From Candidatus Bathyarchaeota archaeon (lineage in GTDB: Archaea; Thermoproteota; Bathyarchaeia; Bathyarchaeales; DTEX01): a stretch of DNA of 64,000 nt. The DNA lies in the NCBI GenBank assembly GCA_025059045.1, contig JANXEA010000008.1, forward strand, positions 62,001 through 126,000, in the 5' to 3' direction. The notes under the pieces were generated by a model. It saw only the letters and a list, made by a program, of their open reading frames with translations. It made no database searches and was not told where the DNA came from. This document shows positions 1 to 64,000 of this stretch, piece after piece. Each line of letters starts with the position of its first letter. Position 1 is the first letter of the stretch. A program made the position numbers and the translations under genes.

Positions 1-200
1 TCTCCATTTCTCCAATCCGCATCTTGATCAATATTGGTTATCCTCTGCTTTAGCCAGTATGGATGGATACGCTCCAAAAAAAATTTTACGTTATTAGAAT
101 ACCTAAAATTTGAGAGCTCGCTATCTCCGATCTATCCATTTATGGAAAACATTTAAAAGGTGATGGCTGATAAAATAAAAGTATCTGCGGGGTCTCACCA
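1..200. other. Left-edge intergenic region, possible edge of a minus-strand ORF
   Basis: No complete gene is visible here. The minus strand is open from about position 127 to the left edge in one frame, about 40 codons, but it has no ATG, GTG or good ribosome binding site in that frame. An ATG near 132 is in another frame that closes after 17 codons. This could be the 5' end of a gene running off the window, possibly frameshifted, or chance. A TTTAAA box near 151-156 could serve the plus-strand permease gene that starts at 201. Confidence 0.25.
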
Positions 201-833
201 ATGAAGAGAGAGACTGAAGCTCCAAAAACCGAGAAAAGTTCCATTGCCATAGAAAAAGTTGGAACCGTAACCTTTCCAATAAGCGAGGCTTTTCGTTACT
301 GCCTTGAAAGCATTAGGAAGAGATTTACGCGAGCTTTGATCACAGCATTATCGATCCTTCTGGGCATAGCATTCATGGTCACCGTCTTGACTATGCGTAT
401 AGTGCTCATTTATCTAGGGCAGCCGCCTCCAGCCGCATACCAGCAATTGATGGTTATAATAGCTCTTCTAGTATGCGGCGTTGGAATCGTCAACTCCATG
501 CTAATGTCTGTGACAGAGAGAATTAAGGAGATTGGAACTATAAAGTGCTTGGGCGCGACTGATACTAATGTTCTTGAGATCTTCTTGATAGAAGCTCTTC
601 TCCTCGGTCTACTTGGAGGGGTAATCGGGTCAGTGGCTGGGTGGGTTGCTGCTATTGGCATATACGGGGCTCAATTCGGATTCGGGAAATTTCCGATAAT
701 TGCACCGGACTATTTCATTAATATAGGTTTAGGCATAGGGGTCGCCGCCCTCTTGAGCGTTCTGTCAGCAGCGTATCCTGCCTTCTACGCGGCTAGGCTA
801 AAACCTGCTGAAGCATTAAGATACGAAATATAA
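201..833 (+). CDS. Compact FtsX/MacB-type ABC transporter permease
   Basis: Integral membrane permease of the FtsX/MacB family, which normally works with a LolD-type ATPase. Four membrane segments are visible at about residues 45-70, 81-105, 128-155 and 173-195. The conserved cytoplasmic signature between segments 2 and 3 (SVTERIKEIGTIKCLGAT) is intact, as is the C-terminal ending with RLKPAEALRYEI. The large extracytoplasmic MacB core domain, usually about 200 residues between segments 1 and 2, is missing: only about ten residues (YLGQPPPAAY) link them. The protein is therefore 210 residues instead of about 400. It may be a genuine minimal form or an in-frame internal deletion. The likely ATPase partner lies just downstream on the opposite strand. 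Confidence 0.8.
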   Translation: MKRETEAPKTEKSSIAIEKVGTVTFPISEAFRYCLESIRKRFTRALITALSILLGIAFMVTVLTMRIVLIYLGQPPPAAYQQLMVIIALLVCGVGIVNSMLMSVTERIKEIGTIKCLGATDTNVLEIFLIEALLLGLLGGVIGSVAGWVAAIGIYGAQFGFGKFPIIAPDYFINIGLGIGVAALLSVLSAAYPAFYAARLKPAEALRYEI

Positions 834-911
834 GGGCAAAATAAAGCAGGTATGAGCAAAAAATCTTTCATCTATTTTTGCCGTAAAATTATGGTTAAAA
901 GTTAGAACTTT

Positions 912-1646
912 TTATTCCGCTGCTCTTACATAGACCTCTGCTCTCGTCTCATATCTATCTATAAGTCCGTCACGCAGATATACTATTCTATCGCTGACAT
1001 CGATCATCTTTAAGTCATGAGTAGCCGCGATAATCGTTACGCCTTTCTCCTTGTTCATCTCTCTAAGAAGCGTGATGATCTCCAAACCTGTATGTAAGTC
1101 CAGGTTTCCCGTAGGCTCATCGGCAAGTATGATTACTGGATTGTTTGCAAGCGCTCTTGCTATGGCTACACGCTGCTGCTGACCGCCACTCAGCTCTGCA
1201 GGCTTATGATTCAGTCTGTCACCAAGCCCCACGGCCTCAAGAATCTCTCTGCCCCTCCTATTTCGCTCCTCCCTGTCAACACCTGCGAAGATCATAGGTA
1301 AGGTAACATTTTCCATGGCTGTTAGTACTGGTATAAGGTTGAAGGTTTGGAAGATGTAGCCGATCTTCCTACATCTCAGCCATGCGAGTTCATATGCATC
1401 CAGCTTCGCAATGTCGACGCCGTCGATAAATACTCTTCCACGTGTAGGTCGATCGATTCCGCCGACCATGTTGAAGAGCGTGGTCTTTCCGGATCCTGAG
1501 GGACCCATAATCGAGATATACTCGCCGCGTTTTACTCTCAGGTTCACACCGTCAAGCGCTTTAACTGTCACAGGTCCCATCTGATAATATTTCGCCAGAT
1601 CCTCAGTCTCCACAACATATTCGAAGCTGATATACCATTCCTCCAA
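912..1646 (-). CDS. ABC transporter ATP-binding protein, LolD/MacB type
   Basis: Cytoplasmic ATPase that should energise an FtsX/MacB-type permease. The Walker A motif GPSGSGKTT is at residues 48-56, the Q-loop at about 100, the signature LSGGQQQRVAIARA at 152-165, and Walker B VIILADEPTGNLD at 171-183. The TGNLD ending of Walker B is typical of the LolD/FtsE/MacB group. At 244 residues it is full length. A GGAGGA ribosome binding site sits immediately before the ATG, and a TTTTAAA box lies near 1683-1690. It is convergent with the neighbouring permease gene, so the two are not in one operon, which is unusual for this pair. Confidence 0.92.
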   Translation of the reverse strand: MEEWYISFEYVVETEDLAKYYQMGPVTVKALDGVNLRVKRGEYISIMGPSGSGKTTLFNMVGGIDRPTRGRVFIDGVDIAKLDAYELAWLRCRKIGYIFQTFNLIPVLTAMENVTLPMIFAGVDREERNRRGREILEAVGLGDRLNHKPAELSGGQQQRVAIARALANNPVIILADEPTGNLDLHTGLEIITLLREMNKEKGVTIIAATHDLKMIDVSDRIVYLRDGLIDRYETRAEVYVRAAE

Positions 1647-1820
1647 CTGTCTACAGTTTTTTCATTATTAGATAAACTACTCTTTAAAACTTTTGGTGAT
1701 AAATGTATTCAGGGTACGTATTCCGGATAAGCAGGTCTCTATTAGGGCTATGCCACAACCGCTAACTAAGTTTTGCACTACTCTTTCTAAGAGATTTCTA
1801 CGTTCAGCCCAGTCTTCAAA

Positions 1821-2018
1821 TTACTTAATTTTCAACCATCCTTCACGAGTTAACCAATAGCCATCCTTAGCGTTTCCAGCGAGGATTCCTTTTGCCTTAA
1901 GATCTTCCAGTATCATTATAGTTTCATCCCTAGAGAGACCGCAGTGGAGCATCACATTGTGGACCTGTATCCTCCCACTTTCCCTTTTAATATACTCGCA
2001 GACACGTTCAACACTCAA
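1821..2018 (-). CDS. Small winged-helix-like protein
   Basis: A 65-residue protein with the pattern of a minimal winged helix: a first helix (ERVCEYIKRE), a helix-turn-helix with the phrase LSRDETIMILEDLKAKGIL, then a short beta wing ending with GYWLTREGWLKI. It probably binds DNA, as a repressor or architectural factor, but no target can be inferred. It stands alone between the ABC ATPase and the tldDE operon, all on the minus strand. The family is not one I can name. The helix-turn-helix pattern and complete reading frame make a real gene more likely than not. Confidence 0.6.
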   Translation of the reverse strand: MSVERVCEYIKRESGRIQVHNVMLHCGLSRDETIMILEDLKAKGILAGNAKDGYWLTREGWLKIK

Positions 2019-2168
2019 AAATGTTCTCCCCCAGATACTTTATTGTCGGCTGTCACATTTTAACGTTTGGGTCAAGATCTGATGTGATTACACAAGTTAA
2101 AATTCAAATCGAGGAACTATCAATGCTATTTAGTCAGACAATAGTTTCCACTCTAGCAGGATGAACGC

Positions 2169-3521
2169 TCATCTACCAGCAAATTTAACGTTGCCGATCT
2201 TTATGGATGGGAAAAAGAAGCCCTTTCCTATGGTTCTCCCCTCTTTTGAGATCAATTCGATATTTCTGAAAAGGTCGAGTAAATGTCCTCCCATCATCAG
2301 GTTCTTTATGGGATGGATTTTCTCACCGTTTTTTATAAAGAAGCCCTCATCTACTGTGTTTGAGAATTCACCTGAAACCATATTAGGTGAGAAGCCAACG
2401 TTTGTTGCCAAAACCCCTATTTTCGTTTCGCTTATCATCTCATCTAAAGAGCTGTCTCCTGGCTCAACTCTTATGTTAGTCGGTCCTGCGCCAATATTTC
2501 CGCCATATCCTCTCCTTACTGCATGACCTGTTGACTCTACGCCAGCTATCCCGGCGGAGTATGAGTTGTGCAGGAATGAAATCAGTCTCCCTCTACTAAT
2601 AACTTTGAGCGGTCTTCTCGGAACCCCCTCACCGTCATAAGAACTGCTCGCAACCGCGCCAGCAATTGTTCCATCATCATTGATTTCAAGCATCTCTGGG
2701 GCGATCTGCTTTCCAAGATAGCTGGATGCAAATGTTCTGGCCTTAACGGCCGATTCACCAGATATTGCAGCCATCAAGCTAAAGACAAGAGAACTTGTAG
2801 ATTCAGGTGTTAGTATGACGGACATGACGCCGCTCTCCAGTTTTTTGGATCCAAACTGCTCCAACGCCTTCTGGGCAGCATTCCGACCGATCATTTCAAA
2901 ATCGATTTCGGTCAATGAAATGGCGTAATCATACTCATATGAGCTCCCTACATCATCATCTCTTCTATAGTTCAACATCAGCTCAGCCATAACTGAGGTT
3001 TTTTCCGTCACTACTGACACACCCGTTGAGGTCAACAGATAACCTTTTGAATGGGTACCGCTTAAACCGCCACTATACATAGCACCCCCCTGTACTTCAG
3101 CGGCAGCTTTTATCATTCTTTCGGCTAAATTAGCAGCGTCACCTAGGCTGAGGTTTATTATGTCTTCATCACATAATCCGGGAATGCTCGGCGCCTTAGA
3201 CGGCCCAGGAATAGACCTGAAATATGGATCTGGCTGCGCCATCCTTGCGAAGCTGATCGCTTTTCTCACTATTCTCTCTACATCTCTAGCCTTTAGACTC
3301 TGTGAAAAGGCTATTCCCATCCCCTTATTCTTAAAGACCCTAACCCCTAATCCCACATCCGTCCTAGCTCTTGCCTCGCTGACCCCTTTTCCCAGAATCT
3401 CAATGTTAAGCGAGCGAGTGTACGATGCAAAGACATCAAAAAAGTCTACATCGGACTTTGAAAGAAGACTTGCTGCCCTCTCACAAGGAGTAATCAGATC
3501 CAACTCATTCACGGCTCTCAT
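2169..3521 (-). CDS. tldE: TldE/PmbA-like subunit of the TldD/TldE metalloprotease
   Basis: Catalytically inactive partner of TldD in the heterodimeric TldD/TldE protease (PmbA_TldD family). The 450-residue protein shows the expected family phrases: an N-terminal domain with LNIEILGKGVSEARA, the central glycine-rich region DGEGVPRRPL, and the C-terminal stretch around FSPNMVSGEFSNTVDEGF. It has no HExxxH zinc motif, which marks it as the TldE-type subunit. It starts inside the end of tldD (4-bp ATGA overlap), so the two are translationally coupled. In bacteria the complex degrades unfolded or modified small peptides; the archaeal substrate is unknown. Confidence 0.9.
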   Translation of the reverse strand: MRAVNELDLITPCERAASLLSKSDVDFFDVFASYTRSLNIEILGKGVSEARARTDVGLGVRVFKNKGMGIAFSQSLKARDVERIVRKAISFARMAQPDPYFRSIPGPSKAPSIPGLCDEDIINLSLGDAANLAERMIKAAAEVQGGAMYSGGLSGTHSKGYLLTSTGVSVVTEKTSVMAELMLNYRRDDDVGSSYEYDYAISLTEIDFEMIGRNAAQKALEQFGSKKLESGVMSVILTPESTSSLVFSLMAAISGESAVKARTFASSYLGKQIAPEMLEINDDGTIAGAVASSSYDGEGVPRRPLKVISRGRLISFLHNSYSAGIAGVESTGHAVRRGYGGNIGAGPTNIRVEPGDSSLDEMISETKIGVLATNVGFSPNMVSGEFSNTVDEGFFIKNGEKIHPIKNLMMGGHLLDLFRNIELISKEGRTIGKGFFFPSIKIGNVKFAGR

Positions 3522-4909
3522 CTCCTCCCTCCCACAACTATCTCATCGACCCTCAGATGCGGCGACCCTGCGTCCACATACATCCCCTGCCCGAATTTTC
3601 CACATGTTCCAGGCATCTTTATCTCTAAGTCTTTACCCACTGCGGTCACATTCTCTAATGCCTCGAGAACGAGCCCGCTGATTGCCACATCTCGCAGATG
3701 CTCTCTTAATTCACCTTTCTCAATCATCCAGGCCTCCTTTACCTTGCAGGTGAATTGACCCTTCTGCGTTTCAACATAACCGTATTGGGAGCCTGAAAGG
3801 TACACGCCCAGTTCTATATCCTCTAAGATTTCATCAAGCGTCATCTCTCCTGGACCGAAAAAAGTGTTTGACATTCTTACTATTGGCGGATAATGATGAG
3901 ATTGGGCTCTAGCGCTTCCCTGAGGCCTTCCACCGAGCTTGGCAGCTGATTCTAATGAATGAAGGAAATTCGTCAGTATGCCATCTTTAACAATCACATG
4001 GGGCTCGGCCTTTACACCCTCATGATCATAATTGAACCTTCCATAATTTGGTCTGGTGGGATCATCAATTATTGAGACGAGACCGCTTGCAACTTTCTTT
4101 CCAATTTTCTCTGAGATTATAGACTGACCTCCAAAGACCAGATCCCCTTCACTGTTGTGTCCAAAGGCTTCGTGAACAAAAAGTCCGCCAACATCTGGAT
4201 CGACTACGACCGTAAATGTGCCTCTAGGCGGGGCATGCGCATCGAGAAGATCCACAGCTGTCTTGGCAGCCTTTCCCGTGAAATTCTCAGGTTCGATATC
4301 TTCGATTATCTCGTATCCCCCAACGTTGCCCACTACCTCAAATCCCACTTGCATATTGTCCCCACTTTTTGAGATCACTTGGCAGTATGCATGGGTTCTG
4401 GGAGTCGTCTCCTCAACGAGCGTCCCAAAAGAGTTACATACGATGACAGTTGTGATGACATCTCGGTACGCCAAGAGAGTATCTTTCACTCTGTCACTAT
4501 AAGTTCTTGAGACTTTTTCCAATTCAAGTAGTGCCTTAACCTTCTCTTCGGCGCTAACATCCTCAGGGTTGACTTTAACTTTATGTTTAACAGTATCAAT
4601 GTTAGGCTTTACATCCATAATCTTTGCTTCCTCACCAGGTTGAAGGGATAAGGCCCTTGCACCGCTTATGGCGTCCTTAAGCGCTCTTTCAACGCTTCTT
4701 TTAGACACAATATTCGTAGAGGAGAACCCCCACCTCCCATTTACTATAACCCTTAACCCTACACCTCTAACTATTCCAGAGCTTAAGCTCTTAGCAACAC
4801 CATTCTCTAATGTAATGCTGCTACTTCTCTCTTCAAAAAAGCGGGCCTCACAGAAGCTTGCATCAGCCTCCAGACCCTTCTGCACAACCTTTTCAAGGAG
4901 ACCCTTCAT
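3518..4909 (-). CDS. tldD: TldD metalloprotease catalytic subunit
   Basis: Zinc-dependent peptidase subunit of the TldD/TldE complex, cytoplasmic. The catalytic motif HEAFGHNSEGD is at residues 246-256 (His246, Glu247, His251). The C-terminal CGKFGQGMYVDAG segment that closes the active-site cleft is also present. At 463 residues it is full length for the family. It is the first gene of a two-gene operon with tldE, and the start ATG is preceded by GGTCTCCTTG-type purine-rich sequence on the minus strand. The upstream region 4910-5001 separates it from the Nre gene, which is on the same strand. Confidence 0.93.
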   Translation of the reverse strand: MKGLLEKVVQKGLEADASFCEARFFEERSSSITLENGVAKSLSSGIVRGVGLRVIVNGRWGFSSTNIVSKRSVERALKDAISGARALSLQPGEEAKIMDVKPNIDTVKHKVKVNPEDVSAEEKVKALLELEKVSRTYSDRVKDTLLAYRDVITTVIVCNSFGTLVEETTPRTHAYCQVISKSGDNMQVGFEVVGNVGGYEIIEDIEPENFTGKAAKTAVDLLDAHAPPRGTFTVVVDPDVGGLFVHEAFGHNSEGDLVFGGQSIISEKIGKKVASGLVSIIDDPTRPNYGRFNYDHEGVKAEPHVIVKDGILTNFLHSLESAAKLGGRPQGSARAQSHHYPPIVRMSNTFFGPGEMTLDEILEDIELGVYLSGSQYGYVETQKGQFTCKVKEAWMIEKGELREHLRDVAISGLVLEALENVTAVGKDLEIKMPGTCGKFGQGMYVDAGSPHLRVDEIVVGGRR

Positions 4910-5001
4910 TTTGCATCACTTTGCAAACGTATACACAGAGTTTCCTAAATATGTTTAGAGGAGGACCTATGCGCTAATTCTTTAGATTCTTTTCAGGCAA
5001 A

Positions 5002-6369
5002 TTAGCGCCGCGGCAAATAATCCGTTATACGTTCTTGATAAATTTCGTCCTTCAGAAGAACGCTTGCTCTTACCCACTCATCCAGCCCAATAGAGAACCT
5101 ACGTCCTATATAATCGAGAGATTCGCTTAGGGAGCTGAATTTCCTGCACCCCCTTCTTAGAGCCTCTCTGACTGACTCACGATTTATCCATACGCCCAGC
5201 GGTGTGACATAGCTAGGGTGAATTTCTCTCATCGCTACGACTCCGGCCTGCCTGCCCTCTCTTGCCAGGAATTCTGCTACGGCCAGTCTAACCGCATAAT
5301 AACAGCCGCCAATGGAAGCATATTTTGTGCGCCCTTTATACCCTTCCCAGTCACCACCCATCGCTACATCCCTTTGCCCAGGGTTCCAAGCTGTTCCTGG
5401 GTGCCATGCCTCTATCCACTCGTATCTCCAAGTTGATGGTATAAGCAATATTATGAAGATGTTCCCTAGATATTCAAATTCGTAAACGCGGTAATCATTT
5501 ATTGCAGGCCTTTTTTTCACCTTTTCTTCAATAAGCTTCCTTGAAATTATGGAGTCAACGGCTGTGATGCTCCATCTTGTAGGGACCAGCCTCCTCTGTT
5601 TCTTTAAACCAAAGGCTCCGAAACTGAAGGCTCTCTGAATTCCCGAAACTGGGACGCTGTCTAGATAAAGTTTCAAGACCGCTTCTTCCGCCCTGAGGTC
5701 TCTGTCACTGTAGGCTTTCTCGATCCTCAAGTCAGTTTTTACATTTCCAACATCGATGTTTTTAAGTAACGCTGAAGGACCCATAGGCTGAACAGTCTCA
5801 TCTATCAGGAAATTATTCGCAGGCTTCTTCTTGAATACGACTTCCGCATCTACTGATGTGCTGGAAAGGGCTAATTCCAAGGTTTTTTCTATCAGGCGGT
5901 CATTATGCTTCGGCCTATTCACATTAACTCTGAACTTTCCACGAATTAGATTGGTCCTAAAACCGATTATCTCTTCAACTGATTTTCCAACCCATACTTC
6001 AGGCGTGTCAAATTGAGACGTGTCTCCAAGGATGGGTGGAATGAGCGGACCAGCATAAACGAATGGGTAACCTATTCGGCCGACAAATATTCCAGGCGGT
6101 GAAGAACCTCTGATCTTTTCCGAGGCTGTGAGGCTCTTCACTTTTAAAAAGGAGTAGAGACGTAAAAGAGCGGGGCAACGTACTCTTCCGCAAAGTAGCC
6201 TGCTCCCTCTGCATACTAGACAAAGGCTTCCTTCATATGTCTCCAGTCTGACCAGGCCATCAGAGACATTAAGATCCCCAGCTGTCTTTTCATCCTCGAT
6301 TATGTGACCTACCCAAGGAACTTTCATCTTAACTTTTTTAATGAACTTTTTCCCCGCTTTAGATTTCAT
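5002..6369 (-). CDS. Nre-family DNA repair protein with C-terminal PCNA-binding motif
   Basis: Member of the archaeal Nre family, implicated in repair of DNA damage together with PCNA. The N-terminal zinc finger has cysteines at 50, 53, 60 and 65 (CLVCRGSRLLCGRVRC). The core contains the family phrases VGRIGYPFVYAGPL and GDTSQFDTPE in the first half, and a C-terminal domain with SWRYEW and GGCYYAVRLAVAEFL. The last residues, QERITDYL, fit a PIP box (Q-x-x-hydrophobic-x-x-aromatic), as is common at Nre C-termini. At 455 residues the length is normal. It is transcribed alone. The assignment rests on family recognition; its biochemical role in the family is only partly known. Confidence 0.85.
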   Translation of the reverse strand: MKSKAGKKFIKKVKMKVPWVGHIIEDEKTAGDLNVSDGLVRLETYEGSLCLVCRGSRLLCGRVRCPALLRLYSFLKVKSLTASEKIRGSSPPGIFVGRIGYPFVYAGPLIPPILGDTSQFDTPEVWVGKSVEEIIGFRTNLIRGKFRVNVNRPKHNDRLIEKTLELALSSTSVDAEVVFKKKPANNFLIDETVQPMGPSALLKNIDVGNVKTDLRIEKAYSDRDLRAEEAVLKLYLDSVPVSGIQRAFSFGAFGLKKQRRLVPTRWSITAVDSIISRKLIEEKVKKRPAINDYRVYEFEYLGNIFIILLIPSTWRYEWIEAWHPGTAWNPGQRDVAMGGDWEGYKGRTKYASIGGCYYAVRLAVAEFLAREGRQAGVVAMREIHPSYVTPLGVWINRESVREALRRGCRKFSSLSESLDYIGRRFSIGLDEWVRASVLLKDEIYQERITDYLPRR

Positions 6370-6535
6370 TCACTCTTTCGCCTGTCAGGCCATAAGTTCA
6401 GCGAAAAAACATTAATTGAGAATGAGGAATTTTCCATTGCAGCTTAGTTGATTATCAAATCCAAGCGGACCCTACGTTGAATATTGAAGGAGAACAGTTT
6501 TATCTTCTTGAATAAAAAAAGTAGAACTATGTTTG

Positions 6536-7132
6536 TCACTCAATCTTTATCGGCGAACCCTTTGGCTTCTCCTCCTTCTTTTGTAGCGTGACTTCCAGTA
6601 CACCGTTCTTATATGTCGACCTTGCCTTATCAGGATCGACCTTAGCGGGCAACTCAACCTCCTTATAATATTTCCGCTCAGGCGTATCCACCGATATTGT
6701 CAACGTACTTTCAGTTCCATGCAGTTTGATGTCCTTCTTATCTACACCCGGTAATTCGGCTATTACTTTTATCTCTCCGTCAGCGGAGATAATGTCGACA
6801 AGCGGCTCCCTTTCCTCTCTGATGCTTATCTCCGGTTTCCCAAATCTTGTGCCAGGCTTAACATTGCCAAATTCTCTAATCTGGGGCTTACCGTCAGGTC
6901 CTATGGTGATGCTGTATCCATAAACGAATGGTCCCCACTCGTGCACCTTCGTCCCATCTGGAAGTTCGCGCTCGCGGATAAGATCTTTTGGGACTCTCTT
7001 TGAAAACTCCTTGAATTCTCGCTCCATCATCTCCTCCATTTCTCGGAAGATTTCTTCGAAATCTTCGAAGAAAGATCTTCTAAAGAATGGGAATCTTCTC
7101 CTCCACCATCTGTCCCATTCATCTTCAGACAA
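6536..7132 (-). CDS. hsp20: Hsp20 small heat-shock protein
   Basis: Small heat-shock chaperone that binds unfolding proteins and forms oligomers. The N-terminal arm is rich in acidic and aromatic residues (DEWDRWWRRRFPFF). The alpha-crystallin domain covers about residues 100-185, with the strand ADGEIKVIAELPGVDKKDI and the hallmark YKNGVLEVTL. The C-terminal IxI anchor is present as IKI at 195-197. Translation starts at a TTG preceded by GGTGAG with 5-nt spacing (7138-7143). A TATA box at 7165-7172 leaves only a very short leader. It is divergent from the thymidylate synthase gene. Confidence 0.93.
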   Translation of the reverse strand: MSEDEWDRWWRRRFPFFRRSFFEDFEEIFREMEEMMEREFKEFSKRVPKDLIRERELPDGTKVHEWGPFVYGYSITIGPDGKPQIREFGNVKPGTRFGKPEISIREEREPLVDIISADGEIKVIAELPGVDKKDIKLHGTESTLTISVDTPERKYYKEVELPAKVDPDKARSTYKNGVLEVTLQKKEEKPKGSPIKIE

Positions 7133-7164
7133 ATCTTCTCACCAAGAGCAAATTAGACGGGAGG

Positions 7165-7172
7165 ATATAAAA
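7165..7172 (-). promoter_or_regulatory. TATA box of the hsp20 gene
   Basis: The minus strand reads TTTTATAT here, about 33 nt upstream of the hsp20 TTG start. Archaeal transcription normally begins about 25 nt downstream of this element, which would give a leader of roughly 10 nt carrying only the GGTGAG ribosome binding site. This is inferred from spacing. Confidence 0.6.
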
Positions 7173-7330
7173 ACTTATTGCGAGACTGCAAATGCGTCCT
7201 GAAAAATTTATTGAAGGGTCTAGGTAAGAGGATTCAATAAGTTCAATTTAACCAAATGTAAGGGATACCAATGTATCGGTGAATGTTAAATTATGGTTTA
7301 GTCTATTTAATTTAGCTGAGGTATGAGATT

Positions 7331-8029
7331 TTGAGTATAGATTCATTTGGTGTCTCGATCAGGGCAAGAACAGTTTCGGAGGCTTGGGAACGAGCCGTTG
7401 TTAGATGTTGGACTCAGGGACATGAAGCCCCAACGGAGTATGGAGAGATAAGCAAGGAGATTCTCGGCCTCATGATCATTGTGGAGAAACCTTTTGACGA
7501 GCCGAGGGTCCACAGGGGAGACATCAACGTTGCCACTAAGGACTCATTGCAAAAGTATATTAACGAAGTTCTCTACGGTAACCTAGACTGGGCTGTCGAG
7601 GAGGGAAAGATTCATTACACATATCATGAGAGATTGTTCTGTTACCCGCCTGCAAAAGTCAATCAAATAGATTTCATTTTGAAGAAACTTTCTCAAGTCA
7701 GTTTTTCTAGAAGGGCTCAGGCAATCGTCTGGGACCCTGAAAGGGATCTCTGGGTTGATTCTCCACCCTGCCTGCAAAGGATTTGGTGCACGATAAGAGG
7801 CGGAAGGTTAGTTATGCATACAACTTGGAGGAGTCGAGATATATTTAGAGCTATGCACATGAATATGCTTGCGATGACAGAGCTTCAAAGAATGCTGGCG
7901 GAGAAATTGAGGGTGGATGTCGGTCCATATCTAGACTTCTCTAACAGCGCGCATATATACGAAAAAACCTATAGAGATGTCGAGCGATTCATAAAGGTAG
8001 CTGCGAAACGGTCTAACCAACCTTATTGA
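7331..8029 (+). CDS. thyA: Thymidylate synthase, archaeal (methanogen-type) ThyA
   Basis: Makes dTMP from dUMP. The catalytic cysteine is Cys147 in SPPCLQRIW. The dUMP-binding segment TTWRSRDIFRAMHMN follows at 165-179, and DFSNSAHIYEKTY at 202-214 is the C-terminal nucleotide-binding motif. The 232-residue length and these motifs fit the shorter archaeal ThyA group, which probably uses a methanopterin-type C1 carrier; that agrees with mtd elsewhere in the window. The start is TTG with a GAGGT ribosome binding site about 8 nt upstream. It is divergent from hsp20 and convergent with the YjbQ gene. Confidence 0.88.
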   Translation: MSIDSFGVSIRARTVSEAWERAVVRCWTQGHEAPTEYGEISKEILGLMIIVEKPFDEPRVHRGDINVATKDSLQKYINEVLYGNLDWAVEEGKIHYTYHERLFCYPPAKVNQIDFILKKLSQVSFSRRAQAIVWDPERDLWVDSPPCLQRIWCTIRGGRLVMHTTWRSRDIFRAMHMNMLAMTELQRMLAEKLRVDVGPYLDFSNSAHIYEKTYRDVERFIKVAAKRSNQPY

Positions 8030-8034
8030 AATAC

Positions 8035-8478
8035 TTATTCTCCTATTATTTCTACATTAATCGTTCTGATTCTCGGACCGTCCAGTTCAATAAATAAAAT
8101 TGATTGCCAAGTGCCAAGCTGCATTCTGCCATTCCTCAGAGGCACTGTTACAGAGGGTTTTATTATGGAGCTGAGAATATGGGCGTGTGCATTCTGTTCG
8201 CTATTACTCCAACCATACTTGAGATTATGCTCATATCTTTCCTTAATCGGTGCAAGCCTTTCAAATATATGGATGATGTCAGTCCAGAGCTCTCTGTCGT
8301 TTTCATTCACCGTTACCGCGGCTGTTGCATGCGGGGCCCATATGTTAACCAAACCGTTGAGAACGTTACTTTCCCTGATGACATTCTGGATGTTGGATGT
8401 TATGTCTCTTATTTCCAGTTTCGTCTGCGTCGAGATAGTGAAGGAACCGAAATGAATCTTCAAAATATCACCATTCAA
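8035..8478 (-). CDS. YjbQ/UPF0047 family protein
   Basis: Small conserved protein of the YjbQ (UPF0047) family; some members show weak thiamine-phosphate synthase activity, but the real role is unclear. Family signatures are clear: HATAAVTVNENDRELWTDI in the first half, then NAHAHILSSIIKPSVTVPLR and the C-terminal GTWQSILFIELDGPR. The His residues in HATAAV and NAHAH form the presumed metal or active site. At 147 residues it is full length. It is followed at its 5' side by the Ogg glycosylase gene on the same strand (15-nt gap), so the two may be co-transcribed. Confidence 0.9.
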   Translation of the reverse strand: MNGDILKIHFGSFTISTQTKLEIRDITSNIQNVIRESNVLNGLVNIWAPHATAAVTVNENDRELWTDIIHIFERLAPIKERYEHNLKYGWSNSEQNAHAHILSSIIKPSVTVPLRNGRMQLGTWQSILFIELDGPRIRTINVEIIGE

Positions 8479-8493
8479 TGGTTTGGAAAGTAA

Positions 8494-9183
8494 CTATTTT
8501 AGGATTTTTCCAGTTTTGATCCACCATAGGTAGAGGTCGAGTTCTCCGAGAGTGAGACGAACTTTGCTTGCGAGCTGCTTCATCATCTCTTCGATCTCCA
8601 GATACTTCTTTCTCGTCAAGGTTTTAGGTCGAGATATCACCCCACATTCGACTAGAAGATCGATTATATGGAAGTCTAGTATGGCAAAATCTAGGAAACC
8701 AATGTTTCTCAGGAAGTGGCTTGCCTCCTTCAATCCCAATCCTCTAACATTCTCTGCAATCCAGTCACGCAATTGATATGGGTCACTGAAAGATGCTATC
8801 AATTCCTTTATTCCATCTTTTAGTTTCCTCGCCTCAACAATATATCTGGAGCGACTGGATGGGAAACGATGCCCAAGACTTCTAAGCGCGTAGGTAAGCT
8901 CACACTCTGGGAGAGTTATAAACCCGTCACCTATAGCGTTCTGGATGCGCATACTTTTTTCAGCGCTAAAATTTGCGGTCAGAATGCAGTAACATAGCTC
9001 CTTGAAGATCTCTGTGTCTGATTTCTTTCCAGTCTCAATAAACTCGTTAATGCGGTGATCTACTAATACCTTAACTTGGCTCTCCTTCAATCTCTCAACG
9101 TATTCAACGACTTTGTCTGCTGAGCCTTTTACAAACATTTTCATAATTAATTGTGGCTTTGAAATTAATAAGAAAATCTCCAA
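8494..9183 (-). CDS. ogg: 8-oxoguanine DNA glycosylase/AP lyase, Ogg2 type
   Basis: Removes 8-oxoguanine and nicks the resulting abasic site. The helix-hairpin-helix with catalytic lysine is in VRGLGLKEASHFLRNIG, and the catalytic aspartate follows in AILDFHIIDLL. The C-terminal ELDLYLWW segment is typical of the short archaeal Ogg2 group. The reading frame gives 229 residues; an internal start at MKMFVKG would give about 214, closer to the usual length of about 210. It lies upstream of the YjbQ gene on the same strand and is divergent from the membrane protein gene at 9303. Confidence 0.88.
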   Translation of the reverse strand: MEIFLLISKPQLIMKMFVKGSADKVVEYVERLKESQVKVLVDHRINEFIETGKKSDTEIFKELCYCILTANFSAEKSMRIQNAIGDGFITLPECELTYALRSLGHRFPSSRSRYIVEARKLKDGIKELIASFSDPYQLRDWIAENVRGLGLKEASHFLRNIGFLDFAILDFHIIDLLVECGVISRPKTLTRKKYLEIEEMMKQLASKVRLTLGELDLYLWWIKTGKILK

Positions 9184-9302
9184 TGGTCTACTACAATTCG
9201 CGTTGGCTTATCATCTTATAAGGATCCATTTTCTATAAAACTTTAAATTCATCATCTTCCAAAATAGGGAGAAAATCCTTCCGCCAACAAATATTATGGG
9301 AT

Positions 9303-9962
9303 TTGAATAGTATGGAAAAAAGATATCTTATAAGCATTATAGCACTAGTAGGCGTTGCCGTTATATCAGCTGTTATTCTTTATCACACATTATTCGTTGG
9401 GAATATTGTTGAGGAAATCGGGCTTTCAGGAATATTTCTGGTATCCATGCTTAGCCACTTAACTATTATAGGTAGAGACCTTTTTGCACCCGCATTCATA
9501 AGCCTGACCCCATTCTATAATCCTGTCATTCTTGGATTCTCTGCAGGTATTGGAGCAGCGGTAGGTGAGGTCACAACTTACTATTGGGGTTTAGGCATCA
9601 GCAACACGTTCCAGAAGGGCAGTGAAGAGAGCCAATTCACCAGGTGGATGAAGAAATATGGAAATCTTGCGCTTCTTATCGTTGCTTCTTCACCTCTACC
9701 CGACACGCCTATCGCGCTTTTAGCCGGCTCATCTAGGCTTCCCATAGGAAAATTTCTCATGATACAAATTGTAGGCAAGACATTATTCTATTCCCTCGCA
9801 GCCGCAGCAGGAGGCTTTATCTTCGCGCAATTAAGCGACATTTTCGGTGAGCTTCTTCTCTCCACGCTCGTCGTTGCCGCTTCACTTGCATTATGCGTGA
9901 TCGCATCATGGAACAAAGGAAGAGAGAAAGTTCTTAAACTGTTAAGAATGATTCTTCATTGA
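9303..9962 (+). CDS. DedA/VTT-domain (SNARE-associated) membrane protein
   Basis: Polytopic membrane protein of the VTT/DedA superfamily. Hydrophobic segments occur at about residues 7-27, 42-58, 70-95, 120-140, 155-180 and 185-203. The VTT signatures are visible: a glycine-rich reentrant segment GFSAGIGAAVGEVTTYYWG and the Pro/Asp phrase SPLPDTPIALLAGSSRLP. Some DedA-family proteins have been linked to lipid flipping in the membrane; the substrate here cannot be read. The start is either TTG at 9303 or ATG at 9312. It stands alone between ogg and cysS. Confidence 0.78.
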   Translation: MNSMEKRYLISIIALVGVAVISAVILYHTLFVGNIVEEIGLSGIFLVSMLSHLTIIGRDLFAPAFISLTPFYNPVILGFSAGIGAAVGEVTTYYWGLGISNTFQKGSEESQFTRWMKKYGNLALLIVASSPLPDTPIALLAGSSRLPIGKFLMIQIVGKTLFYSLAAAAGGFIFAQLSDIFGELLLSTLVVAASLALCVIASWNKGREKVLKLLRMILH

Positions 9963-10024
9963 GTATTTTATTAGAAGCATTAATTACTACTGAATGAAAG
10001 GATTGTTAAGGCAGGACACGCTTC

Positions 10025-11443
10025 ATGGTTCTAATGGTCTTCAATACTCTTGGGAGAAAGAAAGAAGAATTTGTTCCTATACGGGAAAAGGAAGTCAGAA
10101 TATACGTCTGTGGACCAACCGTCTACGATTATATTCACATAGGCAACGCGAGAGCGTTTATCTTCTCAGATGTGGTCCGCCGCTACTTGGAATACAAAGG
10201 ATACAAAGTCAGACTTGTCCGCAACGTAACAGACATCGACGATAAGATCATTAAAAGGGCGGAAGAGATGGGATTGAGCGTCCAAGAGCTAGCTGAAAAA
10301 TATACTGATGCTTACTTCGAGGATGCTAAAAAACTCGGCATTATTAAGCCGGATGTCAATCCACGAGCAACACAGCATATTCCCGAGATTATAGAGGCGA
10401 TTAGAAGACTAATTGAGAGGGGATATGCCTACCAAGCAGACGGCGACGTATACTTCGACGTAACAAAGTTTGGAGACTATGGTAAATTGTCTGGAAACAG
10501 GGCGGCGGCATTAAGGATGGGTGCCAGAATTGAGGCTAATCCGAAAAAGAGGAACCAAGCGGATTTTGCCCTCTGGAAAGCTAAGGCTGGCACCGAAATC
10601 AGTTGGGAAAGCCCTTGGGGGGCTGGAAGACCAGGATGGCATATTGAATGTTCAACCATGGCAATGAAATATTTGGGCGAAACAATAGACATTCATATGG
10701 GTGGAAAGGATCTAATATTTCCACATCACGAGAATGAGATAGCGCAGGCAGAAGCGTCAACAGGCAGGATTTTCGCGAGATACTGGCTTCACAATGAGTG
10801 GGTAACAGTGAATGGAGCGAAAATGTCGAAATCTCTTGGAAATTTTATCACAGTGAGAGATGCATTAAAGATATGCAAGCCGATGGAGCTTAGACTTTTT
10901 CTGATTTCAACGCATTACAGAGCTCCATTAGATTTTAATCAAGAGAAACTTGAAGAAGCAAGGGCGGAGCTAGGTAAGATAGTGGATTCATTCATAAGAT
11001 TCAAGACGCTTGAAGAATCAGTCTTGCCACTCGATGGTGAAGATGAGTTACTAGATAGTATCCAAAAAGCAAAGAGAGAGTTTGAAGAGGCTATGGATGA
11101 TGACTTCAACACTCATTTGGCCATCATGGCGATCCTAGAAGTGGTTAGAGCAATAAACAGTTACTGTGACAGAAATAAAGTGGTAAGCCAGAAGATTAAA
11201 GAAGAAGTGCTGAAAACCTTCATTCGCCTCTTAGATGTTTTAGGCATAGGAATCCCAGAGGAGGAAGCGGCAACTCCAACGCCTAAATATCTGAATGATC
11301 TTGTAGCCTTAATACTAGATGTAAGAGAAGAGATGAGAAGAAGAAAAGAATGGAAAACAGCTGACATGATAAGAGAACGGCTTGAAAAAATTGGAGTGAA
11401 AATAGAAGATACCCCTGAAGGCCCGAAGGTTTCGCTTGATTAG
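10025..11443 (+). CDS. cysS: Cysteinyl-tRNA synthetase
   Basis: Charges tRNA-Cys with cysteine. The class I motifs are present: HIGN at residues 38-41 (YIHIGNARAF) and KMSKS in NGAKMSKSLGNF. The zinc-binding residues fit CGPTVYDY near the N-terminus and the WHIECS / HHENE segment later. At 472 residues it is full length, with the anticodon-binding helical domain ending at EDTPEGPKV. The ATG at 10025 has AAGGCAGG 11 nt upstream; a second Met three codons later is an alternative. Presence of CysRS means cysteine is charged directly, so the SepRS/SepCysS route is not needed. Confidence 0.96.
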   Translation: MVLMVFNTLGRKKEEFVPIREKEVRIYVCGPTVYDYIHIGNARAFIFSDVVRRYLEYKGYKVRLVRNVTDIDDKIIKRAEEMGLSVQELAEKYTDAYFEDAKKLGIIKPDVNPRATQHIPEIIEAIRRLIERGYAYQADGDVYFDVTKFGDYGKLSGNRAAALRMGARIEANPKKRNQADFALWKAKAGTEISWESPWGAGRPGWHIECSTMAMKYLGETIDIHMGGKDLIFPHHENEIAQAEASTGRIFARYWLHNEWVTVNGAKMSKSLGNFITVRDALKICKPMELRLFLISTHYRAPLDFNQEKLEEARAELGKIVDSFIRFKTLEESVLPLDGEDELLDSIQKAKREFEEAMDDDFNTHLAIMAILEVVRAINSYCDRNKVVSQKIKEEVLKTFIRLLDVLGIGIPEEEAATPTPKYLNDLVALILDVREEMRRRKEWKTADMIRERLEKIGVKIEDTPEGPKVSLD

Positions 11444-11583
11444 CGAAATGGGGTGCGGTTTAAAAATCAATTCTATTCATACAACATGCCATCGGAATAC
11501 ACTGTGAGTATAAAGAAGGAGTGTAACATGTCAAGTTTAAATTCTAGAGAGAGACAATTATAAACATCATATCCTATCGAGAA

Positions 11584-12042
11584 GTGCCTGTGTTGCAGGG
11601 AAGTAAAAGAAGAATAGTATCTGTTGAGCTGAGCTTTCTTGCTCATGCAACAGAAGACCAGGATAAAGTTCTCCAAGCTGTAAGAAATATACTTCCGCAG
11701 GAGCAAATTGATAACATCACATTCATCAAAAGCAAAATGAAAGGAGAGTATGGAAACCCGATTACCCTATTCAAAGCGCAGATAAGGGACCACGCAGCCG
11801 CCGAAGCTTTAGTTAGGAATCTTTCATCAAATCTTCTATTGACTGACAGAGAAGTTCTCCAGCATGAGTTCGAGCATCACGTTGAAAGGGGCAATCTGTA
11901 TCTCAGATTCGATAAGCAGGCTGCTCTCCTCGGAGAAACAAGGCTTTGTAGAGCAGATCCAATACGCATAAGGATACGTTTCAACACATCGAGGTTAGAA
12001 GAACTGAAAGAGAAATGTAGAGAAATCGGGATTCTACCATGA
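11584..12042 (+). CDS. Archaeal RNA-binding protein of the exosome-associated (COG1325-like) family
   Basis: A 152-residue protein of the archaeal RNA-binding family related to UPF0201/COG1325, sometimes described as a predicted exosome-associated protein. Typical phrases are VELSFLAHATEDQDKVLQAV at the start, followed by TFIKSKMKGEYGNPITLF and the conserved basic end LCRADPIRIRIRF. It starts the operon with the two RNase P proteins; its stop overlaps the start of rnp3 by 4 bp (ATGA). The GTG start lies about 25-30 nt downstream of an ATTATAAA box near 11553, implying an almost leaderless transcript. The precise function is unknown; RNA processing is likely from context. Confidence 0.78.
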   Translation: MPVLQGSKRRIVSVELSFLAHATEDQDKVLQAVRNILPQEQIDNITFIKSKMKGEYGNPITLFKAQIRDHAAAEALVRNLSSNLLLTDREVLQHEFEHHVERGNLYLRFDKQAALLGETRLCRADPIRIRIRFNTSRLEELKEKCREIGILP

Positions 12043-12779
12043 AAACTTACTTTGACATTCACCTATGTCCACTCCTCCGTGACCTAACTAGCACTGAGCG
12101 GCTCATTCGAAAATCATCCGAACTTGGATACTCGGCTTTGGGCATCACTTTCACACCAGCGGTTGACCGGAGAGAGATCGAACAGATCGGTGCGATATGC
12201 GACGCGGCAAAAATAAGGTATGTGACAAGAGTTGACTTACGTCCAAGAACGGTTAGAGAATTGCTTGAATATCTAAGGAGGGTTCGGCGACGGTTTGTGA
12301 TAGTTGCGGTTCAGTGCTACTCTGAAGCGGTCGCAAGGCAGGCTGCGAAAGATAAAAGAGTTGACCTCTTATCCTTCCCTTTCAACGGATCCGGCAAATG
12401 CTTCTTCGACCGTGCTGAAGCAGAATTGGCCTCCAGCGCTGGCGCCTCACTTGAAATTGACATGTCTCAGATTCTGTCCACTAGCGGTCTGCAAAGATCT
12501 ATTCTCTTAATGAAACTTAGAAGAGAAGTCTTCTACGCCAAAAAGTTCAATGTTCCAATAGTGCTCGCAAGCGGAACTTCGAACGTCAACCTTTTGAGGA
12601 AACCTGAAGATTATGCATCCTTGGCCTTCCTTTTCGGTTTAAGTTGGCATGACGCAATAAAAGCATTGTCGAGCAATCCTCAAACAATAGTAGAACGTAA
12701 CGCTAGGAAACTTGGTCCGAACTATGTGGCGCCTGGAGTATACATAATTAAGAGGGGAGAAGATTGCCGCGGGAAGTAA
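12039..12779 (+). CDS. rnp3: RNase P protein component 3 (Rpp30)
   Basis: Protein subunit of archaeal RNase P, which trims the 5' leader of tRNA precursors; Rpp30 pairs with Pop5 to activate the catalytic RNA. The TIM-barrel fold is recognisable from YFDIHLCPLL at the N-terminus, then LGITFTPAVDR, RVDLRPRTVREL and the C-terminal LASGTSNVNLLRKPEDYASL. At 246 residues it is full length. It overlaps the preceding RNA-binding gene by 4 bp and the following rnp2 by 16 bp, so the three are tightly co-translated. Confidence 0.92.
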   Translation: MKTYFDIHLCPLLRDLTSTERLIRKSSELGYSALGITFTPAVDRREIEQIGAICDAAKIRYVTRVDLRPRTVRELLEYLRRVRRRFVIVAVQCYSEAVARQAAKDKRVDLLSFPFNGSGKCFFDRAEAELASSAGASLEIDMSQILSTSGLQRSILLMKLRREVFYAKKFNVPIVLASGTSNVNLLRKPEDYASLAFLFGLSWHDAIKALSSNPQTIVERNARKLGPNYVAPGVYIIKRGEDCRGK

Positions 12780-13093
12780 GGAGACGCTACATCTCTTTCA
12801 AAATTGACTGTAACGGGGAATTAGATGAAAAAGATCTTAATCAAGCAATATGGGAGACCACTCTAAAATTATTCGGCGAATTTGGGGCGAGTCTCACTCA
12901 TCTTTCCCTCATCGAGTATGATGGAAAAAGAAGAATGGGTATAGTGCGCTGCTCTCACATAGCATTGGATTGCGTGAAAGCTTCGCTTGCGTCAATTACA
13001 AGAATAGGAAAACATGACGCGGCGATACAGATACAGCTCGTTTCCGGGACGTTAAAGTCGCTTAGAAAAAAAATCTATGGACATGAGGTTTAG
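12764..13093 (+). CDS. rnp2: RNase P protein component 2 (Pop5)
   Basis: Pop5, the partner of Rpp30 in archaeal RNase P. The family phrases RRRYISFKIDCNGELDEKDL at the start and GIVRCSHIALDCVKASLASI in the middle are clear. The 109-residue length is normal. The start is TTG at 12764, inside the 3' end of rnp3 (16-bp overlap). The ribosome binding site GAGGGGAGAAGA lies within rnp3 coding sequence. This is the third gene of the RNA-processing operon. Confidence 0.92.
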   Translation: MPREVRRRYISFKIDCNGELDEKDLNQAIWETTLKLFGEFGASLTHLSLIEYDGKRRMGIVRCSHIALDCVKASLASITRIGKHDAAIQIQLVSGTLKSLRKKIYGHEV

Positions 13094-13144
13094 AATCAAA
13101 CTGCTTATATGCTAAGTCTTCTAGTTTAAGTTTGAGGTTAGGTC

Positions 13145-13852
13145 TTGAGGGACTCAATCACCGATAGGGAAGTTGAAAATCTCTTCTTTCTACTTTACAG
13201 ATTGGCTGAGATGGGAGCTGTAAACAGAACCCTAAAGATTTCGACAAAGTTCTTAGCTGAAAAGATGGACCTTTCTCAGCAGACACTCTCGAGAAGGCTA
13301 ATTGATCTTGAAAGGAAGGGTCTGGTACTCAGGTCTGTTGCACGTGATGGAACCTACGTAAAAATTTCCGACCAGGGTGTCAGACTGCTAAGAAAAATCC
13401 AAAGCGGCTTAAACATTATATTCGAAGAGCATGTTCCACTCTCTGTTACATTGGAGGGGCTGGTCTTCTCCGGTCTCGGCGAGGGCGCATATTATGTTAC
13501 CCGTAAGCCTTATAGAGACCAGTTCATCCAGAAGCTAGGCTTCGATCCCTATCCAGGAACCTTAAACTTAAAGCTTGTAGACGATTATAATAGGAGATTG
13601 AGACGTGAACTAGAAACATGCGCGGGGATCGAAATTGAAGGCTTCCAGAATGAAAACAGAACCTTCGGTCCGGTTAAATGTTTCCAAGCCAAGATAGGTA
13701 ACAAAGAAGATGGTGCAGTTCTTTTCGCCCTGCGAACCCACTACGATGACTCTGTTCTTGAGATCATATCGCCATACTGTTTACGCAGTCGCCTCAGATT
13801 GAAGGACGGCAGCAAACTCAAAGTAGAAGTATTTATCAAATCAAAAATTTAA
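13145..13852 (+). CDS. ribK: CTP-dependent riboflavin kinase with N-terminal winged helix
   Basis: Archaeal riboflavin kinase that uses CTP to make FMN, fused to a DNA-binding domain that can repress by sensing its product. The N-terminal winged helix is at about residues 5-85 (STKFLAEKMDLSQQTLSRRL). The kinase domain begins near 100, with GLGEGAYYVTRKPYRDQF, GFDPYPGTLNLKL and the C-terminal TFGPVKCFQAKI. At 235 residues it is full length for the fused form. The start is TTG with a GAGGTTAGGT ribosome binding site. It follows rnp2 by 51 nt, so it may be read from the same transcript. Confidence 0.9.
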   Translation: MRDSITDREVENLFFLLYRLAEMGAVNRTLKISTKFLAEKMDLSQQTLSRRLIDLERKGLVLRSVARDGTYVKISDQGVRLLRKIQSGLNIIFEEHVPLSVTLEGLVFSGLGEGAYYVTRKPYRDQFIQKLGFDPYPGTLNLKLVDDYNRRLRRELETCAGIEIEGFQNENRTFGPVKCFQAKIGNKEDGAVLFALRTHYDDSVLEIISPYCLRSRLRLKDGSKLKVEVFIKSKI

Positions 13853-13889
13853 GTAGAAGATAAAGATCGGCCAGTTTCAGGCTTTTCTT

Positions 13890-14123
13890 TCATCTATTAT
13901 TATTTTTTAATAATTGGATGATTCTCCTATCTTTTGCGAGACTTGAAACTGATACTAGCCCAGTAACCTCAAGCCGCATAAGCGCCTTGTTGAATTCGCC
14001 GAACCCTATGTTCTCGCAGCTATCTTTCAGCATGTCAAATAGCTCTTCGTCGGTTAACGATCCCTTCTGCTTTAGAATATTTAGTATAGCCGAATAGAGA
14101 GGCTGCATATTCCACGTGCTCAT
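13890..14123 (-). CDS. Small winged-helix-like protein downstream of cdc48
   Basis: A 77-residue protein, taking the ATG that follows an AAGGAGATGA ribosome binding site; an upstream in-frame ATG at 14156 would add 11 residues but lies before that site. The predicted pattern is a winged helix: helix YSAILNILKQKGSLTDEEL, recognition helix FGEFNKALMRLEVTGLV, and a beta wing VSSLAKDRRIIQLL. It begins 37 nt after the cdc48 stop on the same strand, so it is probably co-transcribed. The family is not one I can name. A regulator or an adaptor of the CDC48 unfoldase are both possible. Confidence 0.72.
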   Translation of the reverse strand: MSTWNMQPLYSAILNILKQKGSLTDEELFDMLKDSCENIGFGEFNKALMRLEVTGLVSVSSLAKDRRIIQLLKNNNR

Positions 14124-14160
14124 AGTCATCTCCTTTTCATGGTTATGGTTCATCACCAGT

Positions 14161-16344
14161 TTATGCGACCAAAGGTGCCGGTTTCTGGATTCTCCTTACC
14201 TGCTTCATGAAGTTCTTATACCAGTTCTCCATCTCCGGGGATATGCTTGGACCTACCTTCTTGAGGGCTTCCTGAAAGTCCGCCATTGTAACCTCGCTTG
14301 AATTTATGTCTCTCCGCAGAGCTATCAGAGCGGCTTCTCTACAGACGGATTCTATGTCTGCTCCAGAATATCCTTTAGTTATCCTAGCTAATTCTTCTAA
14401 GTTTACATCCTTGGCAAGCGGCATACCTTTGGTGTGAATCTTGAAGATTTGCAGTCTGCCCTCGTCATTAGGTTCCGGAACATAGATTAACCTATCGAAT
14501 CTTCCCGGCCTTAGAACAGCTGGGTCTATTATGTCCGGTCTATTAGTTGCGGCAATCACGACGACATCTTGTAATGCGACTATGCCATCTATCTCCGTCA
14601 AAAGTTGACTGATTACACGGTCTGTCACACCGCTGTCGCCGATTCCTAAGCCCCTTCTGGGAACAAGCGCGTCAATCTCATCGAAGAATATGATGGCGGG
14701 TGCCGACATCCTTGCCTTTCTAAAGACCTCGCGTATAGCCTTCTCCGATTCGCCGACCCATTTAGAGAAAACCTCCGGCCCCTTGATCGATATAAAGTTT
14801 GCTTCGCTCTCAGTCGCGACTGCCCTCGCAAGCAACGTCTTTCCGCAGCCCGGCGGGCCATACAGCAGAATACCTTTTGGCGGTTTAATCCCCATCCTAC
14901 TGAATACCTCAGGATTCTTAATAGGCCACTCAACCGATTCGCGCAGGCTCTGTTTAACCTCTTCTAGGTCGCCTATCTCGTCCCAATGAACTGTCGGCAC
15001 TTCAATAGCCACCTCCCTCATCGCGGTCGGTGTTACTTCTTTGAATGCATTCAGGAAGTCTTCCATCGTCACTTCCATCTTCTCAAGAACGCTTGGAGGG
15101 ATCCTTTCCTGCTCAAGATCGATTTCAGGGAGGTATCGCCTTAAAGCCTTCATAGCCGTCTCTCTGGCTAGAGCCGCCAAGTCCGCGCCGGTATACCCAT
15201 GCGTCATTTCAGCCAATCTCTTGAGATCAACATTCTGGGATAATGGCATACCTCGCGTGTGTATCTGAAGAATCTCGTATCTCCCCTGCTTGTCTGGGAT
15301 TCCTATCTCAATTTCTCGGTCAAATCGCCCTGGTCTTCTTAAGGCTGGATCAAGAGCGTTCGGTCTGTTTGTTGCGCCGATGACGATCACGTTTCCCCTA
15401 CCAGTCAGACCGTCCATTAAGGCTAATAGCTGTGCAACAACGCGTCTCTCAACCTCGCCTGTTACCTCCTCCCTCTTTGGAGCTATAGCATCCAATTCGT
15501 CTATGAAGATGATGGCTGGAGCATTCTTTTCCGCCTGCTGGAAGATCTCCCTCAGCCTTGCTTCTGACTCCCCATAGAATTTACTCATTATTTCAGGTCC
15601 ATTAATCGAGAAGAAGTTCGCATCAGACTCATTTGCAACCGCTCTTGCAAGAAGCGTCTTTCCGCAGCCCGGTGGACCGTGGAGTAGGACGCCTTTAGGA
15701 GGTTCTATGCCGAGTCTCTGGAAAATCTCAGGATGCCTCATTGGAAGCTCAACCATCTCCCTTAAACGCTGGATCTCCTCTTTTAGACCTCCTATATCCT
15801 CGTAGGTAGTACGTGGGAGACCCTTAGCTTCAGGTGCTGGTTCAGGCAATATCTGCAATTTGGTATCATAATTTAATCTCACAACACCTTGGGGTCGAGT
15901 CTTCATCACTGTGAATTGAACTGGATGACCGAGCATCATAACTAGGGTCGTGTCCCCTTCTACAAAAGTCCTCTCCATAAGGCGGTTCTTCACAAAATTT
16001 GTGAAGTCCTCATCCACATTCAGGCGCATATCGATCGGTGCTAGAATTATGCTTAGAGCATCCTTAACATCAGCACGTTGAACAATTACATACTCATTTA
16101 TTGAGACCCCTGCATTCTTACGTGTGAAACCATCTATTCTGATAATTCCTCGTCCCTGGTCCTCCGCATAGGCAGGCCAGGCGATTGCAGATGTTCTCCT
16201 TTTACCGATTATTTCGATTACATCACCAGCAGAGACCCCTAAATCCTCCATAGTCTTCTGGTCTATTCTTGCAATACCCCTAGCCACATCCCTCTGCTTT
16301 GCGTCTCCTACTCTCAGCTGAACCTCTTTCACGGTGGCCACCAC
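14161..16344 (-). CDS. cdc48: CDC48/VAT AAA+ unfoldase
   Basis: Hexameric AAA+ ATPase that unfolds and extracts proteins, partner of the archaeal proteasome. The N-terminal double-psi-barrel domain covers about residues 5-180. The first ATPase ring has Walker A GPPGCGKT at 223-230 and Walker [10 protein letters not shown]. The second ring has a further GPPGCGKT and IIFFDEIDA around residues 500-560. Arginine fingers are in the RRPGRFDRE and RPGRFDRLI segments. The 727-residue length is typical of VAT. It starts at GTG and is followed by the small winged-helix gene. Confidence 0.96.
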
Positions 16345-16415
16345 GTCTAACGTGTCCCCTCAGAATGAAGAACAACATTTCCTATATAAACATAATGAAC
16401 GGGGATTTAATACGT

Positions 16416-16688
16416 TTAAACCCTTCTCACCATCAAGGTTTGGAAATCGCTTATCTCTTTAATCTCTTTTAGGCATGACTCTACCCCGTCTATCGCGCCC
16501 TCCTTATCTTCCGGCACCAGTATATGGGCTATGGTGGCAACGAGGCCGAATGCAATCGGTTCTTCTTCGAATCCGTAGATTGAAGCATATTCTGGAAGAG
16601 CTCTCTCTATCTTCCTCTTGAGATCCTCTCGATCAACATCAATTTCAGCAGGGAAGATTTTTAATGAGATTAGGACCTTCTTAGCCAA
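16416..16688 (-). CDS. ef1b: Translation elongation factor aEF1B (EF-1 beta)
   Basis: Guanine nucleotide exchange factor that recharges EF-1A with GTP. The 90-residue ferredoxin-like domain begins KVLISLKIFPAEIDVD and shows EEPIAFGLVATIAHILVPED in the middle and ISDFQTLMVRRV at the end, which closely matches archaeal aEF1B. The length is normal. It lies 71 nt upstream of cdc48 on the same strand, and its start follows an A/T-rich promoter-like stretch at about 16720-16745. Confidence 0.94.
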   Translation of the reverse strand: MAKKVLISLKIFPAEIDVDREDLKRKIERALPEYASIYGFEEEPIAFGLVATIAHILVPEDKEGAIDGVESCLKEIKEISDFQTLMVRRV

Positions 16689-16791
16689 TGTTAATGCACC
16701 ATTTGAATGCCTCTTAAGAGTATTAGGAAGTATTTTAAAATTTTGCTAATAATGTCGCTTGCAAAGAGATTGCTCCCATCATTCATCATGC

Positions 16792-17580
16792 TTAGAGACC
16801 CGTAAAGAAAATGATGATCCATGTTATAATATCCCCGAAAATGAGGGCGAAGAGAAAACCAGCTGTAATGAAGACGATGAATGGAAGACCCGGTGTCACC
16901 CAAACCTTTCCCTCCACATATCTCAAAATGTCGCCAACTTCTCCGGATTCTTCTTCATCGAGAGACCATGACAATCGTAGATGCCGGCTAACCGTACCAT
17001 TTGCTTCATTAATGAAATACTCGAGTGGTATGTAGTGAGATCCTGACCCCAGTTTCTTAACGTCGACTCTCATCCCGGTCATGAAGACAATAATCTTTCT
17101 CCAAAATGGTTCCTCCTCGAAACCCTCAAATATTCTTTCTTCACCCACAACAAGCTCTGAGAAATTCCGTATAATCATGACCAGTATGAGGAGAGAGGAG
17201 CCCACAGCAGCATTTCCCAAAACCGATAGCGGAAAAGGATATTCTGGCAATAAGGGTTTATACAGAGATGCCTCAGGATATAGTGGAACAGCGAGAGAGA
17301 CGCAGATCAACGCTTTGGCGTCCGCTCCCCCAAAGAACCCAAAATAGAAAAGCGCAAGTGCTACACCTGTTGTAACTGCAACGGACAACATCAGCGAGAA
17401 GACAGGTAGTTGACTCACGTAATATTGGAAAAACAGTAAGGCTAAAGCAACCGGAGCGAAGACGGCCCAGACCTTATCAGGCACCTCCCTACTCCTAAGA
17501 TCATACAACGAAGATACTGAGAGAAATATGAGAGCCCAAAATATCCTCGCCATTTCTATATCTATCTCTAATCCTTTCAT
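16792..17580 (-). CDS. Prepilin peptidase, A24 aspartic protease family
   Basis: Membrane aspartic protease that removes class III signal peptides from type IV pilins and archaellins. The two catalytic aspartates are Asp27 in YDLRSREVPD and Asp87 in GFFGGADAKAL (GxGD-like motif). Hydrophobic segments at about 10-26, 38-56, 60-82, 88-101, 120-137 and 233-260 fit a polytopic protease. A soluble insertion of about 90 residues at 140-230 separates the last segments, as in FlaK/PibD relatives. It is intact and divergent from the broken pilin and ATPase genes on the plus strand. Confidence 0.9.
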   Translation of the reverse strand: MKGLEIDIEMARIFWALIFLSVSSLYDLRSREVPDKVWAVFAPVALALLFFQYYVSQLPVFSLMLSVAVTTGVALALFYFGFFGGADAKALICVSLAVPLYPEASLYKPLLPEYPFPLSVLGNAAVGSSLLILVMIIRNFSELVVGEERIFEGFEEEPFWRKIIVFMTGMRVDVKKLGSGSHYIPLEYFINEANGTVSRHLRLSWSLDEEESGEVGDILRYVEGKVWVTPGLPFIVFITAGFLFALIFGDIITWIIIFFTGL

Positions 17581-17780
17581 CGTCGTATACTCCTTCTTAC
17601 GAAGACATCTATAGATCCGTTTAGGTTTGCTGCATTATCATTGAACAGCCTTTATCTTATCTTTCTTATGGACTAAGAAGACGCCTTTTCATACTATGAA
17701 TATTTATGCCTAAACAGTAACGGTTCTTCATAATTGATTTATGTAAACTTTCCATGTAACGTTCTCATTGTGCAGGGGAA

Positions 17781-18177
17781 GTGGCGAGACTCTCGCCGAG
17801 AAGTAAGAAAGGCATCAGCCCAGCAATTGCGACGGTTATACTCGTCTCGGTAACGATTGTCGTGGCAGTCGCATTTGCCTATTGGATGGGGGAATAGCAG
17901 GTTTATACACGGGGTTCAAGAACCTAGAGATAACAAGTTGATACGCAGTAAAAGTGATAGTGATAATGGCCAATTTTATAATATAACAATCCGTAAATCC
18001 GATGACAATTCAGATCGGGAAGACAGCATATATATCGGTTTCAACGCCACTCACTTTGCGTCAGGGACTACTCTTAACATCCAGCTTCACACGGCCTCTG
18101 GAAAAGACTATCCAGTAATGCTATCGCTACCATATGTTTCATCGCTCCTTCTTTTTTCAGCCTTTACTTCTGGATGA
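17781..18177 (+). pseudogene. Broken archaeal type IV pilin (frameshifts and internal stop)
   Basis: The first frame, GTG at 17781, encodes a class III signal peptide and hydrophobic helix: RSKKGISPAIATVILVSVT then a Val/Ala-rich stretch ending YWMGE and a stop at 17895. If one G is added to the G4 run at 17889-17892 the frame continues as GIAGLYTGFKNLEITS up to a TGA at 17939. A second shift near the A4 run at 17950-17953 gives DSDNGQFYNITI and the usual pilin ending SGTTLNIQLHTASGKDYPVM. The three parts read as one pilin of about 130 residues. The damage is two frameshifts and one stop, so it is a pseudogene unless the sequence carries errors. Confidence 0.82.
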
Positions 18178-18199
18178 CCCCATCCTAGGGAGGGAGCTA

Positions 18200-18883
18200 A
18201 TGGGCCTATTTAGGAAAACATTTGGCGAAAAAAAATTAGAGATGGGTATACGGGGCAGATCGCTGAAGAGGGCATAATTGTCCACCCAAGAGACACATCA
18301 GTCAAGATTGTCGAGAGTTGCTGGATTCACAACCCACTATCTAAGGTCAGCATCGCCGAAGTATTCGAGTCGGAGGGAAACCTGAAATACTTCGTTGAAG
18401 AGGAACCCTTAGACTTTAGGGAGAGACAAGCGTATAGGAAGTTAGTCTCAATCATCAGTCGAGAGCTGAGACCGCCAGAAGCAATCTCAACGGATGCGCA
18501 AACTTATGTGTCTCAGGAAGCAAGCAGGGTTGCAAGAAAGTACCGAAGTTCGCTTGGAAAGTTTAGTGAATGAGTCTTGGAGAAATATCTTCTACTATGT
18601 TGTCCTCGATTTAGCGGGCTATGGTAGTCTTCACTCGATAATGATGGACCCAAATCTTGAGGACATTTCATGCAATGGGCTAAATAAGCCCATTTATGTT
18701 TGGCATAGAAAGTATGAGAGCATACCAACGAATATTGAATATGTCGATGAATATGCGTACAATAACTTCATTATTAAGTTGGCCCACCTTTCAGGAAAGC
18801 ACATCTCAAGCTCCTATCCAATGCTTGACGCAATGCTACCTGAGAAGCATGGGCTTGCCGCTACATTTATAACGCAAGCCTGA
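18200..18883 (+). pseudogene. Truncated type II/IV secretion (pilus assembly) ATPase remnant
   Basis: The N-terminal part of a TadA/GspE/FlaI-like pilus ATPase in three frames. ATG at 18200, with an AGGGAG ribosome binding site, gives MGLFRKTFGEKKLEMG. A shift at the G3 run 18244-18246 leads to TGQIAEEGIIVHPRD and on to a TGA at 18571. A second shift continues as ESWRNIFYYVVLDLAGYG, MDPNLEDISCNGLNKPIYV and LPEKHGLAATF, then a stop at 18881. The Walker A, Asp box and Walker B half of the enzyme is missing altogether, as is the membrane platform gene that normally follows. This cannot be an active ATPase. Confidence 0.85.
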
Positions 18884-19010
18884 ACCAGGAGACAAGCAAA
18901 AGTATTACACGTTAACTCATGTTCTAAAATTTAGACATACCTCCTCGTCTTTTGTTCTAATCCATAGAATTAAGAGATTCACATTTCCATATCACTGATA
19001 AGGGAACCAT

Positions 19011-20852
19011 ATGAAAAGCCGTCGAATCCTTTCCAGATGGTCAACTCTTCTATCACTAACGATTTTTATAGTCTCGCCATCCCTCACTCTTTTTTGCTTT
19101 CTCAACCCCCCAAATTTCTTAACTTATCCCAGCAGTATAGAACTTAAGAAGTTCTCATCATACATGGAACTTAAAATGTTTCTTAATAGCACCGCTAACT
19201 ATCCATCATACTACTTAGAGCGACAACTAAGCATCTTTTCCGTAGGTTACTCCGCAAAAAGCACGCTTGATTATTCGAGAACAAATGTTCAGGTTGAAGG
19301 CATTGATGAAGCGGACATTGTAAAATGTGATGGGTCTTACATTTACATAGTTCGCGACAATCACATCCTAATTGTGAGGGGCTATCCGCCGGAGACAGCG
19401 CACTTTCTTGCGAATATAACAGTTAACGGAACGATTGTTGGCATCTTTATAAATAATGACCGGCTAGTAGTCCTTGAATCAAATTATGAAAAGTTCAGCA
19501 GCCGGGCATCTGAAAAAATTGGCTTTCTCGACGTACCGTTTACTCACATATTGATCTATGATGTGGCGGATAGAGAAAGACCGTCTCTTGTCAAGAAGAT
19601 CTCATGTGATGGCTCATACTTTGCTTCCAGAATGATTGGGGACTACATGTACCTGATTACTTCAAGAGGAGCCTATAGAATAGGGGAAGATGTGCCCCTG
19701 CCAACGGTAATTAAAGACGGTGAATTAGAGGAGATTGATGCGAGAGACATATATTATGTTGACGTGGCAGATTACTCCTATCAGTTTGTAACAGTGCTCT
19801 CCGTGAACATAAAGAATGAATCCATCAGTCCATCGCATCAAACATTATTGGTGGGCTATAGTAGCGGTATCTATGTGTCGCTGAACAATATCTACTTGGC
19901 GACCTCTCATTACATCCCTAAGTCTTACGCGATGGTAACCGAAGTCTACCGTATCAAAATTGATGGTGAATTGATTCTGCCCGAAGCAAATGGGAATGTT
20001 CTGGGCAGAATTCTTAATCAGTTTTCGATGGACGAGTATGGCGGATTCTTCAGAATTGCCACGACAACGGGCGATGTATGGAACGGTATTTCAGGCAACA
20101 ATGTGTATGTCCTTGATATGAACCTTACAATTATTGGGAGACTAGAGAATCTTGCAATCGGAGAGACCATATACTCTGCAAGGTTTATGGGCGATAAATG
20201 CTACCTAGTAACATTTAAGAAGGTAGACCCGCTCTTCGTGATCAGCCTTGAAGACCCGGCTAATCCAAGGATTCTCGGTCAGCTCAAGATCCCAGGCTAT
20301 TCAAATTACCTTCATCCGTATGGACAGACCCTACTGATCGGCATCGGAAAAGAGACAGAGGATGCTGAGCAAGGCGATTTCGCATGGTACCAGGGCGTAA
20401 AGATCTCATTATTTGACATAAGTGACGTTGAGAACCCGCTTGAAATTGCAAAATATGAGATAGGTCATAGAGGAACCGAATCGCCCGTTCTCCACGACCA
20501 CAAAGCCCTACTATTCGATGCGGATCGGCAACTCTTAGTTATCCCAATCTTGCTTGCTGAGGTCGATGAAAAGAAATTTCCAAGCGGCGTCCCACCATAT
20601 GTTTATGGGGATTATACATGGCAGGGCGTCTATGTATTCACAACAACAGAGAATAATGTTGTAGTGAGGGGAAGAATCACGCATTTAGAGAACAACCAAG
20701 GATATTTAGATGGCGATCGCTTGCTTGCTTCCCGATTTTCAGTTGAGAGGGCAATTTACATCGAGAATTTCCTGTACACAATATCAAAAGGAATGATCAA
20801 AATAAATAGTCTAGATAATCTAGAAGATGTCAACAGGATCTATTTGCCTTAA
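19011..20852 (+). CDS. Secreted or membrane-anchored beta-propeller domain protein
   Basis: A 613-residue protein of the Beta_propel family, distantly related to WD-40 repeats. An N-terminal signal or anchor segment is at about residues 13-35. The family signature TNVQVEGIDEADIVKCDG is at 86-103, followed by IYIVRDNHILIV. Further blades contain LYVLDMN-like phrases (NNVYVLDMNLTIIGR), SARFMGDKCYLVTFKKVDPL and the C-terminal VLHDHKALLFD. It is probably exposed at the cell surface; ligand and role are unknown. The 3' end overlaps the 3' end of adk on the other strand by 23 bp. The start ATG lies after GGGAACCAT. Confidence 0.85.
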   Translation: MKSRRILSRWSTLLSLTIFIVSPSLTLFCFLNPPNFLTYPSSIELKKFSSYMELKMFLNSTANYPSYYLERQLSIFSVGYSAKSTLDYSRTNVQVEGIDEADIVKCDGSYIYIVRDNHILIVRGYPPETAHFLANITVNGTIVGIFINNDRLVVLESNYEKFSSRASEKIGFLDVPFTHILIYDVADRERPSLVKKISCDGSYFASRMIGDYMYLITSRGAYRIGEDVPLPTVIKDGELEEIDARDIYYVDVADYSYQFVTVLSVNIKNESISPSHQTLLVGYSSGIYVSLNNIYLATSHYIPKSYAMVTEVYRIKIDGELILPEANGNVLGRILNQFSMDEYGGFFRIATTTGDVWNGISGNNVYVLDMNLTIIGRLENLAIGETIYSARFMGDKCYLVTFKKVDPLFVISLEDPANPRILGQLKIPGYSNYLHPYGQTLLIGIGKETEDAEQGDFAWYQGVKISLFDISDVENPLEIAKYEIGHRGTESPVLHDHKALLFDADRQLLVIPILLAEVDEKKFPSGVPPYVYGDYTWQGVYVFTTTENNVVVRGRITHLENNQGYLDGDRLLASRFSVERAIYIENFLYTISKGMIKINSLDNLEDVNRIYLP

Positions 20853-21489
20853 CTTGGCTAATTATCTTCAAAATCTCTTCCACAATGACCTCAGGCGGAG
20901 TCTCCAGGCTGCTACAATAAACATTTCTAAGAAGACCCTTCTCGGCATAGTACCTTATTAGCGGCTCGGTCTTCTGCCGGTACACGTTCAATCTCTCCTG
21001 TATTACATCAGGTTTGTCATCATCCCTCTGATACAGCTCGCCGCCGCATTTGTCGCATACGCCTTCTCTTTTCGGTTTCAATGTCAAAAGGTTATATATC
21101 TCGCCGCAACCCCTACAAACAACACGGTTCGACAGGCGCTTAATTATTATCCAGTCTGGAACATTCAAATTAAGCACCAAATCGATCCTTGAAATCTTTT
21201 CGAGCGCCTCTGCTTGAGCAAGAGTTCTTGGAAAACCGTCAAGTATGAAGCCCCTCTCCACGTCAGGCTTCTTTAACCTATCCTCAAGCATCTTTAACAT
21301 AATTGCGTCTGGTATAAGCTCACCCCTGTCACTGTAACCTTTGATCAACTTCCCAATCTCGGTTTTCGCGCTAATCTCCTCCCTCACCATGTCTCCTGTT
21401 GATATATGCGGAACCCCGAGAATTCCAGTCAGTCTTGAAGCATATGTCCCCTTCCCGGATCCAGGAGGACCCAACATCACTATTCTCAT
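20830..21489 (-). CDS. adk: Adenylate kinase with zinc-finger lid
   Basis: Converts ATP and AMP to two ADP. The P-loop GPPGSGKGT is at residues 7-15. The NMP-binding phrase STGDMVREEI and the DGFPRTLAQAE motif are intact. The long LID carries a zinc-binding four-cysteine set (CRGCGEIYNLL and CDKCGGELYQRDDD), the bacterial-type long form rather than the short trimeric archaeal enzyme. At 219 residues it is full length. This form is found in several TACK lineages and may have been acquired. It is transcribed alone, tail-to-tail with the beta-propeller gene. Confidence 0.95.
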   Translation of the reverse strand: MRIVMLGPPGSGKGTYASRLTGILGVPHISTGDMVREEISAKTEIGKLIKGYSDRGELIPDAIMLKMLEDRLKKPDVERGFILDGFPRTLAQAEALEKISRIDLVLNLNVPDWIIIKRLSNRVVCRGCGEIYNLLTLKPKREGVCDKCGGELYQRDDDKPDVIQERLNVYRQKTEPLIRYYAEKGLLRNVYCSSLETPPEVIVEEILKIISQVKANRSC

Positions 21490-21689
21490 CTAATCTCACC
21501 CTTACTTAGCTTTCTCCATAAATATTGTATCTTAAATATCTTTACAGGAAGGCGGAAAGTCTTATGGTAGGCTTTCATCGCTCACTACCTGATTTCTACA
21601 CTTCCAACTTTGGGAGAAAAATAAAATCATAGAAATGGGCATACAGGTAATAATTAACTACGTAGCAACCAGTCTGGGGGAAAGTCAAA

Positions 21690-22028
21690 ATGGATAAGAT
21701 TATCCAGATAAACACAACTTTTTCAAGACGCGAGGATGCAATTAGGGCTGCTAAGCTGCTAGTTGAGAAGAGTCTCGCCGGATGCGTCCAGATCGTTGGA
21801 CCTATCGTGAGCATTTATCGATGGAAGGGAGAGGTAGAGACTGAGGAAGAATGGTTATGCCTAATCAAGAGCACAGAGACTCTATTCAAACATGTAGAGG
21901 AAGCCATAAAAAGTGTCCATCCATACGAAGTTCCTGAAATTGTCGCCATCCCAATAATTAGTGGGAGCAAAGAATATCTCGATTGGCTACACGGGTCGCT
22001 TGAAAAAGAGAGAAGTAATAATAAATAA
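21690..22028 (+). CDS. cutA: CutA family divalent-cation tolerance protein
   Basis: A 112-residue trimeric ferredoxin-like protein of the CutA family, annotated for copper tolerance though its real role is uncertain. Clear family motifs: LLVEKSLAGCVQIVGPIVS, then YRWKGEVETEEEWLCLIKS and the C-terminal VHPYEVPEIVAIPI with SKEYLDWL. The ATG at 21690 is preceded by GGGGGAAAG. It stands alone between adk and the broken dehydratase gene. Confidence 0.95.
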   Translation: MDKIIQINTTFSRREDAIRAAKLLVEKSLAGCVQIVGPIVSIYRWKGEVETEEEWLCLIKSTETLFKHVEEAIKSVHPYEVPEIVAIPIISGSKEYLDWLHGSLEKERSNNK

Positions 22029-22076
22029 GATATTCATTAGCGGTCTATTAGATGAACACTAGAATCCATGATTCAA

Positions 22077-23168
22077 CTAAAGGACTTCTGCGTTAGCCAA
22101 TATTTTTTCATTAATCTCAACACCGAGCCCCGGTTCATCCGGCACTTCCATGTAACCGTCAACTATGGGCACAGGATTTTTAAGCAGTTTATCGCCTACG
22201 CGATGGTCAATATTATATATTTTTGGTAGTATCGGCAGCATGGTGTGGAAGCAACAAAGTGTAGTGTTGCAATGGTGCCTAGGGGTTGGGTTTGATGGGG
22301 CGTGCATACGCAGCCAAAGGCCTCGGCTAGAGCTGCAATCTTCTTACATGCCGAGAAGCCCCAGCCTTAATCAGATCAGGCTGAACAATGTCAACCGCTT
22401 CCTTTTCAAGCATTTCTTTGAATCTGTAGATGCTCCAGTCCTGTTCACCCCCGGCTACTGGAACATCTAAGGCCTTAGCCACCTTCGCTGTTGAATCAAT
22501 GTCGTAGTAAGGGCAGGGTTCTTCGAAGTGAAATATATCATATTTTTCCATCTTCCTTCCCAGCTGGATTGCTTTGGGCGCCGCGAAGCCTCCATTAGCA
22601 TCGACCATTATCTCGATCTCATCACCTAGTTTTTCCCGGACCTCCCTAACAACAGATTCGCTTCGGCCCGGCGCGGCATCTTTATCAAAGCCGAAGGGGT
22701 TGCCGACCTTAACCTTAACGGCTTTAAATCCTTTCTCCTCAACCACCCTCATCAGCCTCTCTGCTTCTTCCTCAGGCGTTGTATCTCTCCTCATACTGGA
22801 AGCATACATGGGGATTTTTTACGGTACGCGCCACCTAGAAGCTTATAGACAGGTACGCCGAGGGCCTTGCCGATTATGTCCCAAAGAGCTATCTCTATGC
22901 CGCTAATAGCAATGGCCTGACTTTGACCTGCGATCTTATAGGTTTTTATGAAAATCCGCTCCATGAGAGATTCTATATCGAATGGGTCACAGCCCATTAT
23001 AAACGGAACTAGAGAATGTCTGACGTGAGCCGCTATAACCTGAGTATTCATTGTGCTGCATTCGCCCCATCCGGCGATCCCCGCATCGGCATCTACGCGT
23101 AGAAGTAAGCTATTCGGTTTAACCAGATAACATCTAACATCAAAACTATTTTTAAGCAAAACACCCAC
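22077..23168 (-). pseudogene. Broken mandelate racemase/muconate lactonizing enzyme family dehydratase
   Basis: Enolase-superfamily acid-sugar dehydratase in four pieces. The N-terminal capping domain runs from 23168 to the T6 run at 22815-22820. One added base there joins GGAYRKK to IPMYASSMRR and the barrel, with VKVKVGNPFG, MVDANGG and HFEEPCPYYD. A second lesion lies at the C4 run 22359-22362; correcting it gives KAGGFSACKKIAALAEAFG and CTPHQTQPLG. A third, at the T5 run 22220-22224, leads to the ending YNIDHRVGDKLLKNPVPI. Repaired, the protein is about 365 residues, normal for the family. All three lesions look like loss of one base in a homopolymer, so either pseudogene decay or sequence error is possible. 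Confidence 0.83.
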
Positions 23169-23271
23169 TTAAACCTTGGTCATCTCAGCACATATAATTT
23201 GTGTCTAGCGGCTGAGAGATATTTGCCGCCAAAACTCTTCAGAAAAAGAAGCGAATGTAAAAGTTTGTTTT

Positions 23272-23414
23272 TGGCGCCGGGGGTGGGATTTGAACCCACG
23301 CGACCCAGATGGGTCACAGGCTAGCCAGTTTTTCTCTCCAGGCTTGAGCTCCTATGTTCTCGAGGTCTGCTCCCTACCTGACTTCCCGCATTGTTAGCTC
23401 TAGGAGACCCCGGC
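23272..23414 (-). tRNA. tRNA-Ser, probable CGA anticodon, with probable introns
   Basis: Acceptor stem GCCGGGG pairs with CCCCGGC, followed by discriminator G and an encoded CCA. The T arm is GTGGG-TTCAAAT-CCCAC. A long variable arm GACCC-ATCT-GGGTC makes it a class II tRNA, and the G discriminator points to serine. The gene is 140 nt without CCA, against about 86 expected. Removing 18 nt at 23382-23399 in the D loop restores A14, G15, G18, G19 and A21. Removing 36 nt at 23323-23358 after position 37 gives the loop CTCGAGA (anticodon CGA, 23360-23362). One A-C mismatch remains in the anticodon stem. A GGA anticodon with a 13-nt intron is a weaker alternative. Confidence 0.85.
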
Positions 23415-23489
23415 TTGCAATGCCTACTTTAGATTCTACGATCTCCGAAGTTTTTATTCTTTCCGTAATGAACGAAGCTAGGCAAGCTC

Positions 23490-24530
23490 TTATTCGCCTT
23501 TTGTTTTTGAACGCCAAAGTTTTGGATAGGTACCTCTAGGCATTATGACCCTCTCATTCTTTGCGGCTATTCCATGATCCATCTTCATGATTTCTTCACT
23601 GCTTGCCACAGCCGTGCCCAACGCTACTACCTCACCTTTCAAAGTAAAAATGGCAACTTTGCTTCCGGATAGTATGCCGTCCTCTAATGAGACAATACCC
23701 GGGGCCGCTAAATGTGCACCGTGGCATAAAGCGTCGACCGCCGAGTCTCTCACGATTATCTTAGGCAGGAGCGCCAAGGCGGTTTCCATAGGTAGTATAA
23801 AGCTCCTTAACGCTTTTTCGTCCCCCTCTTCTTTCCACTTGCTATAAAGGTAGTAAACGTCGTGAAGTGTCACGTTATGTTCATCCTCGGTGAAGGGACC
23901 GGATCTTGTCCGCCTTAGTTCTAGCATGTGGGCCCCACAGCCCAGCACGTCTCCTATGTCATGGCAGAGTTTACGTATGTATGTTCCGGCCTCGCATCCA
24001 ACCTTAAATAGGACATTTCTGCCATCAATCTCCAAGGTTTCAATATAGTATATTCTCCTAACTCTAACCCTTCTTTTCACAGAGGCGCGGACAGGAGGCT
24101 TCTGAAATATTTTACCCTGGAATTCCTCGAGAACATTTTTCACCCGTTCTTCAGGAATGTCTGAGTGAAGTCTCATCACGCAAACGTATTCTTTTCCAGA
24201 GACTAATAGGGCTTGGATTACTTTGGTCGCTTCCTCTAAGGCTATAGGCAGGACGCCAGTCACCTTGGGATATCCTTAGCCTCTAACCATATTAGAGGCT
24301 TCTAAGGTCCCGCCGTGACCAGCATGCCTAACAGACAGGATTCGTCTCACCCAAGCTGTCACTTCATGGCTTGATGGACCAGCTGGTTTGTCAAGATTCA
24401 CTATTCCAAACCTTATGAAGTCCGATGCAGGCCTCTCACAAGGTTTGCATCCATAGTTTGGATCGGTCTCAGCCTCCGACTTAATCAGAGTCTCACGCCT
24501 AACCATCCATGGCGCAACAATCTTTGTCAT
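23490..24530 (-). CDS. cbf5: Cbf5, tRNA/rRNA pseudouridine synthase (gene interrupted by an intron)
   Basis: Catalytic subunit of archaeal H/ACA ribonucleoproteins, also modifying tRNA U55. Exon 1 (24302-24530) encodes 76 residues plus one base, ending GHGGTL; exon 2 is 23490-24271. After removing 30 nt the join reads GHGGTLDPKVTGVLP, restoring the TruB-family motif with catalytic Asp77. The spliced protein is 336 residues, a normal length. Exon 2 carries the family phrases FKVGCEAGTYIRKLCHDIG, GCGAHMLELRRTRSGPF and a C-terminal PUA domain (DSAVDALCHGAHLAAPGI). Without splicing the frame stops within the intron. It lies between eL14 upstream and tRNA-Ser downstream, all on the minus strand. 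Confidence 0.95.
24272..24301 (-). other. 30-nt archaeal intron in cbf5 with bulge-helix-bulge motif
   Basis: On the transcript strand the junctions fold as a canonical bulge-helix-bulge. The outer helix is GGGA with TCCC, the central 4-bp helix CCTT with AAGG, the two 3-nt bulges are AGA and ATA, and the inner helix is AGCCTCTAA with TTAGAGGCT closed by a TATGG loop. Cutting after the second base of each bulge and ligating gives TTA GAT CCC, that is Leu-Asp-Pro, restoring the catalytic motif. The intron length is a multiple of three but holds an in-frame TAA. Introns in cbf5 are known from Crenarchaeota. Confidence 0.93.
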
Positions 24531-24580
24531 AAACCATCCTCCATGAAAGCAAGTTGTGGAAAAAAAATAAAAACTCAGCC

Positions 24581-24841
24581 CTATTTTGGGCTAGAATATC
24601 CGCTAAGCTTGGCAAGAGCCTCTGTTACTTCTTCGTCCGTTGCACCTCTTTTTATTTCAATCTTCTCTTCCATTGGTCTAAGGTGATTTATGTTCACTCT
24701 TCGACGTCTAACCCCAGTTAATGATTTTGGACCAGTTATAAGGGCAAAATTCTTGTCAATTAAGTCAACTATCACGCATTTTTTCCCGGCTTCTCTGCCT
24801 CTCAACTTCACGCATATCCTACCGACTTCAATCGCGGGCAA
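24581..24841 (-). CDS. rpl14e: Ribosomal protein eL14 (L14e)
   Basis: Large-subunit ribosomal protein of archaea and eukaryotes. The KOW-type N-terminus IEVGRICVKLRGREAGKKCV is clear, followed by NFALITGPKSLTGVRRRRVN and NHLRPMEEKIEI. The 86-residue length is typical of archaeal L14e. It precedes cbf5 by 50 nt on the same strand, an arrangement seen in many archaea, and is probably co-transcribed with it. Confidence 0.95.
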   Translation of the reverse strand: MPAIEVGRICVKLRGREAGKKCVIVDLIDKNFALITGPKSLTGVRRRRVNINHLRPMEEKIEIKRGATDEEVTEALAKLSGYSSPK

Positions 24842-24889
24842 GATAAGAAACCTCCATTCATTTCAAGAAGGGAGACTTCTACATAAATG

Positions 24890-25738
24890 TTAAGGATTTA
24901 TCCTTGAGGGCTTCTCCATTAGCTTACGCTTTTCTCCCATAGACCCATCTTTAAGGTGAGGCCTTCTTAGGACATGATCACCCATCTTCTCAATCTCTCT
25001 AGCCTCATCAGCCACCCTTGCAGCATACCTCATGATCTCATGAGCCTCGGCAACCATGGGAATATACACATTCGCATCGGTTATCCTAAAACATGCATCC
25101 GTCGTGATCTTCGAAACTTGCGCAGCTAATTCGTATGCCGCTTTTGCCTTCGCCCTTGCATAGGGGTTCAAGAACCCAGCGGCTTCGACGGCTGTTTCAG
25201 AATCAAGTATGACCCTTGGCATACTCGGTTTCTGTCCAGACCTTAACTGTTTAATCATCTCATCTATAACTTTCACTATCGCATTGACCACGCCAGTTAC
25301 AGCCAGAACTTTCAGTACATCCGAGTTAAATATCACCATCTCGGCAGGATCAAGAAACTCTCTTCGAGCACCAATCATAGAATCCGCCTCCACAATGATA
25401 TAACCCATACCATACTCCTCCAATTCTTTTACGAGCTTTTTAGCCGGGCTATCTGATATTATAATAGTTGGAAGCCCAGCGGTTTTGAGCACTTTACGTG
25501 CCTCTGAGGGTCCAGGGGTAGTTTGCCCTGGACCTACGAGAATAACCACGTCAGGGCTAATTTTGAGCATGAATTCGGCGGCTTCTCTACATTGGTCCAC
25601 TCCGAGTTTCGCACCTGCCCCGACAACCCTCACATCAATATCCATCCTATCAGCTCTCTCGTCCAATATGAACTCAAGCAATGGCAAAATGCCTAAGCAT
25701 CCTACCTTTAGTATGCCGATCTTAACAACATTACCCAT
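24890..25738 (-). CDS. mtd: F420-dependent methylene-tetrahydromethanopterin dehydrogenase
   Basis: Reversibly oxidises methylene-H4MPT to methenyl-H4MPT with coenzyme F420, a step of the archaeal Wood-Ljungdahl and methanogenic C1 pathway. Family phrases are strong: VKIGILKVGCLGILPLLEF at the start, VVGAGAKLGVDQC, LVGPGQTTPGPSEARK and the C-terminal DANVYIPMVAEAHEIMRYAA. The frame opens ten codons earlier, but the GAGGTG ribosome binding site sits 7 nt before the ATG at 25738, so that start is preferred (282 residues). It is followed downstream by eL14 and preceded by a Gfo/Idh/MocA gene. It is a marker of an H4MPT-using archaeon. Confidence 0.95.
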   Translation of the reverse strand: MGNVVKIGILKVGCLGILPLLEFILDERADRMDIDVRVVGAGAKLGVDQCREAAEFMLKISPDVVILVGPGQTTPGPSEARKVLKTAGLPTIIISDSPAKKLVKELEEYGMGYIIVEADSMIGARREFLDPAEMVIFNSDVLKVLAVTGVVNAIVKVIDEMIKQLRSGQKPSMPRVILDSETAVEAAGFLNPYARAKAKAAYELAAQVSKITTDACFRITDANVYIPMVAEAHEIMRYAARVADEAREIEKMGDHVLRRPHLKDGSMGEKRKLMEKPSRINP

Positions 25739-25788
25739 TTGATACACCTCTGACTTTTCAAGGCACATACTAAATAGGATAAAATTTA

Positions 25789-26793
25789 CTATGTTCTCTG
25801 CACCATCTTCTCGGCAATCTCTTGCGCCTTGATAGCATCCTCAACAGTTATCAGGGGTTTAGCTTTTCCCAATATGCAATCAATAAAGTGGCTGTCAATC
25901 TGATAGTGCCCCCAAACTCTCGTGCCTGAAACCGGAATATCCCACTCTCTTCTTTCAGGATCTGATCCATAAAGGATTATCTTGTTGTTCCAAACCGTGT
26001 GAAGAACATTTGTATTGTCTCCATATATTTCCAGCCTACTCGTGCTTGCAGACTCCCCAACTGTTGCACCATAATGAAGGGATCCCACAGCTCCCCTAGA
26101 AAATCTTATTGCGCCAATTGTATTATAGCCTATGATCCCTCCAAACCTCTCAAGCTTACTATAGTTGCTTACCCATTCTACGTAGACTATTTCATCCTCA
26201 AGCATCCACCGTAACATGTCGATCGACCAGACCGAAAGTGTAAAGTCTGGATAACCCCCACTCTTCTCGATATCCCATGCCCAAGAGCCTGGTGGCCATT
26301 GCTCTGCTAAAGCTTTGGCTGGAATAAACTCTCTAAAGTGGACAGCGATGGGTTCTCCTATGATTCCATTTTTCAGCATCTCTTTAGCTTTGACGTACAC
26401 TGGTGCAAACCTGAAATTCAAGACTGGCATTAACAGGACCCCATTCCTCTCCGCTGCTCTCTTCATCTCCCGCACTTGCGAGATCTTAGGCGCAAGTGGC
26501 ATCTCGCATAGTACATGTTTTCCCTTCTCCACCGCCCTAATAGTAGCCTCATAGTGAAATGGGGTAGGAACTGAAATGACAACTGCATCCACCTTAGGAT
26601 TATCCAATATCGCATCGTAATCGAGACAGTACGGCACACCATATTTTTCTGATAACGGTTTAACCCTGGACTCCGTTCTCGCGCCTATAACAACCAACTC
26701 AGCCCCCGGCATCTTTTTAAACGATGGCACGTGAGCCTGACCGCCAACGAACCCGACACCTACAACGGCAACACCAACACTTCTAAATGCCAT
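25789..26793 (-). CDS. Gfo/Idh/MocA family oxidoreductase
   Basis: NAD(P)-dependent sugar or polyol dehydrogenase. The N-terminal Rossmann fold has VAVVGVGFVGGQAHVPSF, then IGARTESRVKPLSEKYGVP and the conserved VEKGKHVLCEMPLAP; the usual EKP triad is EMP here. The C-terminal domain includes HFREFIPAKALAEQWP and WDIEKSGGYPDFTLS with a likely catalytic His/Asp pair. It has 334 residues. The substrate cannot be read; given the broken acid-sugar dehydratase, a GH106 glycosidase and an HpcH-type aldolase in the window, a sugar-oxidation role is conceivable. It precedes mtd on the same strand with a 50-nt gap. Confidence 0.9.
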   Translation of the reverse strand: MAFRSVGVAVVGVGFVGGQAHVPSFKKMPGAELVVIGARTESRVKPLSEKYGVPYCLDYDAILDNPKVDAVVISVPTPFHYEATIRAVEKGKHVLCEMPLAPKISQVREMKRAAERNGVLLMPVLNFRFAPVYVKAKEMLKNGIIGEPIAVHFREFIPAKALAEQWPPGSWAWDIEKSGGYPDFTLSVWSIDMLRWMLEDEIVYVEWVSNYSKLERFGGIIGYNTIGAIRFSRGAVGSLHYGATVGESASTSRLEIYGDNTNVLHTVWNNKIILYGSDPERREWDIPVSGTRVWGHYQIDSHFIDCILGKAKPLITVEDAIKAQEIAEKMVQRT

Positions 26794-26914
26794 AACACTT
26801 CATCTCACAAATCTTCCTTAGACAATTAAAGATTCGATTATTTAGGAATTTTCATAGCTCGCGATAACTTTTATCTTCAAAGAACATCTTATTTATGAGA
26901 CAGGATGGTGTAGT

Positions 26915-27679
26915 TTGTTGGAACTTGTTGACACCCATTCTCACCTAGAAGAAATCGAGGATCTTGACGCGGCCATAAGAAGGGCGGAGGAGGTTGGCGT
27001 TATCGCCATCTTAACTATGGGATCTGATAAAGAGACAAATATGTGGTCTCTTCATGAAGGAGTTAAGCATTGTAATATGAAGCTAAGAATCTATCCATGC
27101 ATCGGGCTTCATCCACAAAATTTGGAACCGCAAAAGGCAGAATTGGAATTAAAATTCATAGAAGACAATATCAGAAAGGCATACGCGATAGGAGAGATCG
27201 GCCTAGATTACTGGCACCCAGACATTCGTAAAAGCTCTGAAGTTACAGAATTCCAGAGACGGATCTTTAGAAGGCTTTTAAAATTATCTAAAGATAATGA
27301 TAAGCCAGTTTCGATACACAGCAGGGGAGCCTGGGCAGAAGCTTTAGAGATTACAAAAGAAGAAGGTGTGAAGAAGGCTGTCTTCCACTGGTTCAGCGGA
27401 CCACTCAATGTCCTGAAAAAACTGCTAGACGAGGGCTACTATATCTCAGCTACGCCAGCTGCGGCTTACCGCAAAGCTCATAGGACAGCAATTTCAAAGA
27501 CACCTTTGGAACAGATTCTATTAGAGACTGACTCTCCTGTTGAATATCTGGGGGAGCCGGCCGAGCCAGCACACATCACTAAAACCCTTTCCGCGGTTGC
27601 TGAGATAAAGAATGAGCAGATTACTCGGGTCGCCGAGGTTACAACAGAGAATGCGAAAAAACTTTTCAAGATTCCTTAA
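26915..27679 (+). CDS. tatD: TatD-family metal-dependent hydrolase
   Basis: Metal-dependent TIM-barrel nuclease or hydrolase of the TatD family. The metal-binding N-terminal motif DTHSHL is at residues 6-11; further ligands are in IGEIGLDYWH, SIHSRGAW and FHWFSGP. The C-terminal ETDSPVEYLG holds the last aspartate. At 254 residues it is full length. The start is TTG in a GTAGTTTG context. Its 3' end overlaps the DUF89 gene on the opposite strand by 4 bp. Confidence 0.92.
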   Translation: MLELVDTHSHLEEIEDLDAAIRRAEEVGVIAILTMGSDKETNMWSLHEGVKHCNMKLRIYPCIGLHPQNLEPQKAELELKFIEDNIRKAYAIGEIGLDYWHPDIRKSSEVTEFQRRIFRRLLKLSKDNDKPVSIHSRGAWAEALEITKEEGVKKAVFHWFSGPLNVLKKLLDEGYYISATPAAAYRKAHRTAISKTPLEQILLETDSPVEYLGEPAEPAHITKTLSAVAEIKNEQITRVAEVTTENAKKLFKIP

Positions 27680-28587
27680 TTGCCTGATCGAGCTACAAAC
27701 TTGATGACATTCCCAAGCCAAGGAACATTTAGATGCCTTGCAACCTCGATGCATTTCGCCCGAAGAAGATAAGCAATCGGCTTTGACAATATACGCTCAT
27801 TCTCAGTCAAACTCTCATAATATCCTTGACCCTTTGCGATAATAAGGTCTGCCTCCATCAAGCTGGTCAGAAATTCTTTAGAGACCATATCTAATTTTAA
27901 TCCGATATGATCATTTCCCGTCTCAATTACCTCAGCGCATTCGTCTAGGCCAACCTGCATCGCATCCTCAATTGTTGCGTCATTCAATATCGGTCCGCTT
28001 TTCACTGCCGCATACACCTTCACAGAATACCGTTCCATAATAGTTTTAATAAAGAATTTATCAAAGACTATCTCGCCCGCATTATCAAGCAAGTAAAGTA
28101 TTCTGCTTGAAGACTCTAACGCATCCATAATCTTCGGAGTATCATCTATCGCCAGATCACCGTTGAGACAGCTCAGGAGGGAAGATTCAATTGTAGCAGT
28201 CGAAACGCTGTAACCTTCAACCTCAAAGTCTATGGCGTTGCCGCAAATGCTTCCTAAAGCTGCCAGCCTAAAGCGTTCCTCATAATTCTTGCATCTGCAC
28301 CGCTGCTCCAGAACGGGTAAAATTCTCATTGCAGTTTCATTTGACATTTTCTTCAATGGTTTAAATGGGTCCGTATTCCCAGTGATCTTCTGGCATATTT
28401 TGAAGACATGGGTGTGGAAGACGGTGGGTTCGCATTCCAATAAGTCACTTTGATTATCGGCCAACCATTTGACCGTCTCAAAAATCACCTTCCGCCTAAG
28501 CGCTTCATTATCCGTAGATTTTGACGCTATGTCAAAGGCTGCTCTAACAGTGCAGGGAAAGCAAAGGAGATGCGACTTCATTCTCAT
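27676..28587 (-). CDS. DUF89/ARMT1-like metal-dependent phosphatase
   Basis: Member of the DUF89 damage-control phosphatase family, which hydrolyses unwanted sugar phosphates or damaged metabolites. The metal and substrate signature ILYLLDNAGEIVFDKFF is at the centre, with SGPILNDATIEDAMQVGL and IIAKGQGYYESL towards the end. Cysteines near the N-terminus (CFPCTVRAAF) fit the archaeal subgroup that also binds metal there. It has 303 residues, the normal length. A palindromic TTTATAAA at 28633-28640 could be its TATA box. It is convergent with tatD. Confidence 0.88.
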   Translation of the reverse strand: MRMKSHLLCFPCTVRAAFDIASKSTDNEALRRKVIFETVKWLADNQSDLLECEPTVFHTHVFKICQKITGNTDPFKPLKKMSNETAMRILPVLEQRCRCKNYEERFRLAALGSICGNAIDFEVEGYSVSTATIESSLLSCLNGDLAIDDTPKIMDALESSSRILYLLDNAGEIVFDKFFIKTIMERYSVKVYAAVKSGPILNDATIEDAMQVGLDECAEVIETGNDHIGLKLDMVSKEFLTSLMEADLIIAKGQGYYESLTENERILSKPIAYLLRAKCIEVARHLNVPWLGNVIKFVARSGN

Positions 28588-28632
28588 CCACCATTCTAAT
28601 TTAACCGAGACAGCAATAAGGTGGGTAAGGGA

Positions 28633-28640
28633 TTTATAAA
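28633..28640. promoter_or_regulatory. Palindromic TATA box
   Basis: The sequence TTTATAAA reads the same on both strands. On the minus strand it lies 46 nt upstream of the DUF89-phosphatase start. On the plus strand it would start transcription near 28660, just before the structured element at 28662-28761. Spacing alone does not decide which direction is used. Confidence 0.5.
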
Positions 28641-28661
28641 TGCTAACTTTGCCGCCAAATT

Positions 28662-28761
28662 ACACCGCAAATGTAACATAATATCATACATCTAATCTGC
28701 GGGGTGTCAGGCGTTACAAAATCCTCAGCAAATTTTGATGCTGTATAGACTATAGTAACGC
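28662..28761 (+). ncRNA. Putative tandem-hairpin RNA element (unassigned)
   Basis: Two hairpins lie in tandem in the 310-nt gap between the DUF89 gene and eL41. The first pairs ACACCGC (28662-28668) with GCGGGGTGT (28699-28707), with a two-base bulge. The second has an outer stem GCGTTAC (28711-28717) with GTAACGC (28755-28761) and an inner stem CAGCA (28726-28730) with TGCTG (28739-28743) closing an 8-nt loop. A TATA-like TTTATAAA lies about 30 nt upstream. It does not match C/D-box or H/ACA signatures that I can confirm, and strand is uncertain. The rest of the gap shows only the TTTAAA box near 28803-28808, probably for eL41. Confidence 0.35.
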
Positions 28762-28897
28762 TTAAGTATTAGAAAACAGATGAGGGTTAGGCGGCCCAAA
28801 AGGTTTAAAAGGAAAAAAATAGAAGTTCTGTAAGTCTTCAGGGAAATATATGCTGAGAACATCCCAAAATGTATATTCATAAAGAAGAGAGTTTAGA

Positions 28898-28975
28898 ATG
28901 AGAGCCAAGTGGAAGAAGAAACGGATGCGCCGCGAGAAGAAGAAAAGGGAGAAAAGGCGCGCAAGATACAAATAA
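28898..28975 (+). CDS. rpl41e: Ribosomal protein eL41 (L41e), 25 residues
   Basis: The smallest ribosomal protein, one very basic helix at the subunit interface. The 25-codon frame encodes MRAKWKKKRMRRE followed by an almost entirely Lys/Arg tail ending RYK, which matches archaeal and eukaryotic L41e from the first residues. It is too short for most gene callers. A TTTAAA box lies about 90 nt upstream. The EF-2 paralogue begins 71 nt downstream on the same strand, so the two may share a transcript. Confidence 0.93.
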   Translation: MRAKWKKKRMRREKKKREKRRARYK

Positions 28976-29046
28976 AGAAGATTAGCCTAAAACCTCTTGA
29001 TCAACAATATATAGATTACATCTTAATTTAATGTTGTAGAGTTAAT

Positions 29047-31227
29047 ATGTTTTCAACCAAATTCGTAGAGAACATTGCCACCACAATGAGACAAAGGGAT
29101 CGCATTAGGAACGTAGGAATAATAGCCCATATAGATCATGGCAAGACAACATTAACTGATTCCATGTTATCTGCTGTAGGTCTCCTTCCGAGAAGTGTTG
29201 CGGGAGAGGCGAAAGTCCTAGATTATCTAAGGGAGGAGCAGAGAAGAGGGATCACAATAAAGACGGCAAACATCATGCTTCCCTACAGGGGCCATCAAGG
29301 ATACTATTTGATCAATTTAGTGGACACACCGGGACACGTAGATTTCACTGGAAAAGTGGCTCGCGCATTAAGGATGATTGATGGAGCGGTCGTAGTGGTT
29401 GACGCCGTGGAGGGCATAATGGCTCAGACTGAGACCGTGATAAGGCAGGCCCTAAATGAGATGGTTAAACCTATACTTTTCATTAATAAGGTAGATAGAT
29501 TGATTCTTGAGCTAAAATTTTCCTTGAGAGAAATAGCAGATAGACTTACAACGATTATCAGCGACTTCAACAATTTGATCAGCATCTACTCTGAGCCTGA
29601 AATCAAAGATAAATGGAAAGTTAACCCTTCTAAGGGCACTGTCGCTTTCGGGTCGGCCCTCCACAAATGGGGATTAACAATCGAAGAAGCGTATAGGATC
29701 GGTGTTAGGTTCAAAGACATATTTAGTGCGTACCGAGATGAAAAGTGGCAAAATCTTGAAGATCTTCTTCCTCTTGGGAATACGATCCTGAGCATGATAA
29801 CTTCTCAGTTACCAAGCCCGTCTGAAGCACAGAAGTATAGAATTCCAAAGATATGTAAAGGAGACCCTACATCTGATGTCTATACAGCAATGTTAAACTG
29901 CGACTCAAATGGACCCTTGGTCATGGCTGTAACCAGTACCTTTTTGGACGAAGGGGACGAAATTATCACTGTAGTCAGAATCTTTTCCGGCAAAATCGTT
30001 AGGGGCGGAGAAGTCTACTTAATGAATAGTGAAAAGACATGTCGCGTACGTCAAATTTATATTCTAATGGGTTCGACCAAGGTCCCAGTCGACAGCATCG
30101 AAGCTGGAAACATCGCGGCTTTAGGGGGGATTGAAAACGCAAGAGCTGGAGAAACAATTACAGATGCGATGCATAAAAATGAGAAGTGTTATTTTTCAGA
30201 CTTTCAGCATGTTTCTGAACCAGTGATAACCATTGCGCTAGAGCCAAAAGACCCCAAAAATTTATCACATCTTATCAATTTAATGCAACGCATATGCGTT
30301 GAGGACCCTGATCTTTCAGTATCATTTAATGAGGATACAGGGGAGTATTTACTTTCGGGAATTGGAGAACTCCACCTAGAAATCGCTATCAACGCCATCA
30401 AAGAGTATGATCCAAGTCTTGAGATAATATCATCTCAACCCATAATTGCTTATAGAGAGACTGTAGGAAAAGTCGGTAAACCTGTCACCGTATTCGACCA
30501 AGATTCGGGGGTAATATGTGCCGTTCAAGTTGTACCGTTAGAAAGGGAATATTATGAGAGAGGCTCAGGTAACATTGCTATGGAAATTGTCCATAAAAAC
30601 GATTTTGAAAGGATTCTTAAAGATGATAGATCGCAGAAATTTCAGTTACCTTCCAGCATCTTGGCTTTTGAAAAGAATAATAACATCTTGATTAACATGA
30701 CCAAGAAATGCTTTATAGGAGAGGCAATCCAAGAGGAGGTAGTGCTCGGCTTCAAAATGGCATGCCAAGCTGGACCGTTATGTCACGAACCATTAAGATG
30801 CATTATTGCTAAATTAGTTGATGCACAACCTGATGGCCTGACAGTTAATACTAAATCCGGGCAAATGGCTCTAGCAATAAAAAGTGCAATCCTAAATTCT
30901 ATACTGACTGCCAATCCAGTGCTGTTGCAGCCTGTTTGCCGCCTTCAAGTATCTATACCGACAGCAATGCTCGGCAACATAACTCCTATCATAACAAGGA
31001 GAGATGGAAAGATCCTTAAAATATTACCAAGAGGTCACCTCTCAATAGTCCATGCACACTTGCCATACGCTCAAACGTTAGGTCTAGCCTCAGAGCTTAG
31101 ATCAGCCTCTTCTGGGTACGCATTTTGGCAGATCCAATTTGATCATTGGCAGAAGGTTCCAGAGACAATGATGCGTGAGACAATCGAGCAAATTCGAAAA
31201 CGTAAGGGCTTACCTCCACTTTCATAA
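29047..31227 (+). CDS. EF-2 paralogue lacking the diphthamide histidine
   Basis: Full-length (726 residues) EF-2-like GTPase. The G domain is intact: G1 AHIDHGKTTLTDSML at 28-42, switch I QRRGITIKTAN, G3 DTPGHVDF at 93-100 and NKVD at 147-150. Domains III-V follow. In domain IV, where normal archaeal EF-2 has the diphthamide loop IHRGPAQ, this protein has VNTKSGQ, so the modified His is Asn at about residue 601, and nearby residues also differ. Domain V keeps LRSASSGYAFWQIQFDHWQKVP. It is probably a second EF-2 (EF-2p), as known in some Asgard and other archaea, rather than the main translocase, but the rest of the genome is not visible. Confidence 0.9.
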   Translation: MFSTKFVENIATTMRQRDRIRNVGIIAHIDHGKTTLTDSMLSAVGLLPRSVAGEAKVLDYLREEQRRGITIKTANIMLPYRGHQGYYLINLVDTPGHVDFTGKVARALRMIDGAVVVVDAVEGIMAQTETVIRQALNEMVKPILFINKVDRLILELKFSLREIADRLTTIISDFNNLISIYSEPEIKDKWKVNPSKGTVAFGSALHKWGLTIEEAYRIGVRFKDIFSAYRDEKWQNLEDLLPLGNTILSMITSQLPSPSEAQKYRIPKICKGDPTSDVYTAMLNCDSNGPLVMAVTSTFLDEGDEIITVVRIFSGKIVRGGEVYLMNSEKTCRVRQIYILMGSTKVPVDSIEAGNIAALGGIENARAGETITDAMHKNEKCYFSDFQHVSEPVITIALEPKDPKNLSHLINLMQRICVEDPDLSVSFNEDTGEYLLSGIGELHLEIAINAIKEYDPSLEIISSQPIIAYRETVGKVGKPVTVFDQDSGVICAVQVVPLEREYYERGSGNIAMEIVHKNDFERILKDDRSQKFQLPSSILAFEKNNNILINMTKKCFIGEAIQEEVVLGFKMACQAGPLCHEPLRCIIAKLVDAQPDGLTVNTKSGQMALAIKSAILNSILTANPVLLQPVCRLQVSIPTAMLGNITPIITRRDGKILKILPRGHLSIVHAHLPYAQTLGLASELRSASSGYAFWQIQFDHWQKVPETMMRETIEQIRKRKGLPPLS

Positions 31228-31239
31228 GAAAATAAGACA

Positions 31240-32115
31240 TTAAAGTTGTGGGGCGCTTCTGCAATATGCGGTCCCATCACATACTGTGGTATTAAGTTGA
31301 GGAAAGCCCTCGCGACAAGTAGCAAATTCCAATCCATGCTTTAAGGCTAAATTTCTTAGATCAGTCAAAATCTTGAGCCTTTTATCCACCCTCAGATATT
31401 TATATCCACCAACCCATTCACCGTCAGAATAGACCTTAATCAGCCTGTCATACAGCCTCTTACATTCCATCTTCATCGAGGGTAAGAGTCCAGGAACAAC
31501 TTTCAATGTTGAACCTGTAATCTGCTTCACGCCAATCTCAGCAGCCCGTCTGACTATGGCATCGAGTTCCTTTGGGTCGTCATTTAATGTTGGAATTATA
31601 GGATCAATCCGAATCACCGCAGGCAATCCCGCTTCAACAACTTTCTCCAAAGCCCTGAATCGTGCATTAGGAGGGGGGGCATTAGGCTCTATCAATCTCG
31701 CTACATTCTCTTCCGGAGATGTTACTGTCATTGTAACCACGGTGCGGGTCATCTTAAAGAGATTTATGTCCCTTGTAACTAGATCAGACTTAGTTACTAT
31801 AAGAAGTGGGAAGCCATTCACAGCCAAAGCCTCCACACATTTCTTAGTTATCTCACATTTAGCCTCTATATGCATGTAAGGATCAGTCGAATCACTTAAC
31901 ATCACGGGATAGCGTTTTTCCGTCCCTTTTATCATCTTTAAAATAAGGTTCTTAAGTTCAAATCTAGGGATAATAGGTCCTCTGAAACTTGGAAACTTGA
32001 TTGCATAGCAGTAAACACATCGGTGCATGCACCTTCCAAGATAAGGATTGATATTATATTTCGGCAAGCATGTGCAAAAGCTGGACTTGACCACGTTAAA
32101 AACTGGCAGCCTCAT
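31240..32115 (-). CDS. Radical SAM protein, SplB-like (COG1533)
   Basis: Radical S-adenosylmethionine enzyme of the SplB-like group, related to spore photoproduct lyase. The iron-sulfur motif is CMHRCVYC with cysteines at 29, 33 and 36. The family continues with SDSTDPYMHIEAKCEIT, PLLIVTKSDLVTRDI and RIDPIIPTLND. The 291-residue length is normal. Archaeal members have no established substrate; DNA photoproduct repair is only one possibility. It is convergent with the EF-2 paralogue (12-nt gap). Confidence 0.88.
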   Translation of the reverse strand: MRLPVFNVVKSSFCTCLPKYNINPYLGRCMHRCVYCYAIKFPSFRGPIIPRFELKNLILKMIKGTEKRYPVMLSDSTDPYMHIEAKCEITKKCVEALAVNGFPLLIVTKSDLVTRDINLFKMTRTVVTMTVTSPEENVARLIEPNAPPPNARFRALEKVVEAGLPAVIRIDPIIPTLNDDPKELDAIVRRAAEIGVKQITGSTLKVVPGLLPSMKMECKRLYDRLIKVYSDGEWVGGYKYLRVDKRLKILTDLRNLALKHGLEFATCREGFPQLNTTVCDGTAYCRSAPQL

Positions 32116-32205
32116 CTTCTAACCACTAAGTGAACAATCCAATCTTTTATAAACAATTATTCTTAGAATCTTTTCAATAAAGTATCGAGGTTTGCCTCTC
32201 CTCAA

Positions 32206-35200
32206 GTGATCGAAATGTTAAGTCCAGAGGAGTTTAAATGTCCCGGGAAGACTTATAGACCTTCTCCTTTTTGGTCATGGAATGATGCATTGGACATTTC
32301 AGAACTGAAATGGCAGGTTAGAGAATTTGCAGAAAAAGGATTTGGCGGATACTTTATGCACTCAAGAGTTGGACTTGTAACACCTTACCTTTCAAATGAA
32401 TGGATGGAATGCGTCAGAGCTTGTGTAGAGGAGGCAAAGAAATTAGACTTGGAGGCTTGGTTATATGATGAGGATAAATGGCCGAGTGGTTTTGCCGGAG
32501 GATTAGTTCCTGCGAAGAGTGATAAATATAGGGCACGTTCATTGCGTATGTCCGAGATAAGACATGAGGAAGTAAGACAAGCATTAAAGGATCCTTCAGT
32601 GATCGCGATTTTTGAAGCTCATCTCCTACCCAATTATAGGATTGGAGGATTCAGACGTATCCGAAAGATAAGGGACATAACTGGGAAAGGCGTCCTTCTC
32701 CAATTCAGGGTAGAAATTCAGCAGCGTAGCAACCGTTATAACGGTGAGACATATGTAGATCTGCTGAACCCAAAGGTTACAAGAGAATTTCTGAGGGTAA
32801 CATTGGATGCCTATGCAGAACATTTCAAAAAAGATTTCGGGGAATCTATACCCGGGATTTTTACAGACGAGCCTAACTACCAAGGTCGCACTAACATTCC
32901 TTGGTCAGAAAACCTCCCAAAATACTTCAAAAAACAAAACGGCTATGATATCATAGAAAAACTTCCCCTTTTATATTTTGAAGCCAGCGGCAATAGAAAA
33001 GTGAGATATGACTTTTGGAGAACCATAACCAAAAGGTTCATCGAGTCATTTACCAAGATATATGCGATGAGAAGCAGTCGTTATAGGCTTAAGTTAACTG
33101 GCCACTTCCTAAGCGAAGACAGTCTAGGGGCGCAGGTAAAGGTTATAGGCGCAGCCATGCCTCACTACGAGTATATGCAGATTCCTGGCATCGATCACCT
33201 TGGCCGAAACATTGATAATCCCCTCACATTAAAACAATGCTCCAGCGTAGCGCATCAGTTTGGCCGAACACGCGTGCTCTCAGAACTTTTCGGATGTAGC
33301 GGACATAGCATGACTTTTGAGGATCAAAAGTGGATCGGGGACTTCCATCTTGCTTTAGGCATAACCTTCTTCTGCCCCCATCTCACGCTCTACACGATGA
33401 AGGGTGATGCGAAGAGGGATTATCCGCCTACTATAAGTTATCATCAACCATACTGGAAGTATTATAAACTGATTAACGATTATTTCGCCCGCGCATGTTA
33501 TTTATGTTCTAAAGGAAGATTTTACGCAGATATATTATTACTTCATCCTATCGGCAGCGCATGGGCAACATTTTCTCCTTTACCCATGGGAAATGATACG
33601 CCTCCCGGTAGATATAATAACGCCCTAGTCAAACTTATAGATGACCTTCTCGCGTTGCACAGAGACTTTGATCTCGGAGATGAATTCATAATTTCGCGTT
33701 ATGGACAGGTTATTGGAAAAGATTTCACCGTGAAAGAGGGTAGGTATAAAGTTGTCATAGTTCCAGCGTCGCTCACCTGGTCTTCGGAGACCTACAATCT
33801 TCTCCGAAAATTTGTAGCAAAGGGGGGAAAGGTCATATTTGTTGGGGAGACTCCTAGCCTAATAGATGGCAAACATGCGGAAGCTAGGTGGCTTAGGCTT
33901 TTGGAGAATTCGAATGTTATAAGGATATCATCTGAAAGAGAGGTGTTAGCTGAAGCACTTGATAAGGTATTGCCAAGATCCGTCACGGTTAAGGACAATG
34001 AAGGAACAGAGATCGAAGATATACTTGTTCATCATAGAGTTGACGGACCACTTCACATCTATTTTTTGGCAAATAAGAGCAGAACAAAAACCTACGATGC
34101 TATAATAGAATTTTACCAAGTGGGTGAAGTGACAGAGTGGGATATGTTCAGTGGCTCTATATCCAGCGTCGAAACACTTTCACAGGATGGTGATGACAAA
34201 ATGATTATAAAAACAGTCTTTTATCCAGCTGGAAGCCACGCATTTGTCATAGACACGTCAAAGCCCACTCCTCATTACAGAAAAATTGCTAGGACAAAGG
34301 TTGAGGAAAGAATATTGAATGAATTTAATGATTGGGAGTTTGTTCGTCTAGATCCAAACGTATTAGTGCTCGATAAATGCGAATACTCCCTAGATGGAGA
34401 AGAATGGCGAGAGAGCACACCCATATGGAAGATCAGGAAGGAAATATGGAAAAAATCTGGGCTTGAGCGGTATGATGGAATTCAACCTTGGGTACTCAAT
34501 AAAATGAAGGTGGCACCTAAACCAGTTACAGTCAACCTAAGAGCACACTTCAAATCGGAGATCCAAGGCAAGAGAACATTTCTTGTAATTGAACGTGCTT
34601 CCCTATGGACTTTGACTGTCAACGGGTTTCACGTCTCAACTAATGTCAGTGATTGGCATTGGGACAAACAATTTAACAAGATAGAAATCACGGATAATGT
34701 GAGAACAGGCGAAAACATAATTGAACTCTCCTGCAAATTCGACATAGATGTTCCAATCGAGGACATCTACCTCATCGGCGACTTCGCTGTTAAAAAAGTC
34801 ACAGAAACGGATTACATCATAACCGATGAGCCGAAAACTCTAACAAGCGGTGACTGGACACAACAGGGATACCCCTTCTATTCAGGCATAATGCGCTATA
34901 AGGCCAAATTTCAAATTGATCAGCAATTAAAAAATGATGGAAAAGTTTATATCCGATTGCCAGATGCCAAGGGCTCACTATTCCTAGTTCACATTAACGG
35001 AAAAGGACCATATCCGATTTGCTGGCAACCCTTAGAATGCGACATTACAGACGGGATCAAAGAAGGAGAAAACGAAATTCTCATAGATGTCGTGAGCACC
35101 TTAAGAAACACATTTGGACCGCTTCATAATAAGTTGGGCGACATCTTCTGGGTAAGACCTGCATCTTTCACTGACGAGGCCAACTGGACAGATTCATACC

Positions 35201-35271
35201 AGATCGTACCCTATGGATTGATTAAAGGTGCCCAGGTACTGATTCGTAAAGAGACAATAATGGATGAGTAA
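32206..35271 (+). CDS. GH106-like glycoside hydrolase, putative alpha-L-rhamnosidase
   Basis: A large 1021-residue protein of the Glyco_hydro_106-like family, whose characterised members release L-rhamnose. The N-terminal catalytic part shows PSPFWSWNDALDISELKWQV, MHSRVGLVTPYLSNEWMEC and YDEDKWPSGFAGG. The DEPNYQGR and SELFGCSGHS segments hold candidate carboxylates. The C-terminal 400 residues look like beta-sandwich carbohydrate-binding domains (TLTVNGFHVS, FLVHINGKGPYP). No signal peptide is visible, so it acts in the cytoplasm. The reading frame is unbroken. The start is ATC or TTG-like near 32206 in the frame; the exact start is uncertain. Confidence 0.82.
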   Translation: MIEMLSPEEFKCPGKTYRPSPFWSWNDALDISELKWQVREFAEKGFGGYFMHSRVGLVTPYLSNEWMECVRACVEEAKKLDLEAWLYDEDKWPSGFAGGLVPAKSDKYRARSLRMSEIRHEEVRQALKDPSVIAIFEAHLLPNYRIGGFRRIRKIRDITGKGVLLQFRVEIQQRSNRYNGETYVDLLNPKVTREFLRVTLDAYAEHFKKDFGESIPGIFTDEPNYQGRTNIPWSENLPKYFKKQNGYDIIEKLPLLYFEASGNRKVRYDFWRTITKRFIESFTKIYAMRSSRYRLKLTGHFLSEDSLGAQVKVIGAAMPHYEYMQIPGIDHLGRNIDNPLTLKQCSSVAHQFGRTRVLSELFGCSGHSMTFEDQKWIGDFHLALGITFFCPHLTLYTMKGDAKRDYPPTISYHQPYWKYYKLINDYFARACYLCSKGRFYADILLLHPIGSAWATFSPLPMGNDTPPGRYNNALVKLIDDLLALHRDFDLGDEFIISRYGQVIGKDFTVKEGRYKVVIVPASLTWSSETYNLLRKFVAKGGKVIFVGETPSLIDGKHAEARWLRLLENSNVIRISSEREVLAEALDKVLPRSVTVKDNEGTEIEDILVHHRVDGPLHIYFLANKSRTKTYDAIIEFYQVGEVTEWDMFSGSISSVETLSQDGDDKMIIKTVFYPAGSHAFVIDTSKPTPHYRKIARTKVEERILNEFNDWEFVRLDPNVLVLDKCEYSLDGEEWRESTPIWKIRKEIWKKSGLERYDGIQPWVLNKMKVAPKPVTVNLRAHFKSEIQGKRTFLVIERASLWTLTVNGFHVSTNVSDWHWDKQFNKIEITDNVRTGENIIELSCKFDIDVPIEDIYLIGDFAVKKVTETDYIITDEPKTLTSGDWTQQGYPFYSGIMRYKAKFQIDQQLKNDGKVYIRLPDAKGSLFLVHINGKGPYPICWQPLECDITDGIKEGENEILIDVVSTLRNTFGPLHNKLGDIFWVRPASFTDEANWTDSYQIVPYGLIKGAQVLIRKETIMDE

Positions 35272-35285
35272 GTTATCTGAATTAT

Positions 35286-35795
35286 CTACCACGGCGTATC
35301 TTTTAATCTCAGCAAATAGGCAAAAAAGTTGACTATAACGTGTATAGGGCCTGTTAATACAATAATAATAATTGTTTGCGTCAGAGAGATAGGTTTTACT
35401 AGATAACCAAAAAGTAATGCCACCAGAACAAAATCGATCTGATCTGATACTGGCAAATGAGAACCAGGTTCCATGCCGAGTCTCCTTTTAATGAATGAAC
35501 CGAGCAGGTCGCCAACTAATGCTCCAAACGAAAGCGCCAAACCGAGGATAACACCGCCTCCATGTACTCCGATAATTGGGGTAAGAGACTCTTGCACCCA
35601 ACCAACTAACACCCCGATCACAATACCGGACAAAAATCCCCTTATAGTCTTATGAGAACCAAAGATAGGCTTTCCATCGCAGAATTTTTTGTTACAATCT
35701 ATTGGATGACCACCTCCAAAAATTACAGGTGCAGCGTTTGCACAGTATGCTGGAAAAATGTAATATAACGAACTTAAGACCTCTAGTATCATCAA
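35286..35795 (-). CDS. carS: CDP-archaeol synthase
   Basis: Membrane enzyme that transfers CTP to unsaturated archaetidic acid to make CDP-archaeol, the activated intermediate of archaeal phospholipids. Motifs: PAYCANAAPVIFGGGHPID, DGKPIFGSHKTIRG, and GDLLGSFIKRRLGMEPGS with DQIDFVL. Five hydrophobic segments are visible. At 169 residues it is full length. It is convergent with the GH106 gene. The gap 35796-35982 upstream shows no further gene. Confidence 0.93.
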   Translation of the reverse strand: MMILEVLSSLYYIFPAYCANAAPVIFGGGHPIDCNKKFCDGKPIFGSHKTIRGFLSGIVIGVLVGWVQESLTPIIGVHGGGVILGLALSFGALVGDLLGSFIKRRLGMEPGSHLPVSDQIDFVLVALLFGYLVKPISLTQTIIIIVLTGPIHVIVNFFAYLLRLKDTPW

Positions 35796-35982
35796 ATCCT
35801 ACCCCTCACAAAATATTGAGAAAGCCGCTAATAGAACTTTTGAGCATAAGCCCTCTACATTTTGAACTTGAGTAGTCCAGAAGACTAATTCTAAGGAGCA
35901 TTCGAATGGATTATAAATGATTGAATTGAAAGAAAAGAGGAACCGATTTTCAGAAAAGACTCTAGTCTATTCTCTTGTTAGC

Positions 35983-36633
35983 CTATTCGAACCATGCCTT
36001 TCGTAATCCTGATCCATCCACATCTGCAATCTTACGCAATTCTTTTACTAGTATTTCAGCCTTACTAAGTGGAGGCTCAGGCAATCTGTGACCGTAATTA
36101 TCATATGCAACACGAATAAACTCCGGATTTATGTTCCTAACCCAGTCGATGAGGACAATATCAAAGTCCAAGATTGGTTCGATAACTACGGCTTTTCTTC
36201 TCCAATCCAAGGCTCTCATCACCTCATATCTCTCCTGTGGGGGCGGAGCCTTAGTGAGGTTATAATCCCTATTTGTTTCAATCGTGACCCCTAATATCAT
36301 GTTATCTCTGAACAAGTGAATGAAGTCTCTGTACCTTTTCGGGTTTTTTGTTAGAAAAAAGAAGTCCTGCCCACGCTTAGACCTCAAAACTTCCAAAACT
36401 CTTTCGATCCATTCCTTTGGAACCCAATCTCCCCACATGTCACCCATGTCCGAAACAAAAACAAAATCTTCTTTCGGTATTTTTTGCTTAAGTCTCCATT
36501 CTGCAAATGCGGGCTTGAACCCATGAGTCTTATATGGTTCAACTTTCCAAGAGGCAAGCTTTTCAGCATATCTTCTAGCCCAGCAATAAGTGCAATCATG
36601 CAGACAGCCTGTGATCGGATTCCACGTGCTCAT
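35983..36633 (-). CDS. DUF5131-family radical SAM-like protein (Gp37/Gp68 type)
   Basis: A 216-residue protein of the DUF5131 family, also known from phages. The N-terminal phrase STWNPITGCLHDCTYCWARRYA has cysteines at 10, 14 and 17, a radical SAM-like CxxxCxxC cluster. It continues with VFVSDMGDMWGDWVPKEWIE, FFLTKNPKRY and ILGVTIETNRDY. Family function is unknown. It lies next to a RadB-like ATPase on the same strand, so a nucleic-acid role is possible. It may be co-transcribed with that upstream gene (61-nt gap). Confidence 0.85.
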   Translation of the reverse strand: MSTWNPITGCLHDCTYCWARRYAEKLASWKVEPYKTHGFKPAFAEWRLKQKIPKEDFVFVSDMGDMWGDWVPKEWIERVLEVLRSKRGQDFFFLTKNPKRYRDFIHLFRDNMILGVTIETNRDYNLTKAPPPQERYEVMRALDWRRKAVVIEPILDFDIVLIDWVRNINPEFIRVAYDNYGHRLPEPPLSKAEILVKELRKIADVDGSGLRKAWFE

Positions 36634-36694
36634 ATCTTCTTCACATTCCCTTAACGTTTACACCATAGGCTCCATTCATAAAAATAATTGATAT

Positions 36695-37378
36695 TCAACT
36701 AATATGATCACGGATTCCATTTTCCTCAATTGCCAGAAGAAAAGTGATATCGGTCTCGGCACCATTCTTCTTTTCTACCACTGCTCTAATGACGTTAGAC
36801 CTACCTGTTTTATTTAGACTCAAAACATTATCCGACCAGAATTTCAGAACTCTTGTTGCCACGGGCATTACTCTCTCTCCAAACAAGCCTCGCACTTGAC
36901 TCACAAGTATAACAGCCAGATCAAAAATTTTCGCAATCTGCTCTATAGTTGCTACCTGACGGTTTAATTCACGGTTAACATGAAAACTCTCCCCTGTATT
37001 TGCCACCTCCTGTCGGTATAGAGAGGTTATTGTGTCAAAGACCAATAGAGCGAACCTTTCATTTATGTATCTGTCTAGACTATCAATGATTTCCGCTTGC
37101 TCATCAAATGATGAAGGTCGAACAATCATGATTAGGTCTAAAGCTTCTCTATAGTTGTAGGCACCCAGCTGCAACAGTCTCTCTGGAGAAAAAGTCCCAT
37201 CAGAATCCACATACAAGGTTTTAAAGCCCATAGTGGCGCAACTTAACGCGCTCTGCATGGCTAAGGTGGACTTTCCAGTCTCGGCTTCTCCATAAACCAG
37301 ACTAATCATGCCAGAAGGAAAACCTCCTTCCAGCACTTTGTCCAGAAGAACAGACCCTGTAGGTATCCATCTGGTCAA
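36695..37378 (-). CDS. RadB/KaiC-like RecA-superfamily ATPase
   Basis: A single-domain RecA-fold ATPase of 227 residues, similar in size and layout to archaeal RadB, a recombinase mediator. Walker A is GEAETGKST at residues 30-38, and Walker B FALLVFDTIT lies near 105-115. The L1/L2-like portion VILVSQVRGLFGERV is followed by a short C-terminal sheet. It has no N-terminal helix-hairpin-helix domain, so it is not RadA. RadB is the best name, though other KaiC-like proteins cannot be excluded. Confidence 0.75.
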   Translation of the reverse strand: MTRWIPTGSVLLDKVLEGGFPSGMISLVYGEAETGKSTLAMQSALSCATMGFKTLYVDSDGTFSPERLLQLGAYNYREALDLIMIVRPSSFDEQAEIIDSLDRYINERFALLVFDTITSLYRQEVANTGESFHVNRELNRQVATIEQIAKIFDLAVILVSQVRGLFGERVMPVATRVLKFWSDNVLSLNKTGRSNVIRAVVEKKNGAETDITFLLAIEENGIRDHIS

Positions 37379-37463
37379 GACGATGCTTCCAACAAAAATA
37401 ATCTGCGTATGTAAGGCTTAAATTTTAGTCCACCATCATGTTAAGCTTATTAAGTGGCAGATT

Positions 37464-38060
37464 ATGAGGGCTAATATAGCTGTTGTAACAGTCTCTGGAA
37501 AAGCGTACTATAGAATCGTAAGTCAACTGAAGGATAGAAATATACCCTTCTTAAGTCTGATTCCAGGAGAGGTGATTCCACGCTACATAAAAGTCATAAT
37601 AACAACGTATGAAGAAAGAGGCCAGATTGAACATCCGAACATCCTAGTATATAATTGTGATGAGGATCCATCATCAATAATTGAAGAGGCCATACGTATA
37701 GCACAGAATAAAGAGAGATATTGTGAGGTTGTGATCGGTGTAGATCCGGGAAAAACTTTTGGTTTAGCTGTTTTAGGCGATGGTAAAGTCCTAAGTAAGT
37801 TTGAGGGTTTAAGCCTTGAAAAGTCGGTTGACATGGTCATAACAGAACTTAAGAATAAGCCTGCAAAATCCCAGAAGATTAAAGTTGGAGACGGCGTTCC
37901 TGAGCTAGCAAAAGAAATTGTTAGAAGACTGAAGATGGCTCTTCCTGAAAATGTTACTATAGACATAGTTACTGAAGCCTGGACCAGTAAGCATAAGAGC
38001 GGGGATTCAAGAAAGAAAGTAAGTGATGCGGATTCAGCGGTGAAAATTGCTCAAAGATAG
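37464..38060 (+). CDS. Conserved archaeal protein with RNase H-like segment
   Basis: A 198-residue protein I recognise only in part. The N-terminal 85 residues form an alpha/beta region (ANIAVVTVSGKAYYRIVSQL). From about residue 88, VVIGVDPGKTFGLAVLGDG looks like the first strand of an RNase H/RuvC-like fold, with Asp in DPGKT as a possible metal ligand. The end is rich in Ser/Lys (KHKSGDSRKKVSDADSAVKI) and may include the final Asp pair. It lies 31 nt before clp1. It may be an RNA- or DNA-processing enzyme, but the function is unknown. Confidence 0.6.
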   Translation: MRANIAVVTVSGKAYYRIVSQLKDRNIPFLSLIPGEVIPRYIKVIITTYEERGQIEHPNILVYNCDEDPSSIIEEAIRIAQNKERYCEVVIGVDPGKTFGLAVLGDGKVLSKFEGLSLEKSVDMVITELKNKPAKSQKIKVGDGVPELAKEIVRRLKMALPENVTIDIVTEAWTSKHKSGDSRKKVSDADSAVKIAQR

Positions 38061-38091
38061 ACTTTTATAGCATGTTAAAGGTGATCTGAAT

Positions 38092-39252
38092 CTGATCACT
38101 AGGACCATCGTTAAGGGGAAAACTCTTCTCGTTGACGGGCCATCAAGCATAAGAGTAGTCTCCGGAAGTGTTTCAGTGTTTGGCGCAATAATTGAGAAGG
38201 GTGAAATAATTATTCGTCGGGGTAAACGTATGCCGCTAGAAGCTATTCGCGATACCACTGTCAGCCTATCTTTGGGCGAAACTGCTTCTTTCACAGAAAT
38301 CGACAGCGACCCGATACCAAATTCGTGGAAACACGCCGCCCAAACCTTATTGAGTGAAAAAAGGGCTAAGACTGTTCTCATATTGGGAGGCGTAGATGTT
38401 GGCAAAACAAGTTTCAGCATATATCTAATTAATTCTGCGCTAAGAACCGGGTTTAATGTTGCTTTCGTCGATAGCGATCTCGGCCAATCCGATGTTGGAC
38501 CGCCTGGAACATTAAGTTTAGCAAATATTAGGGAATCAGTCTTTGACTTATTCAAAATAATGCCCGATGATCTAATTTTTATAGGTGTGACTACACCTAG
38601 CCTAGCAACCAATTCTGTTGTTAGCGGCACCGCAGCACTAAAAGAAAAGGCCTCAAGAGCAGGAGCAAACTTCATAGTGATTAATACTGATGGGTGGATT
38701 GAAGGAGAAGAAGCATTAAATTTTAAGTCTGAATTGATAAAGAGTGTTTCTCCTGATTATATTATACTAATTGGAGCTGACGAGAAATTACAAGCCAGAA
38801 TAAGTAATGTTTGTACAGCGAAAATCATACAAATTGATCAACCAGAGAATATTAGAAAAAGAGATAAAGAAGTGAGAAAATTTCTGAGAGGATTGGCCTA
38901 TAAGAAGCATCTACGGAACACCAAGATCAGATCTTTTCCTCTGCACTGGGTAATACTGGAAGGCTATAACATTTATTCAGGAAAAGCGAGAAATGCCAGT
39001 TCATCGATGACCGTATTGAAAAACCTTGTGCCGGAAAATAAAGATGATATTTCATCACCCCGTAGTACGCGAGGCACATTAGTTGCTTTAAAAGATTACA
39101 ATGGTAAAGTCCTCGGAATTGGAACAGTACTTGAAGTTGATCTTAGGCGGAATGTGATAAGGATATTTACATCTGTGAAAGACGCCGTCTCCAGGATCGC
39201 TTTCGGCAAGGTACGATTAGATAGATATGGAAATGAAATCGGGTTGATTTGA
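38092..39252 (+). CDS. clp1: Clp1-like polynucleotide 5'-kinase with apparent CTG start
   Basis: RNA/DNA 5'-hydroxyl kinase of the Clp1/Grc3 family, linked to RNA processing. The P-loop is GGVDVGKTSFS, the Clp1 box DSDLGQSDVGPPGTL follows, and the C-terminal beta domain ends with GKVRLDRYGNEIGLI. The first canonical start in frame is GTG at 38176, but the 28 codons before it encode conserved N-terminal-domain sequence (VKGKTLLVDGPSSIRVVSG). The stretch lacks ATG, GTG or TTG back to a stop at 38068. GGTGAT at 38080-38085 points to CTG at 38092 as the real start (386 residues). Confidence 0.85.
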   Translation: MITRTIVKGKTLLVDGPSSIRVVSGSVSVFGAIIEKGEIIIRRGKRMPLEAIRDTTVSLSLGETASFTEIDSDPIPNSWKHAAQTLLSEKRAKTVLILGGVDVGKTSFSIYLINSALRTGFNVAFVDSDLGQSDVGPPGTLSLANIRESVFDLFKIMPDDLIFIGVTTPSLATNSVVSGTAALKEKASRAGANFIVINTDGWIEGEEALNFKSELIKSVSPDYIILIGADEKLQARISNVCTAKIIQIDQPENIRKRDKEVRKFLRGLAYKKHLRNTKIRSFPLHWVILEGYNIYSGKARNASSSMTVLKNLVPENKDDISSPRSTRGTLVALKDYNGKVLGIGTVLEVDLRRNVIRIFTSVKDAVSRIAFGKVRLDRYGNEIGLI

Positions 39253-39338
39253 CATTCTGTTAAAACTATTGCGCAGCTTGAAGCAAAGCATTTATGTTAT
39301 AGAGTATCCTTTTTGCATGTCAAATTATAGGAAGGAAA

Positions 39339-40130
39339 ATGGGTTTGCGGGAAAACCGACTTAGACAGCTAATACGTAAAGGGGAACCCTCGATAGGAAC
39401 AAGAATCCTTATTGCATGGCCCGGATTAGTTGAGATAATAGGACATAGCGGCGTTTACGACTATGTTGAATTCTTAAGTGAATATGGTCCATACGACCTT
39501 TACGATCTTGACAACTTAGCTAGAGCCGCGGAACTCGTGAATATATCGACGATGATTAAGATCGACCAAGAACCGCGAATCTATTTAGCTGGCAGAGCTT
39601 TAGCATCAGGAATACAGAACATATTATTTGCTGATATAAGATCTGTAGAAGATGCGGAGGAAGCCGTAAAAGCTGTAAGAACTGAACCTAAGGGTCTCAG
39701 CGGCTTTAGGATGGATAGAAGGGTTGGATACGTCTCATCAGTGGCCACTGCTGCAGATGTTGTTAAGATATGTGAAGATGCCGTAGTCGCATTGATGATA
39801 GAGAAGAAATCGGCTGTTGAAAATTTAAATGAGATCCTCTCGGTTGAAGGCGTCGACATGGTACAGTTCGGACCGTCCGATTACTCTATCAGCATAGGAT
39901 TACCGGGAGAAGTTAATCACCCAAAAGTAAGAGAGGCAGAGGTCAAGGTTATAAAGACCGCGCTTGAGATGGGAGTCACGCCTAGAGCTGAGATAAGAAA
40001 CGTTGATGAGGCAAAGAGATACATAGATATGGGTGTACGTAACTTCAGCATAGGCACGGACGTAACTATCCTCTATAATTGGTGGAAAAGCAAGGGCGGA
40101 GAACTCAGGCAAATACTCTCCAGGATTTAA
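39339..40130 (+). CDS. HpcH/HpaI-family aldolase
   Basis: Class II aldolase of the HpcH/HpaI family, which cleaves 2-keto-3-deoxy acids to pyruvate and an aldehyde. Visible features: GTRILIAWPGLVEIIGHSG at the start, YDYVEFLSEYGPYDL, MIEKKSAVENLNEILS and the metal-binding DMVQFGPSDYSISIG. It has 263 residues. The exact substrate is unknown; 2-keto-3-deoxy-L-rhamnonate is attractive given the GH106 enzyme but is only inference. The ATG is preceded by GGAAGG. Confidence 0.86.
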   Translation: MGLRENRLRQLIRKGEPSIGTRILIAWPGLVEIIGHSGVYDYVEFLSEYGPYDLYDLDNLARAAELVNISTMIKIDQEPRIYLAGRALASGIQNILFADIRSVEDAEEAVKAVRTEPKGLSGFRMDRRVGYVSSVATAADVVKICEDAVVALMIEKKSAVENLNEILSVEGVDMVQFGPSDYSISIGLPGEVNHPKVREAEVKVIKTALEMGVTPRAEIRNVDEAKRYIDMGVRNFSIGTDVTILYNWWKSKGGELRQILSRI

Positions 40131-40185
40131 GCCTGAGACTTCTAGTTTTCACGGTGAACTGATAAATATTCAAAGGAAAGAATCA

Positions 40186-40560
40186 TTGATTATAGCAGGA
40201 ATGATCATATTGTCAGAAGTGAGAATTATAGAGGAAAAAGTAGTCGAGTACGGTATAACATTTAGCGGAATGCTTATCGACATGAAAAACGCATACATAA
40301 TCTTCCTGTGTGAGGGAGACTATTCTCTTGGAACGTTGGCTATATCCGTGCCTAGTGGAGGAGATATGCTGGGTCCGCCGCTCTCATCCATTCTTTTGGG
40401 AGATAAGGATAAGACTCTGGCCAGAATTTTGGCAGAGCGCTTGGCCGCAACTTTAAAGAGGGTTGTTCTAGTCTCAGTTTTCTTAAACATGACAGATGAA
40501 AAAAGGGCGGCGACCATCTTTTGGAGGCTTCTAGAAGAAATTTTGAGGAGGAAGACATAA
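40186..40560 (+). CDS. Conserved archaeal protein of unknown function
   Basis: A 124-residue alpha/beta protein. Central features are YGITFSGMLIDMKNAYIIFL, SVPSGGDMLGPPLSSILLGD, and a C-terminal helix LARILAERLAATLKR. The layout is loosely reminiscent of proteasome-assembly-chaperone-like proteins, but the resemblance is weak. The frame opens with TTG at 40186 after AAAGGAAAG; an ATG at 40201 is an alternative. It is followed by ubiD after 1 nt, which suggests a translational link. The role is not assigned. Confidence 0.65.
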   Translation: MIIAGMIILSEVRIIEEKVVEYGITFSGMLIDMKNAYIIFLCEGDYSLGTLAISVPSGGDMLGPPLSSILLGDKDKTLARILAERLAATLKRVVLVSVFLNMTDEKRAATIFWRLLEEILRRKT

Positions 40561-40561
40561 T

Positions 40562-41917
40562 TTGAGTCTCAGAAGTTTTCTAACCGAGATTGAGGATAAA
40601 GGTGAAGTCATACATATAACTGATGGATTATCAACAAGATTTGAGATATCTGCGGTCTTGCAAGAATTTCAAGACGGCCCCGTTTTATTATTCGATAATG
40701 TAGAAGGCTATACGACAAAGGTGGTTGGTAATATTTGTGGCACACGATCAAGGATCGCCCAATCAATTGGTGTTGACAGTAGATTGCTGTGCCAAAGACT
40801 GTTAGACGCTATGTCAAAACCCGTGTCCCCAAGGATTGTTGATGATGGGCCAGTAAAAGAGGTGCAGGAAAAGCCTAACCTCCATAAAATTCCGGTTTTG
40901 AAGCATTTTGAAGGGGATGCGGGACCTTATATCACTTCCGCTGTAATCTCTGCAAGAAGCCCTGATAAAAAGGTTGAAAACGTCTCCATTCATCGTCTCC
41001 AGGTCTTAGATGAAAAACATTTGGCGATTAGACTTGTCCCGAGACATCTCTATAGACTGTGGTCTATGGCCAGAGGTGAAAAGAGAGACCTTGAAATCGC
41101 GATATCCATCGGTCTCCATCCAGCAGTTCTCTTAGCCGCAGCTTCTTCCCCTCCGTTTGGAATAAGCGAGTTCGGTATTGCAAATAGTTTACTAGGAGAC
41201 AAATTAGAGCTTGTAAGATGCAGCAAGGTTGATGTCTTCGCACCAGCGGAGGCTGAGCTTATACTGGAAGGAAGAATTTCTTTTGCAGAATCTGCCTTAG
41301 AAGGTCCCTTTGTTGATATTGTAGGGACATATGATATCCAACGAGAGCAGCCAGTTGTCGAGGTAGTTAATATTCTACATCGGGAGGATTATATTTATCA
41401 AGCCCTCTTGCCAGGTGGTTCGGAACATAAGTTACTTATGGGGCTTCCCCGCGAAGCCGCCATATACAGTGCAGTTTCAAATGTTGTTCCAAGAGTGAAT
41501 GCTGTGAACCTTACTAGCGGCGGCTGCGGATGGCTACATGCTATAATTTCGATAGAGAAGCAGACGGATGGTGATGGAAAGAATGCTATTTTAGCGGCGT
41601 TCGCTGGGCACCCAAGCCTAAAACACGTGGTTATTGTGGATGGGGACGTAGATGTTTTTAACATGGAAGAAGTTGAGTGGGCGATAGCGACCCGTTTCCA
41701 AGCTGATGAGGATCTTATCGTTATCACGCGAGCTAGGGGATCAACCTTGGATCCCTCGGGAAATCAGAGGGATGGATTGACGGCTAAAATTGGCATAGAT
41801 GCCACCCGCCCACTCAGCGATCCGGCGGAAAAGTTCTTGAAGGCCAAAATCCCATTATCCAACAAGATTAGGGCGTGTATAGAAAAAATCAAGACCGGAA
41901 TGGCGAAAAACGATTAA
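40562..41917 (+). CDS. UbiD-family decarboxylase, likely anhydromevalonate phosphate decarboxylase
   Basis: UbiD-type decarboxylase that uses prenylated FMN. It has MSLRSFLTEIEDKGE at the start, VSIHRLQVLDEKHLAIRLVP, IGLHPAVLLAAASSPPFG and the catalytic region EAELILEGRISFAESALEGPF with the ExGPF motif. At 451 residues it is full length. The two subunits of an AcnX/phosphomevalonate dehydratase lie next to it on the opposite strand. Together they fit the archaeal mevalonate route, in which trans-anhydromevalonate phosphate is decarboxylated to isopentenyl phosphate. The start is TTG. Confidence 0.85.
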   Translation: MSLRSFLTEIEDKGEVIHITDGLSTRFEISAVLQEFQDGPVLLFDNVEGYTTKVVGNICGTRSRIAQSIGVDSRLLCQRLLDAMSKPVSPRIVDDGPVKEVQEKPNLHKIPVLKHFEGDAGPYITSAVISARSPDKKVENVSIHRLQVLDEKHLAIRLVPRHLYRLWSMARGEKRDLEIAISIGLHPAVLLAAASSPPFGISEFGIANSLLGDKLELVRCSKVDVFAPAEAELILEGRISFAESALEGPFVDIVGTYDIQREQPVVEVVNILHREDYIYQALLPGGSEHKLLMGLPREAAIYSAVSNVVPRVNAVNLTSGGCGWLHAIISIEKQTDGDGKNAILAAFAGHPSLKHVVIVDGDVDVFNMEEVEWAIATRFQADEDLIVITRARGSTLDPSGNQRDGLTAKIGIDATRPLSDPAEKFLKAKIPLSNKIRACIEKIKTGMAKND

Positions 41918-43102
41918 TCAAGACCCGCTACATGCCTTATTTATACATTCCTGGAGCGAGGCAAAACGAACCCCAACCTTACACATATTTGGTGCATAGT
42001 ATGCCGTCTTGGCAGAGTTTGTCATCAACGTTTGCACACCCATCTCTTTAAGCCATGTTACGACCGCGCATGTGTCGCAGATAACTTTTCCGCCAGCAGC
42101 CTCGATCTGGCTTACGTATGCTGACGCGGCATTTTTGATGTACCTAGAAGTACATACCCATAGCCTAACACCTCTTTTCACTTTTCTGCCTCTTAAAAGA
42201 AATGCAACCGTCTCTAGTTCATGCAACGAAGAATGAGGACATCCTATAAATATCATGTCAGGTTCCTCATCAGTTGTTGATAGCCTCTCGAAAGTCTCAT
42301 TCAACTCTTTGGCCTCAACACTCAGAGTATCTGATATTGAGAACTCTTCGACCTGTAAGTATGAGGGGTAAAAGAATGAGACCATTCCAGAAGAAGCCAA
42401 CGCCGCCCCCATCTGCTTTAGACAGAACTCTTCTAGACTTGGAAGGCCTTTAAACACCGGGATCTTGTCCCTTACAACCTTTCCAAGGAGTATTCCAAGA
42501 GCACCAAACTCAGCCTCATTTGAGAGTTTTACGTTAACATCAACGCCTATTTCCGGTCTCCGATTTTCAGGCCTGTGTAAACCATAGTCCGGCGTCTTTC
42601 CAATAAGAGCTGCTGCAAGCGCGCTCGGTCCACCCTCACGGTTAGTCCATGCGTTAAGTATAGAGTTCGCGTAAACTACGGCGGATGACTCTGCCCATGC
42701 AAGGTGGCTACCCTTTCTGGGTCTCCTCAAGTAATATGGTGTGCAGGTTAAAACTGGAAGAAACTTCATTCCCTCATATACTCTGATTACCTCAAGCTGC
42801 TTTTCAAGTATCGATTCTGAAAAATTGAACTCATCTAACCGCATGCTGTCAAAGCCTGCTGGATTAGTTGTGGTCTCAACTTCAGCAATGGCTCCGGACT
42901 CAAATAGGTTTCTGAGAAATTCGATCGGCGCATCGCCTATAGTCTTATAGGAGACGCCTGAAACATGGGCAGACCGTATGGGTATTAGTCTCTTCGCACC
43001 ATACAGGTCTCCAAGCTTGACGAGGATCTTCATCGCTACTTGATAGGCCCACCCCCTCTCCCCATTTAATATCTTCTCTTCCTCGGTGGTTAGATGCACC
43101 AT
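41918..43102 (-). CDS. AcnX-type phosphomevalonate dehydratase large subunit
   Basis: Large subunit of the aconitase-X family enzyme that, in archaea, dehydrates mevalonate 5-phosphate to trans-anhydromevalonate phosphate. Recognisable phrases: MVHLTTEEEKILNGERGW at the start, RLIPIRSAHVSGVSYKTIG, LTCTPYYLRRPRKGSHLAWA, ESSAVVYANSILNAWTNREG and IFIGCPHSSLHEL. Cysteines in CTPYY, IGCPH and VICDTCAVV fit the iron-sulfur cluster. At 394 residues it is full length. The small subunit lies upstream (108-nt gap), and the UbiD gene is convergent, one base away. Confidence 0.9.
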   Translation of the reverse strand: MVHLTTEEEKILNGERGWAYQVAMKILVKLGDLYGAKRLIPIRSAHVSGVSYKTIGDAPIEFLRNLFESGAIAEVETTTNPAGFDSMRLDEFNFSESILEKQLEVIRVYEGMKFLPVLTCTPYYLRRPRKGSHLAWAESSAVVYANSILNAWTNREGGPSALAAALIGKTPDYGLHRPENRRPEIGVDVNVKLSNEAEFGALGILLGKVVRDKIPVFKGLPSLEEFCLKQMGAALASSGMVSFFYPSYLQVEEFSISDTLSVEAKELNETFERLSTTDEEPDMIFIGCPHSSLHELETVAFLLRGRKVKRGVRLWVCTSRYIKNAASAYVSQIEAAGGKVICDTCAVVTWLKEMGVQTLMTNSAKTAYYAPNMCKVGVRFASLQECINKACSGS

Positions 43103-43210
43103 TGCCTCCTCCTTTAGGAAAGAAGAGAGCTGGAAACCTTATCTATCTTTCTGGAAGAGAAATCAACTTTTAACAAACAGTATAGAGGAGATGTTTTCAA
43201 GGTTTAAATA

Positions 43211-43630
43211 TCATGCTCTAACAATTCTTGCCATGCCAGATTCCCCATCCAATTCTATCAAATCTCCAGACCTTATTCTGGCTATTTCAATCTGATCGAT
43301 CATCGGTATCTCTGCAATCACTGCACCGACTACTACAATAGGCTCTGCAGTCTCATTAATGATTCCTCGGGGTCCTAGACCCTTTTTGACAAGAGAATAA
43401 AGAACGTAGCTTCCAACCGTGGACCCGTGACCGTGCGGAAAACATAGGATCTTTCCAGAGACACTTTTGCCGTAGAGGTCGTGACCTTTTTCAACAATTA
43501 TTCCGGTCTCAACATCTATTCCTGCAAGGAAACTAAGGGGTTTGGTCGAGACTAATGCCACTCCCTTTGCATGCCCTGAAACTACTGGTCGACCTTTAAG
43601 AACAAAAGCCATCTTTCCACCACGTGACAT
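43211..43630 (-). CDS. AcnX-type phosphomevalonate dehydratase small subunit
   Basis: Small (DUF126-like) subunit partner of the large AcnX protein. It contains LKGRPVVSGHAKGVALVSTK at the start, CFPHGHGSTVGSYVLYSL with the conserved Ser and the C-terminal DQIEIARIRSGDLIELDGES. The frame gives 139 residues; the ATG at 43612 (MAFVLKG), which has GGTGG 5 nt upstream, would be the more usual start. The pair is needed for the archaeal mevalonate branch. Confidence 0.9.
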   Translation of the reverse strand: MSRGGKMAFVLKGRPVVSGHAKGVALVSTKPLSFLAGIDVETGIIVEKGHDLYGKSVSGKILCFPHGHGSTVGSYVLYSLVKKGLGPRGIINETAEPIVVVGAVIAEIPMIDQIEIARIRSGDLIELDGESGMARIVRA

Positions 43631-43652
43631 AATGCAATGAAACTTTGTTCAT

Positions 43653-44939
43653 CTAATATGAAATTTTAGCGGAGAAGGGGAGACTTCCGAAAAGCTTCTC
43701 AGCTGCTTTCTGAACTTTTTCCATACACTCTTTCTCCGTGTAGACTCTTATGATGTTCATGAAGCCTTTGAGCACATCAAATATTCCCGATAACTCACTG
43801 AGGCGACAAACAAACTTTTTTCCGTCTCTCGTGGTGTTCGATATCGGTATCTCCATAGGCTCCATTGGAAAAGCATTATGGTATGGAACAGAGGGAAGTG
43901 TGGGAACATCAATTATAACCTTTTCAGGATCGACGCCGGCTTCCTCGGCAATCTCATCCCTCATAATGTTTCGGATCCCTTCAACATTGAATATGCTTGG
44001 CACAATTCTGTCCTTTAAATAAAATGGGGGAGGGTCATAGACACATTTAATCAGTCTCCTTCTCTCTAACCTCTCTATAATTTCTCTTGACTTTTCGTTT
44101 TCCTTCAACTTTGTCCATAATACATAATCATCTAGAGACAAGTATTCCTCTGGGGAACTGAAGTCTGTGAGGCCTAATTCATCCTTTGCCAGCTCTAATG
44201 CAGATGCAAGCATTATCTGGACGGCTCTACCGACGCGATGAAAGTATATACTCTTGAAGGATTCGATCCTAGCTAGAATGAATGACTCCAAGGCAGAAAG
44301 GGCTCCAATATCAACGGTCAAATTCCCATCCGTAACGTCCATCGTATCCACTAATCTAGCTACATCGACATATCCATACTCCGCCCCTGTATGATAAGTG
44401 TCCCTGACAACAAAGTCAAGCTTGTCTACGTCAACAGCGCTTCTGATTATCTGATCAATATACGTCTTCCCAGGCCTATTTAATAGGCCAACAGAAAGCA
44501 TGCTTATGTCTTTCGCATCATACCCAAGTTTACTAAGGATTTCTCCTATCTCCGAGTTAAGAATTATCCAACTCGTCATATCTTCATGCGTCTTGCCAAG
44601 GAATTTAGTCAAAAGATGCTCAAAGACATGAGAGAAGGGTCCATGGCCTATATCGTGGAGCATAGAAGCAATCCTGACTGTACGTGTCTCATCTTCAGAG
44701 ATTAATTGTGATATTCTCGGATTGCTTGTCAAACGGTCGGCTAAGCATAATACTCCTAATGAATGCTCAAACCTTGTATGATTGGCTCCTGGATATACAA
44801 ACTCTGCGCCGGCTAGCTGCCTAATCCTTCTCAGCCTCTGGAACGGATAAGAATCTATTATTTCCTTTTCATCTTCTGTAATGTAAATGTAGCCATATAT
44901 AGGGTCTTTAATCTCACCCCAGTATTTGCGCGTTTTCAT
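43653..44939 (-). CDS. HD-domain phosphohydrolase (dNTPase-like, COG1078)
   Basis: HD-superfamily phosphohydrolase related to dGTP triphosphohydrolases and SAMHD1. The HD motif is NHTRFEHSLGVLCLADRL with His near residue 59, then SMLHDIGHGPFSHVFEHLL with the His-Asp pair near 95-96, and VDKLDFVVRDTYHTG with the third metal aspartate. The frame could start at TTG at 44951, but GGTGAG lies 4 nt before the ATG at 44939, so that start is preferred (428 residues). Nucleotide substrate is likely but not proven. It is followed upstream by a small helical protein gene on the same strand. Confidence 0.9.
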   Translation of the reverse strand: MKTRKYWGEIKDPIYGYIYITEDEKEIIDSYPFQRLRRIRQLAGAEFVYPGANHTRFEHSLGVLCLADRLTSNPRISQLISEDETRTVRIASMLHDIGHGPFSHVFEHLLTKFLGKTHEDMTSWIILNSEIGEILSKLGYDAKDISMLSVGLLNRPGKTYIDQIIRSAVDVDKLDFVVRDTYHTGAEYGYVDVARLVDTMDVTDGNLTVDIGALSALESFILARIESFKSIYFHRVGRAVQIMLASALELAKDELGLTDFSSPEEYLSLDDYVLWTKLKENEKSREIIERLERRRLIKCVYDPPPFYLKDRIVPSIFNVEGIRNIMRDEIAEEAGVDPEKVIIDVPTLPSVPYHNAFPMEPMEIPISNTTRDGKKFVCRLSELSGIFDVLKGFMNIIRVYTEKECMEKVQKAAEKLFGSLPFSAKISY

Positions 44940-44984
44940 ACGTCTCACCAATCACTCTCAAGGAAATCTTATCCCGATAATGCG

Positions 44985-45407
44985 TCATGTCAATTTTTGC
45001 ATCTCCTTCTCCCTTCTCTCAGCAATCTCCAATAGCGCCCTATAATATTCGCCTGTCTCGATTTTGTTACATATATTTCCCAGCGCTTCATGTACATTCC
45101 TGAAGTATTCTTTGTCAGATTCCATAATCTTTCTTTTCTGAATGGATAACGCGCGATGCCTGATGCCCAGTCCAGCCTCTCTAATCGAAAGGTAAAGTAT
45201 CCTATGCTCAACCTCTATCAATTGTGGTGAAATCTCTTGAGCTAAGGAGACAAGTTCTTCTCCGATCAATCTGAGTTTAGTAATATCCCATGAAAGCATA
45301 TAGCCTTCATTCCTAGTCAAGATCTCTCTAAGTCTTGTCTGCAAAAAGCCTAATATTGGCAGGAACTTTTCCATCGGTTTGTCCTCAACAAAATATTGAG
45401 AGATCAA
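44985..45407 (-). CDS. Small helical protein of unknown function
   Basis: A 140-residue protein predicted to be almost entirely helical, with heptad-like runs such as LRLIGEELVSLAQEISPQL, EHRILYLSIREAGLG and YRALLEIAERREKEMQK. I do not recognise the family. It lies 46 nt upstream of the HD-domain gene on the same strand and might be a partner of it. An internal Met at residue 12 (MEKFLPILG) is an alternative start. Confidence 0.6.
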   Translation of the reverse strand: MISQYFVEDKPMEKFLPILGFLQTRLREILTRNEGYMLSWDITKLRLIGEELVSLAQEISPQLIEVEHRILYLSIREAGLGIRHRALSIQKRKIMESDKEYFRNVHEALGNICNKIETGEYYRALLEIAERREKEMQKLT

Positions 45408-45479
45408 CGTTTTAAGGTTGTCTATTAGAAGAACGAAAGTCTTAATTCTCTCGCCTTTCTATTCAATTGCTATTCTCGT

Positions 45480-45977
45480 TTGGCGGGTAAGAAGTTGAGG
45501 GCGGGTTTCTGGAAGGGTGTCGGGTTTGGGCTCACATCAGGAGTTATTACGACGCTGGGCCTCATAATCGGGCTTCACTCTGGCACTCAATCGAAGATCG
45601 CTGTGATAGTTGGCATCGTTGTTCTAGCAATAGCAGACGCACTTTCAGACAGTATGGGAATCCATATATCTGAGGAGGCTGAAAACGAACATACTTCGAA
45701 AGAGATATGGGAATCCTCATTTTTCACGTTTTTCTCAAAGTTTTTTATTGCTATGTCCTTTGTCTTGCCAGTTGTTCTTTTGGAGGAGCCTCTAAGCATT
45801 CTTGTTAGCTTAGGATGGGGGCTATGCTTGATAGGTGTCTTCAGTTTTAGGATGGCTATATCTCAAGGGGAAAACCCCTACAAGGTTGTAGGCGAGCATC
45901 TCACAATTGTCATACTCGTTATAATACTAGCCCACATTGTAGGAGACCTTATGCACGAAATTTTTTTGTCGGGCTGA
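45480..45977 (+). CDS. VIT1/CCC1-like membrane transporter
   Basis: A 165-residue membrane protein of the VIT (vacuolar iron transporter-like) family, with five hydrophobic segments. The signature segment is GFWKGVGFGLTSGVITTLGL followed by LIIGLHSGTQSK; then IADALSDSMGIHISEEAE with conserved acidic residues, and a C-terminal HIVGDLMHEIF. It may carry iron or manganese. The start is TTG in TATTCTCGTTTGGCG. It is short compared with typical VIT1 proteins but similar to archaeal members. It is convergent with the leuD gene. Confidence 0.78.
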   Translation: MAGKKLRAGFWKGVGFGLTSGVITTLGLIIGLHSGTQSKIAVIVGIVVLAIADALSDSMGIHISEEAENEHTSKEIWESSFFTFFSKFFIAMSFVLPVVLLEEPLSILVSLGWGLCLIGVFSFRMAISQGENPYKVVGEHLTIVILVIILAHIVGDLMHEIFLSG

Positions 45978-46058
45978 CTGCATGAGGTGCCATGAAAAAA
46001 TAAAATATTTTTTAGGAATGTTGGCGATACTACTGCAGTGATGCGTGGATTATGGAAC

Positions 46059-46568
46059 TTAAACTTGCTGCCAGGGCAGCCTACCATATTTCTTTACGTA
46101 GCTGACAAGCCCGCCTTCAGAGAGTATCTGCCATAGCTCGCTTGGTATCGGCTTTATTGAATAAAGTTTATTGCTCGAAACATTTCTTAATGAGCCGCGA
46201 ACTAGATCGATTTCCAACAAATCGCCTTCATTTATCTCATTAACCTGCCGAAATTCGACTGCTGGAAGACCAATGTTTATTGCATTACGGAAAAAGATGC
46301 GCGCGAAGGATTGTGCAATAACCGCGCCTATTCCTAAATGTTTTAGAACGAGAGGTGCTTGCTCACGGCTGGATCCGCATCCGAAATTTTTGCCAGCTAC
46401 TAGGATGTCCCCCTTTTCTACTTTCTTTGCAAAGTCTGGCATTATAGCCTCCATAGCATGCCTAGAGAGCTCATCAACATCCGTTATGCTGAGCTTATAC
46501 TTTCCAGCAATTATAAGGTCGGTGTTGACGTTATCGCCGAACTTCCAAGCCTTTCCATAGATCTTCAA
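46059..46568 (-). CDS. leuD: LeuD-type 3-isopropylmalate/homoaconitate-type dehydratase small subunit (copy 1)
   Basis: Small subunit (swivelling domain) of a two-part aconitase-like isomerase. The N-terminal substrate loop after DLIIAG is KYKLSIT, unlike the KYLTTLD of the second copy. The key segment NFGCGSSREQAPLVLKHLG and the RIFFRNAINIGLP phrase are intact. At 169 residues it is full length. It overlaps leuC copy 1 by 4 bp and is the last gene of the nine-gene ilv-leu operon. Confidence 0.9.
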   Translation of the reverse strand: MKIYGKAWKFGDNVNTDLIIAGKYKLSITDVDELSRHAMEAIMPDFAKKVEKGDILVAGKNFGCGSSREQAPLVLKHLGIGAVIAQSFARIFFRNAINIGLPAVEFRQVNEINEGDLLEIDLVRGSLRNVSSNKLYSIKPIPSELWQILSEGGLVSYVKKYGRLPWQQV

Positions 46569-47836
46569 ACTCTTTCGACCCCCTTCAAGAATTTTCTCGG
46601 ATCAGTTATCACGCCTTCAATTGCTGTCGCAGCCGCAGTTGCAGGAGAGGCAAGATATATTTCCGCCTCCTGACTGCCCATTCTACCCTTGAAATTACGA
46701 TTAGACGTTGATAGACAAACTTCACCCTGAGCTAAGAGCCCCTGATGAGCCCCAGCGCAGGGCCCGCATCCAGGATTACATAATATACAACCAGAATCTA
46801 GAAAGGTTTCTATTAGACCTTCTTTCAATGCCTGGATGAAAACCCTTCTCGAAGCCGGTGCAACTATCATTCGCACACCCTTCTTTACGCTTTTTCCCTT
46901 CAAAATTTTAGCTGCAACTCTGAGATCGCTGAGACGCCCGTTTGTACATGATCCTAGAAAAACCTGATCTACCTCTTTGCCCTCCAACTCTGCAACGGGC
47001 TTTACATTGTCAACTGAATGTGGACAAGCAATTTGAGGCTCAAGCTTGGAAACATCCACCCTCAGAATATCTGAAAAAGCGGCATCCTCATCATTTCGAA
47101 TAATAGTTTTGAAGTTGCATTTGAGTGTAGTGAGAAAGTCGAATGTTTTTTCGTCAGGCTCAATAATACCTGTCTTAGCACCCATTTCGACAGCCATGTT
47201 CGTTAAGGTCAGTCTTCCTTCAATGTCCATATTCTTAACGGTTGATCCGCAAAACTCCACCGCCTTATACGTTGCTCCATCAGCTCCTATATCTCCAACA
47301 ATTTTTAGAATGATATCCTTTGGTAGGACCATTGGCGGAAGACAACCCTCGATTATGATCCTCATGGTTTCCGGAACCTTGAACCAGAGCTTTCCAGATA
47401 GAAATACTGCGGCCATCTCGGTTGATCCTATGCCGGTTGCAAAGGCGCCTAGGGCCCCATATGTACAGGTATGCGAATCTGCACCAACAATGAGATTTCC
47501 GGGAAGAATTAGACCTGACTCGACCATTAACTGGTGGCACACTCCAGACCCAGCTTCATAAAGGGGCGCCCCAAATTTTTCGGCAAATTTCCTCATTGTG
47601 CTGTGCACTTTCGAAAACGTCTCAGTGGCGCTTGGAGCAACATGATCTATAACGATAAAAATTCGATCGGGTCGCCAAAGTCTATCGCCGCCCATTTCTT
47701 GAAAGGCCTGCATGGCAAGGAGCGCTGTTCCATCATGAATCATAGCGCCGTCCACCTCTGCTACTACAATGTCTCCTGCGTATGCATCGACGCCTGAGGC
47801 TTTGCTTAGAATCTTCTCAGATATTGTCTTGCCCAT
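46565..47836 (-). CDS. leuC: LeuC-type 3-isopropylmalate dehydratase large subunit (copy 1)
   Basis: Large, iron-sulfur-containing subunit of the LeuCD isomerase. Motifs: VDHVAPSATETFSK, VGADSHTCTYGALGAFATGIG, LGSCTNGRLSDLRVA and CNPGCGPCAGAHQG, the last two bearing cluster cysteines. The 423-residue length is normal. An 87-nt tract in it (47402-47488) is almost identical to the second copy. It is followed by leuD copy 1 with a 4-bp overlap and preceded by leuA (48 nt from the leuA stop). It probably serves the leucine or citramalate branch; the substrate of each copy cannot be told apart from sequence alone. Confidence 0.91.
   Translation of the reverse strand: MGKTISEKILSKASGVDAYAGDIVVAEVDGAMIHDGTALLAMQAFQEMGGDRLWRPDRIFIVIDHVAPSATETFSKVHSTMRKFAEKFGAPLYEAGSGVCHQLMVESGLILPGNLIVGADSHTCTYGALGAFATGIGSTEMAAVFLSGKLWFKVPETMRIIIEGCLPPMVLPKDIILKIVGDIGADGATYKAVEFCGSTVKNMDIEGRLTLTNMAVEMGAKTGIIEPDEKTFDFLTTLKCNFKTIIRNDEDAAFSDILRVDVSKLEPQIACPHSVDNVKPVAELEGKEVDQVFLGSCTNGRLSDLRVAAKILKGKSVKKGVRMIVAPASRRVFIQALKEGLIETFLDSGCILCNPGCGPCAGAHQGLLAQGEVCLSTSNRNFKGRMGSQEAEIYLASPATAAATAIEGVITDPRKFLKGVERV
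47402..47488 (-). repeat. 87-bp tract shared by both leuC genes, copy A
   Basis: This tract within leuC copy 1 matches 51759-51845 in copy 2 at 86 of 87 positions, including synonymous positions. The flanking coding sequence differs clearly on both sides. It encodes the segment around GADSHTCTYGALGAFATGIG. Recent gene conversion is the simplest explanation. Confidence 0.9.
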
Positions 47837-47884
47837 TTTTAGACCTCTACCGAGACTGCTTAAGATTTTTTCCAGTCTTTAATG

Positions 47885-49387
47885 TTAAGAAGCTTGTTTC
47901 TTGCGTTTTAACAGGAGCTTGTTTATCCCGTTTATCATGGCTTCGACGCTTGCCATAACGATATCCTCCCGTGCGCCGCGCGCTGAGACGACGTTTCCAT
48001 CTCTATCTTCAACCTTTATTATTACCTCGGCTACCGCATCCGATCCCCCTGTTAATGCTTCAAGCCTATATTCTGTCAGTCTCACATTGGCTAGCTGATC
48101 CGTAATCTTTTGTATGGCTTTGATGGCTGCGTCTACAGGTCCGACGCCAGTTTCGGCGGCTACATATTCTTTTCCATCTATTAATAGTTTCACCGAAGCT
48201 GTTGGGATTACTCTTATGCCCGTAGTAACGGCAAAGTCTGTCAATTCGACGATCTTCTCTTCGGCTACCTCCCCCATAACCGTCCTAGCTATTGCGTAAA
48301 GATCGGCATCCGTCACTGTCTTTCCTTTATCGCCAAGATCCTTCACCCTATTCACTATTTCCTTTAGCTGAGCCTCAGTGGGGTAGATCCCTGCTTCTTC
48401 CAGTTCAGCTTTTATACCATGCCTACCTGATAACTTGCCTGAAAGAATTCTTCTCCGTCTGCCTACAACCTCAGGTTTAAATGGCTCGAAAGTCAGAGGC
48501 TTCACAGTAACCCCTCTGGTATGTATCCCTGACGCATGGGCGAAGGCATTTTCTCCGACAATAGCCTTATTCGGTTGGACAACGATCCCGGTTAATCTAG
48601 AGACTAGCTTTGAAGTCTGGTAGAGTAGCCTAGTGTTTATACCTGTCTTCTTTTTATATATAAGATGAAGGGCCATCACAACTTCTTCTAGGGAAGCGTT
48701 TCCAGCTCTTTCTCCTAAGCCATTTACGGCCACATGCACTTGTGATGCCCCAGCAAGGACGCCTGCCAGAGAATTAGCCACAGCCAGGCCGAAGTCGTTA
48801 TGGCAGTGAACACTTATCGGCACTTTAAGTTCTGACCTTAGATTCTTGATTAGATTCTCCATTTTCTGGGGAGCCATGATGCCGACGGTGTCAGGTATAT
48901 TTATCCTGTCAACTCCTGCTTCTTCAGCTGCTTTACACACCTTTATAAGAAAGTTAAGGTCAGATCTCGTTGCGTCCATGGGAGAAAATTCACAAAGTAC
49001 ACCATGATCCTTAATGTATTGGACGGCGCTGACGGCGGCTTCCAAAACCTTTTCAGGCGTCATGTTTAGCGCATATTTCATCTGAACCTTTGAAGTGGAA
49101 ATGAACGTATGGATGGAATTCACGTTACATGAGAGAGCTACATCGATGTCTTCTTTAAGCGCCCTTGTCAACGCGCATATCTCTGCTCTTAAGCCAGCTG
49201 CGGCGATCTCTTTAATTGCCACTTGCTCGCCGCGAGATGCTGATGGGAAACCAGCTTCGATTACGTCCACCCCAAGCTTGTCCAGTTGAACAGCTATCTC
49301 CATTTTCTCTTCGGGTGTGAAGGATACTCCAGGCGTCTGTTCGCCATCTCGAAGAGTTGTATCGAAGATTCTAACATATTCAACCAT
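47885..49387 (-). CDS. leuA: 2-isopropylmalate synthase
   Basis: First committed enzyme of leucine synthesis, condensing acetyl-CoA with 2-oxoisovalerate. TIM-barrel motifs: VRIFDTTLRDGEQTPGVSF at the start, HTFISTSKVQMKYAL, EFSPMDATRSDLNFL, NIPDTVGIMAP and SVHCHNDFGLAVANSLAG. A C-terminal LeuA regulatory domain (from about residue 385) carries the feedback site. The HTFISTS and EFSPMDATRS phrases point to isopropylmalate rather than citramalate synthase. The frame could open at GTG at 49399, but GAGGAG overlaps that codon, so the ATG at 49387 is preferred. It follows leuB by only a few bases. Confidence 0.88.
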   Translation of the reverse strand: MVEYVRIFDTTLRDGEQTPGVSFTPEEKMEIAVQLDKLGVDVIEAGFPSASRGEQVAIKEIAAAGLRAEICALTRALKEDIDVALSCNVNSIHTFISTSKVQMKYALNMTPEKVLEAAVSAVQYIKDHGVLCEFSPMDATRSDLNFLIKVCKAAEEAGVDRINIPDTVGIMAPQKMENLIKNLRSELKVPISVHCHNDFGLAVANSLAGVLAGASQVHVAVNGLGERAGNASLEEVVMALHLIYKKKTGINTRLLYQTSKLVSRLTGIVVQPNKAIVGENAFAHASGIHTRGVTVKPLTFEPFKPEVVGRRRRILSGKLSGRHGIKAELEEAGIYPTEAQLKEIVNRVKDLGDKGKTVTDADLYAIARTVMGEVAEEKIVELTDFAVTTGIRVIPTASVKLLIDGKEYVAAETGVGPVDAAIKAIQKITDQLANVRLTEYRLEALTGGSDAVAEVIIKVEDRDGNVVSARGAREDIVMASVEAMINGINKLLLKRKKQAS

Positions 49388-49402
49388 AATACTTATCACT
49401 CC

Positions 49403-50434
49403 TCAAGATTGATTGCATATTATCTCCTGTGCGATAGCTTCGCCCATCTCAATAGTCTTTAGGGTTCCGCCAAGATCAGGGATTGACAGACCTTTCTTTA
49501 AGGCTTCAACAACTCCTTTTTCTATTGCTTCAGATGCGCGTAAACATTTTGGATCGCTGTATCTTTCACCTAGCCATTCAAGCATCATCTTTGAGGCAAG
49601 TATCATGGAGCAGGGATTGGCAGTATGTTTTCCGACACGTGTAGGTGCAGATCCGTGAACGGGCTCGAAGATTGCAAAATTATCGCCAATGTTCCCTCCG
49701 GGAGCCATTCCCAAACCTCCGACCAATTGTGCCGCCTCGTCGGATAAGATGTCGCCAAAAATATTAGTCGTAACTATCACGTCGTAATTTTGAGGCTCCT
49801 TAATAAGTCTCATAGAGATAGCGTCGACGTACTGTTCCTCATATGTCACATCAGGGTACTGCTTGGCAATTTCCCGACAGATACTAGCAAATAGGCCGCA
49901 TGTAACACGTAAAACATTTGCCTTGTGGACCGATGTCACTTTTTTCTTCCCATTTCTTCTCCTTGCCAGCTCAAACGCCATCCTTGCAATTCGCTCGCAA
50001 CCTTTCCTAGAAACAACCCTTAGGGCAACCGCCGTATCATTAATCATGAATTCGTACCCCTTATAAAGATCCTCCGTATTTTCCCTAACGATTACAAGGT
50101 CTATGTCACTTCTGAGACAAGGAACATTTGGATATGACTTTATGGGGCGTATGTTCGCATATAGGTCAAACAATATTCTTAGCTTAACGATAACGTCGGC
50201 CGCGGTCTCACCAACTGGCCCCTTGAGACATGCATGAGAATTTTTTATTGCCTCGATTGTCTCGGGAGGAAGGGCAACACCTCTCTTCTGGTAGCAGGTG
50301 TCTCCGGCCTCAAGTTCAAGAAAGGAGAATGCAAGACCAAATTTTCTTTGAATGGCACTTAGAACGTTCATTGTTGCTTCTGTCAGCTCAGGTCCGATTC
50401 CATCCCCAGGAATAACCGCGACGTTGTATTTCAA
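49403..50434 (-). CDS. leuB: 3-isopropylmalate dehydrogenase
   Basis: NAD-dependent beta-decarboxylating dehydrogenase. Motifs: VAVIPGDGIGPELTEATMNV at the start, VIVRENTEDLYKGYEF, the substrate-metal segment TTNIFGDILSDEAAQLVGGLG and the nucleotide site FEPVHGSAPTRVGKHTANP. At 343 residues it is full length. Archaeal enzymes of this group may also act on related substrates, but its position between leuD and leuA makes leucine synthesis the clear role. The start is TTG, overlapping leuD copy 2 by 4 bp, with GGAAAAGG upstream. Confidence 0.9.
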   Translation of the reverse strand: MKYNVAVIPGDGIGPELTEATMNVLSAIQRKFGLAFSFLELEAGDTCYQKRGVALPPETIEAIKNSHACLKGPVGETAADVIVKLRILFDLYANIRPIKSYPNVPCLRSDIDLVIVRENTEDLYKGYEFMINDTAVALRVVSRKGCERIARMAFELARRRNGKKKVTSVHKANVLRVTCGLFASICREIAKQYPDVTYEEQYVDAISMRLIKEPQNYDVIVTTNIFGDILSDEAAQLVGGLGMAPGGNIGDNFAIFEPVHGSAPTRVGKHTANPCSMILASKMMLEWLGERYSDPKCLRASEAIEKGVVEALKKGLSIPDLGGTLKTIEMGEAIAQEIICNQS

Positions 50435-50946
50435 CCTTTTCCGCCCATCCTCTTTTTTAAATGCTCAATTAACCCACCATCACTGAGAATCTGGAGAATG
50501 AAGTCTGGGAGCGGGATTGCCGTGAAAGTTTCGTTCTTCGACCTATTGATGATCCTTCCATCCTCTAGATAGACCTCCAATATGTCTCCGTCATCAATAT
50601 GTCCAGATATGCCTTGGCATTCAAGAACTGGCAAGCCAATATTAATTGCGTTGCGATAGAAAATACGTGCAAAAGAGTCCGCTATCACGCATCTTACACC
50701 AGCATACTTGAGCGCAATTGGAGCTTGTTCGCGGCTGGACCCGCATCCAAAGTTCCTTCCAGCAACCAAAATTACTCCTTTCTCAGCTTTTTTCGCAAAG
50801 TCTCTATCCAACCCTTCCATTGCATGACTAGCTAGCTCCATAGGATCAAGAGTGGTCAAGTATTTACTTGGAATGATTAAGTCGGTATTCACATTGTCTC
50901 CGTATACGATGGCTAAGCCTTGAATCCTCAATATTTTGCCTCCCAA
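50431..50946 (-). CDS. leuD: LeuD-type dehydratase small subunit (copy 2)
   Basis: Second LeuD copy, 171 residues. The N-terminal substrate loop after DLIIPS is KYLTTLD, a YLxT-type loop seen in some homoaconitase-like or broad-specificity small subunits. The core NFGCGSSREQAPIALKYAG and the ARIFYRNAINIGLP phrase are intact. It overlaps leuC copy 2 by 19 bp and leuB by 4 bp, so translation is coupled. The loop difference from copy 1 suggests that the two LeuCD pairs prefer different substrates, for example isopropylmalate and citramalate. Confidence 0.9.
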   Translation of the reverse strand: MGGKILRIQGLAIVYGDNVNTDLIIPSKYLTTLDPMELASHAMEGLDRDFAKKAEKGVILVAGRNFGCGSSREQAPIALKYAGVRCVIADSFARIFYRNAINIGLPVLECQGISGHIDDGDILEVYLEDGRIINRSKNETFTAIPLPDFILQILSDGGLIEHLKKRMGGKG

Positions 50947-52196
50947 AAATCTCTCGGATCGATTATTTTTCCAGCAATTGCTGAAGCAGCCACGGTTGCA
51001 GGTGAGGCTAAGTATATCTTGGCGTCTGGGCTACCCATTCTACCAACAAAATTTCGATTGGAAGTGCTTATGCACACCTCACCGTTTGCCAGGAGCCCCA
51101 TGTGACCGCCAAAGCATGCACCGCAGGTTGGACTGGTTATATAGGCTCCAGCCTTTACCATGGTCTCGAGAATGCCCCACTGTAATGCATGCATGTAGAC
51201 TTCTTGTGAGGCTGGAGTTATGATCAACCTTACCCCCCTGCTAACCTTCCTACCCTTAAGAATTTCCGCAGCGATCTCTAGATCTTCAAGTCTCCCATTA
51301 GTGCAAGACCCGATAAATGCTTGATCTATCTCAACTCCTTCAACTTCCCTAACCTTTTTAACATTATCAACGGAATGGGGGCAGGCTATCTGCGGCTCCA
51401 GATCATCAACATCCATCTCAATTTTCTTCTCATATTTTGCGTCTGAGTCACTACCAAGAATCATGAAGGATTTATCAGTTCGAGCTTCAACATAGGCGAA
51501 GGTAGTCTCGTCAGGTTCTATTATCCCAGTTTTTGCTCCCATTTCGACGGTCATGTTGCACAGAGTCATCCGGCCGCCGACACTCATAGAGGTTATTGTA
51601 GGTCCTGCAAACTCTATCGCCTTATAAATTGCCCCGTCTGACCCAAGATTGCCCACTAGATGTAGTATCAGATCCTTCGGTGTTACGAATCTCTTAAAGC
51701 GCCCTTTCACATTTATTCTAATGGATGATGGTACTCTCAACCATAATTTGCCAGTAGCAAATACTGCGGCCATCTCGGTTGATCCTATGCCGGTTGCAAA
51801 GGCGCCTAAGGCCCCATATGTACAGGTATGCGAATCTGCACCAACTATTAATTCGCCGGGTCTCACATGCCCTTTCTCAACCATGACTTGGTGGCAAATG
51901 CCCCCAAAGCCTACATCATAGAGAAAGGGGAGCCCCTGCTCTTTAGCGAATTCTCTCATGATCTTATGCAGTTCAGCAGATTTTGTTGTGTCAGCTGGAA
52001 CCTGATGATCTAGAACCATTACTATCTTCTCTTTATCCCAAACTTTTTTGACTCCTATTTTTCTGAAAGCTTGAATTGCAAGTGGTCCTGTTATGTCGTT
52101 GACCATAGCCATGTCGACTTTTGCCTCTACTATTTCTCCTGGCTTAACTTGGTCCTTGCCAGATGCAGCTGCGAGGATCTTTTCGCTGATGTTCAT
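50928..52196 (-). CDS. leuC: LeuC-type 3-isopropylmalate dehydratase large subunit (copy 2)
   Basis: Second LeuC copy, 422 residues, paired with leuD copy 2. Motifs: LDHQVPADTTKSAELHK, GADSHTCTYGALGAFATGIG, GSCTNGRLEDLEIA and SPTCGACFGGHMG. The cluster cysteine environment TCGAC differs from GCGPC in copy 1. It follows ilvC by 23 nt. It shares an 87-nt tract with copy 1 at 51759-51845, far more similar than the rest of the two genes. Confidence 0.91.
   Translation of the reverse strand: MNISEKILAAASGKDQVKPGEIVEAKVDMAMVNDITGPLAIQAFRKIGVKKVWDKEKIVMVLDHQVPADTTKSAELHKIMREFAKEQGLPFLYDVGFGGICHQVMVEKGHVRPGELIVGADSHTCTYGALGAFATGIGSTEMAAVFATGKLWLRVPSSIRINVKGRFKRFVTPKDLILHLVGNLGSDGAIYKAIEFAGPTITSMSVGGRMTLCNMTVEMGAKTGIIEPDETTFAYVEARTDKSFMILGSDSDAKYEKKIEMDVDDLEPQIACPHSVDNVKKVREVEGVEIDQAFIGSCTNGRLEDLEIAAEILKGRKVSRGVRLIITPASQEVYMHALQWGILETMVKAGAYITSPTCGACFGGHMGLLANGEVCISTSNRNFVGRMGSPDAKIYLASPATVAASAIAGKIIDPRDFWEAKY
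51759..51845 (-). repeat. 87-bp tract shared by both leuC genes, copy B
   Basis: Matches 47402-47488 with a single mismatch (A for G at the 51st base of the tract on the plus strand). The two leuC genes are only moderately similar outside it. See the copy A entry. Confidence 0.9.
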
Positions 52197-52219
52197 TTGA
52201 TGTCCCCAGCTTTATTGTG

Positions 52220-53209
52220 TCATCTTTCTATTCCAGAAGCCCTGCGTATAAATCTCCCTACTTTTTCAAGCTGATGTTCTTCTATTTCTTCCATGAGTTT
52301 TTTCAATTTCTTCTCTCCGGATCTGTGTTCTTCAATCCATTCTTTAGCGAATTTTCCGCTCTGTACGTCTCTCACAGCACTTCTCATATTCTCTTTGACA
52401 TGCTCGTCGATGATGCGTGGGCCGACTGTTAGCCCGCCATATTTGGCGGTGTCCGATACTGCTCTAAGCATACCTGAGATCCCTTTCTGATAGATCAGAT
52501 CCATTATCAATTTGGCTTCGTTGCAGGCTTCGAAATAGGCGAGCTCAGGCGGATAACCGTTCTCGACTAGAACCTCGAAACCATTTTTAATAAGTTCAAT
52601 TAGGCCGCCGACGAGTACTGTTTGTTCTCCGATAAGGTCGCTTTCGGTCTCATCCTTAAATGTGGTCTCTAATACCCCTGCTTTTGTGCACCCCAATGCT
52701 TTTGCAATTGAAAGTGCAATATCCTTTGCCTTACCCGACCAGTCTTGTTGAATGGCTATCAGTGCCGGGACGCCGAATCCACTTAGATATGTTTCTCTGA
52801 GTCTGGCGCCTGGGCTTTTGGGTGCGACCATTATTACGTCAACATCCTTTGGCGGTATTATCTGCTTGAAATGTATGTTGAAACCGTGGGCAAAGTCCAG
52901 TATTTTCCCACTCTTCAGATGCTGGCTTATTGCGTCATTATATACTTGTGGTTGAACCATGTCGGGAATTAGCATCATTATTATATCAGCTTTTTTCGCG
53001 GCTTCTGAGAACGTGAAGACTTCGAAGCCATCTTTCTCAGCTCTCCTCCATGAATCTCCTTCTGGTCTTAACCCTATTATAACGTCAAGTCCCGAATCTC
53101 TTAGGTTATTAGCTTGGGCATATCCCTGGCTTCCATAACCCATAACGGCGATTTTCTTGCCTTTAATCGGCTCGATTGAGGCATCCTTATCAAAATAGAC
53201 CCTTACCAA
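52220..53209 (-). CDS. ilvC: Ketol-acid reductoisomerase
   Basis: Second enzyme of valine and isoleucine synthesis, class I short form of 329 residues. The NADP-binding Rossmann motif [20 protein letters not shown] is at 24-43. Metal-binding acidic residues lie in the [15 protein letters not shown] and [19 protein letters not shown] segments. The end is [15 protein letters not shown]. The start is TTG, 8 nt after the ilvN stop. Standard length, no anomaly seen. Confidence 0.95.
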
Positions 53210-53217
53210 TTTAATTT

Positions 53218-53730
53218 CTACTCCATTTTTATAGATCTCATTCCCCTCGGAAGGGCAGTTATCCCAGTGCGCGCAATCTCTTTGACACCGAAAGGCTTCA
53301 TAAGCTCTATGAAGGCATTTATCTTGTCAGAGTCGCCCGTTACTTCGATAATGAGGGATTCGTGGGCAACGTCAACAACGTGACCCTTAAATATCTCCGT
53401 ATAGTTTATAATGTCGGACCTAGCCTGAGCGTCAGGGGTGCTGACTTTTATTAGGGCCAGTTCTCTAGTTACCGTATGCGCTGGATTCAGTATGCTAACT
53501 TTCACAACATCTATGATCTTCTTAAGCTGCTTAACTACCTGCTCCACAGTCCTCTCGTCCCCCTTAATCGTTATCGTCATTCTTGCAAGATCTTCTTGCT
53601 CTGCAACGCCGACTGATATGCTCTCTATGTTGAACCCTCTTCTCCTGAACATGTTTGAGACGCTGTGCAGAACACCAGGCTTATGTTCAACTATCGCTGA
53701 GATTATGTGTAATTTTTCATCTTGGCTCAT
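53218..53730 (-). CDS. ilvN: Acetolactate synthase small (regulatory) subunit
   Basis: Regulatory subunit of acetohydroxyacid synthase with an N-terminal ACT domain ([20 protein letters not shown]) and a second ACT-like domain in the C-terminal half ([35 protein letters not shown]). It confers valine feedback sensitivity. At 170 residues it is full length. It lies between ilvB (4 nt) and ilvC (8 nt). Confidence 0.93.
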
Positions 53731-53734
53731 TCTT

Positions 53735-55414
53735 CTAGCCTACCATAAACTTATCTAGTTCTCCTCCAGGAGGAACCATGGGAAAGACGTTTTCTTCTGA
53801 GGAAATCGGCACATCAATAACGGTTGTAACTTCACTCTTTAAGCTTTTCATGACCGCTTCTTTGAGCTCTTCAACGGAGCCAACCTTAACGCCTTGAGCC
53901 CCATAAGCTTCAGCCAGCTTAACGAAGTCTGGGACCTTACCCAAATTGACTGCTGAGTACCGTCTGTTATAAAAAAGTCTTTGCCATTGAGCGACCATTC
54001 CGAGTACAGAATTATTCAGAACAATGACTGTTACCGGGATTCCCCATACTACAGAGGAGGCAAGGTCCTGTTCGGTCATTATGAAGCTTCCGTCACCTGC
54101 GATGTCAATAACTGGTTGATCGGGACACGCTGTCTTAGCTCCAAGCGCTGCCGGAAAACCGAAGCCCATGGTTCCAAGGCCACCAGAACTAATAAATGTT
54201 CGGGGCTTATAGACCTTCATGTATAGCGCTGCCCACATCTGATTTTGCCCAACTTCAGTAGTTATTATGGCGTTTTCTGGAAGTATCTTTCGAAGCTCTG
54301 AAAGGAGACGGGGTGGGCTCAACCCCTCCTTTGAATTCACAATACCCTCTTGCTGATCTTTAAATTCTTTGATTTTTCTCATCCACTCTGTTCTTTCTTT
54401 CCTCTGCAGGATTTGAACTAGATTGGCGTATATGCTTTTGAGTGCTTTCTTTGCATCTGCGACGATTGGTATGTGTGGTCTTATGTTTTTCCCGATCTCA
54501 GATGTGTCAATATCAATGTGTATTATTTTTGCATCTACACAGAACTTCTTAACCGAGCCTGTTGTCCTGTCGGCGAATCTTGTTCCGACTGCTAACAGTA
54601 CATCCGCCTCCTGTATTATCTTGTTCGCCGCAATTGTTCCATGCATTCCCACCATACCCAAGGACAACGGATGATTTTCAGGTATGGATCCCTTTCCGAG
54701 CAATGTTGTTGCCACCGGCGCTAGAAGCAGCTCGGCCACTGATAGTAGTTCAGAACAAGCATTGGACGCTATTACTCCGCCTCCTGCAAGTATTACGGGC
54801 TTCTCAGCGTTCATCAACAAATCCACGGCCTTCTTCACTTGCAGTGGATGCGGATCATGATTTAGGCGATAACCTCTAAGATCAATTCTAACATCAAAAT
54901 TCATTTCAGCTTCTTCTGTCTGGGTGTCCCTTGGGATGTCAATTAGTACTGGCCCACACCTTCCAGTGGAAGCAATATGGAAGGCTGTCTTAACTATCTT
55001 CGGAATCTGAGAAGCCGCGGTTATTTGGAAGTTACACTTTGTTATTGGTGTTGTAATTCCGATGATATCTGTCTCTTGAAAGGCATCTTTTCCAATAAAG
55101 GCTTTTGGAACTTGTCCCGTAAATGCTACGATTGGCGAAGAGTCCATATATGCATTAGCGATTCCTGTTACAAGGTTTGTTGCTCCAGGACCAGAAGTCG
55201 CCATGCAAACTCCTACTCGTCCACTAGCTCTTGCATACCCATCTGCTGCGTGAGCTGCGCATTGCTCATGTCTCATGAGTATATGCCGTATTGATGCCTC
55301 GTAAAGTTCATCGTAGACTGGAAGTATAGCTCCTCCTGGGATCCCGAAGATTACTTCGACCTTCTCTCTCTTGAGAGATTCAATCAGCGCCTTAGCTCCA
55401 GTCATCTTTACCAT
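53735..55414 (-). CDS. ilvB: Acetolactate synthase large (catalytic) subunit
   Basis: Thiamine-diphosphate enzyme making acetolactate from pyruvate or acetohydroxybutyrate from oxobutanoate. The catalytic Glu is in LMRHEQCAAHAADGYARASG. The ThDP-binding motif GDGSFIMTEQDLASSVVWG is near the C-terminus. At 559 residues it is full length. The frame opens at TTG at 55432, but GGAGGGG lies between that codon and the ATG at 55414, so the ATG is preferred. It is the first gene of the nine-gene ilv-leu operon. Confidence 0.95.
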   Translation of the reverse strand: MVKMTGAKALIESLKREKVEVIFGIPGGAILPVYDELYEASIRHILMRHEQCAAHAADGYARASGRVGVCMATSGPGATNLVTGIANAYMDSSPIVAFTGQVPKAFIGKDAFQETDIIGITTPITKCNFQITAASQIPKIVKTAFHIASTGRCGPVLIDIPRDTQTEEAEMNFDVRIDLRGYRLNHDPHPLQVKKAVDLLMNAEKPVILAGGGVIASNACSELLSVAELLLAPVATTLLGKGSIPENHPLSLGMVGMHGTIAANKIIQEADVLLAVGTRFADRTTGSVKKFCVDAKIIHIDIDTSEIGKNIRPHIPIVADAKKALKSIYANLVQILQRKERTEWMRKIKEFKDQQEGIVNSKEGLSPPRLLSELRKILPENAIITTEVGQNQMWAALYMKVYKPRTFISSGGLGTMGFGFPAALGAKTACPDQPVIDIAGDGSFIMTEQDLASSVVWGIPVTVIVLNNSVLGMVAQWQRLFYNRRYSAVNLGKVPDFVKLAEAYGAQGVKVGSVEELKEAVMKSLKSEVTTVIDVPISSEENVFPMVPPGGELDKFMVG

Positions 55415-55502
55415 TAGTAGAAACCCCTCCAATGCAGATGATGGATGATGCTAAGGTCCAATCAGACCATTCGAAGCGGGATGGGACTTCAACAGATACT
55501 GG

Positions 55503-55514
55503 AACAAGCTTGTT
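55503..55514. promoter_or_regulatory. 12-bp perfect palindrome at the ilvB promoter, candidate operator
   Basis: AACAAGCTTGTT is a perfect palindrome. It lies 15-25 nt downstream of a TATA-like box (55524-55535, minus strand), covering the likely transcription start of the ilv-leu operon. A repressor bound here would block initiation. Archaeal Lrp-like regulators often bind such palindromes, but no regulator is proven. Confidence 0.45.
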
Positions 55515-55523
55515 ATCATAAGC

Positions 55524-55535
55524 TATAAAATTTTT
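55524..55535 (-). promoter_or_regulatory. BRE/TATA box of the ilv-leu operon
   Basis: The minus strand reads CCTAAAAATTTTATAG around this position, resembling a BRE followed by a TATA box. Initiation about 25 nt downstream would fall in the palindrome and leave a leader of roughly 90 nt before ilvB. The rest of the gap 55433-55706 contains a GGAGG/CCTCC inverted repeat near 55557-55574 and no gene. Confidence 0.45.
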
Positions 55536-55706
55536 AGGAGATCGATGTGTGTCTCTGGAGGTAATAATCCCTCCGTACCCGTGTATCCCTCACTTTATGC
55601 CCTCCGAAGGAATGAAGCAACCACTAATATCAAATGGTTGAATATAAGCTTTTTGAATCAGATTGTGTTTTAATCTTGGAGCGCATCAGTTTAGAGATCT
55701 TCAAGA

Positions 55707-57257
55707 CTAGCGTGATCTTGCTGTTTTTTCGTGATTTGTTATAAGTACGTTCATCCCACTAATCATGGCTTCAACGCTTGCCATGACGATATCCCCGTGC
55801 GCACCCATCGCTGTCGCAACCCTGTCACCCTTCCTAAGTCTGACAATTACTTCAACCATGGCGTCTGTACCCCCTGTTATGGCTTTAACATGATACTCTT
55901 CTAAGCGTATCGGCTCAACAGCTGAAACCGCCTTCCTTATCGCGTTAATTGCAGCGTCTACGGGACCGATCCCTGTCGCAGCTTCTGTCAAGATCTTCCC
56001 GTTAAGGTTTAGTCTAACCGAAGCCGTGGGGGTAACGTGATCTCCAGTTACAACTGTCAATTCTTCTAGTTTTATCGCTCGGATTTTTGGAAGCCCCATT
56101 ACTGTCTCCGCTATGGTCTGCAGGTCTGCGTCTGTAACTCTTTTGCCTTTGTCCCCAAGCTCTTTAACTCTGAGCATGATCTCTCTTAACTGCTCACCTG
56201 TCGGATTGATGCCCATCTCTTTCAGGGCAGCTTCGATTCCTCCTGAGCCCGCATGTTTTCCAACCGCGATTCTTCTTGTTCGCCCAACCAGCTGTGGCGG
56301 TATAGGTTCATACGTCGATGGTTCAGTCAATATGGCTTTTGCATGAATACCAGATTCATGGACAAACGCATTTTCACCTACAATCGCTTTATTCGGCTGG
56401 ACTGGGATGCCTGTCAAACGTGAAACTAGCAATGAAAGATCATACAGTTTCTCAGTTATGATTCCTGTTTCCACGTTGTAGAGAAGCTTCAGTGATACTG
56501 CTATCTCTTCTAAAGCCGCATTCCCCGCCCTTTCCCCAAGACCATTGACAGTGACGTGAACCTCGTCCGCTCCGGCTCTTAGGGCAGCTATGGAGTTTGC
56601 AACGGCCATGCCGAAGTCATCATGGCAATGTACTCCTATTGGAACCTTCGGAAATGCCTTCCTAAGATCTGAATATAATTCATAAGCTCTTTCTGGAGTA
56701 AGGATTCCAACTGTATCACATGGGGTTACCCTATCTGCTCCTGCAGAGATACCTGTCTCTATTAGGCTCTTTAGGAAGTCAGGGTCGCTTCTGGTCGCAT
56801 CTTCTGCGCCGAGCTCTACAATCAGGCCATGATTCTTAGCATACTGGACGCATTCCTCTGTAAGTTTAAGTATGTCGCTTCTTGTCTTCTTCAACTTATA
56901 ATTAATGTGAAGATCTGATGATGGAACTACAAGGAAGACCGAGGTCGCATCGCATTTTAGGACGATGTCGATGTCATCTTTTACCGCTCTTGCAAAGCTA
57001 CAGACTTCAGCCCTCATACCTTCCTTAGCTATTAGTCTGATCGCCTCTCTTTCACCCTCTGAGGACGCTGCAAAACCTGCTTCTATAATATCTACACCTA
57101 GCTCATCGAGCTTCTTTGCTATAAGAAGTTTCTTTTCAGGGGTCAGAGAGACTCCAGGTGTCTGTTCACCATCTCTTAGAGTGGTATCAAAAATTAAGAT
57201 CCTTTCTGCGAAGTTACTCGATAAAGCGATACCCCATTTCAGTGAACCTCGGATCAT
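55707..57257 (-). CDS. cimA: Citramalate synthase (LeuA family)
   Basis: Condenses acetyl-CoA with pyruvate to make (R)-citramalate for isoleucine. Barrel motifs: IFDTTLRDGEQTPGVSLTPE, CDTVGILTPERAYELY, GVHCHDDFGMAVANSI and VNGLGERAGNAALEEIA. The VVPSSDLHINYKLKK and VELGAEDATRSD phrases resemble archaeal CimA rather than isopropylmalate synthase (compare EFSPMDATRS in the other copy). It has 516 residues, with a C-terminal LeuA regulatory domain. It starts close to a TATA box at 57275-57282 shared with the divergent ilvD, which suggests an almost leaderless transcript. Confidence 0.82.
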   Translation of the reverse strand: MIRGSLKWGIALSSNFAERILIFDTTLRDGEQTPGVSLTPEKKLLIAKKLDELGVDIIEAGFAASSEGEREAIRLIAKEGMRAEVCSFARAVKDDIDIVLKCDATSVFLVVPSSDLHINYKLKKTRSDILKLTEECVQYAKNHGLIVELGAEDATRSDPDFLKSLIETGISAGADRVTPCDTVGILTPERAYELYSDLRKAFPKVPIGVHCHDDFGMAVANSIAALRAGADEVHVTVNGLGERAGNAALEEIAVSLKLLYNVETGIITEKLYDLSLLVSRLTGIPVQPNKAIVGENAFVHESGIHAKAILTEPSTYEPIPPQLVGRTRRIAVGKHAGSGGIEAALKEMGINPTGEQLREIMLRVKELGDKGKRVTDADLQTIAETVMGLPKIRAIKLEELTVVTGDHVTPTASVRLNLNGKILTEAATGIGPVDAAINAIRKAVSAVEPIRLEEYHVKAITGGTDAMVEVIVRLRKGDRVATAMGAHGDIVMASVEAMISGMNVLITNHEKTARSR

Positions 57258-57274
57258 TTACACATGAGCATGAG

Positions 57275-57282
57275 ATATAAAA
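57275..57282. promoter_or_regulatory. TATA element between divergent cimA and ilvD
   Basis: ATATAAAA on the plus strand, TTTTATAT on the minus strand. On the minus strand it is about 20 nt from the cimA ATG. On the plus strand it could start the ilvD transcript near 57304, with ilvD at 57341. Whether it works in both directions cannot be read. Confidence 0.45.
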
Positions 57283-57340
57283 GCCTTTTGGTTCATAGGA
57301 GCAGATTCCATATCCTGACAATAAAAAGATTTAAGGGGCC

Positions 57341-59038
57341 ATGGTTCAACAAGTTTGGGTGGCTAAAGGCTTGAGGAGCGATGCTGTTAAGTCTGGAATT
57401 GAGAGAGCACCTCATAGGGCCATATTGAAGTGCCTAGGCGTTACGGACGAGGATTTTGACAAGCCATTCATCGGTATCGCAAATAGCTATACAGAAATAG
57501 TTCCAGGCCATATGCATCTTGATAAGCTTGTTGAGTTCGTTAAGGCAGGAATCCGTGCAGCAGGCGGGGTTCCGTTCGAGTTCAACACGATAGCCATATG
57601 TGATGGTTTGGCAATGGGTCATGAGGGGATGCATTACTCGTTACCATCTAGGGAGTTGATAGCCGACTCCATTGAGGTTATGGTTCAGGCACACAGGTTT
57701 GATGGATTGGTGTTGCTGACAAACTGCGATAAGATTACGCCTGGAATGGTTATGGCTGCGGCTAGAATTGATATTCCTTCGATAGTCGTGACAGGAGGTC
57801 CTATGCTTTCAGGTATTTTTAAAGGAAGGAAGGTTGACGTTACTGCGGTATTTGAGGCCGTGGGAGCGGTTATATCTGGAAAGTTAAGCGCGGAGGATCT
57901 TAAAGAGATCGAGGAGAGAGCTTTTCCAGGATGCGGATCATGTAACGGAATGTACACGGCAAATACAATGGCATGCATCACAGAGTCGTTGGGTCTATCC
58001 CTTCCGAGATGCGCAACCTCATTGGCTGTCTCTTCACTAAAGGCCAGAATTGCTAAAAAAAGTGGTCAAAGGATAGTTGAAATGGTGAAGGAGGATTTGA
58101 GGCCTTCAAAAGTATTGACTCGAGAAGCCTTCGAGAATGCGATAACGGTTGACATGGCTCTCGGCGGTTCAACCAACGCCGTCTTACATCTTAAAGCTAT
58201 AGCAGAAGAGTCGGGGGTCGACCTACCATTGAAGATCTTCGATGAAATCTCGAAAAAAACGCCTCACCTATGCGATATGCGTCCAAGCGGCCCCCATGAT
58301 CTAGAAGAACTAGATGTGGCTGGTGGATTGCCAGCATTGATGAGCCGACTAAAAAATAAACTACACTTAAATGCTCTTACAGTAACTGGAAAAACAGTCG
58401 GCGAAAATATTAAGGGTGCAGTTGTTTACGACTCCGAGGTCATTAGACCGCTTGAGAAACCAATACATAAGGAAGGGGGAATAGCAGTGCTGACTGGGAA
58501 TCTAGCGCCTGACGGCGCAGTAACAAAGGTGACTGCGATCTCGCCTAAGATGCTTGTATATCGTGGACCTGCAAGAGTCTTTAACTCCGAGGAGGAAGCG
58601 ATGGCAGCAATACTTAACAGAGAGATTAATAGAGGAGAAGTTCTTGTTATACGATATGAGGGCCCAAAAGGTGGACCTGGAATGAGAGAGATGCTTTCGC
58701 CAACAGCCGCGATAGCGGGTATGGGCCTCAGCGAGTCCGTTGCTCTAATAACCGATGGTAGATTTTCAGGGGCAACTGTGGGACCATGCATCGGTCATGT
58801 GTCACCGGAAGCGGCTGTTGGCGGGCCCATAGCAGCTGTTAAGGACGGTGATATCATAGAGATTGATATTCCGCGAAGAAGATTAAGTGTCGATATTTCA
58901 GAGAGTGAGATAAATAAAAGACTTGCTGAATGGAAGCCTAGGCCGCCGAAAATCTCAAGAGGATACCTAGCTAGATACTGGTCAATGGTCCAATCAGCAG
59001 ATAAGGGAGGAACATTTAAGCGGCCTCAATTAGGATGA
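57341..59038 (+). CDS. ilvD: Dihydroxyacid dehydratase
   Basis: Iron-sulfur dehydratase making the branched 2-oxo acids for valine and isoleucine. Cluster cysteines are in NCDKITPGM and [16 protein letters not shown]. The [13 protein letters not shown] segment, [13 protein letters not shown]-like phrase ([15 protein letters not shown]) and the C-terminal [19 protein letters not shown] are intact. At 565 residues it is full length. The ATG has AAGGGG immediately upstream. It begins a plus-strand set with an ACT regulator and homoserine dehydrogenase. Confidence 0.95.
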
Positions 59039-59056
59039 GAATACGGGGAAATTGGT

Positions 59057-59530
59057 TTGAGGTTTGACTTAACTCTGGCCTTAGCTGATAGGCCTGGTCA
59101 ACTTCTCAGGGCTTTGGAGCCAATTGCAAAAAATGGTGGAAACATCATCTCGATCGTTCATGAACGTGAAAGGCCCGCTGAAGGCTACGTGCCAGTAAGC
59201 CTGGTAGTTGATTTTCCTTCCAAGGAAAAATTGATGGCGGCGCTAAGCGACTTGAAGGCTATTGGTGTGACAATAATCAAGTCTGAAGAGGTTGTTGACA
59301 CAAAGAGGCTCACGGTTATCTTGGTTGGAAAGATTGACATTAAAAGATTTATTGATAGCCGCATAAATGGTGTAAGGATTGCAGGCTTTGAAGCCTCAGC
59401 CCCAGCATCAGAAGATTCAAGCTTCAAAATCGACCTAGAAGTCCCCTCATCAATTCTAGATAATGTTATGATCGAATTGAAGCGTCTCGCGAAAGAAGAA
59501 AATGCATTATTGATAACACCTATCCTCTAA
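59057..59530 (+). CDS. ACT-domain regulatory protein
   Basis: A 157-residue protein with an N-terminal ACT domain (LTLALADRPGQLLRALEPIA, NIISIVHERERPAEGYVPVS) and a second ACT-like domain. It has no enzyme domain. ACT domains bind amino acids. Its position between ilvD (18 nt) and hom (4 nt) suggests that it is an accessory regulatory subunit of homoserine dehydrogenase, as seen in other archaea. The start is TTG. Confidence 0.85.
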   Translation: MRFDLTLALADRPGQLLRALEPIAKNGGNIISIVHERERPAEGYVPVSLVVDFPSKEKLMAALSDLKAIGVTIIKSEEVVDTKRLTVILVGKIDIKRFIDSRINGVRIAGFEASAPASEDSSFKIDLEVPSSILDNVMIELKRLAKEENALLITPIL

Positions 59531-59534
59531 GGCG

Positions 59535-60545
59535 GTGGGGAACTTGAACACCATCATCATCGGCTACGGCTTTATCGGTAAAGAACTTGTAAAAGCTATA
59601 TATGATAAGATCGAGGTAATCAGGGGGCTAGATAGAAATTTTAGGATTGTAGGTGTTTCTACGAGCAGAGGTTATGTCTTCGATGAGAAAGGTTTGGATA
59701 TAAAAAAACTATGCGGTTTGAAAGATATTTCAGAGTATGGAGACAATTACAGGCCTGGAAGATCATCAATCGAATTGATCGAAAGAAGCAATGCAGGCTT
59801 AATGGTTGAGGCAACCCCAACCAACATAAAAGATGGGGAACCAGCAGTCACATTCATTAGGTGCGCGCTAAAAAAGGGTATAAGTGTTGTGACCCCAAAT
59901 AAGGGTCCACTTGTTGTCGCATTTAAAGAACTTGAAGCCCTAGCCGCAAAGAATGATTGCGAGTTTCTCTATGAGGCAACAGTAGCTGGCGCAATTCCGA
60001 TCTTCTCCCTTGTCAGGGAATGCTTGGCAGGAGACGGGGTAATCAGAATCTCCGGCATACTCAACGGGACAACTAATTATATTCTTTCTAAGATGCACTT
60101 TGAGGAGACAAGCTTCTCACTGGCACTTAAAGAAGCGCAAGAAAGGGGCATAACAGAAAGGGATCCTTCATATGACATTGACGGTATAGACGCCGCATGT
60201 AAGGTAGTTATTCTTGCAAATGCTTTAATGAATAAAGAAGCTAGATTTGAGGATGTGGAGAGAGTTGGGATTAGAGGAATTACACAGGAAGCCATAGCAT
60301 TGGCCAAGAAATCGAATTTCGCGATCAAGCTTGTCGGCACAATCGAAAAAAACCTTGAAGTTGCGCCGAAACTAGTCCCTATAAACCATCCCTTATGTGT
60401 TCATGGAACGCTAAACGCTGTTCATATCGAAACAGACTTGGCCAGAGAAATAACACTAATAGGGCACGGGGCTGGAAAAGAAACCGTCTCAGCAGTCCTT
60501 AACGATATCCTCACCGTATTGAGGAGGAGAGGAGGCAATATTTAG
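59535..60545 (+). CDS. hom: Homoserine dehydrogenase
   Basis: Reduces aspartate semialdehyde to homoserine for threonine. The NAD(P) site TIIIGYGFIGKELVKAI is at the N-terminus, VVTPNKGPLVVAFKELEALA and the catalytic domain SGILNGTTNYILSKMHFEET follow, with DIDGIDAACKVVILANALMN. At 336 residues it has no C-terminal ACT domain; the separate ACT gene upstream may supply regulation. The frame opens at GTG at 59535, but GGTGGGG lies 5 nt before a TTG at 59544, which may be the true start. The 3' end overlaps thrC by 4 bp tail to tail. Confidence 0.94.
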   Translation: MGNLNTIIIGYGFIGKELVKAIYDKIEVIRGLDRNFRIVGVSTSRGYVFDEKGLDIKKLCGLKDISEYGDNYRPGRSSIELIERSNAGLMVEATPTNIKDGEPAVTFIRCALKKGISVVTPNKGPLVVAFKELEALAAKNDCEFLYEATVAGAIPIFSLVRECLAGDGVIRISGILNGTTNYILSKMHFEETSFSLALKEAQERGITERDPSYDIDGIDAACKVVILANALMNKEARFEDVERVGIRGITQEAIALAKKSNFAIKLVGTIEKNLEVAPKLVPINHPLCVHGTLNAVHIETDLAREITLIGHGAGKETVSAVLNDILTVLRRRGGNI

Positions 60546-61801
60546 GCCACTATTAGCGGAGATTCAACCCTCTCCGAAGTCATAACTTGGACGATAGTAT
60601 CAATCGAGGCTTCTAACTCTACTGGAGCTGGACATTGTTTCATAACTATGTCAGGATCCTTTAACCCGTGACCAGTTAGGATGCACACGACTCTTTCATC
60701 CCTTTCAATCAATCTCCTATCTGCAAGTTTACTCAGTCCGGCAATAGATGCTGCGCTTGCAGGCTCGACGAATAAGCCCTCAGTCTTTGCAAGAGTGGCT
60801 TGAGCTTCCAGTATTTCTTCATCTGATACGGTTTCAATAATTCCTTTCGACTCTATTATGGCTTTAACCGCTTTTTTCCAGTTAACCGGTGCCCCAATTC
60901 TTATAGCCGTGGCAACTGTCTCCGGATTCTCTATAAACCTAACATAATCTAATCCTTCCCTCATAGATCTGGCGATAGGCGCGGCGCCTTCCGCTTGAAT
61001 TCCAATCATGGATGGAAGATCCTCAGCCAATCCTAGATGATAAAGCTCCTTGAAACCTTTCCATATCGCGCTTATGTTCCCCGCATTTCCAACGGGAACT
61101 ATCACTTTATCCGGAACCTCATAAGCGAGTTGCTCCCAAATCTCAAAGGCGATGGTTTTCTGACCCTCAAGCCTAAATGGATTCAAAGAGTTCAGTAAGT
61201 ATATGGGATGAGAGATGCAAATTTTCCTTATGACCGCCAGTGCTTCATCGAAATTCCCCTTTATCCTGATTACCCTCGCACCGTGAATCAGAGCCTGGGC
61301 CAATTTTCCGAACGCAACTTTACCGGATGGTATAAGAATAAGACACTCAAGCCCTGCTTTGGCGGCATATGCGGCAAGTGACGCAGAAGTATTGCCAGTA
61401 GATGCGCAGGCAACTTTTTTCATCCCAAGTTCCAGTGCCTTGGTAACACCGACCGTCATGCCCCTATCCTTGAATGACCCTGTTGGATTCTCACCTTCAT
61501 TCTTCGCGTATACCCATCTTAAGCCAAGTTTCCCCGAGAGGCGATGACATCGATTCAGGCTTGTCCCACCTTCACCAAGGCTTACAATCAGCGCGGAATT
61601 ATCTATAGGGAGAAGCTCGCGGTAACGCCAGACATTGAAGGCTCTCTTCATCCAGACTTCTTCAAGGTGGTTAGCGATGGATGAAAAATCGAATTCAACT
61701 GAAAGTAGACCGTCACATCTCATACACGTATAAACAATAAGCCTGCCATCGTATTCGGCTCCACAGTCTATGCATCTGAGAATATAATGGTTGTTATGCA
61801 A
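60542..61801 (-). CDS. thrC: Threonine synthase
   Basis: PLP enzyme converting phosphohomoserine to threonine. An N-terminal zinc-ribbon-like segment has cysteines at 10, 13, 26 and 29. The PLP lysine is Lys111 in ENPTGSFKDRGM. The phosphate-binding GNTSASLAAYAAKAG, the VPVGNAGNISAIWKGF segment and a C-terminal EPASAASIAGL are intact. At 419 residues it is normal. It is convergent with hom and divergent from the threonine-synthase-like fusion gene at 61988. This is the catalytic copy. Confidence 0.95.
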   Translation of the reverse strand: MHNNHYILRCIDCGAEYDGRLIVYTCMRCDGLLSVEFDFSSIANHLEEVWMKRAFNVWRYRELLPIDNSALIVSLGEGGTSLNRCHRLSGKLGLRWVYAKNEGENPTGSFKDRGMTVGVTKALELGMKKVACASTGNTSASLAAYAAKAGLECLILIPSGKVAFGKLAQALIHGARVIRIKGNFDEALAVIRKICISHPIYLLNSLNPFRLEGQKTIAFEIWEQLAYEVPDKVIVPVGNAGNISAIWKGFKELYHLGLAEDLPSMIGIQAEGAAPIARSMREGLDYVRFIENPETVATAIRIGAPVNWKKAVKAIIESKGIIETVSDEEILEAQATLAKTEGLFVEPASAASIAGLSKLADRRLIERDERVVCILTGHGLKDPDIVMKQCPAPVELEASIDTIVQVMTSERVESPLIVA

Positions 61802-61987
61802 AGTTGCAACTCCATTTCGAATAGGATGTGGATGTTTTATTCTTCAAAGAAGATTTAAAAATATTGCCGCCTATGCATCCCTGAGTGGTGAAGGCGACGA
61901 TAATGATTTTCGGGTATTTATACAAAGATATCCTTTGCTTTCAAAATTTTTGTCGGTTAAACTCCGAATTCAACAATTTAGACTTAA

Positions 61988-63460
61988 ATGCAACGATTTT
62001 TCTACTTTCAAGATGTTGGGAACGGGAAAACTCCTATGAGTAAAAAAAAGGATAGAAGACCGTTGAATACTCTTGAATGCACGAACTGCGGCAACTTATC
62101 GGAATCTGACCGTCCAATTTACTTGTGCCCCAAGTGCGGCGGTCTACTCCAATACAAAGTAATTGACCCCGCGAATATCGATATGCTGAGATTCTGCGGC
62201 GAGTTTACCTTCTGGAGATATCGAAGTTTTCTGCCGAGTGTGGTGTTCACGGCAACTATGCAAGAGGGAGGGACCCCACTTTACAAGGCAAAACGGCTCT
62301 CAACAAAGATCGGTCTGCATAACCTTTACTTCAAAGATGAGACGAGAAATCCAACCTGTTCATTCCGAGACAGATGCGCAGCTCTCATAATTTCAAATGT
62401 TATAGATCTGGGGCTCGCATCCATCGTATGTGCAACTAACGGCAATATGGGCGCATCATTATCAGCTTACTCTGCAAGGTACGGAATTAGTTGCCATCTT
62501 ATAGTCCCTAAAATTGTAGATATTGGGAAGATGGCGCAGATGATTGTATACGATGCAGATATAGAGGAATGCGGTGAGACTGTTGATGATGCAATTCTCA
62601 AAGCTGAGAAGATGGCTGTAGAAAATAGCTGGTATCAAGCAACCCCTGAGCTGAACCCGCTAGTCATTGAGGCCCAAAAGACAATAGCCTTTGAGATATT
62701 CGAGCAGGTGGGCGTTCCAGACTGGATCGTAATATCCATGGGAAGCGGGGGAACCCTCTATTCAATTTGGAAGGGATTTTTGGAGCTTCTAGAGATTGGC
62801 TTAATAGATAATCTGCCAAGGATCTTGGGAGTCCAATCGGATGGATGTTCACCAATAGTAGATGCCTATTATAGGATAGATAGAGAAAGAAGAAAGCCGC
62901 GGACCCACGCTATTGCAATATTTGTGCGAAAACCGATCTTTAAAGATTTAGCAATCAAAGCGATTCGAGAATCACAAGGCTCGGCAATTACTGTAAAGGA
63001 CGAAGAAATATTCTCGGCAGAGCAGGAAATTGCAAGGCTTGAAGGACTATTTGCCGAACCTGCAAGCTCAGGAACCGTCGCCGCGATTAAGAAGATTGTA
63101 CATGCATCTCTCATTGAACGAGATGAAAAAGTAGTTTGTGTTATAGGCGGAAGCGGATTGAAAGCTACAGACGTGTTGCAGGCCCTTTCTAGGAGACGCA
63201 AGACTGCGCTTGTTGGAGCAGATCTTAGTACGAAAGAGAAGATTCTTCGCATACTGGAGAAGGGCGATGCATATGGATATCAGATTTGGAAGGAGCTTGG
63301 CAGGACATTGACCAGATCAGCAGTATATCAGCATTTAGATGATCTCAGTAAACGCGGGTTGACCCATGTGTCCATTAGTGAGGGACGAAAGTATTTTGGA
63401 ATAACAGAGAAGGGGAAAAGAATTCTTAAAGCCATTGAGGATGTTAAAGCGATACTATAG
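61988..63460 (+). CDS. Threonine synthase-like pseudoenzyme fused to a winged helix
   Basis: A 490-residue protein with a zinc-ribbon-like start (CTNCGNLSES, LCPKCGGLL), a full threonine-synthase fold and a C-terminal winged helix from about residue 415. The PLP-binding segment reads NPTCSFRDRCAAL instead of NPTGSFKDRGM: the Schiff-base lysine is Arg127. The phosphate loop is NGNMGASLSAYSA and the later glycine loop SMGSGGTLYSIWKGF is kept. The winged helix (KILRILEKGDAYGYQIWKEL, RSAVYQHLDDLSKRGL) resembles PadR-type domains. Ligand binding without catalysis and a regulatory role are inferred. The frame starts at 61988; the ATG at 62036 (MSKKKDRR) is an alternative start. Confidence 0.9.
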   Translation: MQRFFYFQDVGNGKTPMSKKKDRRPLNTLECTNCGNLSESDRPIYLCPKCGGLLQYKVIDPANIDMLRFCGEFTFWRYRSFLPSVVFTATMQEGGTPLYKAKRLSTKIGLHNLYFKDETRNPTCSFRDRCAALIISNVIDLGLASIVCATNGNMGASLSAYSARYGISCHLIVPKIVDIGKMAQMIVYDADIEECGETVDDAILKAEKMAVENSWYQATPELNPLVIEAQKTIAFEIFEQVGVPDWIVISMGSGGTLYSIWKGFLELLEIGLIDNLPRILGVQSDGCSPIVDAYYRIDRERRKPRTHAIAIFVRKPIFKDLAIKAIRESQGSAITVKDEEIFSAEQEIARLEGLFAEPASSGTVAAIKKIVHASLIERDEKVVCVIGGSGLKATDVLQALSRRRKTALVGADLSTKEKILRILEKGDAYGYQIWKELGRTLTRSAVYQHLDDLSKRGLTHVSISEGRKYFGITEKGKRILKAIEDVKAIL

Positions 63461-63569
63461 CATACAAGTGGAGTTGGTTTCTTAAAACTTGTATTCTCTA
63501 GCCTCTAGCAATATTTTTATACCGGAGATAGTAAAGTTATAACTTGACTACGGAAGATGGTTCAACGAT

Positions 63570-64000
63570 ATGCATAAAAAGCTTTCTGCTACCATCATCT
63601 CCATAGCTACGATATCAACATCCCTTGTCCTAGTCGCGACCGTAGTATTTTCTATAAGTGTACCCGCAACTCAGGGGTTTTTCAATATAGGCGAGTCAAT
63701 GATATTTCTAACTTCTTTACTGTTCGGCCCAAAAGTAGGAGCCTTTGCGGGCGGGGTGGGATCGATGCTAGCAGATTTATTTCTTGGTTATCCCCATTAT
63801 GCCCCCGGCACTCTTATCATTAAAGCGGCTGAGGGTTTTGTGGTCGGCATCATAAAAAAGAATAATCCTAAATTCAGATCTATTATTTATTGGAAGATTT
63901 TTACCCTCATTTTCGGCCTAGTAGCTGGAGGCCTCCTTACATTGATAGGAACTATGTACTATAGCGGCCACATGGACATATCTTTAGGGAATACAAGCTT
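63570..64000 (+). CDS. ECF transporter S-component-like membrane protein (partial)
   Basis: The open frame starts at ATG 63570 and runs off the right edge, about 143 codons visible. Hydrophobic segments and the phrase FNIGESMIFLTSLLFGPKVGAFAGGVGSMLADLFLGYPHYAPGT, read in pieces, match the substrate-binding S components of ECF vitamin transporters: NIGESMIFLTSLLFGP, AFAGGVGSMLADLFLG and APGTLIIKAAEGFVVG. The ligand cannot be read. A TTTTTATA box near 63509-63516 lies upstream. The gene is cut by the window end. Confidence 0.8.
   Translation, partial: MHKKLSATIISIATISTSLVLVATVVFSISVPATQGFFNIGESMIFLTSLLFGPKVGAFAGGVGSMLADLFLGYPHYAPGTLIIKAAEGFVVGIIKKNNPKFRSIIYWKIFTLIFGLVAGGLLTLIGTMYYSGHMDISLGNTS

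Follow-up and report, generated by a model that had tools for sequence, protein, structure and literature searches.

The cbf5 gene of Candidatus Bathyarchaeota archaeon occupies positions 24530-23490, on the minus strand, of the window (the whole 64-kb stretch of DNA that was analysed) and contains a 30-nt interruption at 24301-24272. It is the only cbf5 copy in a genome of 1.42 Mb, 98% complete and available as a draft in 27 contigs. Two open reading frames on the minus strand, 24530-24276 and 24263-23490, make up the gene, and they share one frame (24530-24263 = 267 = 89 x 3). The initial annotation had placed cbf5 in two frames, which is wrong: an insert of 30 nt, divisible by three, leaves the frame unchanged, and the gene is broken by a TAA that lies in frame at 24278-24276; a programmed frameshift is thereby ruled out. 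The features, from the upstream neighbour to the end of the gene, are as follows.

24581-24841, minus strand: L14e-like KOW protein, upstream neighbour of cbf5
24302-24530, minus strand: cbf5 exon 1, from Met1 to the Leu before the catalytic Asp, plus the first base (G) of the Asp codon
24308-24311, minus strand: outer helix of the bulge-helix-bulge (BHB), 5' strand GGGA, comprising the Gly codon and the first base of the Thr codon
24304-24307, minus strand: central 4-bp helix of the BHB, 5' strand CCTT, in exon 1 (from fold and covariation)
24301-24303, minus strand: bulge 1, AGA, with the predicted cut between 24302 and 24301
24272-24301, minus strand: BHB intron of 30 nt, with the unspliced reading GAA GCC TCT AAT ATG GTT AGA GGC TAA GGA TAT
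24278-24300, minus strand: inner 9-bp stem AGCCTCTAA/TTAGAGGCT with loop TATGG (from the fold)
24276-24278, minus strand: in-frame TAA inside the intron, which ends the first open reading frame
24274-24277, minus strand: central helix, 3' strand AAGG, in the intron (from fold and covariation)
24271-24273, minus strand: bulge 2, ATA, with the predicted cut between 24272 and 24271
24267-24270, minus strand: outer helix, 3' strand TCCC, in exon 2 (from the fold)
23490-24271, minus strand: cbf5 exon 2, from the last two bases of the Asp codon through PKVTG to the stop codon

The fragment encoded by exon 1 matches the CBF5 models up to model position 70 / 67, and the match restarts in the exon 2 fragment at position 74 / 71. 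Excision of 24301-24272 yields TTA-GAT-CCC-AAG, or Leu-Asp-Pro-Lys, and the spliced protein is a full Cbf5 equivalog (NF003280, 475 bits against a cut-off of 242; TIGR00425, 470 bits) with the domains TruB_N, TruB_C_2, PUA and DKCLD. It aligns with the solved archaeal Cbf5 2aus with no gap across the junction. The intron directly follows the first base of the catalytic Asp codon (G^AT), and the predicted cuts fall between bulge bases 2 and 3. RNAfold gave the same BHB as both MFE and centroid structure, with one extra pair in the inner stem, at -26.2 kcal/mol compared with -15.1 +/- 2.95 for shuffled sequences (z = -3.8; none of 200 shuffles reached this value). In the 64-kb window the exon-intron-exon pattern has a single match, with 0 expected. 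An Rfam scan of the window returned no match at gathering thresholds, and a homing rRNA-type intron with a LAGLIDADG endonuclease could be ruled out, as 30 nt is too small for such a reading frame. Apart from its two frames, the anatomy drawn in the initial annotation was confirmed in its coordinates, in the exon ends GHGGTL and PKVTG, in the helices, bulges and inner stem, and in the restoration of Leu-Asp-Pro by a cut after the second bulge base.

The usual archaeal context of cbf5 is beside L14e; the profile of the upstream neighbour shows KOW only, and its L14e likeness comes from reading the sequence. Two genes from cbf5 is an F420-dependent methylenetetrahydromethanopterin dehydrogenase (Mtd, 367 bits; 24890-25768, minus strand). 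On the other side, a mandelate racemase/enolase-superfamily gene (22077-23168, minus strand) is split into three open reading frames (MR_MLE_N; MR_MLE_C 3-138; MR_MLE_C 158-218). No BHB was seen by eye in this broken gene, which is either decaying or affected by indel errors.

Introns at the same site in other archaea

The spliced protein served as query against 61 genomes and subsequently against 171 genomes from the phylum and 167 from an Asgard phylum, and a large share of the matches break exactly at residue 77. Junctions were read in 206 distinct genes, 143 of which carry an insert of 13-41 nt at G^AY of the catalytic Asp codon, the other 63 being clean. The site is occupied in most relatives of the order, to which B26-1, B26-2, AD8-1 and Bathyarchaeum tardum belong together with the source genome; the remaining relatives have a clean GAC or GAT. 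Introns at the same site are also found in Methanomethylicota, in other Thermoproteota families and in three Asgard groups including Jordarchaeia. Besides Jordarchaeia, the intron-bearing Asgard groups are L207/L261/L264 and L262/L265, and most Asgard cbf5 genes are continuous. A pattern scan of 84,980 species, which undercounts because the pattern demands GGGAC and PKVTG, gave further matches in Sulfolobales, Desulfurococcales, Methanomethylicota and Jordarchaeia/Freyarchaeota, and no euryarchaeal or DPANN titles were among its matches. Four bacterial matches (Desulfohalobiaceae, Asanoa, Lachnospiraceae, Dactylosporangium) were attributed to chance, with no Cbf5 around them. On a FastTree phylogeny of 204 proteins the intron state changes at least 16 times, and since the deep branches are weakly supported we claim neither a single origin nor a direction of change.

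Published cbf5 introns, from Desulfurococcales and Sulfolobales, separate the first letter of the catalytic Asp codon from the second, as established with spliced cDNA, measure 16-44 nt and are cut between bulge bases 2 and 3 (PMC2738675). The crenarchaeal intron (Watanabe 2002; Yokobori 2009) thus shares gene, site, cut position and length range with the one described here; the host in our case is a bathyarchaeon, and splicing, proven by cDNA there, is predicted here. Two expectations of the initial annotation need revision in this light: with 30 nt the intron is mid-range rather than very short, and its position at the catalytic Asp codon, itself correct, is not a peculiarity but the standard cbf5 intron site. 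A third, that these introns are known mainly from Crenarchaeota, holds for the published cases, which Yokobori 2009 reported in Desulfurococcales and Sulfolobales only (PMC2738675), but not for the same-site introns of Bathyarchaeota, Methanomethylicota and Asgard archaea.

Several individual genes deserve mention. One Cbf5 of the same order (L053 203-2566, genome G027) combines a 22-nt BHB intron at the Asp codon with a LAGLIDADG intein after GTYIRKLC (Pfam Intein_splicing, 80 bits; LAGLIDADG_3, 58 bits). Introns of 13-14 nt, below the published minimum of 16, occur in L240, L244, L248 and L249, and the RNA fold of the L240 intron is without an inner stem. The cbf5 gene of L051 (genome G016, of the window's family) clusters with family f20, which belongs to another class, and shares that group's PAVSG and intron sequence; judging by this likeness, it probably belongs to a contaminating contig. 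No cbf5 was found in G002, G004, G007, G008, G020, G028, G051 and G054 despite 90-97% completeness, which reflects either assembly gaps or the true absence of a core gene.

Conserved pairing and in-frame stops

Covariation was analysed in 87 intron-bearing genes that had not been chosen by DNA pattern, in comparison with 63 intronless genes, and P values are without tree correction. Pairing between the Thr codon's third base and its partner in the intron holds in 87/87 genes (73 CG, 10 TA, 3 AT, 1 TG), compared with a mean of 72.8 and a maximum of 79 in shuffles, and the first base of the Leu codon is paired in 80/87 (shuffles, maximum 78). Synonymous choice around the site also differs between the two sets, again without tree correction: the Gly codon is GGG in 68/87 intron-bearing and 12/63 intronless genes (P 6e-13), the Leu codon ends in A in 81/87 and 20/63, the Pro codon ends in C or T in 73/87 and 27/63, and an outer exon-exon helix GGUCAC/GUG is favoured (28/82 and 2/60). 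On this comparison of genes, the central helix of the intron covaries with synonymous exon sites and the BHB structure is under selection.

A second regularity concerns introns whose length is a multiple of three (3n). These are 31 of 140 distinct introns, representing 28 separate clades on the tree, and all 31 contain a frame-0 stop, compared with 6/31 and 8/31 for stops in the other two frames and with a mean of 10.8 and a maximum of 17 in 2000 shuffles, about a third being expected (Fisher P = 4e-7). In phylogenetically independent pairs, a mean of 7.1 were for the stop rule and 0 against it, with a median P of 0.016, which is only moderately strong. Two 3n introns encountered later (G100 and G190) both carry TAG, so that overall 33/33 distinct 3n introns have an in-frame stop, with all three kinds of stop at differing codons. 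From these sequences we infer that unspliced mRNA would never be allowed to give full-length protein, and the pattern suggests a selected rule in which 3n introns carry a stop and introns of other lengths shift the frame. It is also possible, although we consider it rather unlikely, that the stops are a by-product of shared motifs, such as GAG GCT TAA in Bathyarchaeota, and of A/T-rich loops. Frame-0 stops are indeed present in 59/109 non-3n introns, more than in the other frames, and the median P after tree correction is no lower than 0.016; a by-product is nevertheless hard to reconcile with 31/31 introns and 2/2 later ones, with three kinds of stop at varied codons in 28 separate clades, or with the near-identical introns of G100 and G190, which place their TAG at different codons.

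Proposed splicing of the cbf5 mRNA and its possible meaning

The introns of archaeal tRNA and rRNA form a BHB that is recognised by EndA, and the exons are joined by RtcB; in cbf5, by comparison, coding bases form part of the BHB, and splicing would yield an mRNA. RtcB is present in the genome as a single gene and EndA as two. The Tyr, His and Lys motifs (DFVVY, DHAP, VKKRF), which we take to be the catalytic residues after the Methanocaldococcus enzyme, are retained in one EndA, which corresponds to EndA alpha; the second is without the His, as expected for a structural subunit, and corresponds to EndA beta. The two probably form an alpha2beta2 enzyme. EndA gene number was rejected as a predictor of the intron, as two are present in nearly every tested genome from TACK and Asgard archaea that has no intron; the EndA pair thus permits the intron and does not discriminate. 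In three intron-bearing Thermoproteota genomes (G219-G221; loci L084, L103, L116) two EndA domains are present in one frame of 403-409 aa, that is, as a fused endonuclease.

Together, the restored Cbf5, the published site, the covariation in relatives and the EndA and RtcB genes support the initial reading, and we consider it almost certain that 24301-24272 is a BHB intron of the sole cbf5 gene that would be removed by EndA and RtcB. The predicted fold of the pre-mRNA is a relaxed BHB built from exon and intron bases. By analogy with the crenarchaeal case, EndA alpha and beta would cut each 3-nt bulge behind its second base, and RtcB would join the exons to form the GAT codon of the catalytic Asp. 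An unspliced mRNA would halt at the intron TAA and give an 84-residue fragment without the active site. With other lengths shifting the frame and 3n introns carrying a stop, full-length enzyme would come from spliced mRNA only. That cbf5 is a pseudogene, or carries a 30-nt insertion that is not spliced, is very improbable: its reading frame is broken by a stop and the enolase-superfamily neighbour at 22077-23168 is genuinely disrupted across several frames, but cbf5 is the sole copy of a core gene, both exons are otherwise intact, and about 140 distinct genes carry a BHB insert at the same site with varying sequence and conserved pairing. Still less credible is recoding of the TAA, by which the 30-nt in-frame insert would yield a continuous Cbf5 with an 11-residue stretch replacing the Asp; this stretch reads EASNMVRG-stop-GY, so that the catalytic Asp is missing, and the inserts of most relatives are 3n+1 or 3n+2, which readthrough could not serve. 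An assembly or sequencing error, which the 27-contig draft and the frameshifts in the neighbouring gene might suggest, can be dismissed with similar assurance, given a perfect BHB at the published site that is matched in independent assemblies of many relatives.

For the BHB intron itself, our tentative and rather doubtful proposal is that one intron older than the split between Thermoproteota and Asgard archaea has been kept at the catalytic codon as an obligate splicing gate with selected in-frame stops. The reason for the stops may be, we conjecture, that a Cbf5 translated in full but carrying an insert at the active site would still be incorporated into H/ACA RNPs and poison them. A like rule of stop-containing 3n introns has been described in ciliates, where the introns are spliceosomal and NMD is involved (PMC5014332). 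The cbf5 case concerns one archaeal gene and splicing by protein enzymes, and NMD is not known in archaea. An alternative is a role of the intron in regulating expression, which Watanabe, Yokobori and colleagues suggested for the crenarchaeal introns (PMC2738675). According to Yokobori et al., some cbf5 introns keep the frame, and a word search of their main text found no discussion of in-frame stops in 3n introns (PMC2738675). As late as 2020, Crenarchaeota were still named as the hosts of the cbf5 intron, and in the open-licence literature we found no papers on cbf5 introns and Asgard archaea and, for Bathyarchaeota, only one that merely lists TACK members. As far as that literature shows, neither the wider distribution nor the stop rule has been described before; we do not claim priority.

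With Bathyarchaeota, Methanomethylicota and several Asgard groups all carrying an intron at this one base, the question of its age arises anew: it may be old and have been lost many times, or it may have been gained repeatedly. In many archaeal genomes cbf5 has probably been annotated as broken by mistake. The stop pattern, for its part, would be testable evidence that failures of mRNA splicing in archaea are frequent enough for counter-selection.

Follow-up and report, generated by a model that had tools for sequence, protein, structure and literature searches.

The EF-2 gene at 29047 to 31227 of the window, by which we mean the whole 64,000-nucleotide stretch analysed here, is the resident EF-2 of its genome at the ancestral locus and not an added copy. 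It has lost the diphthamide loop, and the same genome carries a second, intact EF-2 on another contig. We call the resident gene type B and the second gene type A. Judging from the sequences, we think it very probable that type A displaced type B and that the window gene is now a GTPase with a role other than translocation. The whole explanation, in which the displaced gene serves as a ribosome GTPase that probably acts on the 50S subunit or on idle ribosomes, is in our opinion the likelier answer rather than a settled one. The gene and its main landmarks are these.

29047 to 31227, plus strand: EF-2 homologue of the resident type (B), an ORF of 726 aa, diphthamide loop lost
29125 to 29148, plus strand: G1/P-loop AHIDHGKT, intact, residue 27
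30496 to 30513, plus strand: domain IV tip loop 1, DQDSGV replacing SPNKHN, its histidine lost
30829 to 30864, plus strand: domain IV diphthamide loop, PDGLTVNTKSGQ replacing LHEDPVHRGPAQ
30847 to 30849, plus strand: AAT codon of Asn601, in the column of the diphthamide histidine

Pfam matches all five EF-G/EF-2 domains in the order G, II, III, IV, V, and every G motif is intact (AHIDHGKT at residue 27, DTPGH at 93, NKVD at 147, GSALH at 202), so this is the architecture of a translational GTPase of the EF-G/EF-2 kind. The earlier note on this DNA was right that the GTPase domain is intact and that histidine has become asparagine at residue 601. Archaeal aEF-2 (TIGR00490) shares the five domains, but it carries the diphthamide histidine of the HRGPAQ loop and both other tip histidines, and the window protein scores 682.4 bits against that equivalog, below the curated cut-off of 738.45. 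The column of Asn601 holds histidine in every sequence compared: 20 from the phylum, 24 from other archaea and 43 of type A. The change goes beyond one substitution. Among the 156 positions fixed in 133 control EF-2s, 12 of the 22 in domain IV are altered, all three tip histidines among them, against 17 of the 134 elsewhere in the gene (Fisher p = 4e-5); by domain the window gene keeps 93% of these residues in G, 77% in II, 86% in III, 46% in IV and 79% in V. An AlphaFold2 model has the EF-2 fold (mean pLDDT 80, pTM 0.72), with low confidence at residues 505-516, 527-534 and 598-601. Its best PDB matches are archaeal EF-2s, including an H595N mutant that shares the substitution of the window gene by chance.

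The genome belongs to Bathyarchaeia, measures 1.42 Mb and is 98% complete. Its contig 5 carries a second EF-2 that is 41% identical to the window gene and has an intact loop, DPVHRGPAQ. The genome also has homologues of Dph2, Dph5 and Dph6 (PF01866, PF01902, TIGR00522), and Dph2 was detected in 153 of the 163 genomes of the order. The lineage is thus not diphthamide-free. The second EF-2 keeps every canonical feature of the family and is 81% identical to the EF-2 of a Candidatus Bathyarchaeota record. Type A genes form one clade, marked by the signature MTWRPI in 44 of 44 sequences, and sit on a long branch in our trees.

The earlier note had found that the window gene fits a paralogue of the EF-2p type known from some Asgard and other archaea, and had proposed looking through the genome for another EF-2 and for dph genes; both are there, against its alternative of a diphthamide-free lineage in which this gene would be the main EF-2. 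The existence of a pair is borne out. The EF-2p assignment is not, because EF-2p goes with loss of diphthamide synthesis, as described in PMC10307638 after Narrowe et al. 2018. According to that account, degraded second EF-2s without the residues that diphthamide needs were already known in archaea lacking dph genes, and in this respect EF-2p resembles the window gene; here the dph genes are present and the degraded copy is the gene at the resident locus. In a phylogeny without full-length Asgard EF-2p, the window gene falls inside the Bathyarchaeia type B clade. A C-terminal fragment from Thorarchaeota (L307), possibly EF-2p, keeps the histidine (HNDPAHTGYNE) and has a sequence unlike the window gene.

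The argument that the degraded copy is the resident one comes from its neighbours, three of which we named by sequence recognition and not by family search.

26915 to 27679, plus strand: TatD-like hydrolase (named by recognition), a neighbour also kept in genera g3 and g5
27676 to 28587, minus strand: DUF89-like protein (named by recognition), the upstream neighbour kept in g2 and g3
28898 to 28975, plus strand: eL41 (MRAKWKKKRMRREKKKREKRRARYK), followed by a 71-nt gap before EF-2
31240 to 32115, minus strand: radical-SAM-like protein (named by recognition), convergent and downstream of EF-2

The earlier note had already placed eL41 71 nt upstream on the same strand. We number the families of the order f1, f3 and so on, and the genera of family f1 likewise. 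The order eL41, EF-2, radical-SAM, with DUF89 or TatD, is common to the genera of f1 whose type B loop is intact (g2, g5) and to those that have lost it (g1, which is the window, and g3). More widely, eL41 also lies 5' of intact type B genes in f1, f3 and f8, and the radical-SAM-like gene is the convergent downstream neighbour of type B in f1, f3, f4, f7 and f8. The sister genera of f1 carry a single, fully canonical EF-2 at the locus of the window gene. This shared synteny puts the degraded copy in the ancestral place of EF-2 and leaves the intact one as the other gene. The idea that the window gene is an unusual extra copy therefore fails, since it is the orthologue of the one canonical EF-2 of its sister genera; of the pair, type A is the unusual and divergent EF-2. 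We also note that in genus g3 a Dph6-type gene lies two genes from the loop-less EF-2, adjoining DUF89 (L042 5654-7794, L043 4910-7047 and other loci), and that the Dph6 homologue of the window genome is on a different contig from the window EF-2.

A few other features of the window deserve mention. A cbf5-like gene (23490-24530, minus strand) is split near 24264-24300: roughly 30 nt (AGCCTCTAATATGGTTAGAGGCTAAGGATA), with a perfect 8-bp hairpin, interrupt the frame precisely at the GTL-DPK catalytic motif. From its sequence the insert resembles the small BHB-type introns in the mRNA of crenarchaeal cbf5. The branched-chain amino-acid cluster on the minus strand (46059-52196) has two complete LeuC/LeuD-like pairs as well as two genes like 2-isopropylmalate/citramalate synthase (47885-49399 and 55707-57257). 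A short ORF of 160 aa (22327-22809, minus strand) resembles enolase-superfamily proteins of the mandelate racemase type and is possibly a truncated gene.

We surveyed EF-2 in 163 genomes of the order, 189 of the class and a phylum sample of 397. At the thresholds used, genomes of the class and phylum sample outside the order have one ordinary EF-2 each. Type A was not found outside the order in the phylum sample, where all other matches are at most 53% identical. Within the order it occurs in most sampled genera of f5, in part of f1 and in a few genomes of f4 and f6. Type B is about 56% like the EF-2 of other Thermoproteota and is the sole EF-2 in most families of the order; the best relatives of the window gene, itself of type B, reach 51%. 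Several genera, and a single genome of f4, have the two types side by side and divergently oriented. Living members of the order form a series: type B alone and intact, type A with an intact-loop B (the two often neighbours in divergent orientation), type A with a degraded B, and type A alone. Two further observations concern unusual EF-2s in the survey. The only EF-2s seen in three genomes of f17 (G191, G193, G194; L206, L188, L190) and in G199 (L196) keep the histidine with altered neighbours, VHTGPAQ or VHYGPGQ replacing VHRGPAQ. Two EF-2s of class-mates (L203 in G182, L204 in G174) have the P-loop interrupted by some 600 aa resembling an intein (HVDHGK / C...HN / TTMSD), and similarly long EF-2 frames occur in G165, G169 and G172.

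Loss of the loop goes with the presence of type A. We could read the type B gene and score type A in 96 genomes of the order. Where type A is absent all 39 type B loops are intact, each reading LHEDPVHRGPAQ[IV]M; where it is present 46 of 57 are degraded and 11 intact (Fisher p = 4e-17, a value uncorrected for relatedness, and the association clusters on the tree). Of the loops still intact beside type A, several have already changed: HHGPAQ, HRNPAQ, LHGDPAH, LHKDQVH and IHENPVH. The 96 exclude six g3 genomes that have lost the loop and have no visible type A. It might be argued that the loop-less gene is the sole EF-2 of these six, but in g3 type A adjoins uS19 and ArgS; four of the six lack ArgS as well and the contig of G133 stops inside it, which makes an assembly gap the more likely explanation, except in G129.

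How many times the loop was lost depends on the tree model. Simpler models unite the loop-lost genes of f1 and f5, and two changes may then suffice. With domain IV left out, a mixture-model tree splits them, and constraining all f1 genes together raised the likelihood (p-AU 0.61). Together with the synteny, the mixture-model tree favours at least two origins of the loss, one in f1 and one in f5, and the sequences of G101 and G081 suggest further losses inside f5. There may instead have been a single origin followed by transfer to f1. The simpler trees speak for this, as do several derived G-domain residues common to both families, and the mixture-model topology and likelihood speak against it. 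The derived residues M40L, A61V, V128I, V130A and H695R are found in both f1 and f5 and appear stepwise among the f5 grades; they may reflect convergence or transfer.

What was lost is the tip of domain IV. In 50 loop-lost type B sequences the invariant residues are kept at 97% in G, 78% in II, 93% in III, 50% in IV and 93% in V. The three histidines of the tip vanish as a set: retention is 6% for H492, the one in SPNKHN, 14% for H600 and 0% for H605. The loop-lost groups have a shorter domain IV, down from a median of 154 residues to 130-137. No common replacement motif was found among the loop-lost genes, whose loops vary from lineage to lineage. The domain IV tip and domain II of EF-2 face the small subunit and the decoding site, and the G domain and domain V face the factor site of the large subunit. 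The loss of the tip with G, III and V retained would predict a factor-site GTPase that no longer moves tRNA and mRNA.

We believe the history was as follows. Type B would be the EF-2 with which this Bathyarchaeia lineage began, passed on vertically and unmoved from its ancestral locus. Type A, with all the canonical features, would have become the main translocase and presumably the sole one. Type B, freed from translocation, would have shed those segments of domain IV which extend to the decoding site: the SPNKHN loop and the two histidines in HEDPVHRGPAQ, and diphthamide with them. The GTPase domain would remain, along with domains III and V, on the side of the protein turned towards the large subunit and its factor-binding site. 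Type B would then act on 50S subunits or idle ribosomes as a ribosome-dependent GTPase and not as a tRNA-mRNA translocase.

It could be argued that type B has no distinct function at all, and is a redundant translocase decaying slowly since the arrival of type A left its tip unconstrained. The long branches of the loop-lost genes fit this idea, as does a dN/dS above that of type A in the same pair of genomes (0.169 against 0.067 in G130/G131). About 11 of 60 near-complete genomes with type A lack type B by hand count, which implies that some lineages either do without its job or leave it to type A. However, the other 49 or so keep it, and dN/dS between loop-lost relatives is 0.06-0.19 across deep divergence, so these genes are selected and not debris (the window gene has no congener for the comparison). 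The uneven retention of the domains also argues against decay, as do new residues fixed across many species: R616G and R617K in f5, and M40L, V130A and H695R in f1 and f5. We consider slow decay unlikely for the group, though the window copy itself, to judge from its very long branch (0.99 in the mixture-model tree), may be decaying.

A second objection is that type B is still a translocase, specialised for stress, starvation or antibiotic-bound ribosomes like bacterial EF-G2 or the tetracycline ribosomal-protection proteins, in which the domain IV tip is remodelled. The five-domain architecture is retained, and EF-G2 and tetracycline-protection models of the same superfamily do match, weakly and below cut-off. 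Loops that differ by lineage and a shortened domain IV suit a lost contact better than a new, defined one, and we regard this scenario as quite unlikely. That the gene is the EF-2p, or the main EF-2, of a diphthamide-free lineage has the missing histidine in its favour, but we reject it as highly improbable given an intact EF-2 with dph homologues in the same genome, Dph2 across the order, and the resident-locus synteny.

The most specific job we can propose for the displaced gene is the release of aIF6, split from translocation, which would make it an analogue of EFL1 confined to this lineage. Sulfolobus aEF-2 frees aIF6 from the 50S subunit by its GTPase action, neither tRNA nor mRNA taking part, and EFL1 is reported absent from archaea (PMC8024482). 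On present analysis this assignment is tentative and less likely than not, and recycling or hibernation roles on the 50S subunit are near alternatives.

EFL1, which frees eIF6 from the 60S subunit, is the obvious comparison. To our knowledge EFL1/Ria1 and Snu114 are EF-2 paralogues of eukaryotes without diphthamide, and both families match the window protein by sequence. However, the solved EFL1 is 1120 aa long, and the 726-aa window protein is colinear with aEF-2 without the size and large insertion of EFL1. It is also far nearer to archaeal EF-2 than to EFL1 (632 against 265 bits), and has a separate and recent archaeal origin. As far as we know, mitochondrial EF-G1 and EF-G2 likewise divide a duplicated translocase into a translocation and a non-translocation job, but they belong to the bacterial EF-G family and work with RRF, which we believe is absent from archaea. 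A wider claim is speculative, and we find it rather doubtful: that within one order takeover by type A repeatedly allowed the original EF-2 to specialise as a 50S GTPase free of diphthamide, so that archaea would have invented the EFL1 arrangement on their own, with its intermediates still living.

EF-2 is among the most conserved archaeal proteins. In a limited literature search we found no report of two EF-2s in Bathyarchaeota, although Narrowe et al. 2018 may mention them, and none of a lineage that has dph genes and whose resident EF-2 has degenerated alongside a second one. Until now the one tie between diphthamide and EF-2 duplication was the loss of the dph pathway. In this case the pathway persists and it is the displaced copy alone that has dropped the site, which makes the duplication of EF-2 and the loss of dph separable. 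The natural series within this order would allow the functions of EF-2 that need the domain IV tip and diphthamide to be distinguished from those that need the GTPase and its contacts with the large subunit.
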